A DNA stretch of 64,000 nucleotides from Clostridia bacterium (GTDB lineage Bacteria > Bacillota > DSM-521 > Neomoorellales > Neomoorellaceae). The stretch is taken from NCBI GenBank assembly GCA_030154265.1, contig JASKKH010000005.1:20519-84518 (forward strand). Direction: 5' to 3'. The position numbers and the translations under genes are program-made. Every line of letters starts with the position of its first letter. Position 1 is the stretch's first letter. The notes under the pieces were generated by a model. That model was not told the DNA's origin, searched no databases, and saw only the letters and a list, made by a program, of their open reading frames with translations. Positions 1 through 64,000 of this stretch are shown piece after piece.

Positions 1-1003
1 CATAAACTGGCATACCGTTTATTACCCTACGACGTAAATCCTCTAAAATTGGTTTATTAGCCGCCAGTTTCTCTAAAAATATTTCAGGAAAGCCACCACC
101 AATATAGACAGCAGAGATTTTTTCAGGTAAATATGTATCTTCTAATGGACTGAAAGGTATGAGTTCTGCTCCTAAGGCTTCTAAATATTCAAGGGAATCT
201 TGATAATAAAAATTAAAGGCTGCATCCCTAGCAACTGCTATAGGTATTTTTTCATGAAATTGAGCTTTTGCTTCTATAAAATATTTACTTGGTCTTATAG
301 AAAAAGGCATGTCTGTAGTTGCAATTTTAATAATTTTTGCTAAGTCTATGTTGGCTGTTATCACGGCAGCTAGTTCCTCAATAATATTTTTTAAACCCTG
401 TTGCTCAACAGCTGGAATTAGTCCTAAATGCCTTGAAGGGAAAGTTGGTAAAGCCCCCCGCTTAAAACAACCAACAACTGGTATACCTGTCTTATCTTCG
501 ATAGTTTCCCTTAAAAGTTCAAAGTGACTATCACTACTTACCTTATTCAATATTACTCCTGCAAGATTTACTTTAGGATCTAAAGCTTTATATCCCAAAA
601 CCTCAGCAGCAACGCTCTGCCCAATGGAAGTCGCATCAACAATTAATAGAACTGGTGCAGCTAACAAGCGAGCAATACCTGCTGTACTACTACTATTAAA
701 ACCGCTACCCTTGCGGCCATCATATAGCCCCATAACCCCTTCAACAACAGCTATATAAGCCTGACTAGCAGTTTTTTCAAAAACCTCTAATACCATTTCT
801 GGCGAAAGTAAAAATGTATCGAGGTTGCGCGAAGACCTGCCTGTAGCTAAGACATGATAACTTGGATCTATATAATCGGGTCCAACCTTAAACCCCTGAA
901 CTTTTAAACCCATATTTGAAAGTGCAGCCATTATACCGGTAGAAATGGTTGTCTTACCAACACCACTACGAGTTCCAGCTATAATAATCCTTTTAAAGTT
1001 CAT
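1..1003 (-). CDS. cbiA: Cobyrinate a,c-diamide synthase, 3' part cut off by window edge
   Basis: I translated this by hand: an ATG at 1003 opens a frame that stays open for 334 codons to the left edge, so only the C-terminal part is missing. The N-terminus carries an ATP-binding P-loop (GTRSGVGKTT, about residues 10-19), then the family signatures VGPDYIDPSYH and EGVMGLYDG. The family amidates carboxylates a and c of cobyrinate using glutamine and ATP; the glutamine amidotransferase domain begins in the visible part (motif YIGGGFPE) and its catalytic Cys would lie outside or near the edge. An AAGGGGAATAGGGAA purine stretch precedes the start, 14 bp after the cbiB stop. It is the last visible gene of the cobalamin operon. 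Confidence 0.93.
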   Translation of the reverse strand, partial: MNFKRIIIAGTRSGVGKTTISTGIMAALSNMGLKVQGFKVGPDYIDPSYHVLATGRSSRNLDTFLLSPEMVLEVFEKTASQAYIAVVEGVMGLYDGRKGSGFNSSSTAGIARLLAAPVLLIVDATSIGQSVAAEVLGYKALDPKVNLAGVILNKVSSDSHFELLRETIEDKTGIPVVGCFKRGALPTFPSRHLGLIPAVEQQGLKNIIEELAAVITANIDLAKIIKIATTDMPFSIRPSKYFIEAKAQFHEKIPIAVARDAAFNFYYQDSLEYLEALGAELIPFSPLEDTYLPEKISAVYIGGGFPEIFLEKLAANKPILEDLRRRVINGMPVY

Positions 1004-1017
1004 ATTCCCTATTCCCC

Positions 1018-1980
1018 TTAAAACCAGTAACCCAGCAAAGCTAAATATAAAACTCCAATTAGAATACTAATTGCTGTTGCTATAAACATTAAAACGACAG
1101 ATTTATTAATGTGTTCTTCTTCTAATTCATGGATTGGATCACCTATTAAAGGTCGATGAGATGGAACTCCCTGGTAAAAATTAATACCACCAAGCTGAAT
1201 TCCCAAAATACCCGCCACAGCTGATTCGGGATAACCACTATTAGGACTAGGATGATTTCTAGCATCTCGTAACATGGTTGCTAAGGCCCTACGACCATAA
1301 CCAAATAAAATACCCGCTCCACAAAAAGCTAATCCTGTAAGACGAGAAGGAATATAATTAACAAGGTCATCTAATTTAGCAGCAGCTCTACCAAAGTAAA
1401 TATAACGTTCATTTTTATACCCTAACATTGAATCAAGAGTATTAACTGCCCTGTAAGCCATTGCCATAGGGACACCGCCCCAAAAAAAATAAAATAACGG
1501 AGCTATAATTCCATCACTTGTGTTTTCGGCAACAGTTTCAATCGTTGCCCGGGCTATACCCGCTTCATTAAGATTATCAGTATCCCTGCCAACAATATAA
1601 CTAACCTTTTTACGGGCCTCTATTAAATCTCCTCTAAATAGGGAACGACTAATATCAAGTGCACAATGTGCCAAACCCCTAGGCGCAATAGTAGTTGCCA
1701 ATAACCAGGCGGCCAAAATAAAATGTAACCATGAATTATACACTGAAGAAACCTTAAGTAGCCAAAAAGTAAGAGCCCAGCTAGAACCAACAACAATGAT
1801 TACCGTTATAAATCCGGTCATAAGTAAGTACCATTTTGCTGCAACTGGCCGCCAAAAAAATTTTTCCAATGAGCTAATAACTGCCCCTATAATCTGGGTC
1901 GGGTGTAATAACCAACGTGGATCTCCTATAATTAAATCTAATAACACTGCTACTAAAAGAATCAAGACGCTAGGCTTCAA
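1018..1980 (-). CDS. cbiB: Adenosylcobinamide-phosphate synthase, membrane protein
   Basis: CbiB (CobD in aerobic nomenclature) joins the aminopropanol arm to adenosylcobyric acid at the membrane. Visible support: a hydrophobic N-terminus ending in the family motif DLIIGDPRWLLHP, several transmembrane segments, the conserved ETVAENTSDGIIAPLFY and NTLDSMLGYKN blocks, and a C-terminal hydrophobic helix. I prefer the TTG at 1980, which has AGAAGGTG six bases upstream; a GTG at 1989 would place the purine stretch directly against the start. The 5' end overlaps the end of cbiP by about 11 bp, which suggests translational coupling. Length about 320 residues is normal. Confidence 0.93.
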   Translation of the reverse strand: MKPSVLILLVAVLLDLIIGDPRWLLHPTQIIGAVISSLEKFFWRPVAAKWYLLMTGFITVIIVVGSSWALTFWLLKVSSVYNSWLHFILAAWLLATTIAPRGLAHCALDISRSLFRGDLIEARKKVSYIVGRDTDNLNEAGIARATIETVAENTSDGIIAPLFYFFWGGVPMAMAYRAVNTLDSMLGYKNERYIYFGRAAAKLDDLVNYIPSRLTGLAFCGAGILFGYGRRALATMLRDARNHPSPNSGYPESAVAGILGIQLGGINFYQGVPSHRPLIGDPIHELEEEHINKSVVLMFIATAISILIGVLYLALLGYWF

Positions 1981-3520
1981 ATTTGTCACCTTCTAGTGGT
2001 CTCTCAAGTCCCATAATTTCAGCTAACCTTGAAAGATCCAAATGCCTAGCCACTTGTTCTGCTAATGAATTAAAACATTGTTCTTGATACGCCTCAAAAT
2101 TTAATCCATTTATATTTGCATCTAAGCCACGTCTTTTTCTTAATATAGATAATACATGTTGCCTAAACAAATCATTATCCAAAATACCATGAATATATGT
2201 GCCCCAAATTAGACCGTCAGAAGATAAAGCCCCATCATTAATATTAACACTTTCTCCCCCACGACGGGTAATTTTAAAGACAGATTTTCCCCTTACATAA
2301 CTGTCTCCCATATGAATTTCATAACCTTTAACTTTTAACCCCTGTATAGTCTCTAAAAAAGGTCCTGTACCTGTTACTTCTCCTTCAACCTGATTTGTCT
2401 TTTTTGTATTTTTAAAAATTGTTCTTATAGGTAGAAGCCCAAAACCATCTATTACCTCTTGATCTGTTTCAACATGTTCAGGATCAGATATTTTTTGACC
2501 CAGAATTTGATAGCCCCCACAAATACCAACCAAGGGGGTACCTTCCTTAACTAAAGATTTTATGGCCTCTTCCAACCCTTGTTTTCTTAACCATAGCAAA
2601 TCACTAATAGTACTCTTACTTCCCGGTATAATTATTAAGTCTGGATTTCCCAAGTCTTCCTTATCGTCAACAAAACGCAGGTTAACCCCTACTTCATGTT
2701 TTAAAGCATCGAAATCAGTAAAATTAGAAATACAAGGTAGCTTTATTACAGCAATTTCAACTTCATCATTCTCTGTATCCCGATTTTTAACACCTTCAAA
2801 ATAAACTGAGTCTTCTTCCGGCAAACCATGATCTGAAATATATGGAATGACACCTAAAACCGGTTTGCCTGTTTTATTCTCTAAAAATTCCAGAGCAGGC
2901 TTAAGCAAATCTAAATCTCCTCGGAATTTATTGATTATAATTCCCGCTACTCTATCTCTTTCTTCGGATTCTAAAAGTTCAAGAGTACCAACCACAGAAG
3001 CTAACGCACCACCGCGATCGATATCGGCTACTAATAAAACCGGTGCATTGGCTAACTGGGCTACCCGCATATTGGCAATTTCATTTTTCTTTAGATTTAC
3101 TTCTGCAGGACTGCCAGCTCCCTCAATTACAATAATCTCAAATTCTCTATCAAGGGCGGCGTAAGCCTCTTCCACCTTTTTCCATAGTTGTTGGTTGAAG
3201 TCACCATGATATTTTCTAGCACCTACATTACCAACCGGTCGACCTAAAACTACTACCTGAGAAGATGCATGACCCGTTGGTTTAAGTAAGACAGGATTCA
3301 TTTCAACCCGTGGCTTTATACCAGCAGCATAGGCCTGAACCAACTGAGCCCGCCCTATCTCACCACCATCAGGTGTTGCCCCAGAATTAAGAGCCATATT
3401 CTGTGATTTAAAAGGAGCTACTCGATACCCTTCCCGAAAAAAAATTCTACAAAGGGCTGCCGCTAAAATACTTTTGCCCACATTAGAACTTGTTCCTTGA
3501 AGCATAATAGCTTTAGCCAC
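1970..3520 (-). CDS. cbiP: Cobyric acid synthase (glutamine-hydrolysing)
   Basis: CbiP/CobQ amidates carboxylates b, d, e and g of adenosylcobyrinate a,c-diamide. The N-terminal dethiobiotin-synthetase-like ATP domain has GTSSNVGKS at residues 9-17. The C-terminal class I glutamine amidotransferase domain has the nucleophile in GICGGYQILG (Cys about 335) and a late His in YIHGILDND. I set the start at GTG 3520 because AAGGAGGA lies eight bases upstream and the protein then begins MAKAIMLQGTSS, as in the family; the longer open frame upstream only repeats cbiC sequence in another frame. It overlaps the cbiC stop by 8 bp. About 516 residues, a normal length. Confidence 0.95.
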   Translation of the reverse strand: MAKAIMLQGTSSNVGKSILAAALCRIFFREGYRVAPFKSQNMALNSGATPDGGEIGRAQLVQAYAAGIKPRVEMNPVLLKPTGHASSQVVVLGRPVGNVGARKYHGDFNQQLWKKVEEAYAALDREFEIIVIEGAGSPAEVNLKKNEIANMRVAQLANAPVLLVADIDRGGALASVVGTLELLESEERDRVAGIIINKFRGDLDLLKPALEFLENKTGKPVLGVIPYISDHGLPEEDSVYFEGVKNRDTENDEVEIAVIKLPCISNFTDFDALKHEVGVNLRFVDDKEDLGNPDLIIIPGSKSTISDLLWLRKQGLEEAIKSLVKEGTPLVGICGGYQILGQKISDPEHVETDQEVIDGFGLLPIRTIFKNTKKTNQVEGEVTGTGPFLETIQGLKVKGYEIHMGDSYVRGKSVFKITRRGGESVNINDGALSSDGLIWGTYIHGILDNDLFRQHVLSILRKRRGLDANINGLNFEAYQEQCFNSLAEQVARHLDLSRLAEIMGLERPLEGDKFEA

Positions 3521-4160
3521 GACTAATGTCCTCCTTATCCCATACCAAATGCAATAAAGCATTAACAGCAGCAACTGCTACTGAGCTGCCACCCTTGGGA
3601 CCACATACAGTTACATAAGGAACATTACTTTTTTCTAAAAGAGTCTTGGATTCTGCTGCACCGACAAATCCAACTGGTGTACCAATTATAGCAGCTGGAT
3701 TGACTTTCCCACTTTCGATTAACTGTAATAAACGAAACAAGGCTGTCGGGGCATTCCCAATAGCAATAATTGATCCTGACATACTAGAAGCTAGGTGATC
3801 CATTGCTATCATAGCCCTGGTCTCACCAGTGGCTTTAGCTTTATCAGCAACTTCTTTATCCCGTATAGCACATAAAACCTGCCCACCACCTCGCGCTAAT
3901 AACTTGCTACTAATTCCATTCCGTACCATCTCTACATCCGTTATAATATTTGCCCCTTGCTTCAGAGCAGAAGTAGCAGCTTGTACTAACCCGGGATGAA
4001 TAACAACTAGATTGGCATAATCTAAATCTCCAGTAGCATGAATAATACGAGTAACTATCTTCCTTTCTCCAAAACCTAGTCCCAAATCCCCTACTTCTGA
4101 ATTAATTATTTCATGACTACGTTCCTCAATTTCTTTTGGGTTATTCATAAAATTCACCAT
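3513..4160 (-). CDS. cbiC: Precorrin-8X / cobalt-precorrin-8 methylmutase
   Basis: CbiC moves a methyl group from C11 to C12 of the corrin ring, forming hydrogenobyrinate or its cobalt analogue cobyrinate. Family features visible: RIIHATGDLDYANLV near residue 40 with the catalytic His, the DVEMVRNGI block, GNAPTALFRLLQL, and the glycine-rich VGFVGAAESK segment. The length (211-215 residues) is normal. Two in-frame ATGs, at 4160 and 4148, are possible; GGGAGTGG lies just before the first. Its 3' end overlaps cbiP. Confidence 0.94.
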   Translation of the reverse strand: MVNFMNNPKEIEERSHEIINSEVGDLGLGFGERKIVTRIIHATGDLDYANLVVIHPGLVQAATSALKQGANIITDVEMVRNGISSKLLARGGGQVLCAIRDKEVADKAKATGETRAMIAMDHLASSMSGSIIAIGNAPTALFRLLQLIESGKVNPAAIIGTPVGFVGAAESKTLLEKSNVPYVTVCGPKGGSSVAVAAVNALLHLVWDKEDISRG

Positions 4161-4188
4161 ATTCCACTCCCGAACTCTGTTAAAATAA

Positions 4189-4962
4189 TTAATCTCTATA
4201 ACTTAATTTTTCTTGATCTTTTCTAAGATATTGGATAATTTGATTGAGCTCTAGACTATCCGGTTCAACTGGACGAGAAATTACAATAACTTTTAAACCT
4301 AAATCTAATGCTGCTTGAACTTTGGCTTCCACTCCACCAGTAGTTCCACTGTCTTTAGTTACAACTACATCTACTCCATAAAAACGGTATAACTCTTTAT
4401 TTAATTCATAAGTAAAAGGTCCATGTAAAGCCACAATATTCTTTGTCGAAATGCCTAGTTCATGACACCTTGCTAGAGAGTTAACCTCAGGTAATATACG
4501 AACAACAAGCCTTTTTTGGCGTATAGCTGCATTTAAAGTAAACTTATTGAGATTTCTACTTCCAATTGTTAAAAAGATAACTTGACCACAAGCAGCTAGT
4601 TCTACAGCTTTGTTCCAATCTTTAGTCCAAAATAGATTTGGATGAGACGGTAACTTTGCTTCCGGCCGTCGATAACGATAATATGGTAATCCTAGTAATT
4701 TACAACTCTCCCTAGTATCACGAGTTATTTGAACAGCAAATGGATGAGTGGCATCAACAACAGCCTTTATATTATGTTTTTGAATAAAATTAATAATATC
4801 ATCTCTTTTTAACGCACCTTTATGAACAAAATCTGCCCCAGCTTTTTGAGCCAATTCCGCCCCATAAGAGGTAACTGTAGTAGCAGCCAACTGATAGCCT
4901 TCTGATTTTAAAGTCTGAATAACTTCTCTTGCATCAGCCGTACCAGCTAACACTAAAATCAT
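4189..4962 (-). CDS. cbiJ: Cobalt-precorrin-6A reductase
   Basis: CbiJ/CobK reduces the macrocycle of (cobalt-)precorrin-6A. The protein starts with the family pattern MILVLAGTADAREV, then has DATHPFAVQITRDT, YYRYRRP, LTIGSRNL and the C-terminal VTKDSGTTGGVEAK motif, all diagnostic of the family. 257 residues. The ATG overlaps the cbiH stop by four bases (ATGA), and GAGGGTATCGG precedes it, so the two are likely translated together. Confidence 0.94.
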   Translation of the reverse strand: MILVLAGTADAREVIQTLKSEGYQLAATTVTSYGAELAQKAGADFVHKGALKRDDIINFIQKHNIKAVVDATHPFAVQITRDTRESCKLLGLPYYRYRRPEAKLPSHPNLFWTKDWNKAVELAACGQVIFLTIGSRNLNKFTLNAAIRQKRLVVRILPEVNSLARCHELGISTKNIVALHGPFTYELNKELYRFYGVDVVVTKDSGTTGGVEAKVQAALDLGLKVIVISRPVEPDSLELNQIIQYLRKDQEKLSYRD

Positions 4963-5738
4963 AACCGATACCCTCGAGGCGTGACTAAACGTCCATTTAA
5001 CATATAAGTTTGGCTATTGCCAATTATAACCGTACTAGACATATCCACTGGTAAATCTGGTAAAGTATCAAGATCTCTAATCCATAATTCTTGTTCTTCT
5101 CTACCAGCATTACGAACTACCCCCACTGGGGTGGTGGGTTTACGGTATTTCAAAATAATTTCTATAGCACGGTTTAAGTAATCGGGACGCCCATGACTCC
5201 GAGGATTATATAAAACTATAACAAAATCACCCTCGGCTGCCATTTCTAAACGTTTGGCAATAACTTCCCAAGCTGTTAATCTATCACTTAAGCTGATAAC
5301 GGCAAAATCATGCATTAGAGGTGCTCCAAGAATAGATGCCGCAGAAGAAGCTGCTGTTACCCCTGGAATAATGTTAATATTTATTTCCTTGCCACAAGGA
5401 TGCTCTGATAAAACTTCTAGCATTAAACCTGCCATACCATAAATACCAGGATCTCCACTTGATATAACAGCAACCTTTGCCCCAGCCGCAGCCCTCCGAA
5501 CTGCTTCTTTACATCTTTCTACCTCACCAGTCATACCGTTAACAACTACTTCTTTACCTGATAAAAAGTTATCTATTAATTTAACATAGGTGCGGTACCC
5601 TACAATTACATCTGAATTAATTAAAGCTTGTCTAGCCTTCTCAGTCATATACTCTTCACTACCTGGACCTAAACCAATTACACTTATCTCTCCCTTGCTA
5701 GTGCAATGGTTACTCCCCGGTAAATCATTTTGGGACAT
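4959..5738 (-). CDS. cbiH: Cobalt-precorrin-3B C17-methyltransferase
   Basis: CbiH/CobJ methylates C17 and closes the corrin ring contraction, using SAM. Tetrapyrrole methylase signatures are visible: VIGLGPGSEEYMT near residue 20, SSGDPGIYGMAGL, PGVTAASSAASILGAPL and YNPRSHGRPDYL. 259 residues, no fused CbiG or ferredoxin domain. The ATG at 5738 is preceded by GGAGAGGGGGAATTGTT and lies about 55 bp inside the end of cbiG; no later in-frame standard start would keep the SAM-binding glycine motif, so I keep this one. Confidence 0.94.
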   Translation of the reverse strand: MSQNDLPGSNHCTSKGEISVIGLGPGSEEYMTEKARQALINSDVIVGYRTYVKLIDNFLSGKEVVVNGMTGEVERCKEAVRRAAAGAKVAVISSGDPGIYGMAGLMLEVLSEHPCGKEININIIPGVTAASSAASILGAPLMHDFAVISLSDRLTAWEVIAKRLEMAAEGDFVIVLYNPRSHGRPDYLNRAIEIILKYRKPTTPVGVVRNAGREEQELWIRDLDTLPDLPVDMSSTVIIGNSQTYMLNGRLVTPRGYRL

Positions 5739-6778
5739 AACAATTCCCCCTCTCCAGAAGCAAGTAAAGAAGCAGGCTCACAAACCCCACCAATTCCTAC
5801 TCGTTTACTAACATTTTCTGAGTGGTTTAGTTCAGGGTGTTTCTTTAGGCAATTTGCTAACTCCGTAGGTCTATAAGTAATCAAATTAAGCCCTAAGCGT
5901 TGAGCTACAATCTGGAGTCCCGGTTCCTGTGCCTTAAAATCAACACTAGCTAAGTTTTTAAGGCTTTTAAAAGTTAAGCCTGCTTTTTTTAAAGTTAATC
6001 CTAAAGCTTTTAAAATAACTTTATGAGAAACACTTTTTCGGCATCCAATACCTGCAATAATGTCACGTGGACGTAGGAAAATCCACCTTGGTCCTGGTAT
6101 GGGTAACCGACGCCATGTAACAATAATGCCTGCCCTATCTACATTTGTACTCAAACTTGGATATACGGTCAACGTACGAAATTTAAAAGGAGCAAACTCC
6201 TCTTTTATTTTGGGTTCATATATCGGTTCTACCCAAAAATCAACTTCTTCGCCATTCACTATAGCTGCCATGACGGAAGTAAGGTTTTTAGCTGGGGAAA
6301 CTGCCATATTTAATTTTTTAGCTACAATATCCAAAGAAGGCTTTCCTTGAGTATCACTAGCAGTAGTAATAACTGCTTCTCCTTTAAGTAAAGAAGCTAT
6401 CCGATATGCTAGTTCATTAGCGCCTCCTAAGTGACCCGATAGTAAACTTATAGCATATTTCCCTTTTACATCAACAACAACCACAGCAGGATCTTGATAT
6501 TTAGATACAAGGTGAGGACTTAAGGCACGAACAGCAATTCCTGTAGCCATAATCAGTATTAACCCTCTGTACTCTTTAAAAATAACACCTAAAAATTTTG
6601 ATAAGTCCTCGGAAAAAAAAGTTAGTTTCTCCTCCCATTTACCACCAGATAAACCTATCCTTTTATATAGATTTTCTGGAATAAATACATCAATATCTTC
6701 TGAAATCAAGTTAGTTAAATTTGACGCCAACTCTAAACCAGGAGAAGTTACTGTAACAATAGCAAGGGGTTTAGTCAT
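5684..6778 (-). CDS. cbiG: Cobalt-precorrin-5A hydrolase
   Basis: CbiG opens the delta-lactone of cobalt-precorrin-5A and releases acetaldehyde, a step specific to the anaerobic pathway. Visible: an N-terminal domain with GLILIMATGIAVRALSPHL and the strongly conserved LLSGHLGGANELA, a middle domain, and the C-terminal domain starting IAGIGCRKSVS and ending GVCEPASLLASGEGELL. I take ATG 6778: it overlaps the cbiF stop by 8 bp (ATGACTAA), and the longer open frame upstream only duplicates cbiF. About 364 residues. Confidence 0.93.
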   Translation of the reverse strand: MTKPLAIVTVTSPGLELASNLTNLISEDIDVFIPENLYKRIGLSGGKWEEKLTFFSEDLSKFLGVIFKEYRGLILIMATGIAVRALSPHLVSKYQDPAVVVVDVKGKYAISLLSGHLGGANELAYRIASLLKGEAVITTASDTQGKPSLDIVAKKLNMAVSPAKNLTSVMAAIVNGEEVDFWVEPIYEPKIKEEFAPFKFRTLTVYPSLSTNVDRAGIIVTWRRLPIPGPRWIFLRPRDIIAGIGCRKSVSHKVILKALGLTLKKAGLTFKSLKNLASVDFKAQEPGLQIVAQRLGLNLITYRPTELANCLKKHPELNHSENVSKRVGIGGVCEPASLLASGEGELLCPKMIYRGVTIALARER

Positions 6779-7532
6779 CCCTTTTAACCTCGCGGTAACC
6801 ATGACCAAAAGAAGGATCATACAAACATGAGCGATTATAACCTTTTCCAAGGAAATCTCCTACTAAAAGTAAAGCAGTACGTGAAATACCCGTATCCTTG
6901 GCTTTTTGAGCAATGTCTTCCAATGTACCCCAGACTATCTTCTCTTCTGGCCAAGATGCTTTATATACTACAGCAGCAGGTGTTGTTAAACCATAGCCTT
7001 CGGCTAGTTCTGCTGTAGCTTCCTCTAGGGCCTGGGTACTCAAAAAAAGACATAAGCTTGTCCTATGCTTACTTAGCTCAGGTAAACTTTCTTTAGCCGG
7101 TACGGGAGTACGACCAGCCCTTCGGGTTAGGATTAAAGTCTGACTGATTCCTGGTAGAGTATATTCTCTTTTAACAGCTGCAGCCGCTGCAGCAAATGAA
7201 CTTACACCCGGAATAATTTCATATGGTATACCTAACTTAATTAAAGAATCTACCTGCTCTTGGATGGCACCATATAATGATGGGTCACCAGTATGCAAAC
7301 GAACAACTGTACGTCCTTCTGAAATAGCTTTTTTTATAATATCCAAAACTTCTTCTAACGTTAATGAAGAACTATCATATACACTAGCGGCAGAATTTGC
7401 ATAATCTAGAACCTTAGGATTAACTAAAGAACCAGTATAAATAATGACATCGGCTCTCTCAAGCAAGTTGCGACCCTTAACGGTAATCAATTCTGGATCT
7501 CCTGGTCCAGCACCAACAAAAAAAACTGTCAC
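6771..7532 (-). CDS. cbiF: Cobalt-precorrin-4 C11-methyltransferase
   Basis: CbiF/CobM adds the C11 methyl from SAM. It begins VFFVGAGPGDPELITVKG, carries LHTGDPSLYGAIQEQ, PGVSSFAAAAA and LTRRAGRTPVP, which together separate CbiF from the other tetrapyrrole methylases. 253 residues. The start is GTG with GGGGGGAGGACCCAA just upstream, one of the strongest ribosome binding sites of the operon. It follows cbiT after 36 bp. Confidence 0.94.
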   Translation of the reverse strand: MTVFFVGAGPGDPELITVKGRNLLERADVIIYTGSLVNPKVLDYANSAASVYDSSSLTLEEVLDIIKKAISEGRTVVRLHTGDPSLYGAIQEQVDSLIKLGIPYEIIPGVSSFAAAAAAVKREYTLPGISQTLILTRRAGRTPVPAKESLPELSKHRTSLCLFLSTQALEEATAELAEGYGLTTPAAVVYKASWPEEKIVWGTLEDIAQKAKDTGISRTALLLVGDFLGKGYNRSCLYDPSFGHGYREVKRDD

Positions 7533-7568
7533 TTGGGTCCTCCCCCCTGAACTTTGAAAAGAATAAAT

Positions 7569-8165
7569 CTATTTAGATTTAACAAGTTGAATTATGTAAA
7601 CTGGGTTTAAAGCTTTCCATATATGATAGCGACCAGCTTGTACCAAACGAGATAAATTTGCTGAAACAGCATCAACCTCATAATCGTTCTCCCTACCAAA
7701 ACATAAGCTTGTATTTAAGGTCTCAACCGTTATAGCATTAACAACTATAATTCCTCCTGGAGCAAGTATATCATGAGATATTTTTAAAATATCTGATAAA
7801 TAACCCCCACTGCCTCCAATAATAACTCGATCTGGCTGAGGCAAATTTTCGAGAACTGCCGGGGCTTGTCCTAGCACCAATTTTAAATTACTAAGGTTAA
7901 ATAATCTAGCATTTTGTTCAATTAGGGCCTGAGCCTCAGGGTTTGACTCTATCGCAAAAACCTGTCCAGGACTTACAAATTTAGCTGCTTCTATAGATAT
8001 AGACCCGGTCCCTGAACCAATATCGTATACAGTCATTTCCGGACCAAGCCGAGCTTTGGATAGGGTTATAACACGTATTTCCTCTTTGGTTAATGGTACC
8101 TGGCCACGCCTAAAATAAGAATCAGGAATGCCTGGTGTGTTGAATGGCCAACTAACATTTGTCAT
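7569..8165 (-). CDS. cbiT: Cobalt-precorrin-6B C15-methyltransferase (decarboxylating)
   Basis: CbiT methylates C15 and removes the C12 acetate carboxyl. It is a Rossmann-type SAM methyltransferase: GIPDSYFRRGQVPLTKEEIR at about residues 12-31 is the family N-terminus, VYDIGSGTGSISIEAA the SAM motif, and RVIIGGSGGYL the post-motif. 198 residues, a standalone protein rather than the CobL-type CbiE-CbiT fusion. Its start overlaps the end of cbiE by 14 bp; the ribosome binding site is weak (AGGAT), so coupling to cbiE is likely. Confidence 0.94.
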   Translation of the reverse strand: MTNVSWPFNTPGIPDSYFRRGQVPLTKEEIRVITLSKARLGPEMTVYDIGSGTGSISIEAAKFVSPGQVFAIESNPEAQALIEQNARLFNLSNLKLVLGQAPAVLENLPQPDRVIIGGSGGYLSDILKISHDILAPGGIIVVNAITVETLNTSLCFGRENDYEVDAVSANLSRLVQAGRYHIWKALNPVYIIQLVKSK

Positions 8166-8805
8166 ATCCTATAATTACAACTCCTGCTTTTTTGATATTT
8201 TTATCAATGAGTTCTTTAATCGTTACCTGATGGATTTCTTCATGCTCAGTTCCAAGGTCAATTCCTAACCATAATTTCATGTCACTACTAATACCCTTAC
8301 TTACTAGATATTTTCCAATAGCTGATGGGTTATTAGCTCCACCAGTTAAAATTGCCAATTTGGTACAACCTTTTGATAAATCATCAATATAGGCATCTAA
8401 TTTTTCTAATGTTCGACCATGAAGACTAAGAAATGTAACATCCTCCCAACCTTCTTTTAAATAAGAAAAAGCTAATTGTACAGAACTTATTCCAGGAATA
8501 ACAGTTATATCTTCATTGGGAAATTTACCTTTTAACCATTTTAAAAGACTGTAAAATCCGGGATCGCCAGAAACTAATACTGCTGTCTTCCTACCATACC
8601 GCTGTAAAAGATAATTATATAATTTCTCAAGATTGCCACTGATTACATGTTTGTCCTTTTCTAAATCTTTAAATAAACCTAGAGCCCGTTTCCCTCCTAC
8701 AAGTACCTCAGCCATCAAAGCAGCTTTATATGCAGCCGGGGTTAGGTATTCTGGACTCCCGGGACCAATACCAACTACTGTTAACCATCTTTTTTTGTTT
8801 GCCAT
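8152..8805 (-). CDS. cbiE: Cobalt-precorrin-7 C5-methyltransferase
   Basis: CbiE methylates C5 of the corrin ring. It has the tetrapyrrole methylase start VVGIGPGSPEYLTPAA, AEVLVGGKRALG, LVSGDPGFYSLLKWL and PGISSVQLAFS. 217 residues. The ATG is preceded by TTGGAGG seven bases upstream and lies about 25 bp inside the end of cbiD. Enzyme and partner CbiT are encoded back to back, as in other anaerobic cobalamin operons. Confidence 0.94.
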   Translation of the reverse strand: MANKKRWLTVVGIGPGSPEYLTPAAYKAALMAEVLVGGKRALGLFKDLEKDKHVISGNLEKLYNYLLQRYGRKTAVLVSGDPGFYSLLKWLKGKFPNEDITVIPGISSVQLAFSYLKEGWEDVTFLSLHGRTLEKLDAYIDDLSKGCTKLAILTGGANNPSAIGKYLVSKGISSDMKLWLGIDLGTEHEEIHQVTIKELIDKNIKKAGVVIIGYDKC

Positions 8806-9890
8806 GAGTATGCCTCCAAGATTTCTTTGGCTACTTGATCACTACCTATCATTTGGCCTTTAAGATTTAACAAAACAGTCCCTACTTCTAATTCATCAAA
8901 AACAAAGTTTTGAGCTCGTTGGCTTGCTCTGCCGGCTAATTTATCCAAAAACCCCTCTCCCCATCCTGTATTAGGTATAAGATCAAAAACAGCTTCAACT
9001 GTAGTAGACATAAGTATCTGGTTAACTACATTTTGGGGAGCACCATATGCTGCTGCCCAAGCAGCTAAAATTTCTTGACGACTATCAGCAATCCTACTAT
9101 GAGTGTAAAAAATACCACCTGCTACTTTTACAAGCTTTCCAGCATGACCCCAGAGAAGAACTCTTTTTATCCCTCGTTCCACACAACCTTCTAACATAAA
9201 ACCTAGAAAGTTACTTGTTAGAACAATAGCATTAGAAGGTAACCCATACTTTTCTTCGGCCTGGCGCTGACCCATACGACCCGGTGTTAAAATTAAAGTA
9301 TCCCAGCCAGCAGCCTTAGCAACATCAATCTGGGGAAGTAAAGAGCTTCGGAAAGCTTCTTCAGACATCGGCTCTACTATACCTGTTGTTCCTAAAATTG
9401 ACAAGCCACCTTCAATTCCTAATCTTGGATTTAACGTTTTTTTAGCTAATTTTTCCCCTTCAGGAATACTAATAGTTAATTCGATGCCCTTACCCGTATC
9501 AATAATGGGGGCTACAGCCTCTTCTATCATTTGTCTTGGGACTGGGTTAATAGCAGCCTCACCAACAGGAACAGCTAAACCCGGACAGGTCACTACACCG
9601 ATACCTTTTCCTCCTTTTAAAACCAAACCTTGTTCCCGTTTACGAGCATGAGCATAAATCGCAACACCATTTGTAATATCAGGGTCATCACCGGCATCTT
9701 TGATAACTTTAGCCTCTGTACCAAAAGATGTTTCTCTTACTGAAACAGGTATATTTACCCTTTCTCCACGAGGTAAAGTCAAAGTGACATTTTCTACCTT
9801 TTTACCCTGCCAGAGAGCAATTGCCGCTGCCTTAGAAGCAGCTGCTGCACATGTGCCAGTAGTATAGCCTCTACGTAATTTTCTGGCCAC
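8781..9890 (-). CDS. cbiD: Cobalt-precorrin-5B C1-methyltransferase
   Basis: CbiD methylates C1 of the anaerobic intermediate. Diagnostic N-terminal motif LRRGYTTGTCAAAASKAA is present, followed by KDAGDDPDITNGV, GGLSILGTTGIVEPMSE and LLWGHAGKLVKVAGGIF. I prefer GTG 9890: GGAGG lies eight bases upstream of it and would otherwise be inside the coding region. An ATG at 9908 gives six more residues but has only AATTAATG before it. Follows cobU closely. Confidence 0.94.
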   Translation of the reverse strand: MARKLRRGYTTGTCAAAASKAAAIALWQGKKVENVTLTLPRGERVNIPVSVRETSFGTEAKVIKDAGDDPDITNGVAIYAHARKREQGLVLKGGKGIGVVTCPGLAVPVGEAAINPVPRQMIEEAVAPIIDTGKGIELTISIPEGEKLAKKTLNPRLGIEGGLSILGTTGIVEPMSEEAFRSSLLPQIDVAKAAGWDTLILTPGRMGQRQAEEKYGLPSNAIVLTSNFLGFMLEGCVERGIKRVLLWGHAGKLVKVAGGIFYTHSRIADSRQEILAAWAAAYGAPQNVVNQILMSTTVEAVFDLIPNTGWGEGFLDKLAGRASQRAQNFVFDELEVGTVLLNLKGQMIGSDQVAKEILEAYSWQTKKDG

Positions 9891-9913
9891 CAGTATTTCC
9901 TCCATCATTAATT

Positions 9914-10489
9914 CTATTCTTCTAAAATTGAACCCTTTAAAGTAATAGGCAAACCTGCCACAACAAAATAAACGTTATCTGCAAAACGCGCCATTTCTTG
10001 ATTGGCAGAACCTAGAAGATCTCGATACATTCTGCCTAAAGGATAGGGAGGTATTAACCCCATACCAACTTCGTCAGTAACTAATATTACTCGAGATTTT
10101 ACTTTGTTAGCCATTAATGCAAGTTCTTTAACCTTTAAAAGGATTTTTTCCATCATTAATTCATTTTCGTCGTAGTTCAACTCCTTACCGCTTAAATGAT
10201 GTTCCAAAAGATTACTTAACCACATACCTAAACTATCTATAAGTAATGTATCTGCTTTTGACCCTTCAGTAGCTACAGTATCAACCAAATCAATAGGTGC
10301 TTCTACAGTACGCCATCCAGATGGTCTTCTACTCTGATGTTTTTCCACTCTCTTTACCATTTCTTCATCTTTAACGTATGCTGTGGCTACATAAACAACA
10401 TCGTTACTAGAAGCCGCCAATTTTTCAGCCAAGGCACTTTTACCACTTCTAGCACCACCAAGAACTAGTATTAATGAACCCCTTTCCAT
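9914..10489 (-). CDS. cobU: Adenosylcobinamide kinase / cobinamide-phosphate guanylyltransferase
   Basis: CobU phosphorylates adenosylcobinamide and activates it with GMP for nucleotide-loop assembly. P-loop GGARSGKS at residues 11-18, the guanylylation region with KHQSRRP (about residue 51, with the His that carries GMP in the family), and VTDEVGMGLIPPYPLGRMYRD are visible. 191 residues, a normal length. It is the first gene of the operon; AGGAGG precedes the ATG and overlaps the T-run of the riboswitch terminator region, so the terminator and ribosome binding site lie directly next to each other. Confidence 0.95.
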   Translation of the reverse strand: MERGSLILVLGGARSGKSALAEKLAASSNDVVYVATAYVKDEEMVKRVEKHQSRRPSGWRTVEAPIDLVDTVATEGSKADTLLIDSLGMWLSNLLEHHLSGKELNYDENELMMEKILLKVKELALMANKVKSRVILVTDEVGMGLIPPYPLGRMYRDLLGSANQEMARFADNVYFVVAGLPITLKGSILEE

Positions 10490-10512
10490 AACTTGGCCTC
10501 CTAAAAATAAAA

Positions 10513-10541
10513 CTTCAGCCCCGCATTGTTGGCGGCTGAAG
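10513..10541 (-). terminator. Riboswitch-controlled intrinsic terminator before cobU
   Basis: On the minus strand CTTCAGCC (10541-10534) pairs with GGCTGAAG (10520-10513), followed at once by TTTTATTTTTAGG. It sits between the cobalamin aptamer and cobU, in the position expected of an attenuator that stops transcription when adenosylcobalamin is bound. Confidence 0.85.
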
Positions 10542-10592
10542 TATATAAACTAAAACCATAATTGCAAGCCCTTTACGCGAAGGTCATATCCA

Positions 10593-10752
10593 TTTACAGG
10601 CAGGTTTCCTGGCTCCTGAATCATCACTTTTTTTGCCTTCCCAGTATGCTTGTGCTACCAGTGGCTTATTAAAAAAAGCTCCTCAGTTACAGTGGCGCGA
10701 CCGCTCAGGCCTTTCACCTGATTCCCTTTTAACCATTGAGGCACCTGTATCT
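10593..10752 (-). promoter_or_regulatory. Cobalamin riboswitch
   Basis: Read on the minus strand, this stretch has the family landmarks in order: the 5' closing strand ACAGGTGCC, GGGAATCAGGTG, a CCTGAGCGGTCGCGCCACTGTAA core, GCCACTGG, GGGAAGGC, then the B12 box element GATGATTCAGGAGCCAGG and the 3' closing strand CCTGCCTGT. This is established as the adenosylcobalamin-sensing aptamer. Together with the downstream terminator it should repress the whole cob operon when cobalamin is plentiful. The 3' end and the antiterminator pairing were not folded. Confidence 0.96.
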
Positions 10753-10768
10753 TATTCATTTTATTATT

Positions 10769-10798
10769 AGTATAAAGCACCCTCACTAAATAGGTCAA
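10769..10798 (-). promoter_or_regulatory. Sigma-A promoter of the cobalamin operon
   Basis: Minus strand TTGACC (-35, 10798-10793), 18-bp spacer, TATACT (-10, 10774-10769). Transcription would begin about 7-10 bases later, just before the riboswitch aptamer, which fits well. Confidence 0.8.
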
Positions 10799-10801
10799 GG
10801 A

Positions 10802-11062
10802 CTATGAAACAATATCTCCGTTTGTCTTATTAGTCAAAAAAAGCAATTGCTTATTCTTCTTCCAAATTGTTTTAGCATAACGTTGATTACGTAGCTGAAG
10901 TTGTTCCTTCTCTCGTCGTAAACGGTTAACCATTTCCCACTTTTCCGTCTCACTTTTTTCTACTAGACGCATCAATATGCGGCGACTGAGCCTTAATTGT
11001 TCAACTTTCTTTTCTAAATCTTTAATGCGTTTGTCAACCATCCCTTCTTTGTGGATAGCCAA
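10802..11062 (-). CDS. Small coiled-coil protein, unknown function
   Basis: An 86-residue, strongly charged protein. Residues about 8-75 show heptad-like Leu/Ile spacing among Lys, Arg and Glu and should form a long helix or coiled coil (for example KDLEKKVEQLRLSRRILMRL). No membrane segment, no signal peptide, no enzyme motif. I do not recognise the family. The start is probably the TTG at 11062, since AAGGGGG lies nine bases upstream; the ATG at 11041 has its purines directly against it. Only 28 bp separate the start from the left end of the insertion sequence, so its original upstream region has been displaced. Confidence 0.6.
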   Translation of the reverse strand: MAIHKEGMVDKRIKDLEKKVEQLRLSRRILMRLVEKSETEKWEMVNRLRREKEQLQLRNQRYAKTIWKKNKQLLFLTNKTNGDIVS

Positions 11063-11090
11063 TGGCCAATACCCCCTTATTTTACTAATT

Positions 11091-11110
11091 GAGCATTTTG
11101 CATAATTAAT
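11091..11110 (+). repeat. Left terminal inverted repeat of the IS
   Basis: GAGC-TTTTGCA is shared with the right end in inverted orientation; 16 of 20 positions agree. Confidence 0.7.
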
Positions 11111-11148
11111 AGCCCTTTAAAATAGCGGGTTTTAAGTCCATAAAAAAG

Positions 11149-11217
11149 AACTTCACCCCAAAAATCGAGAATTTTCAAGTGACCCAACAAGAAAACCACG
11201 AAGAGTGAAGTCACTTG
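11149..11217 (+). repeat. Overlapping inverted repeats in the IS leader
   Basis: ACTTCAC (11150-11156) pairs with GTGAAGT (11205-11211), and CAAGTGAC (11176-11183) pairs perfectly with GTCACTTG (11210-11217). The two downstream arms overlap by two bases and the second covers the proposed TTG start of the transposase. Such leaders in other insertion sequences block translation from outside transcripts; that role here is inference. Confidence 0.55.
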
Positions 11218-12423
11218 TATATTCTCCAAGAAAATTTATTTTCCTTTGAACAATTTTTAGAATTTGAGCCTGAAAGCAAATTAACTGAACTTTTTAAGGT
11301 TCTAGATTTAGAACTATATGCTAAAATGTTGAGACCTTCATCACCCTAAGGAGCTAAAGGTTATAATAGAGTTGCTATTTTAAGGGCACTTTTAGCAGCA
11401 CCTTTAGAAGGTATATCTACTTTTACGGCTCTTAATTCCAGACTTCTATCAGATATTCGTTTTAAATATTATTGCGGTTTTAATTTAACTGACTCGGTTC
11501 CTTCCGTATCTGTATTTAGTCGAGTATTCCAACAAATAGTTGATAAAGATTTAGCTGAAAAATTATTTTATGACTTAGCAGAAAAATGTACTAAAGAAGG
11601 TTTGATTGATGGTTCTACTATAGCTATAGATAGTACAGCTATTGATGCATATGAGAAAAAACAATCTAAGAAAAAATGCAAGGATACGGAAAATGCTACC
11701 TGGGGTGCTAAGTTTGATAGCTTTAAGAATAAACTAACCTGGTTTGGTTACAAGCTACATTTAGCTGTTGATACTAAAAGTGAACTTCCTGTTGCTTTAG
11801 AAGTTACATCTGCTCATGTAAATGACGGTGATGTATTAATTCCATTAGTTAGAAATGTACTTAGTCAAGAATATCTCCATAAACTTAAATATGTTTTAGC
11901 AGATGCTGGATATGATCAAAAAAAGAATTATGAATACTGCCTAAATGCAGGGGCTCAAGCTATTATTCCTTTAAACTTACGAAATGAAAAAGAGCCACCT
12001 ACAGGCTATACATCTAATGGCACTCCTAAATGCTCTATGGGTTATGAAATGGTCTATTGGGGATGTGATAAAAAATATCTAAAATTTCGTTGTCCCCATG
12101 TATTAGGGAAAGTAGATTGCCCTTACGGTACACAATGGTGTTCATCATCAGATTATGGCATGGTAATCAAGGTAAGAGTAGCTGATGATCCAAGAAGATT
12201 TTCCATGCCCCATCGTGATAGCAAAGGTTGGAATGAACTTTACAATCAAATAACTTCGGTAGAAAGATGCAACTCTGGATTAAAAGATTATTTAACAGCT
12301 AACGATCTTCATGTAAGAGATATTCACAAAGTTACTACCTACTTATTTATTAATGCAATAGTATTACTAGCATCAGCACTTGCAGTTAAAAATGCTAAAA
12401 ATATTAAATCCAAAGCTGCATAA
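11215..12423 (+). pseudogene. DDE transposase with an in-frame stop
   Basis: One continuous frame encodes a transposase of about 402 residues, but codon 11347-11349 is TAA (context SSP-stop-GAKGYNR). Upstream of the stop lies an N-terminus of the type LQENLFSFEQFL; downstream lie a DUF772-like segment (RALLAAPLEGISTFTALNSR) and the catalytic core: Asp in STIAIDSTAI, Asp in LADAGYD and Glu in SVERCNSGLK. The fragment after the stop can still be read from TTG 11602, yielding 273 residues without the N-terminal domain. TTG 11215 is the most likely original start, since TGA precedes it at 11206. No frameshift was seen. It should be non-functional unless the stop is read through. Confidence 0.85.
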
Positions 12424-12493
12424 AAAATAAAAATATTAGTTTAAAAATTCGATTCTAGAACCTAGGAGATAATGTACCCTTTTTTAGGCTACT

Positions 12494-12608
12494 GCCTTTT
12501 GCCAATTTTAAACAATAGAGTATCAAATAGCATTAACTGTAAAATTAGTCATCTGTTTGCTTAATATTTAGCTTTTATTTTTGGCAAAAAAGTTATTTTG
12601 CAAAAGGC
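12494..12608. repeat. Inverted repeat inside the right end of the IS
   Basis: GCCTTTTGC (12494-12502) is repeated in inverse as GCAAAAGGC (12600-12608), the latter being part of the right terminal repeat. So a second copy of the terminal sequence, in the orientation of a left end, lies about 100 bp inside. The 12424-12590 stretch holds no gene I can support. Confidence 0.55.
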
Positions 12609-12610
12609 TC
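12591..12610 (-). repeat. Right terminal inverted repeat of the IS
   Basis: Its reverse complement starts GAGCCTTTTGCA, matching the left end; it ends 26 bp before the stop codon of the PHP gene. Confidence 0.7.
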
Positions 12611-12635
12611 GATTATTAAAATATATGTTCTAAAA

Positions 12636-13484
12636 CTAAACCTTAATGCATTCCTTTATTTTTTCAGCTCTTCTTTTTAATTTAATGAACTCTTCCTCGC
12701 CAATACGAATAGAACCCAGATCTGCGTGGCTATTATCTTTTTGCCCATGAAAATCTGAACCACCTGTTATTATGAGATTATATTTATTGGCGATTTCCTT
12801 ATAGTGTTTGGTTGTTAACTCATCATGAAAAGGATAATAAACCTCAATACCTTGTAAACCTGCCGTGACTAAATCTGGTATAAGTTCATCAACTTTACTT
12901 AAACCTGGGTGAGCCAAAACAGGTACACCACCAACACTTAAAATTACCTCTACTGCTTTATAGGGTGAAATTTTATTTCGTGGAACATAAGCAGGTTTAC
13001 CTCGCTTAAGTAAAGTTGAGAAAGCAATTTCAAATGAAGGTACATACCCTTTGCGAACTAAAGTTGCTGCAATATGTGGTCTACCAATTGCTTCTCCATG
13101 TACCTCTTTCTCTACATCTTCTATGCTAATTTCAAAACCTAATTCTTGTAATCTTTTAATTATCCTTATATTCCGACGTTCTCTATCTTGACGCATTAAT
13201 TTTAAAAACAATAAGAATTTCTCGTTATGCCACTCTATGTAATAACCTAAAATGTGAATCTCTTTTTTTCCGTTTTCAGTACTTAGTTCTACCCCAGGTA
13301 CAATAGTTAAACCCATTTCAGGTCCAAGCTTTAATGCTTCTTCCAATCCAGAAATACTATCGTGGTCTGTAATACCCACAATTTCCAATCCTTTATCTCT
13401 AGCAAAGTATAATAGTTCAGAAGATGATAATAAACCGTCTGAAGCACTTGTATGAGTATGTAAATCTCCAATTAACGGCCTCAT
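12636..13484 (-). CDS. PHP-domain phosphoesterase (TrpH/YciV-like)
   Basis: The N-terminus has the PHP metal-binding signature GDLHTHTSASDGLLS at about residues 6-20, followed by GITDHDSISGLEEA, GVELSTE, GRPHIAATLV, VLAHPG and the C-terminal GGSDFHG, a full set of metal ligands. Relatives hydrolyse 3',5'-bisphosphates or the 5' ends of short RNA; the exact substrate here is unknown. ATG 13484 has TGGAG five bases upstream, better than the ATG at 13505, which has no ribosome binding site. About 282 residues. Confidence 0.88.
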   Translation of the reverse strand: MRPLIGDLHTHTSASDGLLSSSELLYFARDKGLEIVGITDHDSISGLEEALKLGPEMGLTIVPGVELSTENGKKEIHILGYYIEWHNEKFLLFLKLMRQDRERRNIRIIKRLQELGFEISIEDVEKEVHGEAIGRPHIAATLVRKGYVPSFEIAFSTLLKRGKPAYVPRNKISPYKAVEVILSVGGVPVLAHPGLSKVDELIPDLVTAGLQGIEVYYPFHDELTTKHYKEIANKYNLIITGGSDFHGQKDNSHADLGSIRIGEEEFIKLKRRAEKIKECIKV

Positions 13485-13522
13485 AACGACTCCATTCCAC
13501 TTCATTTATGTTTATTATAATC

Positions 13523-13553
13523 AAAGCCTACTTACTTAATGTAAGTAGGCTTT
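13523..13553. terminator. Intrinsic terminator, perfect 13-bp stem
   Basis: AAAGCCTACTTAC and GTAAGTAGGCTTT with a five-base loop. It lies between ymdB and the PHP gene. The T-run is on the plus side (TTTACATTTTTT); on the minus strand, where the flanking genes run, the tail is TTTGATTAT, so termination there may be partial. Confidence 0.65.
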
Positions 13554-13560
13554 ACATTTT

Positions 13561-14346
13561 TTAATCAGAATAATAATGTTGTAGTCGATTAACGCTTACA
13601 GCCTTACCAGTTACAGGATCAACATCAATTATTATTGCTTCTAATTGCATTACCCCATTAGCAACTTCAAACCTTGCTGGTAGGTTAGATAAGAACTTAT
13701 TAATTATGATCTCTTTTTTTACTCCTAATACAGAATCTCTTGGACCTGTCATTCCTACATCAGTTATATAAGCTGTACCGTTGGGAAGAATTCGAGCATC
13801 TGCTGTTTGTATATGAGTATGAGTCCCAACAACAGCACTTACCATGCCGTCTAGATACCATCCTAAGGCAACCTTTTCTGAAGTTGCTTCAGCATGGAAA
13901 TCAACTAATATAAATTTGGTTTCCTCACGTAATTCTTCTGCTAGTTGGTAACCAATACGAAAAGGGCAATCCATAGGAGGTAAAAATACTCTACCTGATA
14001 AATTTATAATTCCTACTTTATATTCCTGATTAACATTTACTATAGTATAACCCCTACCAGGTGTTCCTGGTGGATAATTGGCCGGTCTTATAATGCGTTC
14101 TTCCTTATCTAACAAAGAAAAAGCTTCTCGCTTATCCCATACATGATTACCCAAAGTTATAACATCAATACCCCCACTAAACAGTTCCCATGCCGTATCC
14201 AAGGTAATACCATTTCCACCCGCAACGTTTTCCCCATTTGCAATCACTAAATCAGGTTTATGTTCTTGGAGAACCATTGGTAGTATCTTTTGTATTGCCT
14301 TACGACCTGGTCGACCAACTACATCTCCTAACATCAAAAAACGCAA
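13561..14346 (-). CDS. ymdB: YmdB-family metallophosphoesterase
   Basis: YmdB in Bacillus is a 2',3'-cyclic nucleotide phosphodiesterase that affects biofilm and motility decisions. Visible: MLGDVVGRPGRKA near the start, ANGENVAGGNGIT, TLGNHVWDKRE, VDFHAEATSEKVALGWYLDG, and VVGTHTHIQTADARI, which supply the two-metal site. 261 residues from TTG 14346, chosen because GAGGGG lies seven bases upstream; an ATG at 14361 has none. ymdB is next to rny in many Firmicutes; spoVS, often found here too, is absent. Confidence 0.92.
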   Translation of the reverse strand: MRFLMLGDVVGRPGRKAIQKILPMVLQEHKPDLVIANGENVAGGNGITLDTAWELFSGGIDVITLGNHVWDKREAFSLLDKEERIIRPANYPPGTPGRGYTIVNVNQEYKVGIINLSGRVFLPPMDCPFRIGYQLAEELREETKFILVDFHAEATSEKVALGWYLDGMVSAVVGTHTHIQTADARILPNGTAYITDVGMTGPRDSVLGVKKEIIINKFLSNLPARFEVANGVMQLEAIIIDVDPVTGKAVSVNRLQHYYSD

Positions 14347-14401
14347 ATAATTTCCCCTCATACTTTAAGCATTAAAAGTATTATATACTATTTGTACCAT
14401 T

Positions 14402-14929
14402 TTATTTATTAAAAACCATGACGCGACCTTCCTCACGAAAAGCAATTAATTGCCGTTCGGATACCTTACCCTTAACACTCTCCAACATGTGATCAATTAG
14501 TTCTTCCTGAAGGATCAATTCTTCTTCCATAACATTATCATTATTTTCAGCAACCAACTTAGTACCAAACTCTTCACGTACCAAAGCCATTATTAATCCA
14601 ATTTCATAATGTGAAAGAGTTGCTACATCACGTTGGACTTCTAAAATCATTAGTTGATCATGAGGTTTATGATCAAGTTTTATTACTTTAGGTTGCCGAT
14701 TCTCAAGAGCATTATATACCTCTAGTGATTTGCGGAATTTGTTTTGAAATTCCTTTATATCATCACTAGCTAATGGTTGAGTCAGCATAAAATTAAACCT
14801 TAAAATCTGTTTTTGAGAATCAAAATTAATAGTTCCAACTTCTGGATAACGCACTAATATGGATATAAGAAGACTAATGCTATCTGAAACTTCGCCGCCA
14901 TGTTTGTACCTTAGGCTCAAGGCCGACAC
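14402..14929 (-). CDS. Conserved-looking protein of unknown function between ymdB and rny
   Basis: 175 residues, soluble, no signal peptide or membrane segment. The first half alternates short hydrophobic stretches (ISLLISILVRYPEVGTINFD) as in an alpha/beta fold; the second half is helical and acidic (EEELILQEELIDHMLE) and ends in a basic segment. No catalytic motif recognised. Possible starts are GTG 14929 (GGGGG four bases upstream) and TTG 14920. Its place between ymdB and RNase Y suggests a role in RNA metabolism, but that is only context. No promoter was seen between it and rny. Confidence 0.7.
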   Translation of the reverse strand: MSALSLRYKHGGEVSDSISLLISILVRYPEVGTINFDSQKQILRFNFMLTQPLASDDIKEFQNKFRKSLEVYNALENRQPKVIKLDHKPHDQLMILEVQRDVATLSHYEIGLIMALVREEFGTKLVAENNDNVMEEELILQEELIDHMLESVKGKVSERQLIAFREEGRVMVFNK

Positions 14930-15035
14930 CTGCCCCCGTACTTTATATATAAGTTGCTTGAACCAATATTGACACTACTTCTTCAACTATAGTAAAATTC
15001 CTGCCTATCTCGTCCCTCTTAAAAGACAAAATTTA

Positions 15036-15073
15036 ATGGCAGAGATGGTAAAGTCTTTTTCCACCCCTGCCAT
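15036..15073 (-). terminator. Probable terminator after rny
   Basis: On the minus strand ATGGCAGGGGTGG pairs with CCATCTCTGCCAT across a 12-base loop, beginning 6 bases after the rny stop and followed by TAAATTTTG. The U-tract is modest. Confidence 0.6.
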
Positions 15074-15078
15074 GATTA

Positions 15079-16599
15079 TTACTTAGCATAATCAACAGCC
15101 CGAGTCTCACGAATTACCACAACTTTAATTTGTCCTGGATACTCCATGTCTTGTTCAATCTTCTTAACGATATCTCTAGCCATTCGTACGGCTAAGACAT
15201 CATCTACCTTATCAGGTTTTACTAAGATGCGTACTTCTCTACCGGCTTGAATAGCATATGATTTTTCGACCCCTTCAAAAGAGTCGGCAATTTCTTCGAG
15301 TTTTTCTAACCGTTTAATATAAGCCTCTAGGGTCTCACGACGAGCACCTGGACGAGCAGCCGAAATAGCATCTGCTGCTTGTACCAGACTGGCTTCTATA
15401 CTATGAGGTTCTACATCTCCATGATGAGCTTCAATAGCATGAATTACTTCTGGAGATTCTCGGTACTTTTTAGTTAGTTCAACCCCTAACTTGACGTGGG
15501 GCCCCTCTACCTCAAAATCAACTGCTTTACCAATATCATGAAGTAGACCTGCTCGTTTTGCTAATTGCACATCTACTCCTAACTCAGCAGCTAATGCCCC
15601 TGATAAAAATGCAACTTCTAAAGAATGCTTGAGAACATTCTGACCATAACTAGTACGGTATTTTAATTTGCCTAATAATCTTACTAATTCAGGGTGTAAA
15701 CCATGTACACCAACCTCAAAGGTAGCTTGTTCGCCTTCTTCCCTAATTCTTTGCTCTAACTCGCGACGTGCTTTTTCAACCATTTCTTCAATTCTTGCTG
15801 GATGAATACGGCCATCAATTATCAATTTTTCTAGGGCAATCCGAGCAATTTCTCGTCGAATAGGATCGAAACTGGAAAGGATAACTGCTTCCGGAGTATC
15901 GTCAATTATCAAATCTACTCCAGTTAAGGTTTCTAACGCTCTTATATTCCGACCTTCCCGACCAATAATGCGCCCTTTCATTTCATCATTAGGCAAGTTA
16001 ACCACTGAAACTGTAGCCTCTGCTACATAGTCAGCAGCACAATGTTGAATAGCATGTGTTATAAGGTTACGAGCCCTTTTTTCAGCTTCCTCTTTTGCTT
16101 CAGCTTCTACCTGTTTAATCATTAAAGCTGCTTCATGGCGTATTTCTTCTTCTACATTTTTTAATAAGATAGACTTGGCTTCTTCAGTAGTTAAGCCAGA
16201 TATTCGTTCCAACTCGGAAATCTGCTTATTACGTAATTCGTCTAGTTCTTCCCTTACCTTTTGGATAGCCTCCTCCTGGCGGTGGAGACTTGCCTCCTTA
16301 CGCTCATTAGCTTCAGTTTTACGATCTAAAGCTTCCTCTTTTTGTAATAAGCGTCGTTCTAGACGTTGAAGCTCATTACGTCGTTCCCTGTTTTCTTTCT
16401 CAACCTCATTACGCATCTTATGAACTTCTTCTTTAGCTTCTAAAACAGCTTCTCTTTTCTTAGCTTCAGCTTCTTTCTTTGCTTCCTCAACAATTGACTC
16501 AGCTGCTTTTTCAGCAGAAGCAATTTTAGCCTCGGCTAAATATTTGCGAATAGCATAACCGCTAATTACTCCAAGTAAAATACCTATTATAAGAAGCAT
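15079..16599 (-). CDS. rny: Ribonuclease Y
   Basis: RNase Y is the membrane-anchored endoribonuclease that starts mRNA decay in Firmicutes. Layout: N-terminal transmembrane helix (about residues 1-17), a long Glu/Lys/Arg/Ala-rich coiled coil (about 20-190), a KH domain ([17 protein letters not shown]), an HD domain with [13 protein letters not shown] and [11 protein letters not shown], and a C-terminal segment. 506 residues, normal. The ATG at 16599 is 18 bases from GGAGG; an in-frame ATT at 16608 is nine bases from it and a TGA lies just before, so ATT initiation is possible. Confidence 0.95.
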
Positions 16600-16608
16600 A
16601 TATTGAAT

Positions 16609-16874
16609 TGTAACTCACCTCCCCATTATTAAATTAAGCCGAGTCGAAACTCGGCTTAACCATAGGAATAACAAACAAATATCCTTGTTTTGTTTAAAAC
16701 CAGGACACACTATAGTACCTGTTAAGGACCTAAAAATTCCATATTCTTTTTTATTTTCAGGTCATAGGTCTATCTTCCTATCCAAGCCAAACACAACAGC
16801 ATCCAAATACTATATATTAAAGTTTGTATCCCTATGTTAGTTTCTCCCAACAATATATTGTATTCTTTTAATTA
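16609..16874 (-). other. Intergenic region between recX and rny with two stem-loops
   Basis: No gene is supported in these 266 bases. Two structures are visible: an 11-bp palindromic stem at 16634-16659 with a UUCG loop on the minus strand (TTAAGCCGAGT / ACTCGGCTTAA) and an AT-rich tail, and an imperfect stem at 16729-16764 (GACCTGAAAAT / ATTTTTAGGTC on the minus strand). The first may terminate transcription from recX or shape the rny leader. It could hold a small RNA, but I cannot assign one. Confidence 0.5.
16634..16659 (-). terminator. Stem-loop between recX and rny, possible terminator
   Basis: A perfect 11-bp stem closed by a UUCG tetraloop when read on the minus strand, followed by TTTAATAAT. 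The short U-tract makes it a weak terminator candidate; it ends about 25 bases before the rny start. Confidence 0.5.
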
Positions 16875-17381
16875 TTAGCTGTCAACATCCTTGTACATGT
16901 CTATTTTTGTTATAACTTGATAAATTATATCTATATTAAAACCCCTTTGCCAAAGATATTGTGCTAAACGTTTGGAATTAGTATTTTTGTTATAATTTTT
17001 TAAACAGTATCTTTGGGCCAATTTTTCTGCTAAAACCAATTCCAACCCTGGTGTTAGTACCTTAGCTACGACTTCTTCTGCCAAAGAAGGTTCTATCCCC
17101 CGTTGCTGTAATTCCTGTTTCAGACGCAATCCACCCATCGGATGGTTATTTACTCGATAACTAGCCCAATCCTCAGCAAAGCGTACATCATCAAGCAAAT
17201 TCAAATCCTTTAACTTTTCTAACGTTTGATTTATGATTTCGTCTATAAAACCTTTTTGCTTTAGTCGCAGACGCATTTCTTGGCAACTGCGCTGACGGAA
17301 TGTTAATAATCTAAGAGCATAATTCCAAGCCGCTGTCTTCGATTGATTATTTGGCTTTTTCGTTTTTGGCTGCATCCTCAT
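16875..17381 (-). CDS. recX: Regulatory protein RecX
   Basis: RecX binds RecA filaments and limits their activity. The protein shows the repeated three-helix pattern of the family: [23 protein letters not shown], then the second helix set with [17 protein letters not shown] and [14 protein letters not shown], and a C-terminal repeat. About 168 residues. The start overlaps the end of recA by about 35 bp; ATG 17381 and ATG 17375 are both possible. The overlap implies coupled translation with recA. Confidence 0.9.
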
Positions 17382-18396
17382 TCTCTTTTTCTAAGGAAGG
17401 TTTTATTAGACCTGTTTTTTCTCTAATCTGAGCTTCGATTGATGAAGCTAGATCTGCATGCTCACGTAAAAATTCTTTAGCCGCCTCTCTGCCTTGCCCT
17501 AAGCGTTCTTCTCCAAGAGAATACCAAGCACCACTTTTCTTAACTATATTAAATTGAACACCCATATCAAGAAGGCAACCCTCACGGTCAATACCTTTTC
17601 CATAAATTATGTCAAATTCTGCTTGGCGAAAAGGTGGAGCCACTTTATTCTTAACTACTTTAATTTTAGTACGATTGCCAATAATTTCTGTACCCTGCTT
17701 AAGTTGCTCCGATTTACGAACATCAAGACGAACTGATGAATAGAATTTCAAAGCCCGACCACCTGGAGTGGTTTCTGGACTTCCAAACATAATACCGACT
17801 TTTTCCCTTAATTGATTAATAAAAATTGCCACTGAACGAGATTTAGATATAACTCCAGCTAATTTACGCAAAGCTTGGGACATCAATCTCGCCTGTAAGC
17901 CAACATGAGCTTCTCCCATTTCGCCATCAAGTTCTGCTTTGGGTACTAAAGCCGCGACAGAATCAACGACAATTACATCAATAGCTCCACTACGCACCAA
18001 GGCTTCAGCAATTTCCAAGGCTTGTTCGCCTGTATCAGGTTGAGAAACCAAGAGATTATCTATATCAACCCCAAGGTTTTTAGCATAAACAGGATCAAGT
18101 GCATGCTCTGCATCTATAAAAGCTGCAGTACCACCTATACGTTGAGCTTCTGCGATTACATGTAGAGCAACCGTAGTTTTACCAGATGATTCTGGGCCAT
18201 ATATTTCTATTACTCTTCCTCGTGGTAACCCCCCTACACCTAAGGCAACATCCAAAGGCAGAGCTCCAGTAGATATTGCTTCTATATTTAGTCTAGTACC
18301 AGTTTCTCCTAATTTCATTATAGAACCTTTACCAAAATGCCTTTCAATTTGGTTTAAGGCGTTTTCTAAAACTCTTTGTTTATCTGTTATCCCCAC
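17347..18396 (-). CDS. recA: Recombinase RecA
   Basis: RecA forms filaments on single-stranded DNA for recombination and SOS induction. Walker A GPESSGKT at about residues 67-74, [15 protein letters not shown], the L1 loop region [16 protein letters not shown], and [22 protein letters not shown] (L2) are all intact. 349 residues from GTG 18396, which has GGGAGGAG about ten bases upstream; the longer frame upstream overlaps thpR and is not RecA-like. No LexA-type operator was identified. The C-terminus ends in an acidic/lysine-rich tail, as usual. Confidence 0.97.
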
Positions 18397-18425
18397 GCGT
18401 CGAGTTCTCCTCCCTAAAAACTTTT

Positions 18426-18977
18426 TTATGAAAACGAAACCTTGGCAATCGTTCGATAATAAGCCCCTTTTGGAGTTAGGCAACTCTCAATTAAATTCAT
18501 ACTAGTAATAATTTCTTTCCCCCAACTAACTCCCATCAACATTTTTAACCTTTCCTTTAAAATTCCGCTTTCTATACCTGACCGTAGCCGTCCGAGAGTC
18601 AAATGAGGTCTGAATTTGTTATTCTTTTGAAATCCCAGTTTAACTAATTCTCTATCCAACTGTTTGCTTAGTTCATTTAAGGTTGAGTCAAAATCCACTC
18701 CAGCCCAAATAACTCTAGGTACTCGCCAATTAGGAAAAACCCCTACCCCTTTTATTTCTAGCTGATAGGGACTAATACCTTCGGCGGCATGTTCCAAAGC
18801 ACCAATTATGTCTTCAACCTTAGATGGTGAGACTTCTCCTAAAAACTTGAGAGTCAGATGAATATTCTCAGTAGGAACCCATTTTATAGAGGCTGGCAAT
18901 TGACGCAATTCTCCTTGAACTTTTGCCACTGTTTTTAGAATTTCCGGAGAAAGTTTATTAGCAATAAATAATCTCAT
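18426..18977 (-). CDS. thpR: RNA 2',3'-cyclic phosphodiesterase
   Basis: A 2H-phosphoesterase of the ThpR/LigT family, able in relatives to hydrolyse 2',3'-cyclic phosphate ends. Both HxTL motifs are present: [10 protein letters not shown] near residue 43 and [10 protein letters not shown] near residue 126. It begins with the family pattern [13 protein letters not shown]. 183 residues, normal. It ends 30 bp before the recA start, so the two are probably cotranscribed. Confidence 0.9.
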
Positions 18978-19055
18978 ATCTTTTTAACCCTTTTACCCTT
19001 TATGGTTGTACTATTCGCCTTAAATACAGATAATCCTTCCTTATAGAACCATTTT

Positions 19056-20546
19056 TCAAGAAACCTTATCTTGTTCTCGTTTAGCTAAAAGATTACGTAG
19101 TTCCATACCTGTTACAGTTTCCTTCTCAACTAATAGTTTCGCTAAATTTTCTAAAACATCGGAATAAGCCTTTAATAAAGAGGTTACTTTTTCTTCTTCC
19201 TTATTAATAATAGCTGTAGATGACTTATGCAATTGTTCTGAGGTTAAATTTTCTTCAGCTACTACTCCTAATTCAGATAATCCTGAAGTAATAATCACCT
19301 TAGCTAAACGCATACATTCTTTGAAATCATTACGAGAACCTGTACTTTTGCAGCCTAAAATAAGGGTCTCAGCCACAGCACCTGCTAAGCAAACATCTAT
19401 TTGGTTTTCTAAATATTCACGAGTATAGAGATAAATATCATTTTCATGCTTCTGACGAGTATAACCTAATGCTTGCCCTCTAGAAGTTATAGTTACATGA
19501 GATACTGACCCTGGTTTTAAAAGTTCACCGATTATTGCATGACCAGCTTCGTGAATAGCTAATCTATATACTTCTTCTTTAGTAGGTTTAACTCCTAATT
19601 TTTCACCTAACATTACTTTGTCTACAGCTTCCATTAAGTGTTTTTGATCAATTTTAGAAGCGTTTTCACGTAGAGCTAATATCGCAGCTTCATTAGCTAC
19701 ACTTTCTAATTGAGCACCAGAAAACCCAAAAGTCTCCCGAGCCAAATGTTCAAAATCTACATTTTCAGTTACGGGTTTATTAGCCATATGCATTTTTATA
19801 ATGGCAAGTCGCCCTTCACGATCAGGTAAATCAACCTTAACCTGACGGTCAAAGCGTCCAGGACGCAATAGAGCAGGATCTAATAAATCAGCCCTATTTG
19901 TGGCTCCAATAACCAAAATCTGGGTGTTCTGCTCTGTCCTTAAGCCATCCATTTCAACTAAGAGTTGGTTTAAAGTCTGATCATATTCCATATGAGAGGA
20001 ATTACTCCCACGTTTACAACCCAAAACATCTAGCTCATCAATAAAAATAATTGCTCGTTTTTTGCCTTGCTTTTTAGCCAAATCTCGAGCTCCTTTGAAA
20101 AGGCTTCGTACACGTCGAGCTCCAACACCAGCATACATTTCAATAAATTCGCTACCACTAGCTTCTAAAAAAACTGCATCTGTATAAGTAGCTGCAGCTT
20201 TTGCCATAAGTGTTTTTCCTGTTCCTGGTGGGCCGGTCAAAAGAATCCCTTTTAGTGGACGAATGCCCATTGCTTTAATCTGATTGCTACGAAGTAAAAA
20301 ATCTAATCCTTCTTTTAATTCTTGAATGGCAGTATTTTGTCCTCCAATATCCAAAAAAGAAACTTTTTCTATTGGTGTATAAACTTTGTTACCTAAAGTT
20401 GAAGATAGCATACCTTTCTTTTCAATTAACCAATATGCTGAGACTATTAAAACAACCAGAAGAAGAAAAGGAGTAATATCAAATCCTTTTAGTGCTAAAA
20501 AACCAAGTACTGCAATGGCTACTCCAACGGCAATTTCTTTTAGCAT
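19056..20546 (-). CDS. Compact FtsH-like AAA+ membrane metalloprotease
   Basis: Two closely spaced hydrophobic segments (about residues 5-21 and 25-41) replace the usual FtsH membrane region with its extracytoplasmic domain, which is missing. The AAA module is complete: Walker A GPPGTGKT (105-112), pore loop EMYAGVGARRVR, Walker B IIFIDE (167-172), and the second region of homology TNRADLLDPALLRPGRFDR. The M41 peptidase has HEAGH (332-336) and the third zinc ligand in TGSRNDFKE (Asp 407). 496 residues against 600-650 for FtsH. Its ATG overlaps the stop of the upstream membrane protein gene (TAATG). The true FtsH is probably encoded elsewhere; substrates are unknown. Confidence 0.85.
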   Translation of the reverse strand: MLKEIAVGVAIAVLGFLALKGFDITPFLLLVVLIVSAYWLIEKKGMLSSTLGNKVYTPIEKVSFLDIGGQNTAIQELKEGLDFLLRSNQIKAMGIRPLKGILLTGPPGTGKTLMAKAAATYTDAVFLEASGSEFIEMYAGVGARRVRSLFKGARDLAKKQGKKRAIIFIDELDVLGCKRGSNSSHMEYDQTLNQLLVEMDGLRTEQNTQILVIGATNRADLLDPALLRPGRFDRQVKVDLPDREGRLAIIKMHMANKPVTENVDFEHLARETFGFSGAQLESVANEAAILALRENASKIDQKHLMEAVDKVMLGEKLGVKPTKEEVYRLAIHEAGHAIIGELLKPGSVSHVTITSRGQALGYTRQKHENDIYLYTREYLENQIDVCLAGAVAETLILGCKSTGSRNDFKECMRLAKVIITSGLSELGVVAEENLTSEQLHKSSTAIINKEEEKVTSLLKAYSDVLENLAKLLVEKETVTGMELRNLLAKREQDKVS

Positions 20547-21082
20547 TATACTCCTCCCCCTTCCTCTGTAATAACTGACTGTCGTGGTACTACCTGATAG
20601 AGATAATTTTCTCCTTTGCTAAATTGAACATAAATATTTTCTTCATCTAAATCAATAGCATAGTCTATTCCTGCATTTTTGGCTAACTCTTCAATAGTTT
20701 CTGCCATTTCAGTAAAATTGCCCCTAACTACAGCTTCATAAACAGCATATTGGCTATTCTGCCACAACTTGTCCAAATCTGGTGAGGAATTACCTTCAAT
20801 TAAAAGTTGAGCTTGTTGACCATAAACTTCAAATATTGATTTTTCAATTTCAGTATAGGCTTCCTTTAAATTTTCTACAGGTCCTAAAGTGACTTTAACT
20901 TGTAAACTATCGTTACTTTCGTTTACTTTTATATCCTCTACACAGGTTTGAGATGTCAAAGCGTTAGCTAAAGGCTTTTGTTGCCCATAATAACTATAAA
21001 TTTGACTACCTCCAACCAACAAACCAAAAACGAGAATTGCTGTCAATAAAACAAAATGAAGGTGCCAACCTTTGAAGTGCAA
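20546..21082 (-). CDS. Single-pass membrane protein, unknown function, partner of the FtsH-like protease
   Basis: About 178 residues: a short basic N-terminus, one hydrophobic helix (about residues 10-28), then a soluble alpha/beta domain rich in Glu that would lie outside the membrane if the N-terminus stays in. No known domain is recognised. I prefer TTG 21082, with GAGGAG eight bases upstream, over GTG 21091, which abuts the purines. Its stop codon overlaps the start of the FtsH-like gene, so the two are made together; it could be an adaptor, inhibitor or substrate, which is inference. Confidence 0.7.
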   Translation of the reverse strand: MHFKGWHLHFVLLTAILVFGLLVGGSQIYSYYGQQKPLANALTSQTCVEDIKVNESNDSLQVKVTLGPVENLKEAYTEIEKSIFEVYGQQAQLLIEGNSSPDLDKLWQNSQYAVYEAVVRGNFTEMAETIEELAKNAGIDYAIDLDEENIYVQFSKGENYLYQVVPRQSVITEEGGGV

Positions 21083-21189
21083 TATAAACACTCCTCTCCA
21101 AGGTTAAAAACACCTTCAATTATAACAAATCATATATATTTAAACCTTATGATTCAATTGGTTGACCTACCACAGAATACCTGTCCCTT

Positions 21190-22488
21190 TTACATTTCAA
21201 TCTCAGCTTTAAAATCATAATCTTCGTAAACATGGGTCAACTTAGCAGTAACTATACTTCCAAGGGGAACATTACTCTTATTTAGATATATTAAACCATC
21301 AACTTCCGGTGCTTGGCGAAAACTTCTCCCAACTGATTTACCATCAATTAAAACCTTCATTTTCTGCCCAAGCCATCTTTCATTACAAGCCCTAGTAATT
21401 GACTGTTGATATAACATTAATAGCTGGTACCGTTCCTCTTTAATTTCTTCTTCTACTTGATTAGGTAATTCCGAAGCTATTGTCCCTTCTTCCGGAGAGA
21501 ATTTAAAGGCTCCTACCCAATCGATTTTAGTTGAAGAAAGGAAATCCAGCAATAATTGAAAATCTTTTTCTTCTTCACCAGGAAATCCTACTATAAAAGT
21601 TGAACGTAGAGCTAATTCTGGAATAGACCGGCGTAAATCTTCAATAACTTTTATACCTATTGTTCCTGTACCTGGACGACCCATACGCCTTAATATATCT
21701 TCACTTATATGTTGTAAAGGTATATCTAGATATGGAACCACTTTAGGTTCAGTAGCCATAACCTCAATCAATTCAGGCGTTATACGTTCAGGATAAGTAT
21801 ATAGTATCCTTAACCAGTATAATTCGGGAATTTGAGCTAGACTACATAAAAGCGTTGGCAAACGGTATTCGCCATAAATATCTATTCCATAAGCAGTCGT
21901 GTCTTGAGCAACCAAAATTAACTCTTTAATCCCACTCTCAGCTAATTCCCTTGCTTCTTTAACAATATATTCCATAGGGCGACTGCGATAAGGACCCTTA
22001 ATGCTAGGTATAGTACAATAAGTACAGCAGTTATTACATCCCTCAGAAATTTTAAGATAGGCATAGGGTTTTTTATCTTGTGCGAACCGAGGTAATTCGG
22101 GCAAAATCTCTTCGTAGCCCGGTACATCAAAAACACGCTGCCCGTTTAAAATTTTCTCAATAACATCTGGTAGTCGAGTTAGTGCCTCTGTACCAATAAA
22201 AGCTGATACTTCAGGTAACTCTTCTATGAGCTCTTTTCCATGTTGTTGAACCATACAACCAGTAACTATGAGATAAGGCGAATTTTTTAAACTAGCAAGT
22301 TGTAAAATCGTTTCAAGGGCTTCTTGTTTTGCACTTGTAATAAAGCTACAAGTATTAACTATTACTACTTCTGCTTTTATAGGGTCATCAACAAATTCAT
22401 AATTTGAATTGGATAGCACCCCTAGCATATATTCACTATAAACTTCATTTTTGGGACAACCAAGAGTTACAATTGCTATTTTAGTCAT
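21190..22488 (-). CDS. rimO: Ribosomal protein S12 methylthiotransferase RimO
   Basis: RimO adds a methylthio group to an Asp of ribosomal protein S12. It has the UPF0004 N-terminal domain with LGCPKNEVYSE, VNTCSFI and TGCMVQQ cysteines (auxiliary cluster), a radical SAM domain with CNNCCTYC (CX3CX2C), the family feature PYLDIPLQHIS, STFIVGFPGE, and a C-terminal TRAM domain. ATG 22488 gives MTKIAIVTLGCPKN, the usual family start; ATG 22503 adds five residues. It lies 22 bp after rodZ. Confidence 0.92.
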   Translation of the reverse strand: MTKIAIVTLGCPKNEVYSEYMLGVLSNSNYEFVDDPIKAEVVIVNTCSFITSAKQEALETILQLASLKNSPYLIVTGCMVQQHGKELIEELPEVSAFIGTEALTRLPDVIEKILNGQRVFDVPGYEEILPELPRFAQDKKPYAYLKISEGCNNCCTYCTIPSIKGPYRSRPMEYIVKEARELAESGIKELILVAQDTTAYGIDIYGEYRLPTLLCSLAQIPELYWLRILYTYPERITPELIEVMATEPKVVPYLDIPLQHISEDILRRMGRPGTGTIGIKVIEDLRRSIPELALRSTFIVGFPGEEEKDFQLLLDFLSSTKIDWVGAFKFSPEEGTIASELPNQVEEEIKEERYQLLMLYQQSITRACNERWLGQKMKVLIDGKSVGRSFRQAPEVDGLIYLNKSNVPLGSIVTAKLTHVYEDYDFKAEIEM

Positions 22489-22509
22489 AATTTTTCCATC
22501 CACTTTTCT

Positions 22510-23232
22510 TTAATTGTTATAATCGGAAGCTTTGAAAGTTTTTTCAAAAATTTCTCCGTAATCACCTAAAGATGGTTGAACCTTACCATTAACTATTATT
22601 TTAGCTGCTCCAGCATTCCCCAATTTCACATATATTTCGTTATCACCTTTGAACACTTTACTTTCTCCAGCATTTAAAATACCAGAAAAATTATCTTTAC
22701 CATCTATCACTACGTTGGTCCAACATCTACCATCCAATTTTAATTCGATCTCTAAGCCTTCAATCTCTCCAATTTCAGATGCTGGTGGAGGTGTTGTTAT
22801 CTGTGATTGTGGTCTAGTTGTTTGTTCGTTTACTGATGATTGTAGAGGTGTTTGTTCTAAAGGCTTATAATGATTATATAACCAATTCATACTCCATAAA
22901 ATCAGAAATACTCCTAAGATAATGAACAATATTTTTGATTTTTTTAAAGAGGGTGCTGGTACTGATGTAGTTAGTTCTTCTATTATTTTTTCTTCTTCAG
23001 GAGGATACTCTTCTTTGAATTGATTTATTAATTCCGAGACATTTAACCCTAGGTATTTGGCATAATTACGTAAAAACCCTTGAGCATAGACACGACCGGG
23101 AATTTGATCATATTCTCCATTTTCTAGAGCTTCAAGATACTTTAAACGTATTTTTGTGGCTTCTTCAGCTTCACGAAGGGAAATCGCTTTTTCTTGGCGA
23201 GCTTCACGTAGTATTTCGCCTACATTTGCCAT
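22510..23232 (-). CDS. rodZ: RodZ-like helix-turn-helix membrane protein
   Basis: RodZ links the MreB cytoskeleton to the membrane in cell shape control. Layout: N-terminal helix-turn-helix (about residues 1-70: LREARQEKAISLREAEEATKI), a charged linker, one transmembrane helix (about 99-116), a Thr/Pro/Gln-rich linker, and a C-terminal beta domain (DUF4115-like) outside. 240 residues. GGAGGTGAAGCC precedes the ATG. Placed between ftsK and rimO. Confidence 0.87.
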   Translation of the reverse strand: MANVGEILREARQEKAISLREAEEATKIRLKYLEALENGEYDQIPGRVYAQGFLRNYAKYLGLNVSELINQFKEEYPPEEEKIIEELTTSVPAPSLKKSKILFIILGVFLILWSMNWLYNHYKPLEQTPLQSSVNEQTTRPQSQITTPPPASEIGEIEGLEIELKLDGRCWTNVVIDGKDNFSGILNAGESKVFKGDNEIYVKLGNAGAAKIIVNGKVQPSLGDYGEIFEKTFKASDYNN

Positions 23233-23282
23233 GGCTTCACCTCCGGTGAGTTCACTTCTACATAATTATAAAAAATCCTTCA

Positions 23283-25631
23283 TTAAGGTTCCTCATTCGA
23301 CCCAAACAACTCATTGTATTCATCCCAGTTCGTTAAAATAGTTCGCGCTTTTGTACCTTCATGCCCCCCTACAAATCCCCTGGCTTCCATCATATCCATT
23401 AATCTAGCTGCTCGTGTATATCCTATTCTAAGACGCCTCTGAAGCATAGATATAGAAGCTTGCCCAGTTTCTAAAACAACCTTTAAAGCTGTCGGAAATA
23501 GTTCGTCATCAGCGTCCATATTATTATCGCTGCTTTCTTCTGTTTTTAAAAAGTTAGGATTATACTCTGGGCGGGCCTGTTGTTTAACATAAGTAACCAG
23601 ATCCTCTACTTCCCGATCAGAAACATAAACCCCTTGGACTCTTATGGGTTTGTTTGCTCCAATTGGTAAAAAGAGCATATCTCCACGACCCAATAATTTC
23701 TCAGCACCACCCATATCCAAAATTGTACGGGAATCAATTTGCGAAGAAACCGCAAATGCTATCCGCGAAGAGATGTTTGCTTTTATTAAACCGGTTATAA
23801 CATCTACCGAAGGACGTTGAGTGGCAACCACTAGGTGAATACCAGCAGCACGAGCCATCTGCGCCAATCTGCAGATAGCATCTTCAACGTCAGCCGGAGC
23901 AACCATCATCAAATCTGCTAGTTCGTCAATAAGAACTACTATTAAAGGTAAAGTTTCCTCTCCTTCATTTTCTTTTTGCTTCAATTGATTATAACGAGTA
24001 ATATCTTTTACTCCAGCTCCAGCAAAAAGTTCATATCTTTTTTCCATTTCGTTTACCATCCATTGTAAGGCTGTAGCAGCCTTTTTGGGTTGGCTTACGA
24101 CTGGTGCAAGTAAGTGGGGAATGCCATTATACTGGGTTAACTCTACCTTTTTGGGATCAATCATTAATAATTTTAATTCCTGTGGAGTAGCCTTAAATAA
24201 CAAACTACAAATTAAAGAATTCAAACAAACACTTTTTCCGGATCCTGTTGAGCCGGCAATAAGCAAATGGGGCATTTTTGCTAGGTCGGCAATCACTGTA
24301 TTACCAGCAATATCCTTTCCTAATCCTACTGTTAAGCGACTACTTGATTCTGTGAAAGAAGGACTTTCTATTACTTCCCTTAAATAGACAACCGCAATTT
24401 CTTTATTTGGAACTTCAATACCTACAGCAGCCTTACCTGGAATTGGAGCCTCAATACGAACCTGAGATGCTGCCAAACTCAATGCCACATCATCAGCCAA
24501 ACTAACTATGCGGCTAACTTTAACTCCAGGGGCAGGTTGAACCTCATAACGAGTTATAGCTGGCCCACAACTTACCTGCGTAACTTTAACTTTAACTCCA
24601 AAATTTTCAAGTGTATCTTCTAGTATTTTAATACGATCAGTGATATCTTTTTCTAGACGAGGATTTTTTACCCGTACAGAACGATTTAATAAGCTTATTG
24701 GTGGTAAAATATAATTTTCTTGTGTTGAATTGTTCCTTCCTTTTATAGTTATGCTCGCCTCTGTTTGGGGGCTATCTTTAGATTGTTCCTCTGATTCTTT
24801 TTCATCCTCAGAGTTCATGGGAGTTACATTTTCTGGATAGACCTGAACCTGTTTAAACTCCTCTTCCTTATTTATAACAGATACTAAACTTTCTGATTGT
24901 TCACTCATAGTTGCTATCTCTGTTTGCTCACTATCTTCAAATGATACTACTTGTTCTTCATCATTCTGCTTTCTTAGTTTTCGTTTCCCTCTTTTTTTGT
25001 TTTTTTTCTTATTCTTTTCAACATCCTCTTCAATTTCCATGAACAAAAAATCACTTAACCATTTTTTTAAGAAAGTAAATGATGATGAGATAATTTGACG
25101 AAAACGACCAATAAAACTAGTTAATGATATACCTGTTATTAATAGAATTGCAATAACAGTTAATGTAAATAAAACAATCCATGTTCCTAGCTCACCAAAA
25201 ATAGCTTTTAAAATAAGAGCTCCCAATGCACCAATAAGACCGCCACCTTGGCCTTCCAAACCGAGTTTAAAAACTTCTTTATAGTTATCTACCTTTAAAA
25301 ACGATTGGTGTAATGTACTTAATAAAGTAATAAATAGTAATATGCATCCAACCATTCGATATTTTAAATTGTTAACTTTCTCTTTATTACCATTAATAAG
25401 GCGAATACCCCAAGCTGTTAACAAAAAAGGAAATAAGTATTTACCTTCACCCGTAAGCGCACTTAAACAACGTACTAATAATTGACCAACAGTTCCAATA
25501 CTGTCAGTAGAGCTTATATATCCTACATCCAAAACATACAAACCTGCCCAGCATAGAACAGATAGGGCAACTAAAACTATCCCAATTATTTCATTCTTTA
25601 TTTTCTCTGTAGTTATTTTAGCAGGAGCCAT
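23283..25631 (-). CDS. ftsK: DNA translocase FtsK/SpoIIIE
   Basis: A hexameric ATP-driven DNA pump that clears chromosomes from division septa, including the sporulation septum. Layout over 782 residues: four N-terminal transmembrane helices (about residues 10-190), a charged Lys/Glu/Ser-rich linker (about 200-330), the motor with Walker A AGSTGSGKS, Walker B LIVVLIDELADLMM and ATQRPSVDVITGLIKANISSR, and a C-terminal winged-helix gamma domain (ISMLQRRLRIGYTRAARLMD) that reads KOPS/SRS sites. GGTGATGGAAA precedes the ATG. Synteny with tepA and the rnj gene matches Bacillus spoIIIE. Confidence 0.95.
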   Translation of the reverse strand: MAPAKITTEKIKNEIIGIVLVALSVLCWAGLYVLDVGYISSTDSIGTVGQLLVRCLSALTGEGKYLFPFLLTAWGIRLINGNKEKVNNLKYRMVGCILLFITLLSTLHQSFLKVDNYKEVFKLGLEGQGGGLIGALGALILKAIFGELGTWIVLFTLTVIAILLITGISLTSFIGRFRQIISSSFTFLKKWLSDFLFMEIEEDVEKNKKKNKKRGKRKLRKQNDEEQVVSFEDSEQTEIATMSEQSESLVSVINKEEEFKQVQVYPENVTPMNSEDEKESEEQSKDSPQTEASITIKGRNNSTQENYILPPISLLNRSVRVKNPRLEKDITDRIKILEDTLENFGVKVKVTQVSCGPAITRYEVQPAPGVKVSRIVSLADDVALSLAASQVRIEAPIPGKAAVGIEVPNKEIAVVYLREVIESPSFTESSSRLTVGLGKDIAGNTVIADLAKMPHLLIAGSTGSGKSVCLNSLICSLLFKATPQELKLLMIDPKKVELTQYNGIPHLLAPVVSQPKKAATALQWMVNEMEKRYELFAGAGVKDITRYNQLKQKENEGEETLPLIVVLIDELADLMMVAPADVEDAICRLAQMARAAGIHLVVATQRPSVDVITGLIKANISSRIAFAVSSQIDSRTILDMGGAEKLLGRGDMLFLPIGANKPIRVQGVYVSDREVEDLVTYVKQQARPEYNPNFLKTEESSDNNMDADDELFPTALKVVLETGQASISMLQRRLRIGYTRAARLMDMMEARGFVGGHEGTKARTILTNWDEYNELFGSNEEP

Positions 25632-25811
25632 TTTCCATCACCCTAATGCTACTATTCTACGAAAAAAAGGGGAATCCCTTGCTTTCTTAATAAAAAGTAT
25701 CTATTAATGTATTTTTAGCAACTTACTTTCTTATACTAAATGTAAATATTTATTATCTTTAACGGCTTAAATCTCAAGTTTTATTAGTTTCGTAATAGGA
25801 GGAAATGTAAA

Positions 25812-26624
25812 ATGTCAAGTTCAGATATTACATCTAGCTTCGAGCCTATCCAACAACCTACTACAACTACAACCCCAAATGCTCCTTCTTTACCCCAAAA
25901 AGAACCATCCAAAGAACCTTCCCGGGGTAATATTGTTCGTCGTTCTATGAACCCAGAATTACAAAATATTAAAGAGTTAGGCCAAACAACTGTGCCTACT
26001 AACAAAAGCGATATCCATTGTCTCCAAATAGTTGGCCAAATTGAAGGTCATTTGGTTATGCCTCCACAAAATAAAACAACCAAATACGAACATATTATTC
26101 CTCAATTAGTTGCTATAGAACAAGACCCAAACATAAAGGGTCTTTTGGTGGTATTAAACACAGTCGGAGGCGATGTTGAAGCTGGGCTTGCTATTGCTGA
26201 AATGCTAATAAGTATGTCTAAGCCTGTGGTTTCTTTAGTTTTAGGTGGTGGCCATAGCATCGGTGTACCAATTAGCGTAGCCGCTGATTATTCTTATATT
26301 GCAGAAACTGCAACTATGACTATTCACCCTATTCGCTTAACAGGTATGGTAATCGGGGTTCCTCAAACTTATGAATATCTTGATAAAATGCAAGATCGCG
26401 TGATTCGTTTTGTAACTGAACACACTAATATCACTGAGGAAAAACTTCGCCATTTAATGTTCCAAACAGGTGAACTTGCACGTGATATTGGAACTGTCTT
26501 AGTAGGTAAAGACGCTGTTGAAGTTGGATTGATTAATGAAGTTGGTGGTCTGGCTGACGCTGTCAAACGCCTGAGAAGCCTCATTAATGAGAGAGATAAT
26601 TCAACCTCAGGGAGGTTACACTAG
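25812..26624 (+). CDS. tepA: TepA, ClpP-like membrane-associated serine protease
   Basis: TepA is a ClpP/crotonase-fold peptidase family member; in Bacillus it was linked to protein translocation and the encoded proteins degrade leader peptides or spore proteins. The N-terminal 50 residues are disordered (Thr/Pro/Ser-rich). The protease core follows: [17 protein letters not shown], nucleophile Ser149 in GGGHSIGVP, His172 in [10 protein letters not shown]. 270 residues. AGGAGG lies eight bases before the ATG. It and ylzJ are on the plus strand, opposite to both flanking genes, unlike in Bacillus. Confidence 0.92.
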
Positions 26625-26854
26625 TGATTTATAGTCCTATACCCCCAGAAGTTATTTGGGAGGGAGCTTTAAATTATTCTCCTAAACTAGAAAAAATAAA
26701 AATCAATAATATCGAAGTTGAGGTAGAACCATTAAATCTAAACCAAGCTCGTATTGTCCGCATTTTTAGTACAGATCCATATGATTATTTAGATAATGCA
26801 TATCAACCTGGCTCTATAATAAACCTAGGTCCCCAAAGTATATCAAATCCTTAA
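26624..26854 (+). CDS. ylzJ: YlzJ-like small protein
   Basis: 76 residues, start GTG overlapping the tepA stop region (GGGAGG lies about seven bases upstream), beginning MIYSPIPPEVIWEG, which is the YlzJ family start. Function unknown. It regularly follows tepA in spore-forming Firmicutes. No membrane segment. Confidence 0.82.
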   Translation: MIYSPIPPEVIWEGALNYSPKLEKIKINNIEVEVEPLNLNQARIVRIFSTDPYDYLDNAYQPGSIINLGPQSISNP

Positions 26855-26933
26855 ACAGCAATTTAGTAAAACAAAATGTTCAGCTTGTGGGTCATTTTCC
26901 AAGCCGACGAACTAAAATAATTTTTTAAGTAAT

Positions 26934-26966
26934 AAAAAATGAACCTGGTATTAACCGGTTCATTTT
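26934..26966. terminator. Bidirectional terminator between ylzJ and rnj
   Basis: AAAATGAACC pairs with GGTTCATTTT; T-runs follow on the plus strand (TTATTTTT) and, on the minus strand, TTTTTTATTAC. It separates two convergent transcripts. Confidence 0.85.
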
Positions 26967-26982
26967 ATTTTTATAACTATTT

Positions 26983-28650
26983 TTAGACTTCCATTATAAT
27001 AGGCAAAATCATTGGTCGACGTCTAGTTTTCTCATAAAGAAATTTACCTAGACTATCTCTAATATTACTTTTAATTGTTGCCCAATCTGTTATTTTACGT
27101 TCCTCACATTTATCTAATGTTTGGCGCACCTTTTCTTTGGCCTCTTCAAGGAGTTCCTCGGCTTCTCTCACATATACAAAACCTCTTGATATAATATCTG
27201 GCCCTGCTAATACTGTTCCATTTTCTTTACTTAGTGTTAAAACCACTATTAACAAGCCATCTTGAGCAAGCTGCTTACGATCTCTTAGAACAATATTTCC
27301 AACATCACCTATTCCTAAACCATCAATTAATAAACGTCCAGAGCTAACTCTCCCACTAATACAAGCATGTTCACGAGTAATGTCTATTACCTGCCCATTT
27401 TCAGCTACAAATATATTTTGGGGAGGTATACCTAACTCTTCAGCTAGGTGAGCATGTTTGATTAGCATACGATGCTCTCCATGAACAGGTATAAAATATT
27501 TGGGTTTTACCATACTTAAAATCAACTTTAGTTCTTCTTGACTCGCATGTCCCGACACATGCACTCCTTCTATTGCTTCATGATAGACATTAGCCCCTTG
27601 TTTAAATAAATAATCAACCGTTCGTGATACTAATTTTTCATTACCCGGAATAGGCAAAGCAGATATTATTACTGTATCACCAGGAACAATTTCAATTTGC
27701 CGATGATCATTTCTGGCAATGCGGGTCAATGCTGACATAGGTTCTCCCTGGCTACCAGTAGAAATTATTACAACTTCATTTTTGGGCAAATAACCCAATT
27801 CACTTACCTCTACTAAAGTCCCTTCTGGTATATTGAGATAGCCAAGTTCTGAAGCAATACTAACCACATTAACCATACTTCTGCCAATAACAGCAACTTT
27901 ACGGTTATACTTATGGGCTGTAGAAATTATCTGTTGTACTCGATGTATGTTAGAAGCAAAACTAGCAACAATAATCCGTTCACGACTCTGACGAAAGATT
28001 TCATCAAAAGTTTCTCCGACTATACGTTCAGACATAGTATAGCCCGTTCGCTCAACGTTGGTACTATCTGATAATAGAACTAAAACACCTTCTTCGCCTA
28101 GTTGAGCAAACTTATAAAAATCAAAAACTTCTCCATCAATAGGAGTATAATCAATTTTAAAGTCACTCGTGTGGACAATCGTACCTACTGGTGTTCGTAT
28201 CGCTAAGGCCACCGTATCTGTAATAGAATGGCTAACATGTATAAATTCTACTTTAAAAGGGCCTAACCTTATTGTATCCCTTGGTTTAACCTGTTGTAAT
28301 CTGGCAGATACCGAATTCCCTTGTTCTTTCAATTTAGCTTGGATAAGAGCTAATGTTAATTTAGTGCCATAAACAGGTACATTTAAGTCTTTTAGAACAT
28401 ATGGCAGTGCCCCAATGTGGTCTTCATGCCCATGGGTTACGATGATACCTTTTACCATATGTCTATTTTCTATTAAATAACTGTAATCAGGAATAACAAC
28501 GTCAACACCAAGCATTTCATCCTCGGGAAAAGTTAAGCCACAGTCAATGACCAGTATGCTGTTCCCGTACCTGATCGCCATCATGTTCTTACCAATTTCC
28601 CCGAGTCCACCTAAGGGAATAAGGGATACTTTTTGCTCATTTTCGCCCAT
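26983..28650 (-). CDS. rnj: Ribonuclease J
   Basis: RNase J is a metallo-beta-lactamase/beta-CASP nuclease with 5'-3' exonuclease and endonuclease activity. The zinc motif HGHEDH is at residues 73-78; other signatures are SHSITDTVALAI, SDSTNVERTG, the beta-CASP block STGSQGEPMSAL, GHASQEELK and PVHGEHRML. 555 residues, normal. The position next to dapA and tepA corresponds to Bacillus rnjB. GGAGGTGG precedes the ATG. Substrates overlap with those of RNase Y, encoded in this window as well. Confidence 0.94.
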   Translation of the reverse strand: MGENEQKVSLIPLGGLGEIGKNMMAIRYGNSILVIDCGLTFPEDEMLGVDVVIPDYSYLIENRHMVKGIIVTHGHEDHIGALPYVLKDLNVPVYGTKLTLALIQAKLKEQGNSVSARLQQVKPRDTIRLGPFKVEFIHVSHSITDTVALAIRTPVGTIVHTSDFKIDYTPIDGEVFDFYKFAQLGEEGVLVLLSDSTNVERTGYTMSERIVGETFDEIFRQSRERIIVASFASNIHRVQQIISTAHKYNRKVAVIGRSMVNVVSIASELGYLNIPEGTLVEVSELGYLPKNEVVIISTGSQGEPMSALTRIARNDHRQIEIVPGDTVIISALPIPGNEKLVSRTVDYLFKQGANVYHEAIEGVHVSGHASQEELKLILSMVKPKYFIPVHGEHRMLIKHAHLAEELGIPPQNIFVAENGQVIDITREHACISGRVSSGRLLIDGLGIGDVGNIVLRDRKQLAQDGLLIVVLTLSKENGTVLAGPDIISRGFVYVREAEELLEEAKEKVRQTLDKCEERKITDWATIKSNIRDSLGKFLYEKTRRRPMILPIIMEV

Positions 28651-28704
28651 TCATCCACCTCCATTTATTTAAAATTAATGTAAAAAATATATAATGACAA
28701 CTAA

Positions 28705-28731
28705 AAACCGGGCCCTACGCCGGCCCGGTTT
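28705..28731 (-). terminator. Intrinsic terminator after dapA
   Basis: AAACCGGGCC pairs with GGCCCGGTTT across a seven-base loop, with TTTTTAG following on the minus strand. A T-run is also present on the plus side. It separates the lysine/dipicolinate operon from rnj. Confidence 0.88.
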
Positions 28732-28807
28732 CTTTTTCACGTTCTTCACACCAGCTATATATTATTATAACCGATTTCACCTTACCTAGCAACATTCTAT
28801 GGACTTT

Positions 28808-29686
28808 TTACAGAATACCTGCCTTCTTAAGCTCTTTAGCAATTATTTCCTTCTCAGTTTCATTTGCACCAACTAAAGGTAATCTTACCGGTCCAGCTGG
28901 TAACCCCATCATGTTTAAAGCTTCCTTCACTGGAACCGGGTTACTAGTAACAAATAAGGATTTAAAAATGGGGAAAAGTTCCTGATGTAATTTTGCTGCT
29001 TTTGTTATATCTCCATTTATGAAGGCCTTAATCATATCTTGCATTTTGTCCCCAACTACATGAGAAGCTACGCTAATAACACCATACCCTCCAACAGCCA
29101 TTGTAGGCAGCGTCATAGAATCGTCTCCTGCATAAAGATAAAAATCAGGAGGTGCTTGTTTTAATATATAAGTAACCTGATCAAGATCGCCACTAGATTC
29201 TTTAACTCCAATTATGTTATCAATTTCAGCCAAACGAAGAGTTGTAGCCGCCTCCATATTACATCCTGTTCGAGATGGAATATTATAAAGAATAATTGGT
29301 AACTTAGTCTCCGCAGCAATAGCTCTGAAATGTTGATATAAGCCTTCTTGTGAAGGACGGTTATAATAAGGTGCTACAAGTAATAAACCATCCACTCCAA
29401 TGACTTCTACTTCACGAGTTAATTCTATACTTGTTGCAGTGGAATTGGTTCCTGTTCCAGCAATTACAGCTGCTTTATCTCCAACTGCTTCTTTTACTGC
29501 TTTAAATAGTTGTAATTTTTCCTCATGTTCTAGGGTTGGTGTTTCCCCAGTAGTACCACATACAACCAAACTGTCACTTCCATGGTTGATCAGATAGGTT
29601 GCAATCTCTTTAGCTGCATCTAAATTTAACCTTCCTTCATTGGTAAAAGGAGTTACCATTGCTGTAAGAATTCTACCCCATTGCAT
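28808..29686 (-). CDS. dapA: 4-hydroxy-tetrahydrodipicolinate synthase
   Basis: DapA condenses pyruvate with aspartate semialdehyde, the first committed step to lysine, diaminopimelate and dipicolinate. The TIM-barrel motifs are present: GTTGETPTL, VIAGTGTNST, APYYNRPSQEGLYQHF, LYNIPSRTGCNM (Tyr and Arg of the active site) and GVKESSGDLDQ, with the Schiff-base Lys. 292 residues. GAGGTGAAAGCCC precedes the ATG. Last gene of the dapB-dpaA-dpaB-asd-dapA operon; dapG (aspartokinase), found here in Bacillus, is absent. Confidence 0.95.
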   Translation of the reverse strand: MQWGRILTAMVTPFTNEGRLNLDAAKEIATYLINHGSDSLVVCGTTGETPTLEHEEKLQLFKAVKEAVGDKAAVIAGTGTNSTATSIELTREVEVIGVDGLLLVAPYYNRPSQEGLYQHFRAIAAETKLPIILYNIPSRTGCNMEAATTLRLAEIDNIIGVKESSGDLDQVTYILKQAPPDFYLYAGDDSMTLPTMAVGGYGVISVASHVVGDKMQDMIKAFINGDITKAAKLHQELFPIFKSLFVTSNPVPVKEALNMMGLPAGPVRLPLVGANETEKEIIAKELKKAGIL

Positions 29687-29795
29687 GGGCTTTCACCTCG
29701 CTTTATTTATAACATAAATTCATGGCTTCCTTACTTATTACGTTTTGTTGCTGTAGCTATTTCTAATTATTAGTGTTAAGATAACCTTAAAAAAC

Positions 29796-30809
29796 CTATT
29801 TTAGAAGGCCTTCTTTTATTAATAATTCAGCAATTTGAACAGTATTGGTAGCCGCACCCTTACGCAAATTATCGGCTACCACCCAGAGATTTAAACCATT
29901 GTTAATAGAAAAATCTTCACGAATACGACCAACAAAAACCTCGTCACGTCCTTGGGCTTGAATTGCCAAAGGATAAGCCTTTGCTTCTAAATCATCTACA
30001 ACAACTATACCAGGAGCCTTACTTAAAATTTCCCTGGCTTCTGCTGCCGTAATTTTTTCCTTAGTCTCAATATTAACTGCTTCAGAGTGACTATGAAATA
30101 CAGGTACTCTCACAGCTGTGGCAGTAACCTTTATTTGATCATCACCCATAATCTTGCAGGTTTCATTTATCATTTTCATCTCTTCTTTACTGTAGTCGTT
30201 ATCCATAAATACATCAATTTGGGGTAGACAATTAAAAGCTATTTGCCATGGAAATACGTTACTCTTTACTTCTTCCCCTGCAAGTACCTGTTTGCTTTGT
30301 TCGGCTAATTCATCAATAGCATCTTGCCCAGCCCCAGAAACTGCTTGGTAAGTTGAAACAACAACACGTCTAATCCCTACAGCATCATAAATAGGTTTTA
30401 AAGCAACTACCATCTGAATAGTTGAACAATTCGGATTAGCAATTATACCTTTATGCCATCTAACATCTTGAGGATTAACTTCTGGTACCACTAGAGGAAC
30501 ATTAGGATCCATCCTAAAATTATTACTGTTATCAACTACAACTGCACCAGCCTCAACAGCTGCCTGACCAAAAATTTTGCTAGCTTGACCGCCAGCAAAA
30601 AGAGCTATATCAATTCCTTTAAAAGATTCTGGAGTAGTCTCTTCAATTACATATTCTTTCTCTTTAAAGGTCATTTTCTTTCCTGCTGAGCGACTTGTCG
30701 CTAATAACTTTAATTCACCAACAGGAAAATTCCTCTCTTCTAAAACCTTGAGCATTGTCTGCCCTACAGCTCCAGTACCAACTACAGCAACATTAAAAGT
30801 ACCACCCAT
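29796..30809 (-). CDS. asd: Aspartate-semialdehyde dehydrogenase
   Basis: Asd reduces aspartyl phosphate to the semialdehyde used by DapA. NADP motif VVGTGAVGQTM near the N-terminus, the catalytic Cys in NPNCSTIQMV (about residue 128), SGAGQDAIDEL and VFHSHSEAVNIE with the His region. I take ATG 30809 so the protein begins MGGTFNVAVVG; TTG 30836 would add nine residues of no family pattern. AAGGGGG lies rather far (15 bases) from this ATG. It follows dpaB closely. Confidence 0.94.
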   Translation of the reverse strand: MGGTFNVAVVGTGAVGQTMLKVLEERNFPVGELKLLATSRSAGKKMTFKEKEYVIEETTPESFKGIDIALFAGGQASKIFGQAAVEAGAVVVDNSNNFRMDPNVPLVVPEVNPQDVRWHKGIIANPNCSTIQMVVALKPIYDAVGIRRVVVSTYQAVSGAGQDAIDELAEQSKQVLAGEEVKSNVFPWQIAFNCLPQIDVFMDNDYSKEEMKMINETCKIMGDDQIKVTATAVRVPVFHSHSEAVNIETKEKITAAEAREILSKAPGIVVVDDLEAKAYPLAIQAQGRDEVFVGRIREDFSINNGLNLWVVADNLRKGAATNTVQIAELLIKEGLLK

Positions 30810-30836
30810 TGTTACTTTTATTAACCCCCTTATCAA

Positions 30837-31436
30837 CTACTTTTTTTCTTCTAAAGGACCTAAAATAACCGGTTGAATTTGCCGTCCTTCCAAACTTGCC
30901 ATAATAGAATCAACAATTAAGTCCATATTAGCAACTAAAGAATTAGGTTTACTAATAGGAGCATCTTGTCTTAAAGGCACAAGATAAATATTTTTAGTGT
31001 TTAAAGCCCTGCCCAAGTTTACAGCATTAGCCCCTAAAGCATCATTGGTTGCAACTGCTAATAATACAGGTCTTAAGTTTCGTAATTGTGCTTTTATTGC
31101 CATTAGTACTGGTGTATCAGTAATGCCATTAACCATTTTGGCAAGGGTATTTCCTGTACATGGTGCAACCACTAATATATCAAATAATTTTTTGGGTCCA
31201 ATCGGTTCAGCCGCCACAATGGTATCTATCGCTTTTTCCCCAGTTATACTTTCTACCTGATTTCTCCAGAAAACACTCTCACCAAAACGAGTATCATTAT
31301 CCCGAACTGAAGACGATATAATAGGAACAACTTTTGCTCCTTCATTAACAATCCTGGCTAATTGTGGTATTACGCTGCCAAGGGTACAATGAGAACCTGT
31401 TACGGCAAACCCTACCTTCTTACCTTTTAGTAACAT
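30837..31436 (-). CDS. dpaB: Dipicolinate synthase subunit B
   Basis: DpaB is the flavoprotein-like subunit of dipicolinate synthase, which makes the calcium-chelating compound of the spore core. It begins MLLKGKKVGFAVTGSHCTLGSV, then has PIGPKKLFDILVVAPCTGNTLAKM and NDALGANAVNLG, the flavin-binding fold motifs. 199 residues from ATG 31436, which has GGAGGTG ten bases upstream; the longer frame runs into dpaA. Established to act with DpaA late in the mother cell. Confidence 0.94.
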   Translation of the reverse strand: MLLKGKKVGFAVTGSHCTLGSVIPQLARIVNEGAKVVPIISSSVRDNDTRFGESVFWRNQVESITGEKAIDTIVAAEPIGPKKLFDILVVAPCTGNTLAKMVNGITDTPVLMAIKAQLRNLRPVLLAVATNDALGANAVNLGRALNTKNIYLVPLRQDAPISKPNSLVANMDLIVDSIMASLEGRQIQPVILGPLEEKK

Positions 31437-31462
31437 TTTAAAAAAACACCTCCACGTAGGGT

Positions 31463-32356
31463 TTACTGTCGTTCCATGCACTTCATAATAAGGCTAGGAT
31501 ATATACGGGCTAATATTAATCCTGCTGTCTTGGGTGCTACCTTTCCCGGTAAACCCAAAGCCAATACACTTTGGCGTTTAAGAGTTTCAGCAGCATAAAA
31601 ATCTGTTCCTCCTGGAGCTGAAGCTAAATCAATTATAACAACCTCAGGCTTGGTATTGGCCAAGATAGACTTGGTCAACACTTGATGGGGTACCGTATTA
31701 AAAATGACATCAGCTTTATTAATTACAGATGGCATATCATTAAACGAATAGGCTGCCCATCCTTCGGTATTAGCCCTAGCACGGTCAGCTTTTCCTCTAT
31801 CAATTACTGTTACTCTTGCACCAAGCCCATCTAACATACGCGCAAGGGTAAAACCGACTCGACCTAAACCTAGAACAAAAGCCTCACTACCGTGTAGGGT
31901 TACAGGAAGCTTCTGCATAGCTATCATAATAGCTCCTTCAGCAGTAGGAACAGAATTTAAAACAGCCATTTCGTCTAAGTTTGCCGTCTCAGTTAATTGC
32001 CATCCGTAGGTAGCAGCCAATTCTTTTAGAAATGAATTAGCTACTCCAACTAAAATAACAGTACCGGCAGGTATTGACTTAATTAATTTTTCATTAAAAT
32101 AAAATTTCTGCTGATTATCAGGGGTATAAATTTGCCCCTCTGTATTAACCCCTCGAACCGGCAGTATAATTACATTAACCCCTTTTACAGCTTCAACGGG
32201 ATTATCGTAATGTTGGTATCCTTCCTGCAGTTCTAGCTTTGGCAACCCACAAGCCTGTACGTTAGCTCCTAGTGATAATAATTCCTTCAAAAGAACAAAT
32301 TCACGCTGGTCTCCACCTAGCATCGCCACTTTAATTCCTGCCAGCATATAACCCAT
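31463..32356 (-). CDS. dpaA: Dipicolinate synthase subunit A
   Basis: DpaA is the NAD(P)-binding subunit of dipicolinate synthase. N-terminal domain begins IKVAMLGGDQREF; the Rossmann domain has VLGLGRVGFTLARMLDGLGA and a following VIDRGKADRARA; IDLASAPGGTDF is also typical. 297 residues. AGGAGG lies ten bases before the ATG. Presence of dpaA-dpaB is strong evidence for endospore formation. A candidate sigma-K promoter lies directly upstream. Confidence 0.94.
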   Translation of the reverse strand: MGYMLAGIKVAMLGGDQREFVLLKELLSLGANVQACGLPKLELQEGYQHYDNPVEAVKGVNVIILPVRGVNTEGQIYTPDNQQKFYFNEKLIKSIPAGTVILVGVANSFLKELAATYGWQLTETANLDEMAVLNSVPTAEGAIMIAMQKLPVTLHGSEAFVLGLGRVGFTLARMLDGLGARVTVIDRGKADRARANTEGWAAYSFNDMPSVINKADVIFNTVPHQVLTKSILANTKPEVVIIDLASAPGGTDFYAAETLKRQSVLALGLPGKVAPKTAGLILARIYPSLIMKCMERQ

Positions 32357-32399
32357 CCCGGAACGACCTCCTACGAACTCAGTTGCCTTTGCTTAATTG

Positions 32400-32427
32400 C
32401 AATATATGTGAAACTGACTTCAGAGGT
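32400..32427 (-). promoter_or_regulatory. Candidate sigma-K promoter before dpaA
   Basis: Minus strand ACC (32427-32425), 16-base spacer, CATATATTG (32408-32400). The sigma-K consensus is roughly AC, 16-17 bases, CATAnnnTA; only the last base of the -10 differs. It lies between the dapB stop and dpaA, in 72 bp that have no other evident role. The match is short, so chance cannot be excluded. Confidence 0.45.
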
Positions 32428-32428
32428 G

Positions 32429-33223
32429 CTAGTTATATAGTCCTAATAGATTTTCTAATCCGTATACCAACCCCCCAAGTTCTTGTACTTTGTTTATAGC
32501 CAGTAAAAGTCCAGGCAAGAAGGCTTCCCTGCTAGTAGTATCATGACGTATAGTTAACAATTGTCCCTTGTCTCCAAAAATAACCTCTTGGTGTGCAACT
32601 GCCCCAGGTAAGCGAACACTATGTACAGCCATACCTTTGTAAACAGCTCCACGTGCACCTTTAACAGTTTCTTCTGATGAAGGCAATTTTACTTCTTCAG
32701 TCTTAGAAGATATTAACTCAGCTGTTTTTAAAGCAGTACCCGAAGGAGCATCAATTTTTTTGTCATGATGCATTTCAATAATCTCTGCCCTTGGAAAATA
32801 TTTAGCAGCCTGCTCGGCAAAATACATCATTAAAATAGCTCCAATTGAAAAATTAGGGGCAATCACACAACCTACCTTCTGTTTTTCACAAAGTTGATGC
32901 AATTCATCAATTTGTTCTAAGCTAATTCCCGTAGTCCCAATTACAGGACTAACTCCTTGTTCTATAGCAAATTTAGCGTTATTAATAGCTGCAGTAGCCA
33001 CAGTAAAGTCAACCATAACCTGAGGTCGAGTAGCAACTATTACCGACGCCAAATCATTACTAATTACAACACCTTTTGTTTCAAGGCCAGTTAAAACACC
33101 AATATCCATCCCAACCTTCACACGGTCTACAGCCCCTACTACCTCAATATTTTCAGACTGTAATAAACCTCGGGTCATCTCCTGACCCATACGTCCTGCA
33201 ACTCCTGTAACTATGACCTTAAT
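32429..33223 (-). CDS. dapB: 4-hydroxy-tetrahydrodipicolinate reductase with a non-standard start codon
   Basis: DapB reduces the DapA product. The Rossmann motif VTGVAGRMGQEM lies at the very N-terminus and is needed for NAD(P)H; the later motifs IEMHHDKKIDAPSGTA and VIAPNFSIGAILMM are intact. The first standard in-frame start is the internal ATG at 33190, which would cut off the glycine motif. An upstream in-frame TGA leaves only TAT, AAA, ACG (33226) and ATT (33223) as start codons. ATT gives IKVIVTGVAGRMG, twelve bases from AAGGAG; ACG gives one more residue and nine-base spacing. 264-265 residues, a normal length. Confidence 0.85.
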   Translation of the reverse strand: MKVIVTGVAGRMGQEMTRGLLQSENIEVVGAVDRVKVGMDIGVLTGLETKGVVISNDLASVIVATRPQVMVDFTVATAAINNAKFAIEQGVSPVIGTTGISLEQIDELHQLCEKQKVGCVIAPNFSIGAILMMYFAEQAAKYFPRAEIIEMHHDKKIDAPSGTALKTAELISSKTEEVKLPSSEETVKGARGAVYKGMAVHSVRLPGAVAHQEVIFGDKGQLLTIRHDTTSREAFLPGLLLAINKVQELGGLVYGLENLLGLYN

Positions 33224-33253
33224 CGTTTTATATCACTCCTTAAAAAATAAAAG

Positions 33254-33281
33254 AAAACCTAGAGCATCCCGCTCCGGTTTT
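33254..33281 (-). terminator. Terminator of the lysine riboswitch
   Basis: AAAACC-GGAGC pairs with GCTC-TAGGTTTT on the minus strand, followed by CTTTTATTTTTT. An upstream TCCGG could pair with CCGGA of this stem as antiterminator. It lies just before the dapB ribosome binding site. Confidence 0.85.
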
Positions 33282-33311
33282 CTCCGGATTATCAGAATAC
33301 CCCTCAAATCG

Positions 33312-33498
33312 CCATCGTGCAAGTAGCGCTCCACCAAAAGGTGACAATCCGATACCTATTCGACATTCGGACCAGGATAATGGTCTGGGCAAACCTTTAT
33401 CCTTCGGCAACGAACCCTTTCATACTGGATCACAGGATGCCCACCTCACCAGTATTACTCTTGTCCGATGCACCTCTACCACACTACACACGAGATGA
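33312..33498 (-). promoter_or_regulatory. Lysine riboswitch (L box)
   Basis: Minus-strand landmarks in the family order: GGTAGAGGTGC, AAGAGTAAT, GAAAGGG, TTGCCGAAGG, GGATTGTCAC and TGGAGCGCTACTTG, with the terminal helix formed by the outer strands. This is the established L-box aptamer; lysine binding favours the downstream terminator. The regulated operon is dapB-dpaA-dpaB-asd-dapA. Confidence 0.94.
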
Positions 33499-33519
33499 GG
33501 TTATTATATTTTAAAAATA

Positions 33520-33548
33520 ATATTATCATTATCAAGACATTCTGTCAA
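33520..33548 (-). promoter_or_regulatory. Sigma-A promoter of the dapB operon
   Basis: TTGACA (33548-33543), 17-bp spacer, TAATAT (33525-33520) on the minus strand: a near-consensus promoter, about 20 bp before the lysine aptamer and overlapping the stop codon of ymxH. Confidence 0.85.
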
Positions 33549-33808
33549 TCTCTCCCACGACGACTATAACTCGGGTCCAAATTAACTACAATCACTTCAC
33601 TACCTATTTTATGAACACATTCCCAAGGAATTAATACTTCTTGCCGGCCACCAAAAAGGGAACCTAATCCCCCTCGAGGAGGTAAAACAATTGTATTAAC
33701 TGTGCCTTCCGCAATATTTATAATCAAATCAGCATCTGCAATATTCCCCAAACGCGATCCATCATAAAGATTAATTATTTCTTTACCCATAAGTTCAGTT
33801 AGTCGCAT
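33545..33808 (-). CDS. ymxH: YlmC/YmxH-family sporulation protein (PRC-barrel)
   Basis: 87 residues. Family pattern MRLTELMGKEIINLYDGSRLG, then a small beta barrel and the ending VIVVNLD. Members belong to the YlmC/YmxH group common in spore formers; function unclear. In Bacillus ymxH also precedes the dipicolinate genes. GGGAGGAAACAA precedes the ATG. Confidence 0.87.
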   Translation of the reverse strand: MRLTELMGKEIINLYDGSRLGNIADADLIINIAEGTVNTIVLPPRGGLGSLFGGRQEVLIPWECVHKIGSEVIVVNLDPSYSRRGRD

Positions 33809-33825
33809 TTGTTTCCTCCCACCAA

Positions 33826-34137
33826 TTACTTTACAAATAAATTTACAAAATTCAAAACAAAGGCTTGTATTATAGTTAAAATTAAAGCAACAATAGCTAA
33901 AGGATCAAATTGTACCCGACCAATAAAAATAGTTTCTGGAATATTTATTTTTAGAAAATTCACTACTAAAACTAAAGAAAGATAAATTCCCCCAGCTATG
34001 GATACTATTTCGGCTAACGCCCGGGAAAGGGGGCTATTTATGGGTTCTACTTCAACACTACGATAGTAACTAACCTTCATAAAAACAGCTAGGAAAACTA
34101 AGATTAAAATAAAAGCTAAAAACAAAAATGAAACCAT
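33826..34137 (-). CDS. Small integral membrane protein, unknown function
   Basis: 103 residues with three hydrophobic segments (about 2-20, 40-62 and 78-100) and a polar loop around residues 24-38. No family recognised. AAGGAGG lies seven bases before the ATG but is enclosed in a perfect 10-bp stem-loop (34147-34178). Lies between the dUTPase gene and ymxH, probably in the same transcript as both. Confidence 0.72.
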   Translation of the reverse strand: MVSFLFLAFILILVFLAVFMKVSYYRSVEVEPINSPLSRALAEIVSIAGGIYLSLVLVVNFLKINIPETIFIGRVQFDPLAIVALILTIIQAFVLNFVNLFVK

Positions 34138-34146
34138 ATACTATCA

Positions 34147-34178
34147 ATCCTCCTTCTTTAAAAACTATGAAGGAGGAT
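34147..34178 (-). promoter_or_regulatory. Stem-loop covering the ribosome binding site of the membrane protein gene
   Basis: On the minus strand ATCCTCCTTC pairs perfectly over 10 bp with GAAGGAGGAT, loop 12 bases. The 3' arm contains the whole Shine-Dalgarno sequence. The 3' side is not followed by a T-run, so this is not a typical terminator. Confidence 0.6.
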
Positions 34179-34185
34179 AAATACT

Positions 34186-34557
34186 TTATTCGTCAGTATA
34201 AGATGATTTGTATTCTTTTTTGCCTGTTAAACCTTGTTGACGTAAGAAATTTTCTTTATTTTTATTTATATATGCTTTATATAATTCCTCTGCATCAATA
34301 CCGCTTTTAACACACATGCTAATTAAAAAATGTAAAATATCAACTAGTTCACCTTTAATGGCTTCATGGTTTAAAGGATGTGGATTTTTCCACCACTTAA
34401 AATTTACTTCTTCTAGCAATTCTCCCAATTCAGAAATAATAGCCAGTACTTCTTTTTGTATCCATACATGATAGTCATAATTTTTTAAATTTCGCCGCTT
34501 AGCTAAGTCTGTATCAAACCGTTCTTGAAGCTCAAAAATATGTTCCAATTTATCCAT
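34186..34557 (-). CDS. Dimeric-type dUTP diphosphatase
   Basis: 123 residues, all-alpha NTP pyrophosphatase fold. Motifs of the dimeric dUTPase group: LFELQERFD-like start (HIFELQERFDTDLAKRR), EVLAIISELGELLEE (metal-binding Glu residues), FKWWK, and GELVDILHFLIS. Converts dUTP to dUMP, keeping uracil out of DNA. Bacillus places other genes here; TTGGAGGAAAACA precedes the ATG. Confidence 0.82.
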   Translation of the reverse strand: MDKLEHIFELQERFDTDLAKRRNLKNYDYHVWIQKEVLAIISELGELLEEVNFKWWKNPHPLNHEAIKGELVDILHFLISMCVKSGIDAEELYKAYINKNKENFLRQQGLTGKKEYKSSYTDE

Positions 34558-34581
34558 TGTTTTCCTCCAAAATATGTACTG

Positions 34582-35847
34582 CTATAACCCCATTTTATAT
34601 GCCATATCAACTAAGTTTAAAGAAGGAACTTGAGGACCTAATGTAGTTAAAGAAAAATGTTCTGCTTTAAATAGTTGCCTTGATAGGGATTGTAAGTCCT
34701 CCTCTGTTACGGAATTCAATCGTTCTATTACCTCTTCAGCGGTAATTACCCTATTAAATGAAAGCTCGGTTTTGCCGAGACGACTCATCCTTTGATTAAC
34801 ACTTTCCTGTCCTAAAAGTAAATTACCTCGAATTTGATCCTTAGTTCGTTTTAATTCAGCTGAGGTTATTCCCTCATTTTTAAGAGAAGCTATTTCCTTT
34901 AATATTAAACTCACTACCTTCTCAAAATTTTTAGGACTAGTTGCTGCATAAATAGTTAATAAACCACAGTCTACAAAACTTGAATGATAAGAATAAACCG
35001 AATAAGCTAAAGCCTGCTCCTCACGGATTGATTGGAAAAGCCTGGAGCTTAACCCCCCACCAAGTATGTTATTTAAAGCTTGCACAGAATAAATAGAATC
35101 ATTCTGCTGAGAAAATCCAGGAACACCCAGACAAATCTGAACCTGTTCCGTATCTTTTATATTTATACTTACCTGGGATTTATTTTCTGGTGCTGTAAAT
35201 AAGGAACTTTTCCCAGGGCAAGATTTCTGGCCAAAAGTGGTATTTAACTTTTGAACTAATTCCGAAGTATTAAACTTACCTGCAACTGCTAAAACAATAT
35301 TTTCACTATTATATTGTTCTTTATAGTATTGATAAATAGATTTCCTGTTTAAAGAAGAAACTGTTTGATAATTTCCTAGAATAGGGCGCCCAAGTGGATG
35401 CCCCGGCCAAACAGTTTTAGCAAAAAGATCGTGAATTAACTCATCAGGGGTATCCTCATACATATTAATTTCTTCTAAGATAACCCTTTTCTCTTTTTCA
35501 ATATCCTCTTCTGCTAAATTGGAATTAAATAACATATCACTTAAAATATCTAAAGCTAAATCGAGGTGTTCTGATAAAACACGACTATAAAAACACGTAT
35601 ACTCTTTTGTAGTAAAGGCATTTATTATACCACCAACTGCTTCAAGTTGCTCCACTATATCTCGAGCAGTACGTTTACTAGTACCTTTAAATAATAAATG
35701 TTCAATGAAATGAGCAACACCCTGAATACTCTCTTCTTCATTACGAGAACCCGTTTTTACCCAAACGCCTACAGCAACCGAATTAACAAAGGGAATTTCT
35801 TCAGCCACAACCCTAATATTATTATCAAGGGTTTCTTTAAAATACAT
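34582..35847 (-). CDS. mlpA: M16-family zinc peptidase (MlpA/YmxG)
   Basis: 421 residues, two homologous halves as in the processing-peptidase family. The inverted zinc motif HFIEH is at residues 46-50 with the downstream Glu in the EEINMYEDTPDE region; the second half has ILGGGLSSRLFQSIREEQALAYSV, the usual substrate-binding Arg-Tyr block. In Bacillus mlpA lies at the same place. No signal peptide, so cytoplasmic. GGGGGAAACTG precedes the ATG. Confidence 0.92.
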   Translation of the reverse strand: MYFKETLDNNIRVVAEEIPFVNSVAVGVWVKTGSRNEEESIQGVAHFIEHLLFKGTSKRTARDIVEQLEAVGGIINAFTTKEYTCFYSRVLSEHLDLALDILSDMLFNSNLAEEDIEKEKRVILEEINMYEDTPDELIHDLFAKTVWPGHPLGRPILGNYQTVSSLNRKSIYQYYKEQYNSENIVLAVAGKFNTSELVQKLNTTFGQKSCPGKSSLFTAPENKSQVSINIKDTEQVQICLGVPGFSQQNDSIYSVQALNNILGGGLSSRLFQSIREEQALAYSVYSYHSSFVDCGLLTIYAATSPKNFEKVVSLILKEIASLKNEGITSAELKRTKDQIRGNLLLGQESVNQRMSRLGKTELSFNRVITAEEVIERLNSVTEEDLQSLSRQLFKAEHFSLTTLGPQVPSLNLVDMAYKMGL

Positions 35848-35879
35848 CAGTTTCCCCCTAACTCTTTATAAGCTATGTT

Positions 35880-37001
35880 CTATTTCTCAACTACTTCTTT
35901 TACCCCTAGATGTAATTTTGACCACCAAGGTTTAGCTTCTACATTCCGAATAGAGACTAAAGGTACAGTCTCTACTTCCTTTCCCTTAAAAAATATACTA
36001 ACCTTTCCTATCTCTTGCCCCTTTTTAATAGGTGCCTTAACTACATCTGGCAAGAAAACCTTTTTTTCTAAAAATTCGGCCTCATCCATCTTAACAGTAA
36101 AACCTGAGGTTCTGACTGGAGTTACGCCAATACTTTGAACTTCTCCATTTTTAATATTAACTTTTCTAATTTCCTCTCCTGCCTTAACTATCTCTGCATA
36201 TGAATTATTAAAGCCATAGTCTAATAGTTTTTTGGTATCTAAAAAACGATCTGAACTACCTAAAACAACAGAAATTAATTCGCGTCCTTGTCTATTCGCT
36301 GAACCTACTAAACATTGACCAGCAGCTACTGTGGTTCCTGTTTTAACCCCATTGGCTCCAGGATAATTACCTAATAGACTATTAGTATTATATAAAAACC
36401 TCACTCCCTCAGGATGAGGAATTGTATCTTCTACTGTTGATACTATTTTTCTAAATATAGCATTCTTCATGGCATAACGTGCCATTAAAGCTAAATCATA
36501 AGCACTTGAATAGTGACCTGTTTCTGTTAGACCATGAGGGTTTTTAAAATTAGTATTTAAAGCCCCTATTAACTTTGCTTTACGGTTCATAAGTAAGGCG
36601 AAACCTTCTTCTGAGCCACCTATACTTTCAGCAATAGCTACAGTGGCATCATTACCAGAATTCATTAGAGCACCTTTTATTAAATCTTTTAACTTAAGTA
36701 CTTCTCCCTCTCTTAAATAAATACTTGAACCCTCAGTATTGGCAGCATATCTACTTACTTTAACGGGCTTTTCTAAATCACCTAACTCTAATGCTAGAAT
36801 CGCAGTCATAATTTTAGTAGTACTCGCAGGTGGTCTCTTTTCTTTAGCCCTATGTTGATAAATTATCTGTCCTGTCTCGCTTTCAATTAAAACAGCTGAA
36901 GGTGCTGTAATATAGGGCTCTGAAGCCCATGCTAACCCAAAATTAAAAAAACATAAGAGACTTATAATTATTGTAAAGCTAACATTAACTATACGTCTCA
37001 T
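35880..37001 (-). CDS. Serine-type D-Ala-D-Ala carboxypeptidase
   Basis: A low-molecular-weight penicillin-binding protein that trims peptidoglycan stem peptides. Signal peptide (about residues 1-27, cleavage after AWA), catalytic SxxK as STTK at about 60-63, SGNDAT near 117, KTGTT near 222, and a C-terminal beta domain (PBP5_C-like) ending in a likely amphipathic helix. 373 residues. It may be the DacF/DacB type used in spore cortex, suggested by the neighbours only. Confidence 0.9.
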   Translation of the reverse strand: MRRIVNVSFTIIISLLCFFNFGLAWASEPYITAPSAVLIESETGQIIYQHRAKEKRPPASTTKIMTAILALELGDLEKPVKVSRYAANTEGSSIYLREGEVLKLKDLIKGALMNSGNDATVAIAESIGGSEEGFALLMNRKAKLIGALNTNFKNPHGLTETGHYSSAYDLALMARYAMKNAIFRKIVSTVEDTIPHPEGVRFLYNTNSLLGNYPGANGVKTGTTVAAGQCLVGSANRQGRELISVVLGSSDRFLDTKKLLDYGFNNSYAEIVKAGEEIRKVNIKNGEVQSIGVTPVRTSGFTVKMDEAEFLEKKVFLPDVVKAPIKKGQEIGKVSIFFKGKEVETVPLVSIRNVEAKPWWSKLHLGVKEVVEK

Positions 37002-37093
37002 TTGGCTATCATCACTCCCATGAACCTCTTTTTTAGTAGTAATACCTTAACCACACTGCTTATTATGTCCGGGAATAGATAGCCTTATAAAAA

Positions 37094-37114
37094 AACGGGT
37101 CTAATATACCCGTT
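37094..37114 (-). terminator. Intrinsic terminator after the deacetylase gene
   Basis: AACGGGT pairs with ACCCGTT, followed on the minus strand by TTTTTAT. It separates the deacetylase from the carboxypeptidase gene. Confidence 0.8.
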
Positions 37115-37122
37115 AATATCCG

Positions 37123-37839
37123 TTACAATACTTCAGAAGTTGTTACCAATTTATAACCTCTTTGTTTAAGTTGCTTTATAAGTTCTGGCATGGCCTTACT
37201 TGTAGGTTCAGTAGGATGAAGCAAAACAATTGCCCCATTCATACACTTAGGTACAACTGTTTGAATTATATCTTCGGGTTGAGTATTAGGAAGATAATCC
37301 CCAGTGTTAATTGTCCACATAATAAATTTATAACCCAAGTCAGTAGCAGCCTCTACCACATGGGGTTTACTTTCGCCATAAGGAGGAGAAAATAAAACCG
37401 GTTTTTTATTAGTAATAGATACTATAGTTTCTTCTCCTTGTTTTATATCCTTACGATTTTCTTCTCTGCTAAGATTGTCTGGGTGAGGATGACTCTGGCC
37501 ATGATTACCAATTTCATGACCTTCGGCTACCATTTTAAGTATCAAATCGCGGTTTTCTTGGGCCCATTGACCAGTGGGAAAAAAAGTAGCCTTTGCATCT
37601 GCCTTTTTTAGAGCAGCTAGAATATCTGGTAGATATTCTTCTCCCCAATCAATAGTAAAGGTAAGGGCCACTTTCTTATGATTCTGATTACCCTGGTAAA
37701 TAGGCTGGGTTTTCATCGTCGGTACTGTAGCTCCATTGAACCATCGCCAACCTAAGAAACACATGCCAATAAATAGTATTAAAGCTGCAAGAAAACCACA
37801 TCTACGTAACCATTGACGACTGTAGTAGAACACATACAT
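37123..37839 (-). CDS. Polysaccharide deacetylase (YlxY/PdaB-like)
   Basis: 238 residues: N-terminal membrane anchor (about residues 14-31), then a NodB-type deacetylase domain with VALTFTIDWGEEYLPDIL, HEIGNHGQSHPHP (metal-binding His pair), FSPPYGESKP and a late VLLHPTE. The first motif has IDWG where many enzymes have DDGP, as in YlxY-type proteins, so activity may be altered. In Bacillus ylxY sits between pnpA and mlpA, matching this place. Confidence 0.87.
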   Translation of the reverse strand: MYVFYYSRQWLRRCGFLAALILFIGMCFLGWRWFNGATVPTMKTQPIYQGNQNHKKVALTFTIDWGEEYLPDILAALKKADAKATFFPTGQWAQENRDLILKMVAEGHEIGNHGQSHPHPDNLSREENRKDIKQGEETIVSITNKKPVLFSPPYGESKPHVVEAATDLGYKFIMWTINTGDYLPNTQPEDIIQTVVPKCMNGAIVLLHPTEPTSKAMPELIKQLKQRGYKLVTTSEVL

Positions 37840-37901
37840 TGATTAACACCACCTTATTAGTAATCTTAATCAATGTATATGCCTTTTCCCAGTCACTCAG
37901 A

Positions 37902-40118
37902 CTACCGTTGCTTACGGCTACGATTAATACCTACGCGATTGGAAGGTTGGTTTGAACGAGGTGAACCTGTTTGATTTAATGCTTCTTTACGGGAAAGTCT
38001 TAATCTTCCCTGTGGATCATAACCGATTGATTTTACAAGTATATAATCTCCCTCTCTGACAACATCTTCTACTCTTTCTACCCTCTCATTTGATAATTGT
38101 GATATATGTACTAATCCTTCCTTACCAGGCATGCCAAAAAAACCTGGAACTACTTCTACAAATGCACCATAATCAGTCACCCTAGTAACCTTACCATTAT
38201 AAACTTTACCTTTTTCAATGTCCTGGGTGAGAGCTTGGATAATTTTTAAAGCTTTTTGTCCCGCTACGGCATCAGCAGAAGCAATAAATACTCGTCCATC
38301 ATCTTCGACATCTATACTGACACCAGTTTCTTCTATTATCTTTTTAATAATCTTACCACCGGGGCCTATAATGTCACGTATTTTGTCAGGTTCAATGTTA
38401 ATAGCTATCATTTTGGGTGCATAAGGCGATAATTCCTTACGTGGCTCAGGTATAACTTCCAACATTTTTTCTAGAATGTGTAATCGGCCACGCCGTGCTT
38501 GTTCTAATGCACGTTCTAAAATAGGTTTATCAATACCATCAATTTTTATATCCATTTGTAATGCAGTAATACCTTTTTCTGTCCCTGCTACTTTAAAGTC
38601 CATATCTCCAAAGGCATCTTCAACACCTTGGATATCGGTAAGAATAGCAACCTGATCGTTTTCTTTAATTAATCCCATTGCGACTCCAGTTACAGGTGCT
38701 TTAATAGGTACTCCTGCATCCATTAAAGCAAGTGTACTACCACAAACACTACCCATTGATGTAGAACCATTTGAACCTAATACTTCCGAAACTAGACGAA
38801 TTGCATATGGAAATTCTTTCTCAGATGGTATCATAGGTTCAAGAGCCCTTTCTGCTAAAGCCCCATGACCAATTTCTCTTCGTCCAGGAGCACGAATAGG
38901 CCGTGCCTCACCAACACTATAGGGAGGGAAGTTGTAATGGTGCATATAACGTTTAGTTTCATCAACACCCAAGTCATCCAGTATTTGTTCATCGCTAACT
39001 GGTCCAAGGGTTGTTACTGTCAAAACTTGAGTTTCACCCCTATTAAAAAGACCAGACCCATGGGTTCTAGATAAAACTCCTACTTCACAACTAATGGGGC
39101 GTACTTCTTCTAATGTCCTTCCATCAATTCGTATTCCTTTTTCAAGAACCATTTTGCGAACAAGCTCTTTTTCGATTTTCCCAATTAATTCTTTAACCAG
39201 TTTAAGTACATTTACATCTTCACCTATCTCAGGTTGTCCTTCTAATATTTGATTAATTATTTTTTCACGAACCTCTTCGAACTTCTGCTCTCTTTCTTTT
39301 TTTGCCCATCTTTCCTCACTACTACGTTTGATTACTTCTTCTAGTAATGGAGTTGCTATTCCACGAACCTGAGCCGCTTGTTCTGGCTCTAATTCTTGAA
39401 CTAGAACCTCAGGTTTTTCTTTAGCTAAACCCATATTTAAGGCCTCGACCCTAAATTCATTAATAAAATCAACAATACGCTTAATTTCTTCATGACCATG
39501 GATAATACATTGAAGCATAACATCTTCCGGTACTTCTTTAGCTCCAGCTTCGACCATCATAACAGCTGTAGATGTACCAGCTACTGAAAGATGTAATATA
39601 TTCTTTTCTTGTTCATCTAAAGTAGGATTAATTATAGGTTTATTATCTACTAATCCTACATTTACCGCTCCTATAGGTCCATCAAAAGGTATGTCAGCCA
39701 AGCTAAGAGCTGCAGAAGCCCCAATAATACTAACAATATTAGGTGGACAATCCTGATCTACCGACATTACTGTTGCGACGATGTGAACATCATTGCGATA
39801 TGATTTTGGGAATAAAGGACGAATAGGACGATCGATTAATCTAGCAGATAGTATTGCTTTTTCACTAGGACGACCTTCTCTTTTAATAAACCCTCCCGGT
39901 ATTTTACCTGCTGCATAAAGCCTTTCCTCATAATCAACTGTAAGGGGAAAGAAATCAATGCCTTCCCGTGGTTCAGCTGAAGCAGTTGCTGTAACCAAAA
40001 CCATGGTACCACCATAAGTCACCATCACAGCACCATTAGCCTGCTTAGCTAAACGTCCAGTTTCAAGTGTTAAATCACGACCAGCAACAGAGAGGGTTTT
40101 ACGTAATACCCTTTGCAT
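37902..40118 (-). CDS. pnp: Polyribonucleotide nucleotidyltransferase (PNPase)
   Basis: PNPase degrades RNA 3' to 5' with phosphate. Two RNase PH-like domains (the second with [25 protein letters not shown] and [22 protein letters not shown]), a KH domain with [12 protein letters not shown], an S1 domain with [24 protein letters not shown], and a short basic tail. About 738 residues. The start may be ATG 40118 or GTG 40121; GGAGG is 12-15 bases upstream. It follows rpsO in the same transcript, as is typical. Confidence 0.97.
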
Positions 40119-40247
40119 CACAGTTCAAAGTATCCTCCTCTACTTTATCTACTTATCCTTAAAGTTAGACACTCTTTCGACATTTGTTATAGTATTTCCT
40201 TCCAACACTTCCTAAAATACTTTTTACATGTAAATTATAATAAAAAA

Positions 40248-40268
40248 GGAAGCGGTTGAAGCCGCTCC
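40248..40268 (-). terminator. Intrinsic terminator after rpsO
   Basis: On the minus strand GGAGCGG pairs with CCGCTTCC around a short loop, followed by TTTTTTATTATAA. Some read-through to pnp would be expected. Confidence 0.82.
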
Positions 40269-40274
40269 CCAAAA

Positions 40275-40544
40275 TTAACGCCTTAATCCAAGGGCTTGAA
40301 TTATTTGACGATAACGCTCTATGTCCTTATCGCGTAAATAGTTAAGTAAGCCACGTCGCTTACCAACCATTTTGAGCAACCCTCTGCGCGAATGATGGTC
40401 CTTATGGTGCTTTTTTAGATGTTCTGTTAGCTCTGTAATCCTCTCAGTTAGAATAGCTATTTGTACTTCAGGTGAACCAGTATCACCTTCATGAGTTTGA
40501 TAACGAGAGATAATTTCTCTTTTTTTAGCTGCGTCTAAGGCCAT
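40275..40544 (-). CDS. rpsO: 30S ribosomal protein S15
   Basis: S15 binds 16S rRNA early in 30S assembly. 89 residues; typical core [34 protein letters not shown] and the ending [15 protein letters not shown] 40544 with AGGAGGTGAAGATTG upstream; the TTG at 40547 is not needed. It is the first gene of the rpsO-pnp transcript. Confidence 0.98.
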
Positions 40545-40637
40545 CAATCTTCACCTCCTTTATCCCTATAATCCCCATGACCAAGAAAGGCGTCGGAGAC
40601 TCGCCAATCCTCGTCTTAGGTTCACATATCAGAATAT
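40545..40637 (-). promoter_or_regulatory. rpsO leader, possible S15 autoregulation site
   Basis: About 90 bases between the rpsO promoter and its ribosome binding site contain several short complementary stretches (for example GGCGAGTCTCC and GGAGACTCGCC-like palindromic sequence near 40588-40607). Firmicute rpsO leaders are known to bind S15; I did not derive the fold here. Confidence 0.4.
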
Positions 40638-40666
40638 ATTATAGGATAGAATAAAACCAAAAGCAA
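40638..40666 (-). promoter_or_regulatory. Sigma-A promoter of rpsO
   Basis: TTGCTT (40666-40661), 17-bp spacer, TATAAT (40643-40638) on the minus strand. It lies just downstream of the small 40678-40899 gene. Confidence 0.78.
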
Positions 40667-40677
40667 CAACAATTAGC

Positions 40678-40899
40678 TTATTTACCTATAATAGTAATTA
40701 CCAAACGCCCAGCAAAGACATCCTTTGCAACTATGTCAAAAAATCGCCCTGAGCTAGCTGTAAACCCCCGAAAGCGTGTTGCCGTAGGTATATAGCCAGG
40801 AATACTCTTAGCAGCAGCACGTATGTCACTTTCGCTAATTTGTTCCTGACGTAATTCTTGTAAACGCTTCCTAGCATGAGCGGTAATTAATATTTTCAT
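40678..40899 (-). CDS. Small DUF4258-like protein
   Basis: 73 residues from ATG 40899 (GGGGCTGG lies a few bases upstream). It begins MKILITAHARKRLQEL, the pattern of DUF4258-type proteins, some of which resemble RelE/BrnT toxin folds, and ends in beta strands (AGRLVITIIGK). No antitoxin gene is adjacent, so I do not call a toxin. Located between ribF and rpsO. Confidence 0.6.
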   Translation of the reverse strand: MKILITAHARKRLQELRQEQISESDIRAAAKSIPGYIPTATRFRGFTASSGRFFDIVAKDVFAGRLVITIIGK

Positions 40900-40999
40900 C
40901 GTTACCAGCCCCATTCTACCATGACGAACTTATAAAAAAATTTTTTAATTTAATCCCTAATAAAGGTTAATATATCTTACGCCATGGTACATAGACTGG

Positions 41000-41959
41000 T
41001 TACGCTTGCCGATTTCCAAAGAAAATTAAATCTCTATCACCAAGTAAAATTTGCCTTGCCATTTCCTTGTCTTTTGATAATTGTGCTTTTAATTCTTCAA
41101 CACTTGGGAATTTTTGTTCCGGACGTAAATAAGCTCTAAATTCTAACTCTATTTCCTGCCCATAAAGATTATCTTCAAAATCTATTAGGTGAGCTTCTAT
41201 AGTGGCTGGTAAAGCAGAGCCAAAGGTAGGTCGGCGCCCTATATTAACCATAGCCTTTTGTTTCATTCCATTAACTTTAGCAAAACATGCATAAACACCA
41301 TAAGCAGGTATTTTCATTTGTGGTAATACCTCTACATTAGCAGTAGGAAATCCTAATTTGCGCCCACGTTGGTCACCAGCAACTACTTTACCAGAAAAAG
41401 TTGGCCAATAGCCTAATAAATCCTTTGCTAAAGTTATATTACCATTCTCTAAAGCATTACGAATAGTTGTACTGCTTACAGTTACTCCTTTATGAGTAAC
41501 TGGTGGTACTACGTCTACTTTAAAATTAAACTTTTCTCCTAATTTTCGCAGTAATTTGGGAGTCCCAAGCCCCTTATTACCAAAAGTAAAATTAAAGCCT
41601 ACGGTAATTAACCGCGGGCGATAACAAAACCATAGGATATCTTTAACAAAGGTATCAGGTTCTAAAACTGCCAGTTCTTTAGTAAAAGGAAGTAGAAATA
41701 AATGCTCAACACCTAAACTGGCAATCAACCTCACCTTTTGTTTGGGAGTTGTTAATAAGCCTGGAGACCTACCTTCAAGTACCTCAACCGGATGTGGATT
41801 AAAAGTTATAACTACAGCTTTTCCTCCACTTATTTCAGCCTTTTGTACCATACTATTTATTAGACTTTGATGGCCCAAATGAACACCATCAAAGTTACCC
41901 AGAGCTATACAACAACCTTTTAATGAAGCTTTTTCAGGCAATCCATTCCAAACCTGCAT
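41000..41959 (-). CDS. ribF: Bifunctional riboflavin kinase / FMN adenylyltransferase
   Basis: RibF makes FMN then FAD. N-terminal nucleotidyltransferase domain with ALGNFDGVHLGHQ and VTFNPHPVEVL, GVTVSSTTIRNALENG; C-terminal kinase domain with GDQRGRKLGFPTANV and the ending DRDLIFF region. 319 residues. GAAGGGG precedes the ATG. It follows truB after 17 bp, as in many Firmicutes. Confidence 0.95.
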   Translation of the reverse strand: MQVWNGLPEKASLKGCCIALGNFDGVHLGHQSLINSMVQKAEISGGKAVVITFNPHPVEVLEGRSPGLLTTPKQKVRLIASLGVEHLFLLPFTKELAVLEPDTFVKDILWFCYRPRLITVGFNFTFGNKGLGTPKLLRKLGEKFNFKVDVVPPVTHKGVTVSSTTIRNALENGNITLAKDLLGYWPTFSGKVVAGDQRGRKLGFPTANVEVLPQMKIPAYGVYACFAKVNGMKQKAMVNIGRRPTFGSALPATIEAHLIDFEDNLYGQEIELEFRAYLRPEQKFPSVEELKAQLSKDKEMARQILLGDRDLIFFGNRQA

Positions 41960-41976
41960 TGGTTTTCCCCTTCGAC

Positions 41977-42891
41977 TTATTTAAAAACCTTTTTGGGTTT
42001 TAAACAGAGTTCATTATTTTTACTTTCTACTATACCAACCGCAAGTAACTTGCCTTGGGAGTTTTCTATCCGGACTAAATCTCCTAATTCTAGTTTACTT
42101 AATTTCTCACAACCTATCAAACTTATGGGAACCCCATTAATTATAGAAGTAATTTTTTCTTTCGTAACAATTACTCTAGGCATAAAACTAATGCCAGTTG
42201 TAAGAGGTAAAATAAAATCCCATTTTTCCTTTTCTATACAATACTTTATTTCTTCTAGAGTCCAAGAATCTCCGACTTCAAAAACACCGGACTTAGAGCG
42301 AATTAATAAAGTCATGGTAGCTCCACAACCTAAATAGTTTCCCCAATCATCTCCCAATGTTCGGATATATGTTCCTTTGGAACATGATACATCAGCAAGA
42401 ACACGTATATAAGGTGACTCTCTCCACCACTTAATTATTTTAAACTTATGGATTGTAACTGTGCGTGAGGGTCTTTCAACTTCTACTCCTTGCCGAGCTA
42501 ATTCATATAGACGCCTTCCCTTATAATGAACGGCAGAAAACATGGGAGGGGTTTGTTGAATTTCTCCTGTAAACAAATTCGCCGCTTTTTGAAGTTCTTC
42601 ATAAGATATATGAGAACAATCTCGGCTGGATAAGACCCTTCCACTAATGTCCTGAGTATCAGTTCTAAGTCCAAGAAGAAATTCAACACGATAAGTTTTC
42701 CCTTCACTCTGTATATATTCTAATAAACGAGTAGCTTTACCGATAGCGATTGGTAAAACTCCACATGCAAGAGGATCTAAAGTTCCTCCATGGCCAATTC
42801 TTTTTTCATTCAGAAGCCGCCTTAAAGCTTGTACAACGTCATGTGAAGTAAACCCAGGGGGTTTTAGTAAATTAATAAATCCCGTTAACAT
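41977..42891 (-). CDS. truB: tRNA pseudouridine(55) synthase TruB
   Basis: TruB makes pseudouridine 55 in the T-loop of tRNAs. Catalytic motif KRIGHGGTLDPLACGVLPIAIG with the nucleophilic Asp, YRVEFLLGLRTDTQD, and SKGTYIRTLGDDWG. A C-terminal PUA-like extension is present. 304 residues. Its ATG overlaps the nrnA stop (TAATG), so the two are coupled. Confidence 0.95.
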   Translation of the reverse strand: MLTGFINLLKPPGFTSHDVVQALRRLLNEKRIGHGGTLDPLACGVLPIAIGKATRLLEYIQSEGKTYRVEFLLGLRTDTQDISGRVLSSRDCSHISYEELQKAANLFTGEIQQTPPMFSAVHYKGRRLYELARQGVEVERPSRTVTIHKFKIIKWWRESPYIRVLADVSCSKGTYIRTLGDDWGNYLGCGATMTLLIRSKSGVFEVGDSWTLEEIKYCIEKEKWDFILPLTTGISFMPRVIVTKEKITSIINGVPISLIGCEKLSKLELGDLVRIENSQGKLLAVGIVESKNNELCLKPKKVFK

Positions 42892-43859
42892 TATAGAACC
42901 TCACCGACAGAGGAAACAACTTTTTTTATAACCGTTTCAAGGTCTCCTTTAATCGTACAACCTGCCGCTCTTTTATGACCACCACCACCAAATTGTGCAG
43001 CTACCTTATCAACATCAACATTCTTCTTTGAACGAAAACTTACTTTTATCTGATTATCAGGCAATTCTCGGAACAAAAGACCAACTTCAACACCCTCGAT
43101 ACTACGTGGGTAATTGACCAAGCCCTCAGTATGTTGTAAAAGAGAACCTATTTTGTCTAAAACCTCTTGTGTAACACTCATCCATGCAACCTTACCATCA
43201 TGAGAAAGTGTAAGAGTAGGTAATGCATGAGTTAAGAGCTTAATGCTGGATAAAGGTTTCCTTTCCCATAGATACTCACGAATTAGAGGTATATCAGCAC
43301 CTTGCTCCATAAGATTAGCTGCTAATCTTAGGGTTTTAGCTGTACAGTTCTCATATTGAAAAGAACCTGTATCCGTAGCCAATCCAGTATAAAGACAAGT
43401 AGCAACCTCAGGTGTAATTGTCGCAGGTATTTTTAATAAAAGAGAATATATTATTTCTGCTGTTGCAGCTGCTTTACTGTCCACTAAATTTAAATGACCA
43501 AAGTAAGAATTACTAACATGATGGTCAATATTTATTATTTGTTTTACCTTAGGCTTCCATTGGCTAACGGTCTCTCCAGCTCTTTCCAGGTCGGTACAAT
43601 CAACCATAACCAATAATGGTGATACATTAGTAACTTTTTCTGGTAAAGTTATTTTTTCTTGACTTGGTAAGAATTTAAGCATATCAGGAACAGAGTCAGC
43701 ATTGACAACTACTACCTTCTTGCCTAACTCTTCCAATGATATTGCCAATGCTAACATGGATCCTAGACAATCTCCATCAGGAATAACATGAGAGGCTATC
43801 GTAATATCATCAGCTGCAGCTAAAGCTTCAACAATCTTATCAAAATCAGTCATTGTCAT
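42891..43859 (-). CDS. nrnA: DHH-family phosphoesterase (NrnA-like oligoribonuclease/pAp phosphatase)
   Basis: NrnA degrades nanoRNAs and converts pAp to AMP. DHH domain with IASHVIPDGDCLGSMLALAI and MVDCTDLERAGE, the DHH triad in NIDHHVSN, ATDTGSFQYEN; C-terminal DHHA1 with FGGGGHKRAAGCTIKG. 322 residues. Start ATG 43859 lies 14 bp inside the end of rbfA and has GAGGAAAAG upstream. Confidence 0.92.
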   Translation of the reverse strand: MTMTDFDKIVEALAAADDITIASHVIPDGDCLGSMLALAISLEELGKKVVVVNADSVPDMLKFLPSQEKITLPEKVTNVSPLLVMVDCTDLERAGETVSQWKPKVKQIINIDHHVSNSYFGHLNLVDSKAAATAEIIYSLLLKIPATITPEVATCLYTGLATDTGSFQYENCTAKTLRLAANLMEQGADIPLIREYLWERKPLSSIKLLTHALPTLTLSHDGKVAWMSVTQEVLDKIGSLLQHTEGLVNYPRSIEGVEVGLLFRELPDNQIKVSFRSKKNVDVDKVAAQFGGGGHKRAAGCTIKGDLETVIKKVVSSVGEVL

Positions 43860-44214
43860 CGTTCTTTTCCTCAGTCATTACCTTGTTTAATAATCTGTTT
43901 ATATAATCACCATGTTCAAGGGATTTATCAAACTTAAAGGTAATTTCTGGTGTATATCTTAAACTTAGGCTTTTACTAATTTCACGCCGAACAAAACCAA
44001 CCGCATTTGTGAGAGTTTTCATAATTTCACTTTTTAATTCTTCTTTTCCATAAATACTAACATATACTTTTGCATAGTGAAGATCATTGGAAAGTTCTAC
44101 ACCTGTAACTGTAACCAAACCCTCAACCAAACGGGGATCTTTTAGCTCATCTCGTAATATCCGGGCAATTTCTTTCTTCATCTGCTCGGCAACCCGTTGA
44201 CTCCTTGGCGCCAA
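43846..44214 (-). CDS. rbfA: Ribosome-binding factor A
   Basis: RbfA assists 16S rRNA maturation of the 30S subunit. Pattern RVAEQMKKEIARILRDELKDPRL, VTVTGVELSNDLHYAKVYVS, and RYTPEITFKFDKSLEHGDYIN. I prefer TTG 44214, eight bases from GGAGG, over GTG 44220, which abuts it. About 122 residues. Ten to fifteen bases separate it from infB. Confidence 0.94.
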   Translation of the reverse strand: MAPRSQRVAEQMKKEIARILRDELKDPRLVEGLVTVTGVELSNDLHYAKVYVSIYGKEELKSEIMKTLTNAVGFVRREISKSLSLRYTPEITFKFDKSLEHGDYINRLLNKVMTEEKNDDND

Positions 44215-44227
44215 GACCACCGCCTCC

Positions 44228-46777
44228 CTAAAGTTCCCGTTTTACCTCTTCTATCTTATATACTTCTATAATGTCTCCAACTTTAATATCGTTAAATTTC
44301 TCTAAACCTATACCACATTCATATCCTTGAACTACTTCTTTAACATCATCTTTAAATCTTTTTAACGAATCTATACGTCCTTCAAATATTACTACACCAT
44401 CTCTAATAAGCCTTGCAAATGATCTGCTTTCGATTTTTCCTTCTGTAACAAAACAGCCAGCTACCGTACCAACCTTAGGTACTTTAAATGTAGCCCTTAC
44501 TTCTGCTTGGCCTAAAGTTACTTCTTTCTTTTCAGGTTCTAATAAACCTGCCATGGCTGCTTTTACATCATTAACAGCTTCATAAATTACTCTATAAAGT
44601 CTAATTTCTACCCCTGCATCCTCAGCTGCCTTACGCACACTAGCCTCTGGGCGGACATTAAAACCAATAATTATTGCTTTAGAAGCAGCAGCAAGCATAA
44701 CATCAGTCTCGGTAATAGCTCCCACACCGCCATGGATTAAATTGACCTTAACTTCATCTGTCGATTGACGTTCCAAGACACTTCGTAAAGCTTCAACAGA
44801 ACCTTGTACGTCAGCTTTAATAATTAAATTTAATTCTTTAACTTCTCCTGCTTCCAACTGTTTAAATAAGTCATCTAATGAAGTCTTACTAGAGGCTTTT
44901 AATTCTTTCTCACGACGTTCTTCTTGACGTAATTCGGCAATTTGTCGAGCTAATTTTTCATCCTCTATGACTTGGAAGATGTCACCGGCTTCAGGTAAAT
45001 CAGATAAACCTAAAACCTCTACTGGCATGGATGGTGGAGCACTTTCTATTCGTTCTCCTTTATCATTATTCATAGCCCGAACTCTACCATAAACTGAACC
45101 AGCAACCAAATTATCTCCTATTTTTAGAGTACCTTTTTGTACTAACATTGTAGCAACCGGACCACGCCCTTTATCTAATTGGGCTTCAATAATTATCCCT
45201 CGAGCGGGACGGTTAGGATTAGCTTTTAATTCTTGGATATCAGCAGTTAACAAAACCATTTCTAGTAATTCATTAATACCTTGTTTTTTGACAGCTGATA
45301 CAGGAACCATTATTGTATCGCCGCCCCATTCTTCTGGTACAAGTTCATATTCAATTAATTGCTGTTTAACCCGCTCCACGTTTGCATTAGGACGGTCTAT
45401 TTTATTGATAGCCACAATTATAGGTACTTTAGCTGCTTTGGCATGATTAATGGCCTCAATGGTTTGAGGCATTACTCCATCATCTGCAGCTACTACTAAG
45501 ATTGCAATATCTGTAGCTTGAGCCCCTCTAGCACGCATTGAGGTAAAAGCTTCATGCCCCGGAGTATCTAAGAAGGTAATTTTGCGATTGTTTAATTCAA
45601 CTTGATATGCACCAATATGCTGGGTAATCCCCCCAGCTTCATTAGCCGTAACGTTAGTATGTCTAATTACATCTAAGAGAGAAGTTTTTCCATGATCAAC
45701 ATGACCCATAACCGTAACAACGGGTGGTCTCTCTACTAAGCTTTCAGGATCATCAACTATATCTTCCAATTCCGTAATTGGTTTCTCAACTTTAGTCTCA
45801 ACAATAGCTCCAAAGTCACGGGCGACAATTTCTGCCGTTTCTATATCTAGTTCGTTATTAATTGTCGCCATTATACCTTGTTTCATTAAATATTTGATAA
45901 CCTCGGAAACTGTTTTGCCAAGTCGTTTAGCTAGCTCCTGAACTGTAATACTTCCAGTCAAAGTTACCTTAGGCACTACCTTAGGTGCCTCTTTCTGTTT
46001 TTCAGCCTTATTTTTATTTTTGTTTTTGTTACGTTTTAGCAGTCTTTCTTCCCGATTAAAATCGTCGTTTTTCTGTCGTTTACGGTTCCAGTTATTCTCA
46101 TTATATTTAGACTTAGAACCATATCTATCACGTTTCTTTTCTGGAACATCTTTAACAACAACCTCTGGAGGTTTGGGAATTTTTAAAGGTTTATTCTGCT
46201 TCCCTTGTCCTTTACCTGTATTTCGCTGTTTAGAACCAGTTTGATCTTTAAATTTTTTCTGTTCACTATTAATTACTACATTATCACCCTGCCGCGGTGG
46301 TAAGTTGTTTTGTCTGTTTTTTAAACGTTGTTGGCCCCGATTTTTGTCTCCCCCACGGTATGACTTGTTTGAAGTAGATTTTTTATCTTTACCTCCAGCC
46401 TTCACTTCCTGTTGTGCCTCATTATTTTGCCCTTGTCTTTGTTCCTGTATTGGAGGCTTAGCGGTTTGTTTTTTGGGGGGAGTATTCTCCAACGCCTTAT
46501 CTCGTAAGTCATTGCCTTCTATGTTTGCTTTAATATTAGTTTCTTCGGTAACTTTTTCCTTACTCTGATCTGTAGTTTTTTTATCCTGCTGTACCTTTGC
46601 CATTTTAGCTGCCCGCCACTGTTTACGGTAATGGTTTCTAACTTTTATGACTTCTCCGTTCTCCAAAACGCTCATATGAGAACGAATAAAAATTCCCAGT
46701 TTTGCCATTGTATCCATCAAATCTTTATTAGTAACTTTTAATTCTTTTGCTAATTCATAAACACGTGTTTTAGCCAT
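44228..46777 (-). CDS. infB: Translation initiation factor IF-2
   Basis: IF-2 brings initiator tRNA to the ribosome. 849 residues. N-terminal IF2N domain ([19 protein letters not shown]), a long Lys/Gln/Asn-rich low-complexity region (about 60-265), a second IF2N-like domain, then the GTPase with GHVDHGKT (about 355), DTPGHEAF and NKIDRP, and two C-terminal beta-barrel domains with [20 protein letters not shown] precedes the ATG. The Lys/Asn/Gln region is of lower complexity than its neighbours. Confidence 0.97.
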
Positions 46778-46795
46778 TAAACCACCCCCATATTC

Positions 46796-47104
46796 TCATA
46801 CACCAACCTCCAGTACTTTCTGCCAAATTGTTTTTGCCATATTTTCATCAGTAATACCAACGACAGCGCATGGAGGTTTACCCAACGCGGCTCCTATATC
46901 ATTCTTCTTACCGAAAATCAACTCCTGACTGTTGTATTTATGACACAATGTAATAAATTTTGATTTAAATTTCGGACTGGTATCTGTTGCAAGTATAACC
47001 AAGTATATATTACCTTTTTTTAAATTTTGATTTACTGTTTGATAACCCCAAACTAAGTTTTTAGCCCGGTAAGCTAAACCCAGAAAATTATAAATATCAT
47101 TCAT
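46796..47104 (-). CDS. ylxQ: L7Ae-family ribosomal protein (YlxQ)
   Basis: YlxQ binds RNA of kink-turn type in the nusA-infB operon. 102 residues: NFLGLAYRAKNLVWGYQTV, the beta core YLVILATDTS, and AALGKPPCAVVGITDEN. ATG 47104 overlaps the rnpM stop (ATGAATGA); ATG 47116 is also possible. Precise role unknown. Confidence 0.86.
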   Translation of the reverse strand: MNDIYNFLGLAYRAKNLVWGYQTVNQNLKKGNIYLVILATDTSPKFKSKFITLCHKYNSQELIFGKKNDIGAALGKPPCAVVGITDENMAKTIWQKVLEVGV

Positions 47105-47387
47105 TTTCTTTACCATCTTGATGCTTTTTGAAATAATTTTCTAGTTCTGATAAAATTTCCGAGGCAATTGATACGCCTAAAGCCCGCTCCAAAGCCCGGC
47201 TTTTGGCAGCTTTATATAAGCATTCAACTCTAGGGCACAAGTATGCTCCACGCCCAGCACGTTTTCCTGTAGTATCAATAACAACCTCTTGTTCTGGTGT
47301 TCGTACAATTCTAATTAAATTTTTCTTCTCATTTCTTGAGCGACAACCTACACACATTCTCAAAGGTATCTTTCTTTGTTTAGGCAA
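47097..47387 (-). CDS. rnpM: YlxR-family protein RnpM
   Basis: YlxR/RnpM proteins have been shown to bind and modulate RNase P RNA in Bacillus. 96 residues with PLRMCVGCRSRNEKKNLIRIVR, TGKRAGRGAYLCPRVECL and a helical C-terminus. Starts at TTG 47387, eight bases from GGGAGGAG. Two bases separate it from the nusA stop codon. Confidence 0.88.
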   Translation of the reverse strand: MPKQRKIPLRMCVGCRSRNEKKNLIRIVRTPEQEVVIDTTGKRAGRGAYLCPRVECLYKAAKSRALERALGVSIASEILSELENYFKKHQDGKENE

Positions 47388-47389
47388 GT

Positions 47390-48487
47390 TTACTCCTCCC
47401 TCAACTCGCCATCAAAAGCTGTTATATCGACTTCATCATCCCAAGTATACCAATCACCAGCTTCCGACTCACTTTTTATATCGATTTTCCAATTAGTAAT
47501 TCTAGCTGCTAATCTAGCATTTTGTCCTTCTTTGCCAATGGCAAGGGAAAGCTGGTCATCTGGAACAATTACCTGGCTAATTTTATTTTCTTCGTCTACC
47601 ACAACATCCAATACCTTGGATGGACTTAAGGAATTAGCTATAAAAACAGCAGGATCAGAACTCCATTTTATAATATCGACTTTTTCGCCCCCAAGTTCTT
47701 GAACCACAGCTTGAACCCTAGAACCTTTGGGACCAACACAAGAACCAACAGGATCAACAGTTTCTTCTTTTGAATAAACAGCAATTTTAGAACGAGCTCC
47801 AGCTTCTCGAGCAACTGCTTTAATTTCAACAATGCCTTGATGAATTTCAGGAACCTCAAGTTCAAAAAGCCTTTTTATTAAACCTGGATGAGTGCGAGAA
47901 ACAAAAATCTGAGGCCCTTTATTTGTTTTACGAACTTCAAGAATATATGTTTTTATACGTTCACCTTGACGATAGTTCTCACCAGGAGTTTGCTCACCTG
48001 CAACAAGAACTGCTTCTGCTTTCCCAATATCAATAATTACATTTTTACCTTCATATCTTTGAATAACCCCGGTAACAATATCATTTTCCCTACTGATAAA
48101 CTCTTCGTATATTAAGTCTCTCTCAGCCTCACGAATACGCTGTACGACTACTTGTTTTGCTGTTTGAGCAGCTATACGCCCAAAATTTCGGGGAGTTACC
48201 TCTTTTTCTACTATATCTCCTATCTCATAGTTACTGTTATATTTTCTTGCTTCTTCTAAAGAAATTTCTAGTCTACTATCATTTACTTTTTCAACTACCT
48301 GGCGTTGAGTGAATACTTTTATTTCCCCTGTTTCTCGCTGGATATCAACGCGAACATTCTGTAAGGAATTAAAATTTTTTTTATATGCTGATATTAATGC
48401 GGCTTCAATTGCCTCCAATAAAACATCAACATCGATACCTTTCTCTCTTTCTAAGTCTCGTAAAGCTTGGATAAACTCACTGTTCAT
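47390..48487 (-). CDS. nusA: Transcription termination/antitermination factor NusA
   Basis: NusA binds RNA polymerase and influences pausing and termination. N-terminal RNAP-binding domain, an S1 domain (about residues 130-200) and two KH domains ([21 protein letters not shown] and [20 protein letters not shown]). 365 residues, without the acidic C-terminal repeats of enterobacteria, as usual in Firmicutes. The ATG overlaps the rimP stop (ATGA). Confidence 0.96.
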
Positions 48488-48966
48488 TCCTTAGGCCTCC
48501 TATCCTCTGCCTCATCAAACACCAGCTTAGCAGTAGTTATCTGTTCCAGGGGAATACCTAATAAACGACCTTCATCAAGCTGTATTTTTACCTGCCCTTC
48601 CTCATAACCAAGTAATAGGCCTTTAAAATTACGTTGACCTTCGATAGGCTTAAAAGTACGTACTTTAACTTTACTTCCCTTGAAGCGAATAAAATCTTTT
48701 TCTTTCTTTAATGGACGTTCTAGTCCCGGTGAGGATACTTCTAAATAATAACTATTAGGAATGGGATCCTTTTCATCCAATATTTCTCCAACAACTTTAC
48801 TGACTTTTTCACAGTCTTCTAAACCAATCCCTGTTGGTTGATCAATAAATAACCTCAATATGTAGCAATTACCTTCTTTAACATATTGTAAGTCAACTAA
48901 TTCATATCCCATATTAGATAAATCCAGAACAACCATTTCCTTTATCTTTTCTGTTAATTTACTCAA
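48484..48966 (-). CDS. rimP: Ribosome maturation factor RimP
   Basis: RimP promotes 30S assembly. Pattern [44 protein letters not shown], and [14 protein letters not shown], with a C-terminal Sm-like beta barrel. 160 residues. TTG start at 48966, with AGGAGG nine bases upstream. First gene of the nusA-infB operon. Confidence 0.94.
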
Positions 48967-48992
48967 AGGGGCAGCCTCCTAAAAATTAACAT

Positions 48993-49020
48993 AAAAGAGT
49001 GGGCTCAAACCCACTCTTTT
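48993..49020. terminator. Terminator between polC and rimP, perfect 11-bp stem
   Basis: AAAAGAGTGGG pairs with CCCACTCTTTT across a six-base loop. T-runs follow on both strands (plus TTTTTCC; minus TTTTATGTTAATTTTT). It can terminate the polC transcript before the rimP operon. Confidence 0.85.
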
Positions 49021-49107
49021 TCCATTCCATCAAATAATACAACAATAGATAACCCTATGAGAAAAGTTCAATTTCAGTATATCATAGGATTTTTTGCACC
49101 GCAAGTT

Positions 49108-52100
49108 TTATGAAAAAAAAGCTAGTTGGTCAGACTGTGGTAAACCTCTTAATGAACCGTGGTTCTCTAAAGCCTCAATAACCGTTCTACTTATCCGTGT
49201 CCGGTTTTGTAAATCTTCAATCGAAGTAAAAAATCTCTGTTCACGAGCCCGTACAATGGATTCTGCAGCAGCTTGCCCAAGACCAGATAATGCAACTAAA
49301 GGAGGTAATAATTCACCTTTTTTTATCTTAAACCTATTAACGTCAGAATTTTTTAAATCTATATGTTTCATGGTAATTCCCCGACAGTACATTTCCCTTG
49401 CTACCTCCAAGATTGTTAATACATTCTTGTCTCTGGCCGTGGCTTGATTGCCTTTTTTCTCTAAGTATTCAATTTGTTCTTGAATAACATTTTTACCTGC
49501 AGATACAATATCGGCATCAAACTCATCAGCTCTTATACTAAAAAAAGCAGCATAAAAAGCCTCAGGATAATAAACTTTGTAAAAAGCTATCCTAAAAGCC
49601 ATAGTAACATAAGCTACTGCATGGGCTTTGGGAAAAAGATACTTTATTTTCTTACAAGATTGGAGAAACCATTCAGGGACACCTGCCGCTATAATAGCTT
49701 CCTCATATTCTTTTTTTACACCTTTTCCTTTGCGAACATCCTCCATTGTTCGAAATGCAATATTTGTTTCTACCCCATGTTGAATTAAGAAATTCATAAT
49801 ATCATCGCGAGTAGAAATTGCTTCATCCAGACGGGCAGTACCATTTCTAATGAGATCCTGAGCATTATTTAACCAAACATCAGTGCCATGGGAAAAACCA
49901 CTAATACGCACTAGTTCCGCAAAGGTCTTTGGCTTAGTTTCCTCCAACATCTGCCGGACAAATCGAGTCCCAAATTCAGGAATACCAATAGTCCCGACCT
50001 TGGAATTGATGTCCTCGCTATTAACTCCAAGGGCTTTAACACTAGAAAATAGAGACATAGTACGTTCCTCATCAAGAGGAATTTCCCTAGCATTTACTCC
50101 AGTTAGGTCTTCTAACATTTTTATTACTGTCGGATCATCATGTCCAAGAAGGTCTAGTTTTACTAAACGACTACTAATTGAATGGTAATCAAAATGAGTC
50201 GTGATAATTTTGCTATCTACATCATCTGCAGGATGTTGTAAAGGTGTAAATTGATAAATATTAAGGCCTTTGGGAAGCACCATAACTCCGCCTGGATGTT
50301 GGCCTGTTGTTCTCTTAACACCAGTTATTCCTTTAACCAAACGATTAATTTCTGCCTGTCGCTTTTTAAGACCTTTTTCTTCCATGTATTTTTGGACAAA
50401 ACCATAAGCTGTTCGTTCAGCCAAGGTAGCTATAGTTCCTGCTCTAAAAACATGGTCCTTACCAAAAATCTCTTCGGTATAATTATGGGCACGAAATTGA
50501 TATTCTCCAGAGAAATTAAGATCTATATCCGGAACTTTATCACCTTTAAAGCCCAAAAAAACTTCAAAAGGAATATCATGCCCATCTTTAGTTAAATCTT
50601 GACCACATTTAACACATTTTTTATCTGGTAGATCTGCCCCACACTTAAAACTCCCATCCGTAATAAATTCACTGTGTTTACATACAGGACAACGATAATG
50701 GGGAGGAAGGGGATTAACCTCTGTAATTCCTGCCATAGTAGCAACTAAAGAAGAACCAACTGAACCTCTGGAACCCACTAAATAGCCATCTTCATTTGAC
50801 TTTTTTACAAGCTTATGTGCTATTAGATATAGCACAGCAAAACCGTGGCCAATAATTGACTGCATCTCTTTATCTAAACGAGTTTTTACTATCTGAGGTA
50901 GTGGATCACCATATAAATTATTAGCCATAGTTTTAACAATTTGGGTTAATTCTTTCTCTGCACCAGGAATTTCCGGTGGATAGAATCCATCAGGGATCGG
51001 TTTTATGTTATCTTCGATTTGCTGTGCCAATAGCCTAGGGTTATCAATTACAACTTTCCTAGCTATTTCTGGTTTCAGATAATTAAATTCTTCAAGCATT
51101 TCTTCAGTCGTTCTGTAAAAAAGAGGAGCTTGTACATCATCAAAGCCCTGACCTGCAAGCAAAATTTGTCGATAAATAGCATCTTCAGGATTTAAAAAAT
51201 GTACATCACAAGTTGCAACAACAGGTTTATTTAGTTTTTCCCCCAAAGCAATAATTTTCTTATTAATATCTTTTAAGGCATCACCATTAGGCACCTGACC
51301 CTTACGAATTAAAAATTCATTATTACCTACTGGCTGAATTTCTAAAAAGTCATAAAAAGATGCAATTTCTTTGAGGCGTTCTTCATCAGCACCTTTAAGG
51401 TAATTACGAATTAATTCTCCCGCTTCACAAGCTGTACCAAGTAAAAGGCCTTCACGGTATTTTTGTAATAAATCCCTAGGTATCCTCGGCCTACGATAAA
51501 AATAATTTATGTGAGCACAAGAGACTAAGTAATATAGATTCTTAAGGCCTTGTTGGTTTTTAGCTAGTAAAATAATATGATACGTCTGTTGATTATTATC
51601 ATTTTGTTCATCTTGATCAAAAAGGTAACCTTCTACTCCATAAATAATTTTAACTCCGTATTTACTACCCGCTTCAGCCGCAGCAGGAAAAGACTGGAGA
51701 TTGCCATGTTCTGTAATAGCTACTGCCTCATGTCCCCATAGCGCAGCCTGTTTTACTACTTCCGTTACATCGGTAACGGCATCCATAGCACTCATCTTGG
51801 TATGAAGGTGTAACTCAATTCTTTTTTCCGGAGCGTGATCCTCACGTCTAGGGTATTCTTTTTTGGAAACGGCCTCGGCTAATAATACCAATTCCTGGTC
51901 ATAACGGTCATATTGGACTGGCCCTTGTACCTGAACCCAATCTCCTACAGCCAGGCACCCATCAACCAAAGGGCCCTCACTTATGAAAGCTTTAACACTA
52001 ATAGAGTCAGTTCGATCACTTATATCAAAGCTTATCAGAAAACGACCAGATTTTAACTTGCGTACTTCATATTTTAAAACTTCCCCATGAACAGTAACTT

Positions 52101-52746
52101 TCTTTTCTTCTTCCTGAATTTGTTCTAAAAGATGTGAAATATTTTTATCAATTTTGCTACCAAGTAATAGCTCGGATTTTTTTGTATTTTTATTTTTACT
52201 ATTTGTTTCAGAAACTTCTTTTTGGACCCGTTCTAATTGCTTTGTTTCAAGCTCATTTGAAGCAGTAGTTATTTCCTGATGATAATTTATATCGGCAATT
52301 AACTCAACTTTAATATTGTATCCGTACTCTTTAAGTACCTTTTGTAGAACTATGTCTGCATTACAACTCTTCAATGTCTCTATAGCTAGTGAAACAGGCA
52401 AAATTAGTTGTAGTGTATTATTGTTAATTTCTAGTCTAGCACTTGAAAGCCAAGCAGAACTTCCATTTCCTAAAATATATGAAACTTTATTTAAAATAAT
52501 AGATTTATTATCTCTACAAAATGAAACTAAATCAGTTTGATTATTCAACTTTTTATTATTTTTAATCTCAAATGAAATACCAGGGAATTTTTCTTTTAGG
52601 AATTGATAACAATTATTTATCTCTTCCGAAGTTAAATCATTAGAAGAAAGCCATATATAACATTTTCTGACTTTCCGTAAAACTTCAACTTTCTCAATTA
52701 CCCCTCTTTTCATTAACTGTTGCCAAAGTTCTTCTTTTACATCCAT
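49108..52746 (-). CDS. polC: DNA polymerase III alpha subunit PolC, lacking the 3'-5' exonuclease domain
   Basis: PolC is the Gram-positive replicative polymerase. Domains seen: N-terminal region (about 1-200), OB fold (about 215-300), PHP domain with IELHLHTKMSAMDA (about 311-324) and AITEHGN, then GVEGYLFD (370-377), a short linker, and YHIILLAKNQQGLKNLYYLV. Palm/fingers follow with a four-Cys zinc site (CPVCKH ... CVKCGQ), DKVPDIDLNFSGEYQ with catalytic Asp residues, GVKRTTGQHPGGVMV and helix-hairpin-helix at the C-terminus. In Bacillus PolC a DEDD exonuclease of about 200-225 residues lies between the two PHP halves; here it is absent in frame, and the length of 1212 against about 1437 equals that loss. 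ATG 52746 has GAGGTTGAG upstream. Confidence 0.95.
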   Translation of the reverse strand: MDVKEELWQQLMKRGVIEKVEVLRKVRKCYIWLSSNDLTSEEINNCYQFLKEKFPGISFEIKNNKKLNNQTDLVSFCRDNKSIILNKVSYILGNGSSAWLSSARLEINNNTLQLILPVSLAIETLKSCNADIVLQKVLKEYGYNIKVELIADINYHQEITTASNELETKQLERVQKEVSETNSKNKNTKKSELLLGSKIDKNISHLLEQIQEEEKKVTVHGEVLKYEVRKLKSGRFLISFDISDRTDSISVKAFISEGPLVDGCLAVGDWVQVQGPVQYDRYDQELVLLAEAVSKKEYPRREDHAPEKRIELHLHTKMSAMDAVTDVTEVVKQAALWGHEAVAITEHGNLQSFPAAAEAGSKYGVKIIYGVEGYLFDQDEQNDNNQQTYHIILLAKNQQGLKNLYYLVSCAHINYFYRRPRIPRDLLQKYREGLLLGTACEAGELIRNYLKGADEERLKEIASFYDFLEIQPVGNNEFLIRKGQVPNGDALKDINKKIIALGEKLNKPVVATCDVHFLNPEDAIYRQILLAGQGFDDVQAPLFYRTTEEMLEEFNYLKPEIARKVVIDNPRLLAQQIEDNIKPIPDGFYPPEIPGAEKELTQIVKTMANNLYGDPLPQIVKTRLDKEMQSIIGHGFAVLYLIAHKLVKKSNEDGYLVGSRGSVGSSLVATMAGITEVNPLPPHYRCPVCKHSEFITDGSFKCGADLPDKKCVKCGQDLTKDGHDIPFEVFLGFKGDKVPDIDLNFSGEYQFRAHNYTEEIFGKDHVFRAGTIATLAERTAYGFVQKYMEEKGLKKRQAEINRLVKGITGVKRTTGQHPGGVMVLPKGLNIYQFTPLQHPADDVDSKIITTHFDYHSISSRLVKLDLLGHDDPTVIKMLEDLTGVNAREIPLDEERTMSLFSSVKALGVNSEDINSKVGTIGIPEFGTRFVRQMLEETKPKTFAELVRISGFSHGTDVWLNNAQDLIRNGTARLDEAISTRDDIMNFLIQHGVETNIAFRTMEDVRKGKGVKKEYEEAIIAAGVPEWFLQSCKKIKYLFPKAHAVAYVTMAFRIAFYKVYYPEAFYAAFFSIRADEFDADIVSAGKNVIQEQIEYLEKKGNQATARDKNVLTILEVAREMYCRGITMKHIDLKNSDVNRFKIKKGELLPPLVALSGLGQAAAESIVRAREQRFFTSIEDLQNRTRISRTVIEALENHGSLRGLPQSDQLAFFS

Positions 52747-52759
52747 AAACGCTCAACCT

Positions 52760-54481
52760 CTATTTATACTTTTCCATCTCCCTGATAATCATCTCTTTTA
52801 CATACGAAGCTAATCCGTCTAAAGTTACAGATGTTTCCTTATCTTCGTTACGCCATTTTAAATCAACTGTACCTTGAGTTACTGTCTTTTTACCAACTGT
52901 TAACCGAAGTGGATACCCAATAAGATCTGCCTCTACAAATTTTTGTCCTGCTCTTTCATTACGATCATCAAATATTACCTCTATACCACTAGCACTTAAT
53001 TCTTTATACAAGTTTTCAGCAATTGTACGCTGCTCACTATCTTTATAAGAAGCTAGTATAATAATGACTTGAAACGGAGCTATACTTAAAGGCCAAATAA
53101 TACCATTGTCGTCATGGTGCTGTTCTACTGCAGCAGCCATGGTACGGCTGACACCAATTCCATAACACCCCATGACTATAGGACATTCCTTACCTTGAGG
53201 ATCAGTATAATAAGCACCTAATGCCTTACTGTATTTGGTGCCTAATTGGAAAACTTGTCCAACCTCGATGCCCCTAGCCTGGGATAAAACCGAACCACAC
53301 TGGGGACAAGGATCTCCAGCCTCTACTTGACGCAAATCAAATATCTCATTAATTTCAAAATCTCTACCTGGATTAACATTTATATAATGATAACCTTCTT
53401 TATTAGCTCCGACTATTCCATTGACCATATAAGGTATTTCAAGATCAGCATAAAAAGTTATTCCTTCCAATCCAACCGGACCCACATATCCTATCGGAGC
53501 TCCCGTTATTTTCTTAACCTTTTCAGCGTCAGCCAACACAAGATGCTTACAACCAAGGTGATTTTGTAATTTTATTTCGTTAAGTTCACGATCACCACGA
53601 ACCAAAACAGCTATAATCTGATTATCTGCTTCATAAAAAATCGTCTTAATGAGCTTGTCCGAAGTTATGTTAAGAAAAGTACTTACTTCCTTAACTGTCT
53701 TCTTACCCGGTGTAGCTATCTCTTCTAAAGGAGCTGGACTTTCTGTAATTTCTTTTGGTATTGCCTTACTAACAGCAATCTCGACATTTGCTGCATAATC
53801 ACAATCATTGCAATATACCAATACGGCTTCTCCAGTTTCAGCTAAGGCCATAAATTCATGGCTGTAGTTACCACCGATTGCTCCACTATCTGCTTCTACA
53901 GGACGAAATTCTAAACCACAACGACGAAAAACATTCTTATAAGCTTCATACATTTTAATATAACTTTCATTCAAACCTTCCTGGTCTTTATCAAATGAAT
54001 AGAGATCTTTCATTATAAATTCTCGACCTCTTAAAAGCCCAAACCTGGGTCTTCGTTCATCACGGTATTTATTTTGAATTTGATATAAAAGTAGTGGAAG
54101 TTGTTTGTATGAATTTATTTCATTACGTACTAGTAAAGTAATAATTTCTTCATGGGTAGGCCCTAAACAAAAATCACGTTGATGACGATCCTTAAGCCTG
54201 AACATTTCTTCACCATAAACATCCCAACGGCCACTTTCCTTCCATAATTCTGCCGTTTGGATGATAGGTAACAACAATTCTTGGCCACCAGCACGATCCA
54301 TTTCTTCTCTAATAATTCTTTCCAGTTTGGCTAAAACACGCCGAGCTAATGGTAAGTATGTATATATACCCGCAGCTGCTTTACGAATAAACCCTGCCCT
54401 TAAAAGTAATTTATGACTAATTATATCAGCCTCAGCCGGAGTTTCTCTTAATGTCGGTATTAAAAACTCACTTGCTCTCAT
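52760..54481 (-). CDS. proS: Prolyl-tRNA synthetase
   Basis: Charges tRNA-Pro. Class II motifs: motif 1 region near [23 protein letters not shown], motif 2 [24 protein letters not shown], motif 3 near [14 protein letters not shown]. An editing domain (about residues 220-390) lies between motifs 2 and 3 as in the bacterial type, with the anticodon-binding domain at the C-terminus. 573 residues from ATG 54481, preceded by GAGGGGGAAAAAG. The start overlaps the ispG end by 14 bp. Confidence 0.96.
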
Positions 54482-55556
54482 CTTTTTCCCCCTCTTCTGC
54501 AACTAAGCATTTGACTTCGTCTATTAAAACTTGTGCCATATCTTTTTGTGACACCTTCCGAACAGGCTTGCCATGGCGAAAAAGTAACCCGAAACCTGGG
54601 CCACCAGCAATACCAACATCAGCCTGTCGAGCCTCTCCAGGACCATTTACAGCACAACCCATAACAGCAACCTTTAGCGGTTTTTTAATTCCCTCGAGAC
54701 CAGCTTTAACTTTATCTACTACTTGTTCAAGCTCTACCTGACAACGCCCACAAGTAGGACAGGAAATTATCTCAACCCCATGCTTACGTAAACCTAAGAA
54801 ACGCAAAATTGAGAATCCAACTTTTACTTCCTCTACTGGATCCCCAGTTAGAGAAACGCGAATTGTATCACCTATGCCTTCATTTAGTAATATACCTATA
54901 CCAATGGCTGATTTTACAACTCCATCTAACCCACGGCCAGCTTCTGTTACCCCTAAATGCAAAGGATAATTGATTTTTTTTGCTAATAACCTATAGGCAG
55001 ATAACATCAAGGGTACTTCAGAAGCCTTTAAAGAAACCTTTATGTTATAAAAATCTTTTTCCTCTAATAGGCGAATATGTTTCATGGCACTCTCTACCAT
55101 GGCTTCCGCAGTTACTCCACCATGGGATGCTAAAACTTCTTTTTCCAATGAACCAGCATTTACACCAATACGTATGGGTACATTTCGAGCATTAGCTTCT
55201 CTGGCCACAATGCGTACTCGTTCTGGACCTCCAATATTACCCGGGTTTAATCGTAAGCCGTCAATCCCTGCTTCAAGGACCTTTAAAGCCAAGCGATAGT
55301 CAAAATGAATATCCGCTATTAGAGGTATATCAACCATTTTCTTTATCTTTTCAACAGCCTCTGCAGCTTCTTGATCGACAACAGCCACCCTAACAATTTC
55401 ACAACCCGCAGCTTTTAAGCGCCTAATTTGATCCACAGTTGCTTTAATATCCCGAGTATCAGTGTTAGTCATGGATTGAACTGATATAGGAGCTCCGTCA
55501 CCTATGGCCACTTTCCCAACCCATATTCGCCGGGTAGCATGACGCTTACTAACCAT
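54468..55556 (-). CDS. ispG: 4-hydroxy-3-methylbut-2-en-1-yl diphosphate synthase (flavodoxin/ferredoxin)
   Basis: IspG makes HMBPP in the MEP isoprenoid pathway using a [4Fe-4S] cluster and two electrons. TIM-barrel with [17 protein letters not shown] start, [25 protein letters not shown]-terminal iron-sulfur domain with ISCPTCGRC and [13 protein letters not shown]. 362 residues. GAGGTGACAT precedes the ATG. Electron donor is probably a ferredoxin; a small ferredoxin gene lies further upstream in this cluster. Confidence 0.96.
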
Positions 55557-55564
55557 ATGTCACC

Positions 55565-56575
55565 TCAACCAAAAATACGGATTAAATCTTTATACGTTAT
55601 AAAAATAAGTAAAGTCAATAGTAACACAAAGCCTAACATATGAATATAATTCTCTTTTTCTGGATTTATAGGTCTTCCTCTTACAGCTTCAATACCTAAA
55701 AACACGAGACGGCTGCCATCTAGAGCAGGTATAGGTAATAAATTTATAAGCCCTAAATCTAAACTTAGGACAGCCATGAAATTCAAAACATTGGCCAAAC
55801 CAAAGTTAGCTGCCTCTCCCACTAATTGAATAATACCAACTGGTCCCACAACTTCTGGAGGTGTCTGCCCTGTAAACATTTGAACCATACCAGATAGAAT
55901 GAGATATGTAATAGTGATTGTTTCTTGAAACCCCAATATAATCGATCTCAATAATCCCTGCCTTTCCCAAGTTGGAGTAATCCCAATTAGTCCTACACCG
56001 TACTTAGGGTCTTTAATTGGAGTTAAGACTACGTTATGTTGCTCGCCATTTCTATCTATACCCATAGTAATTTCTTGTCCTGGTCGCTGATAAATTATAT
56101 CAACCATTTCTCGCCAGGTATTTATTGGAACACCTTCAATTTGAACTACTCGGTCCCCAGCCTGAAGACCTGCTAGAGCTGCAGGTTTCCCCGGTTCTAC
56201 CTGCCCAATAACATTTTGGTTACTCGGTAATCCAATAACCATAAAAACAAACATAAAAAGGAGTAAAGCCAACAAAAAATTCATGACCGAGCCAGCAGCT
56301 ATTACTCCAATACGTCTATTAACAGGTTGGCGGTTAAAACCTCTGGGATCATCGAAGCCATCACCTTCCATACCAGCAATACGGTTATATCCTCCTAAAG
56401 GGAGAGCACGGATAGAATACAACGTTTCTCCTTTTTTTCTTTGCCAAAGGGCAGGTCCCATACCAATGGCAAATTCCTCAACTTTTATCCCAGCACGTTT
56501 AGCCATCAAAAAATGACCAGCTTCATGAACCATTATTAGTATACTAAAAATTATCAGAGCCAGGATAATGGTCAT
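55565..56575 (-). CDS. rseP: RIP metalloprotease RseP (site-2 protease)
   Basis: A membrane metalloprotease that cuts within membrane segments, in Bacillus activating stress regulators and clearing signal peptides. HEAGH at residues 17-21, GGYNRIAGM, one PDZ domain (about 110-190: PAALAGLQAGDRVVQIEG), and the second zinc site LLPIPALDGSRLVFL; four transmembrane helices. 336 residues with one PDZ, normal for Firmicutes. Confidence 0.94.
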   Translation of the reverse strand: MTIILALIIFSILIMVHEAGHFLMAKRAGIKVEEFAIGMGPALWQRKKGETLYSIRALPLGGYNRIAGMEGDGFDDPRGFNRQPVNRRIGVIAAGSVMNFLLALLLFMFVFMVIGLPSNQNVIGQVEPGKPAALAGLQAGDRVVQIEGVPINTWREMVDIIYQRPGQEITMGIDRNGEQHNVVLTPIKDPKYGVGLIGITPTWERQGLLRSIILGFQETITITYLILSGMVQMFTGQTPPEVVGPVGIIQLVGEAANFGLANVLNFMAVLSLDLGLINLLPIPALDGSRLVFLGIEAVRGRPINPEKENYIHMLGFVLLLTLLIFITYKDLIRIFG

Positions 56576-56593
56576 AGGCTAAATTCAACTCCT

Positions 56594-57745
56594 TTATTTA
56601 GCTTTAATAAATGCTAGTGCCTCTTTACGAGCCCAGGCATCAGCTTCCAAGATTTGATTTAAATCGGGTTCCTTTACTTGTATATGCTTATCTAAAGCAT
56701 TTTTAACAACATTACTTATTTCTGTTAAAGGAATTTCACCATTTAAAAAAGACTCCACTGCAATTTCGTCAGCAGCATTTAAAACTGCAGGATAGGTTCC
56801 ACCAGTACGACCTGCCTCTATTGCAAGTTTAAGACAGGGAAAACGGTCAAAGTCTGGTGTCTCAAAATCTAAATGTCCTAATGTGGCAAGATCTAAAACC
56901 TTACTATTTAAATCCCATCTTTCGGGCCATGTTAAGGCATACTGTATGGGTAAACGCATATCAGCTGGACCCAAATGAGCAAATAAGGCACCATCATTAT
57001 ATTGCACTAAGGAATGTACTATGCTCTGGGGATGAACTATTACTTCAATCTGACTGTAATCTAAATTAAATAAGTGTTTTGCCTCAATTACTTCAAATCC
57101 TTTATTCATTAGAGTCGCAGAGTCTATAGTTATCTTTGGTCCCATAATCCAGGTAGGATGATTTAAAGCTTGTTCAGGTGTAACATTTGCCATCTCATTT
57201 AAAGTCATTTGACGGAATGGTCCACCCGATGCCGTTAAAATTACTTTTTCTACCCTACCTTCTTGGTTTAAACATTGGAAAATAGCTGAATGCTCACTAT
57301 CTACAGGAATAATGTTACTCCCCAAAGCACGCGCTCTTTCCATAACCAAATCACCAGCAGTAACTAAAACCTCTTTGTTTGCCAGGGCAATATCTTTCCC
57401 TGTTTCCATAGCCAGCAAAATGGCAGATAAACTACGGATACCTACCATGGCAGCGAGTACTAATTCTGGCCCTTCCATAGTTACAGCTTTTTCAAGTCCC
57501 TCTTCCCCAGTAAACACTTCAACATCTAAATCTTTAACCTTTGCTATTAATTCTTCAGCTCGAGTAGAATCAAGAACAACTGCAAATCGTGGCCGAAACT
57601 GGTACACCTGTTCTGCAAGAAGTTCTACATTTCTAAAGGCAACAAGAGCAGCAACCTTAAAATGCTCAGGATATGATGCTATAACATCTAAAGTTTGCCT
57701 ACCTATTGAACCTGTTGAACCCAAAACAACTATTTCTTTGGCCAA
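56594..57745 (-). CDS. dxr: 1-deoxy-D-xylulose 5-phosphate reductoisomerase
   Basis: Dxr makes methylerythritol phosphate, the first committed MEP intermediate. NADPH motif VVLGSTGSIGRQTLD at the N-terminus, ANKEVLVTAGDLV, PVDSEHSAIFQCL, TASGGPFR and NHPTWIMGPKITIDSATLMNKG, with metal and substrate ligands. 383 residues, TTG start with AGGAGG ten bases upstream. Directly follows the YtvI-like gene. Confidence 0.96.
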   Translation of the reverse strand: MAKEIVVLGSTGSIGRQTLDVIASYPEHFKVAALVAFRNVELLAEQVYQFRPRFAVVLDSTRAEELIAKVKDLDVEVFTGEEGLEKAVTMEGPELVLAAMVGIRSLSAILLAMETGKDIALANKEVLVTAGDLVMERARALGSNIIPVDSEHSAIFQCLNQEGRVEKVILTASGGPFRQMTLNEMANVTPEQALNHPTWIMGPKITIDSATLMNKGFEVIEAKHLFNLDYSQIEVIVHPQSIVHSLVQYNDGALFAHLGPADMRLPIQYALTWPERWDLNSKVLDLATLGHLDFETPDFDRFPCLKLAIEAGRTGGTYPAVLNAADEIAVESFLNGEIPLTEISNVVKNALDKHIQVKEPDLNQILEADAWARKEALAFIKAK

Positions 57746-58846
57746 TTATTTAGTAACCTCCTGTCCCGAATTAAAAAAAGCTTTTAAAATCACTATAAGT
57801 AAAGGTCCCAAAACCAGACCAACAATTCCCATAAGTTTCAAACCAGCATAAAGAGCAACCAATGTAGTTAAAGGATGAAGTCCTATGTTAATGGCTACTA
57901 ATTTAGGTTGTAATACCTGTCGTAGGATAATAATAAAAGCATATAAAATCAATAAAGCTAAACCCATACCAAAATGTCCAAAAACAAATTCAATAATGAC
58001 CCAGGGAATAAAAACTATCCCTGGACCTACAACTGGTAATAAATCAGCCAAACCAATAAGAAAAGCTAAAGTCAGAGTATAGTCAACTTTCAATATTAAA
58101 AATCCGATAATAGTTTGGGTCATCTGTAAACTAATTAATAAGATTTCTGCTCTTAAAAAACCGACTATTGCCCTTCCAACAGAACTAGAAACTCGACTCA
58201 ATCTTTCTTGCCAATAAGGATTTAAAACTCCTAATATGGTATGGAAAATATAATTTTTATCTAGGCTGAAGAAATATGTAGATATAAAAGTTATAATTAC
58301 AAAGATAAATACATGTGGAAGTAAACTAATAAAATTAATCAATAACTCCACAGTTAAAACAAGTTGCTTTTTCAAAGATACAGCAGCATTATCGAATAAA
58401 GACTGCAGTGCTTCTAAAATATCCGGTGGTAAGTTGCCTGCAAAATAGAAATTTTGAAGACCATACAAATAATCTTGAATAATGATGGTTAATAATTTTA
58501 CCTGCTTAGGTAAAGTTAATGCCAATTTTTCCAGCTCAATTATCAAATTAGTAATTAAATAAAATAATGATATGCTAAGAATTGCCACTACAATTAAAAG
58601 TGTTAAAATTACCGCCCATCCACGATTCAAGCTTAATCTTTGCTCAATTAGATTAACAATAGGATCAATAATAGCTGCTAATAAGGCTGCCAATAAAAAC
58701 GGTGCAATTACGGGAATAAGAATATTAATGGTTACACTGGTAGCAGGAAGTACATAATAAAATAGTAATAAAAACAAAATCGTAACCATTAATCCTATAA
58801 GTAATGTTTGGAAAAGCTGTCTAAAACGGCCATTTAAATCTAACAA
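57746..58846 (-). CDS. AI-2E/YtvI-family integral membrane protein
   Basis: About 366 residues with seven or eight hydrophobic segments; family features PVVGPGIVFIPWVIIEF and QPKLVAINIGLHPLTTLVALYAGLKLMG place it in the AI-2E family that includes sporulation protein YtvI. The transported substrate, if any, is unknown. I choose TTG 58846, six bases after AGGAGTG, over GTG 58855. It lies between cdsA and dxr, where most Firmicutes have no extra gene, and abuts dxr. Confidence 0.85.
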   Translation of the reverse strand: MLDLNGRFRQLFQTLLIGLMVTILFLLLFYYVLPATSVTINILIPVIAPFLLAALLAAIIDPIVNLIEQRLSLNRGWAVILTLLIVVAILSISLFYLITNLIIELEKLALTLPKQVKLLTIIIQDYLYGLQNFYFAGNLPPDILEALQSLFDNAAVSLKKQLVLTVELLINFISLLPHVFIFVIITFISTYFFSLDKNYIFHTILGVLNPYWQERLSRVSSSVGRAIVGFLRAEILLISLQMTQTIIGFLILKVDYTLTLAFLIGLADLLPVVGPGIVFIPWVIIEFVFGHFGMGLALLILYAFIIILRQVLQPKLVAINIGLHPLTTLVALYAGLKLMGIVGLVLGPLLIVILKAFFNSGQEVTK

Positions 58847-58857
58847 AGGATTCACTC

Positions 58858-59649
58858 CTATGTAGGTAAAAAGAAAACCAGATAATAGTATACCACCGGT
58901 GCTACAAGGAGCAAACTATCAAAACGATCTAAAAAACCTCCGTGCCCTAGTAAAATATCTCCACTATCCTTTATATTAGCCTTACGCTTAAATCCTGATT
59001 CAATTAAATCTCCCGCTTGTGCAGCAATAGATACTAAAGTTGCAAGTCCTATTAGTAACAATTTATTGAGAACAGGTATCAGCAATGGGCCTAAAACCAA
59101 AGCTAGAATAATAGTTCCTATTAAGCCACCAAAAACTCCCGCCAATGTTTTGCCAGGGCTTAGATTAGGCCAGGGATGATAACGTCCAAATAATCGGCCA
59201 CTGAAATATGCTCCAGTATCGTTGACCCAGGTCAAAAGAAAAGTTAAAATTAATCCACCCATACCATAAGGTAAAAAACGAATTAATGGCAAATAAGCTA
59301 AAGAAACGCCTATATACCATATTCCTAACAAGGTTGCCGCTAAATCACCAATTCCAATACGGGGAAAAAATATTAAAAAAATAACTAATAATGATACCGA
59401 TAATCCACTTCCAAGCCAACTTGCCATATCTCTATTAAGATATGTAATAATTAGAACAAATACGCAACCTAAAAAACCAACAGGTAACAAAGGTTTTAAT
59501 TTTAAGCGGGAAACCAAGGAATAAAACTCCTTCAAGCAAAAAAAGGTTAGCATGGCAACCAATAAGCTCAGCCACCACTCACCTAAATAAGCAGCTATTA
59601 GTAATAAAGGGCTACCTACTAGGGCTACCAATATCCTGGTACCCAGCAT
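58858..59649 (-). CDS. cdsA: Phosphatidate cytidylyltransferase
   Basis: CdsA makes CDP-diacylglycerol for phospholipid synthesis. About 263 residues, seven or eight transmembrane segments, and the family signature near the C-terminus: SLVSIAAQAGDLIESGFKRKANIKDSG-type block followed by GHGGFLDRFDSLL. ATG 59649 has GGTGGTGTGG upstream; GTG 59655 is also possible. Confidence 0.94.
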   Translation of the reverse strand: MLGTRILVALVGSPLLLIAAYLGEWWLSLLVAMLTFFCLKEFYSLVSRLKLKPLLPVGFLGCVFVLIITYLNRDMASWLGSGLSVSLLVIFLIFFPRIGIGDLAATLLGIWYIGVSLAYLPLIRFLPYGMGGLILTFLLTWVNDTGAYFSGRLFGRYHPWPNLSPGKTLAGVFGGLIGTIILALVLGPLLIPVLNKLLLIGLATLVSIAAQAGDLIESGFKRKANIKDSGDILLGHGGFLDRFDSLLLVAPVVYYYLVFFLPT

Positions 59650-59667
59650 ATCCACACCACCAATGGT

Positions 59668-60435
59668 TTAAATTTTTAGACCTCCGAATCTTCTTTCTCG
59701 CTGCTGGTAATCCACTAAAGCTTGATATAAATCGCCTCGCCGAAAATCCGGCCAATAAATATCCGTAATCCAAAATTCAGTATAAGCAAGTTGCCAAAGC
59801 AAGAAATTACTAATGCGTAATTCGCCCGAAGGCCGTATTAAGAGATCAGGATCCGGAAGTTCTCTAGTATACAATGCATTTTTAATCACTTGCTCATCAA
59901 TTTCTTCAGGCTTAAGCTTGCCTTCAATTACTTCATAAGCAATTTTCCTACAGGCATCAACTAATTCTGTCCTACCTCCATAATTAATTGCTAGATTTAA
60001 AATTAATTTATTATTATCAACAGTTTCTTTTTCAGCCTGAATTAATTCCTTCTCTGCCTTCGTTGGTAAACCTTCCAAGCGACCAATGGACCGGATTTGA
60101 ACCCCTTTTTGTTTTAGGTCAAGTAATTCTCGTCGTAAATATTCTACTAATAAATTCATTAGACCATTTACTTCTTCTTCGGGCCGTTTCCAATTCTCTG
60201 TGGAAAATGCATATACAGTTAAAATCTTTATACCCCAATCTACACATGCCCGTACAATATCCCGTAAAGCTTCTACTCCTGCTTTATGACCTGCTATCCT
60301 GGGTAGCCCCCTTTTTTTAGCCCAACGCCCATTTCCGTCCATTATAATTGCTACGTGCTTAGGCAAACGCTTTGGATCTAATTGTTTTTCTTTAATCTTT
60401 TTTGATTTTCGATCTTTTGTCAGGAAACCAATCAC
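59668..60435 (-). CDS. uppS: Undecaprenyl diphosphate synthase
   Basis: UppS makes the C55 lipid carrier for cell wall synthesis by adding isopentenyl units to farnesyl diphosphate. Motifs HVAIIMDGNGRWAKKRGLPR (catalytic Asp), GHKAGVEALR, YAFSTENWKRP, INYGGRTEL and DLLIRPSGELRISNFLLWQ are intact. 255 residues from GTG 60435, preceded by AGGAGGGG; the longer frame adds 11 residues without family match. Likely start of the uppS-cdsA-ytvI-dxr transcript. Confidence 0.96.
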   Translation of the reverse strand: MIGFLTKDRKSKKIKEKQLDPKRLPKHVAIIMDGNGRWAKKRGLPRIAGHKAGVEALRDIVRACVDWGIKILTVYAFSTENWKRPEEEVNGLMNLLVEYLRRELLDLKQKGVQIRSIGRLEGLPTKAEKELIQAEKETVDNNKLILNLAINYGGRTELVDACRKIAYEVIEGKLKPEEIDEQVIKNALYTRELPDPDLLIRPSGELRISNFLLWQLAYTEFWITDIYWPDFRRGDLYQALVDYQQRERRFGGLKI

Positions 60436-60469
60436 AAGTTCCCCTCCTAAATAAAAACTATAAAACAAC

Positions 60470-60491
60470 CCCCCTCTCTCTATAGAGGGGG
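60470..60491 (-). terminator. Terminator between the ferredoxin gene and uppS
   Basis: CCCCCTCT pairs with AGAGGGGG over a six-base loop; followed by TTGTTTTAT on the minus strand. It would separate ferredoxin from uppS transcription. Confidence 0.7.
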
Positions 60492-60501
60492 AGTAGTTAA
60501 C

Positions 60502-60675
60502 TTATTCTGATACTATAGCTTCATTAGGACAAGCATCCATGCATGAACCACAATCAGTGCAGGATTCCGGATCGATAACAAAACAATTATCACCCTCTGA
60601 TATAGCCCCATTTGGGCATTCACCAGCACAAACGCCACATGCTAAGCATTCTTCAGGTATTATTCTATGTGCCAT
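60502..60675 (-). CDS. 2[4Fe-4S] ferredoxin, 57 residues
   Basis: Translated by hand because it is shorter than the usual length cutoff. It starts MAHRIIPEECLACGVCAGEC and contains two CX2CX2CX3CP clusters: CLACGVCAGECP and CTDCGSCMDACP, the classical clostridial ferredoxin layout with an internal repeat. An electron carrier in the cytoplasm. AAGGAGGTGG precedes the ATG. It lies among lipid and isoprenoid genes; donation to IspG is plausible but unproven. Confidence 0.93.
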   Translation of the reverse strand: MAHRIIPEECLACGVCAGECPNGAISEGDNCFVIDPESCTDCGSCMDACPNEAIVSE

Positions 60676-60702
60676 TTTCTTATTCCACCTCCTTTCACAA
60701 TT

Positions 60703-60903
60703 CTAAATATCAAAATAGGCCAAAACCAGATTTACCTGGCTGGGTCCCATTTGACTTATACGAACTACACGCACTTGTTTTTCGTTAACAGGATTAGGAG
60801 GTTGTGATCCCGTAAATGTTTTATGCGTTATCTCAAAACCTTCGAGAATTAATTCTTTCTTAACTTCAGGATAAGTTAAGCCTAAATAATTATCCATTTT
60901 CAA
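60703..60903 (-). CDS. Small PASTA-like protein
   Basis: 66 residues beginning at TTG 60903 or ATG 60897. The pattern YLGLTYPEVKKELILEGFEI followed by a Pro/Asn/Gln-rich turn and RVVRISQMGPSQVNLVLAY resembles one PASTA unit (short helix then three strands). There is no signal peptide or membrane segment, although PASTA units usually lie outside the cell. GGAGG overlaps the frr stop region upstream. No function assigned. Confidence 0.65.
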   Translation of the reverse strand: MKMDNYLGLTYPEVKKELILEGFEITHKTFTGSQPPNPVNEKQVRVVRISQMGPSQVNLVLAYFDI

Positions 60904-60910
60904 ACTCAGC

Positions 60911-61467
60911 TTATACCTCCATAACCTCCGCTTCTTTATTAGCTAGTATTTTGTCGATATCTTTAACATATTGGTTGGTAATCTTCTGAACTTTATCCTG
61001 TAAACGTTTAATTTCGTCCTCAGAAGCAGCCTTATTTTTCTCTTGTGCTTTTAACTTATCGTTTGCTTCCCGCCTTATATTGCGAATCACGACTTTGAAT
61101 TCTTCAGCTTTCTTCCTAACTACCTTAACTAATTCTGTACGTCTTTCTTCTGTAAGTTGGGGAATAGAAATACGTATAATTGTTCCATCACTAGACGGCG
61201 TAAGACCTAAATCAGATTTCAAAATAGCCTTTTCTATGTCTGGGAGAATATTACGATCCCAAGGTTGGACAACCAAAAGGCGAGCTTCTGGTGCCGAAAC
61301 AGAGGCAAGTTGATTAAGAGGTGTAGGAGTACCATAATAATCTACTAAAACTTTTTCTAATAAAGAGGGGTTTGCTTTCCCGGCTCTTAAGGAGGCTAAT
61401 TCTTTACGCAAACCTTCAACTACTTTTTGCATCTTCTGTTCTGTCTCTTTTATTATTTCATCCAGCA

Positions 61468-61468
<1 letters not shown>
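60911..61468 (-). CDS. frr: Ribosome recycling factor
   Basis: Frr splits terminated ribosomes with EF-G. 185 residues, mostly helical: LRAGKANPSLLEKVLVDYYGTPTPLNQLASV, PWDRNILPDIEKAI, IRISIPQLTEERR and the closing helix. The ATG overlaps the pyrH stop (TAATG), with GGAGGGTGG upstream. Confidence 0.97.
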
Positions 61469-62256
<788 letters not shown>

Positions 62257-62262
62257 TTAGTT

Positions 62263-62290
62263 AAAAAAGAGCACAAAAGTGCTCTTTTTT
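62263..62290. terminator. Terminator after tsf, perfect 12-bp stem
   Basis: AAAAAAGAGCAC pairs with GTGCTCTTTTTT around AAAA, giving T-runs on both sides. It ends the rpsB-tsf transcript. Confidence 0.92.
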
Positions 62291-62312
62291 CTTCCGGTTT
62301 ATTTTCCTCTCT

Positions 62313-62918
62313 TTAAGACTGTTCTAAACCTTCCCCCACTTCATATCTTGTAAAACGACGAACAACGACTTTTTCCCCTAAGCTGGCCACTTTTTCATTA
62401 ATTATATCTTGAACCGTTTTATCAGCATCTTTGATGAAAGGTTGTTCTAACAAGCAGTTCTCTTGGTAAAATTTCTCTAGTCTACCTTCGATAATCTTAT
62501 CAATAACTTTTTCAGGCTTCCCTTCATTTAAGGCCTGTTCTTTTAATATTTCCTTTTCTTTAGCCACAACCTCTTCAGGAACTTCTTCTCGACTTATATA
62601 TGTAGGTTTAGCAGCAGCCACTTGCATTGCTAAATTATGTACAAGTTCCTTAAAATCATCTGTTTTAGCCACGAAATCTGTTTCACAATTAACTTCAATT
62701 AAAACACCGATACGACCAATACCATGAATGTATGCATGAACTAAACCTTCACTTGCTTCTTTTCCTGCGCGTTTAGCAGCTGTAGCTAAACCCATCTTAC
62801 GCAAAAATTCAATAGCCTTCTCCATATCACCGTTAGCTTCTTGTAAAGCTTTTTTACAATCCATCATACCTGCCCCGGTACGGGTCCTTAACTCTTTAAC
62901 GGTTGAGGCAGTAATCAT
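62313..62918 (-). CDS. tsf: Elongation factor Ts, short form
   Basis: EF-Ts exchanges GDP for GTP on EF-Tu. N-terminal UBA-like part [25 protein letters not shown], then [35 protein letters not shown] and a short remainder. 201 residues, lacking much of the second core subdomain found in the about 290-residue Bacillus and Escherichia forms; such short forms occur in other lineages. GAGGAGTGAAAAT precedes the ATG. Confidence 0.95.
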
Positions 62919-62952
62919 ATTTTCACTCCTCTAATAATATTCATGTATATAT

Positions 62953-62976
62953 AAGCGTAGGTATAACCCTACGCTT
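62953..62976. other. Stem-loop between rpsB and tsf
   Basis: AAGCGTAGG pairs with CCTACGCTT over a six-base loop. There is no T-run on the minus strand (TTATATATAC), so it may be an mRNA processing or stability element rather than a terminator. Confidence 0.45.
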
Positions 62977-62985
62977 TTAAATTCT

Positions 62986-63699
62986 TTATTCAGCGACAGC
63001 TTCTTCAGTTTGTTCCTGTCCATGGATTCCTTCCATAACAGCATCTGCCATTTTACCAGTCAATAGACGTACAGCCCTAATAGCATCATCATTACCTGGT
63101 ATTACATAATCAACTTCATCAGGATCACAGTTGGTGTCTACAATAGCAACAATGGGAATACCTAACCTTCTTCCCTCTGCTACAGCTATTCTTTCTTTAC
63201 GTGGATCAATAATAAAAAGAGCATCAGGTAATTTCTTCATTTCCTTAATACCACCAAGGAACCGCTCTAATCTTTCTCGTTCTCCTTTTAACTGAGCAAC
63301 TTCCTTTTTGGGTAACAATTCAAAAGTACCATCTTCCTCCATCCGCTCTAAAGCTTTTAACCTATCTATGCGTTTGCGAATGGTTTGGAAATTGGTTAAA
63401 GTACCCCCTAACCAACGAATATTTACATAGTACATTCCGCAACGTTCGGCTTCTTCTCTAACTGATTCCTGTGCCTGCTTTTTAGTTCCAACAAATAAAA
63501 CTTTTCCTCCATCACGAGCTAAATCACGGATGAAGTTATAAGCCTCTTCAATCTTTTTTACGGTACGCTGAAGGTCGATAATGTAAATTCCATTACGTTC
63601 AGTAAAAATATATGGAGCCATTTTCGGATTCCATCTTCTGGTTTGATGACCAAAATGAACTCCAGCCTCCAGTAGTTGTTTCATCGAAATTATAGCCAT
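62986..63699 (-). CDS. rpsB: 30S ribosomal protein S2
   Basis: 237 residues. Motifs [54 protein letters not shown], and [12 protein letters not shown]...[29 protein letters not shown] C-terminal half. GGAGGTGTATTA precedes the ATG. First gene of rpsB-tsf. Confidence 0.97.
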
Positions 63700-63808
63700 T
63701 AATACACCTCCGATAGTTTTAACCCGCCGCTACCTTCATCAGGTAAAAGGACCGCCCACTGGGCACTTCTCCTACCTTTAGGTGCGTGTGTAATAAATAC
63801 CAAATGTA
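63700..63808 (-). promoter_or_regulatory. Structured leader of rpsB
   Basis: About 100 bases between promoter and ribosome binding site with several short stems: GCCC-ACT-GGGC (63754-63764), TACCT/AGGTA (63731-63745) and ACCT/AGGT around 63773-63783, all on the minus strand. Such a leader may mediate feedback by S2; I infer this only from structure and position. Confidence 0.4.
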
Positions 63809-63838
63809 AGTATAGCACATAACAATTGCTTTGAGCAA
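63809..63838 (-). promoter_or_regulatory. Sigma-A promoter of rpsB-tsf
   Basis: TTGCTC (63838-63833), 18-bp spacer, TATACT (63814-63809) on the minus strand. Good fit to consensus and at the right distance from the leader. Confidence 0.75.
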
Positions 63839-63955
63839 GTAAATAAAAGTAATGTTAATTGTAAAATGAAATGCAACAAGCCCAAAAAGTAGAACCACAG
63901 TGTGAAACCTAGTATGATATTGGTGTCGAATCAAATACATACGGAGGTTTCAGCT

Positions 63956-64000
63956 ATGGCTCTTATACAAAAGCATAACACAACCGTACGTACTTTTAAA
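63956..64000 (+). CDS. Start of a divergent gene cut off by the right edge
   Basis: ATG at 63956 with ACGGAGG eight bases upstream; 15 codons are visible (MALIQKHNTTVRTFK) and stay open to the edge. Divergent from rpsB. Too short to identify. Confidence 0.6.
   Translation, partial: MALIQKHNTTVRTFK

Follow-up and report, generated by a model that had tools for sequence, protein, structure and literature searches.

An exonuclease-free PolC with a complete PHP metal site in a clostridial relative of Neomoorella

A polC gene without the exonuclease insertion

The window analyzed here is a 64,000-nucleotide stretch of the clostridial contig JASKKH010000005.1, and it carries on its minus strand the gene order ispG-proS-polC-rimP-nusA, which is identical in the family genome G006. 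The 1212-residue product of polC scores well above the cut-offs of two curated equivalog models for the family (NF001688, 1570.7 bits against 873; TIGR01405, 1435.4 bits against 1043.45), and by these models the enzyme is classed as a PolC-type DNA polymerase III. The genes and protein features are as follows.

54468..55556, minus strand: upstream neighbor and synteny marker, from the ORF list, which we take to be ispG
52760..54502, minus strand: upstream neighbor, prolyl-tRNA synthetase, to which its Pfam domains fit and which we take to be proS
49108..52746, minus strand: polC, PolC-type DNA polymerase III alpha without the exonuclease (Exo) insertion (1212-residue ORF, PolC family models)
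51874..52098, minus strand: OB fold, N-terminal to PHP (residues 217-291; PF01336, 28.7 bits against a cut-off of 27)
51619..51816, minus strand: first half of PHP (residues 311-376; ligands H313, H315, D322, H347, E372)
51583..51618, minus strand: 12-residue linker DQDEQNDNNQQT (residues 377-388), replacing 193-214 residues of Exo-bearing PolCs
51109..51582, minus strand: second half of PHP (residues 389 to about 546, the Pfam match stopping at 465; ligands H390, C440, D514, H516)
50521..50529, minus strand: palm catalytic aspartates D740 and D742 in PDIDLNF, from sequence and alignment
49114..49128, minus strand: C-terminal clamp-binding-like motif QLAFF (residues 1207-1211)
48484..48966, minus strand: rimP, downstream neighbor, by Pfam
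47390..48487, minus strand: nusA, downstream neighbor, by Pfam

Pfam matches cover the OB fold (217-291), PHP (311-465), the Pol3 core (599-868), the fingers (871-1013) and HhH (1123-1204), and the protein has the PolC layout of an OB fold before PHP, a Pol3 core with the palm aspartates and a C-terminal HhH. Four conserved cysteines, which presumably have a zinc role, are also retained. Residues 205-1212, modeled with AlphaFold (mean pLDDT 85, pTM 0.73, 32 sequences), superpose on the Geobacillus PolC structure 3f2b with TM scores of 0.93/0.95 and an rmsd of 2.4 over 1015 columns. At the N-terminus, the domain model PF11490 reaches 20.1 bits, under its cut-off of 26.3; this domain was unassignable in 7% in a 2013 survey (PMC3919608), which also gives QL[S/D]LF as the clamp-binding consensus.

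The sequence-only reading had claimed that this PolC lacks its exonuclease domain while the PHP halves, metal site and palm remain intact, and both parts hold. No exonuclease family, RNase_T/DEDD included, is matched by Pfam at E<=0.001 anywhere in the 1212 residues, which also covers a DEDD motif elsewhere in the protein, named in that reading as evidence against it. GVEGYLFD does occupy residues 370-377, and YH (389-390) stands directly after a linker that is indeed short, although its length is 12 residues rather than about 11. The linker separates PHP metal ligand five (E372) from ligand six (H390). Mapping the gap against other PolCs, as that reading had advised, locates it precisely: the match to the full-length PolC chain 9qpc (1474 residues) breaks exactly at the linker (query 379/386, chain 432/637), leaving about 200 residues of the chain unmatched, while the match to 3f2b, a structure without Exo, reads through with the linker at the Exo place. 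All nine ligands and both palm aspartates are present, and the palm pair is kept in 373/373 alignment rows.

The segment at this site falls into separate length classes (7-22 residues in 230 sequences, 79 in one and 193-214 in 103) among 334 full-coverage PolCs, which are distinct sequences rather than distinct species (120 protein matches, 74 from named contigs and 140 from further genomes) and lean towards the query because the 120 are the best-listed of 7979 matches. Six partial PolCs, exact duplicates and the loci L113-L134 and L154-L183, which are pieces fetched around other matches and come in several cases from genes counted elsewhere, were excluded beforehand. The split leaves chance no issue. 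The DEDDh exonuclease inserted in PHP, a hallmark of PolC (PMC3919608), is absent from the window enzyme, which is a complete PolC whose PHP halves are joined through 12 residues.

Relatives, frequency and history of the exonuclease domain

Among the best 120 of 7979 database matches, the closest proteins listed are Neomoorella/Moorella PolCs at 71% identity. The PolCs of Neomoorella thermoacetica and Thermanaeromonas, 1200-1214 residues long, align over 99-100% of the query at 71% and 65-66% identity; they likewise have no Exo and differ from the window enzyme by sequence divergence. In this group, family genomes have RNase_T in frames of 921-971 residues, whereas the window genome has it in a stand-alone protein of 205. 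Within the window's family, PolC occurs in 15 of 18 genomes, always in a frame of 1200-1266 residues with an unbroken match at the site, and four of the 15 (G006, G007, G011, G012) are single-contig listings. Two of the remaining genomes, G001 and G002, have no polC, and the third, G017, is only 58% complete. Codon differences from the G006 gene, at 0.25/0.14/0.70 for positions 1/2/3 over 1209 codons, show a third-position bias that looks like purifying selection. Relatives thus share the gap, and the suggestion of a clean domain absence rather than a broken gene is borne out.

To place the enzyme in its phylum we drew 299 genomes at least 90% complete, with PolC present at 1e-50 in 213 and absent from 86. 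Match span and frame length, taken together with an RNase_T search of the same draw, class 104 of the 213 as Exo-less and 85 as Exo-bearing and leave 24 unclassed, so that 104/189 classifiable genomes have no Exo; the class was confirmed on sequence for 99/104 and 52/85, respectively, and contradicted for none. Across the window genome and 40 relatives, 23 have a PolC without Exo, five have one with it and 13 have no PolC-level match.

This architecture is known. Timinskas et al. (PMC3919608) treat Exo as a hallmark of PolC yet still count Exo-less forms as PolC; their survey gives 6% of PolCs without Exo, in Clostridia and Negativicutes save for one extra Thermotogae copy, and in tabulated form 16% among systems with PolC and DnaE1. 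The window protein combines a PolC core and PHP without Exo, and its clostridial host, placed via relatives, also has DnaE1; like the 2013 variant it has OB, PHP, Pol3 and HhH, and nothing essential differs from the published description except frequency, 6% (16% with DnaE1) there against 104/189 classifiable genomes here. The absence of Exo is therefore no novelty: the window PolC adds one more example to a published variant and does not define a new enzyme type. A literature search confined mostly to open-access journals brought up no article dedicated to PolCs without Exo. What our analysis adds is the phylum frequency, the counts of ligand retention, the RNase_T-free genomes, the number of changes and the family members without polC.

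Trees were built from core columns that exclude the insert, with 215 rows reduced to 172 and then to 88, and they require Exo to have changed state repeatedly: at least six times with FastTree on 172 rows and, on the best tree, eight times with a quick IQ-TREE run on 88, whose well-supported branches force at least three changes. Forcing the 38 Exo-bearing rows into a single clade lowers the log-likelihood by 194, and the AU test rejects it (p 0.0006). Because Exo identity tracks core identity (66 rows giving 2145 pairs, r 0.75), recent re-acquisition is not indicated; for two nested Exo-bearing clades, where recent regain by transfer was considered and set aside, the top residuals to other lineages lie 2.2 and 1.1 standard deviations off, and other pairs reach 2.2 as well. 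Repeated loss is the simpler and preferred reading of an unrooted tree on which direction is inferred, and the window's own lineage would then have lost the domain.

The 1399-residue PolC frame L042 (RUG14239, contig CADBRR010000016.1), a single metagenome-derived sequence counted as Exo-bearing by length, has a 193-residue segment that lost five of eight D/E/H positions (nearly) invariant in other Exo domains, and it keeps all nine PHP ligands. It looks like a dead exonuclease decaying in place, contrary to a general statement in PMC12926913.

Three further observations concern the same site or tree. The 1372-residue PolC frame of genome G085 carries the 79-residue insert, a low-complexity stretch rich in Ala, Asp, Glu and Pro at the Exo site, and this genome has no RNase_T match at 1e-6. 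In family f51, the Exo-bearing PolCs of G071 and G230 lie far in the tree from the Exo-less ones of G107 and G310 and adjoin a Lachnospiraceae-like PolC, pointing to replacement by transfer or to contamination. Two Exo-less PolCs, from an uncultured bacterium (L062) and from candidate division FCPU426 (L064), lie near the Thermotogae/Fusobacteria end, far from the clostridial ones.

The PHP site as candidate proofreader, and competing readings

The nine-ligand pattern HHDHEH[C/H]DH of PHP-type proofreading replicases is found by sequence alignment in the window PolC, where H313 through H516 of the feature list make up all nine predicted ligands. The complete set HHDHEHCDH occurs in 230/230 Exo-less and 91/103 Exo-bearing full-coverage PolCs, as well as in the one PolC with a 79-residue insert. 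In both distinct PolC sequences with a solved structure, NVH stands in place of the DVH of the window enzyme, with N for D514. According to PMC5636811, the Geobacillus kaustophilus (Gka) PolC has one PHP residue mutated and shows no exonuclease activity, and the nine-ligand PHP site of Mycobacterium tuberculosis (Mtb) DnaE1 is a proofreading exonuclease. The Exo insertion, by the same source, falls in a PHP loop that lines the groove to the PHP site of Mtb DnaE1 and measures 29 residues there, 18 in Taq and nine in E. coli; the equivalent segment of the window PolC has 12.

These two enzymes frame the comparison. The Gka structure 3f2b, solved without Exo, has the same fold as the window PolC with a linker at the Exo place, but the natural Gka enzyme carries Exo and a broken PHP set (PMC5636811), and the window PolC has neither. 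Mtb DnaE1, which shares the fold family of the window enzyme (entry 7pu7, going by the title), likewise combines a nine-ligand PHP with a C-family replicase lacking a fused DEDDh domain; it differs in being of DnaE type, with measured exonuclease activity and a 29-residue loop, whereas the window enzyme is a PolC known from sequence with 12 residues. We propose, at a probability of roughly 0.6, that the PHP domain of the window PolC is its proofreader, alongside a DnaE1 in which all nine ligands are likewise present. In this model, the nine PolC ligands would bind a three-zinc center resembling the one in Mycobacterium DnaE1, the now-short loop would let a mispaired primer end through to that center, and PolC would work beside a DnaE1 with its own complete PHP site, whose presence would allow PolC, and earlier its Exo domain, to be lost in the lineage. 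An Exo-less PolC with a full PHP site from a relative of the thermophile Neomoorella offers a clean natural enzyme for a test of PHP proofreading in PolC; the Gka PolC discussed in the literature has a broken ligand set and an Exo domain.

Retention of the ligands is not specific to Exo loss, since they are also intact in most Exo-bearing PolCs. The ligand set changes three times on the 172-row tree, and every broken row is Exo-bearing; since kin sequences are not independent and PHP differs in only one or two of five independent pairs, the link between PHP and Exo falls short of significance, and the difference between the two classes is suggestive, in the expected direction. No core column tracks Exo state convincingly, the best reaching 0.29 bits.

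The most serious competitor holds that PolC plays a secondary part and can do without proofreading, with DnaE1 and its own PHP site copying most of the chromosome while PolC is dismantled, first the domain and then the gene. The DnaE1 of the window genome, on contig C50, reads HHDHEHCDH by eye and has all nine PHP residues. In the family genome G001 (100% complete) the order is ispG-proS-rimP-nusA, proS and rimP standing about 160 bp apart, and in G002 (98% complete) proS-rimP-nusA likewise runs without polC; tblastn of PolC at 1e-3 finds no remnant in either stretch, and genome-wide PolC searches of both return DnaE-level matches only. These two genomes presumably lost polC, as opposed to never having had it. 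A genome of the same taxonomic order (G020) has a different gene in the polC slot. That close relatives live without polC supports a DnaE1 able to copy the whole chromosome there, and since the window genome has a DnaE1 with a full PHP site and two family members are polC-less, PolC need not be the sole or main replicase. The sequence-only reading that the replicase would need another proofreader, DnaQ-like or PHP, was apt in its two alternatives and too strict in its premise. The 86 of 299 phylum-draw genomes without PolC at 1e-50, the mostly erased acidic and histidine positions of L042 and the question raised by Timinskas et al. of whether DnaE1 does normal replication in such genomes (PMC3919608) point the same way. 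Set against this, all 230 Exo-less PolCs keep nine ligands and palm aspartates, unlike genes under relaxed constraint, the codon differences from the G006 gene concentrate at third positions, and polC loss in G001 and G002 is itself an inferred direction; we regard a secondary PolC as unlikely, though with appreciable weight. Family and phylum form a natural series of PolC without Exo, no PolC and, in other families, PolC with Exo, in which the purpose of PolC in cells that already have DnaE1 can be asked.

A second reading keeps the nine ligands for fold stability or pyrophosphate hydrolysis, with no proofreading by PolC. It would account for intact ligands in 91/103 Exo-bearing PolCs, for the loss of expression of the E73Q mutant of Mtb DnaE1 (PMC5636811) and for a report that the PHP of E. 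coli DnaE acts as a pyrophosphatase (PMC4822814). It sits poorly with the proofreading exonuclease of the nine-ligand Mtb DnaE1 PHP (PMC5636811) and with the three ligand-set changes on the PolC trees, all in Exo-bearing rows, which imply that the fold tolerates substitutions, and we consider it distinctly improbable.

Less probable again is proofreading in trans by a separate DEDDh exonuclease. The search for dnaQ and dnaE genes proposed earlier returned, besides DnaE1, a single RNase_T match in the window genome, a stand-alone 205-residue DEDDh protein on contig C48. It has FIDVETTG, HNAGFD and HRALDD stretches and 252 protein matches, itself included, and some relatives bear the source name DNA polymerase III subunit epsilon. 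It nevertheless stays short of the curated threshold in each of the 23 models matched, dnaQ/epsilon included (TIGR00573, 29.7 against 71.5 bits; the best, PRK09182, 161.8 against 207). In the other 17 family genomes, dnaQ-model matches lie in 921-971-residue frames (16 genomes) or in two short frames on one contig (G002); the long frame of G006 is DinG-type on scanning, and by length the others probably are too. A stand-alone DEDDh protein is thus missing from 16 of 17 family mates, the 17th having two short pieces, so reliance on the 205-residue protein is not family-wide and a trans proofreader is rejected as its general solution. Weak by models and missing in family mates, a stand-alone DEDDh protein is a poorer candidate than PHP.

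The wider counts come from genome-wide searches covering RNase_T, one DEDD family. Stand-alone RNase_T (frames under 500 residues) is missing in 17/23 Exo-less and 2/5 Exo-bearing genomes among the window genome and 40 relatives, small counts that give no sign of compensation for Exo loss. In the phylum draw, 31/104 Exo-less genomes, all 31 confirmed as such on sequence, have no RNase_T match at E<=1e-6; this absence is not special to Exo-less PolC, since 39/86 PolC-less genomes likewise have none. Finally, loss of about 600 bp in assembly or sequencing, for which we found no support beyond the window's origin in a 70-contig draft, can be discarded, as the form recurs in all 15 PolC-bearing family genomes, including four listed as one contig, and in 71% identical database proteins of 1213-1230 residues.

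A wider reading and other features of the window

Extended beyond the window, PHP proofreading leads to a more tentative proposal, to which we give slightly less than even odds: a whole branch of Bacillota may depend at its replication fork solely on PHP proofreading of the zinc type, in both PolC and DnaE1, with Exo dropped repeatedly and PolC itself on the way out. About a third of such genomes show no RNase_T-type exonuclease, and polC is already missing from its operon in two members of the window's family.

The window genome has nine PHP matches in all, one of them a stand-alone 289-residue PHP protein at 12636-13505 on the minus strand of the window. A 610-residue frame with a PHP domain on contig C15 may, judging by its length, be PolX. 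Elsewhere in the window, a transposase frame (DDE_Tnp_1, 11602-12423, plus strand) lies on the strand opposite to its neighbors, near a cobalamin riboswitch (10582-10763, minus strand), and a lysine riboswitch (33316-33486, minus strand, 118 bits) lies a few kb away from a gene for dihydrodipicolinate synthase (28808-29686).
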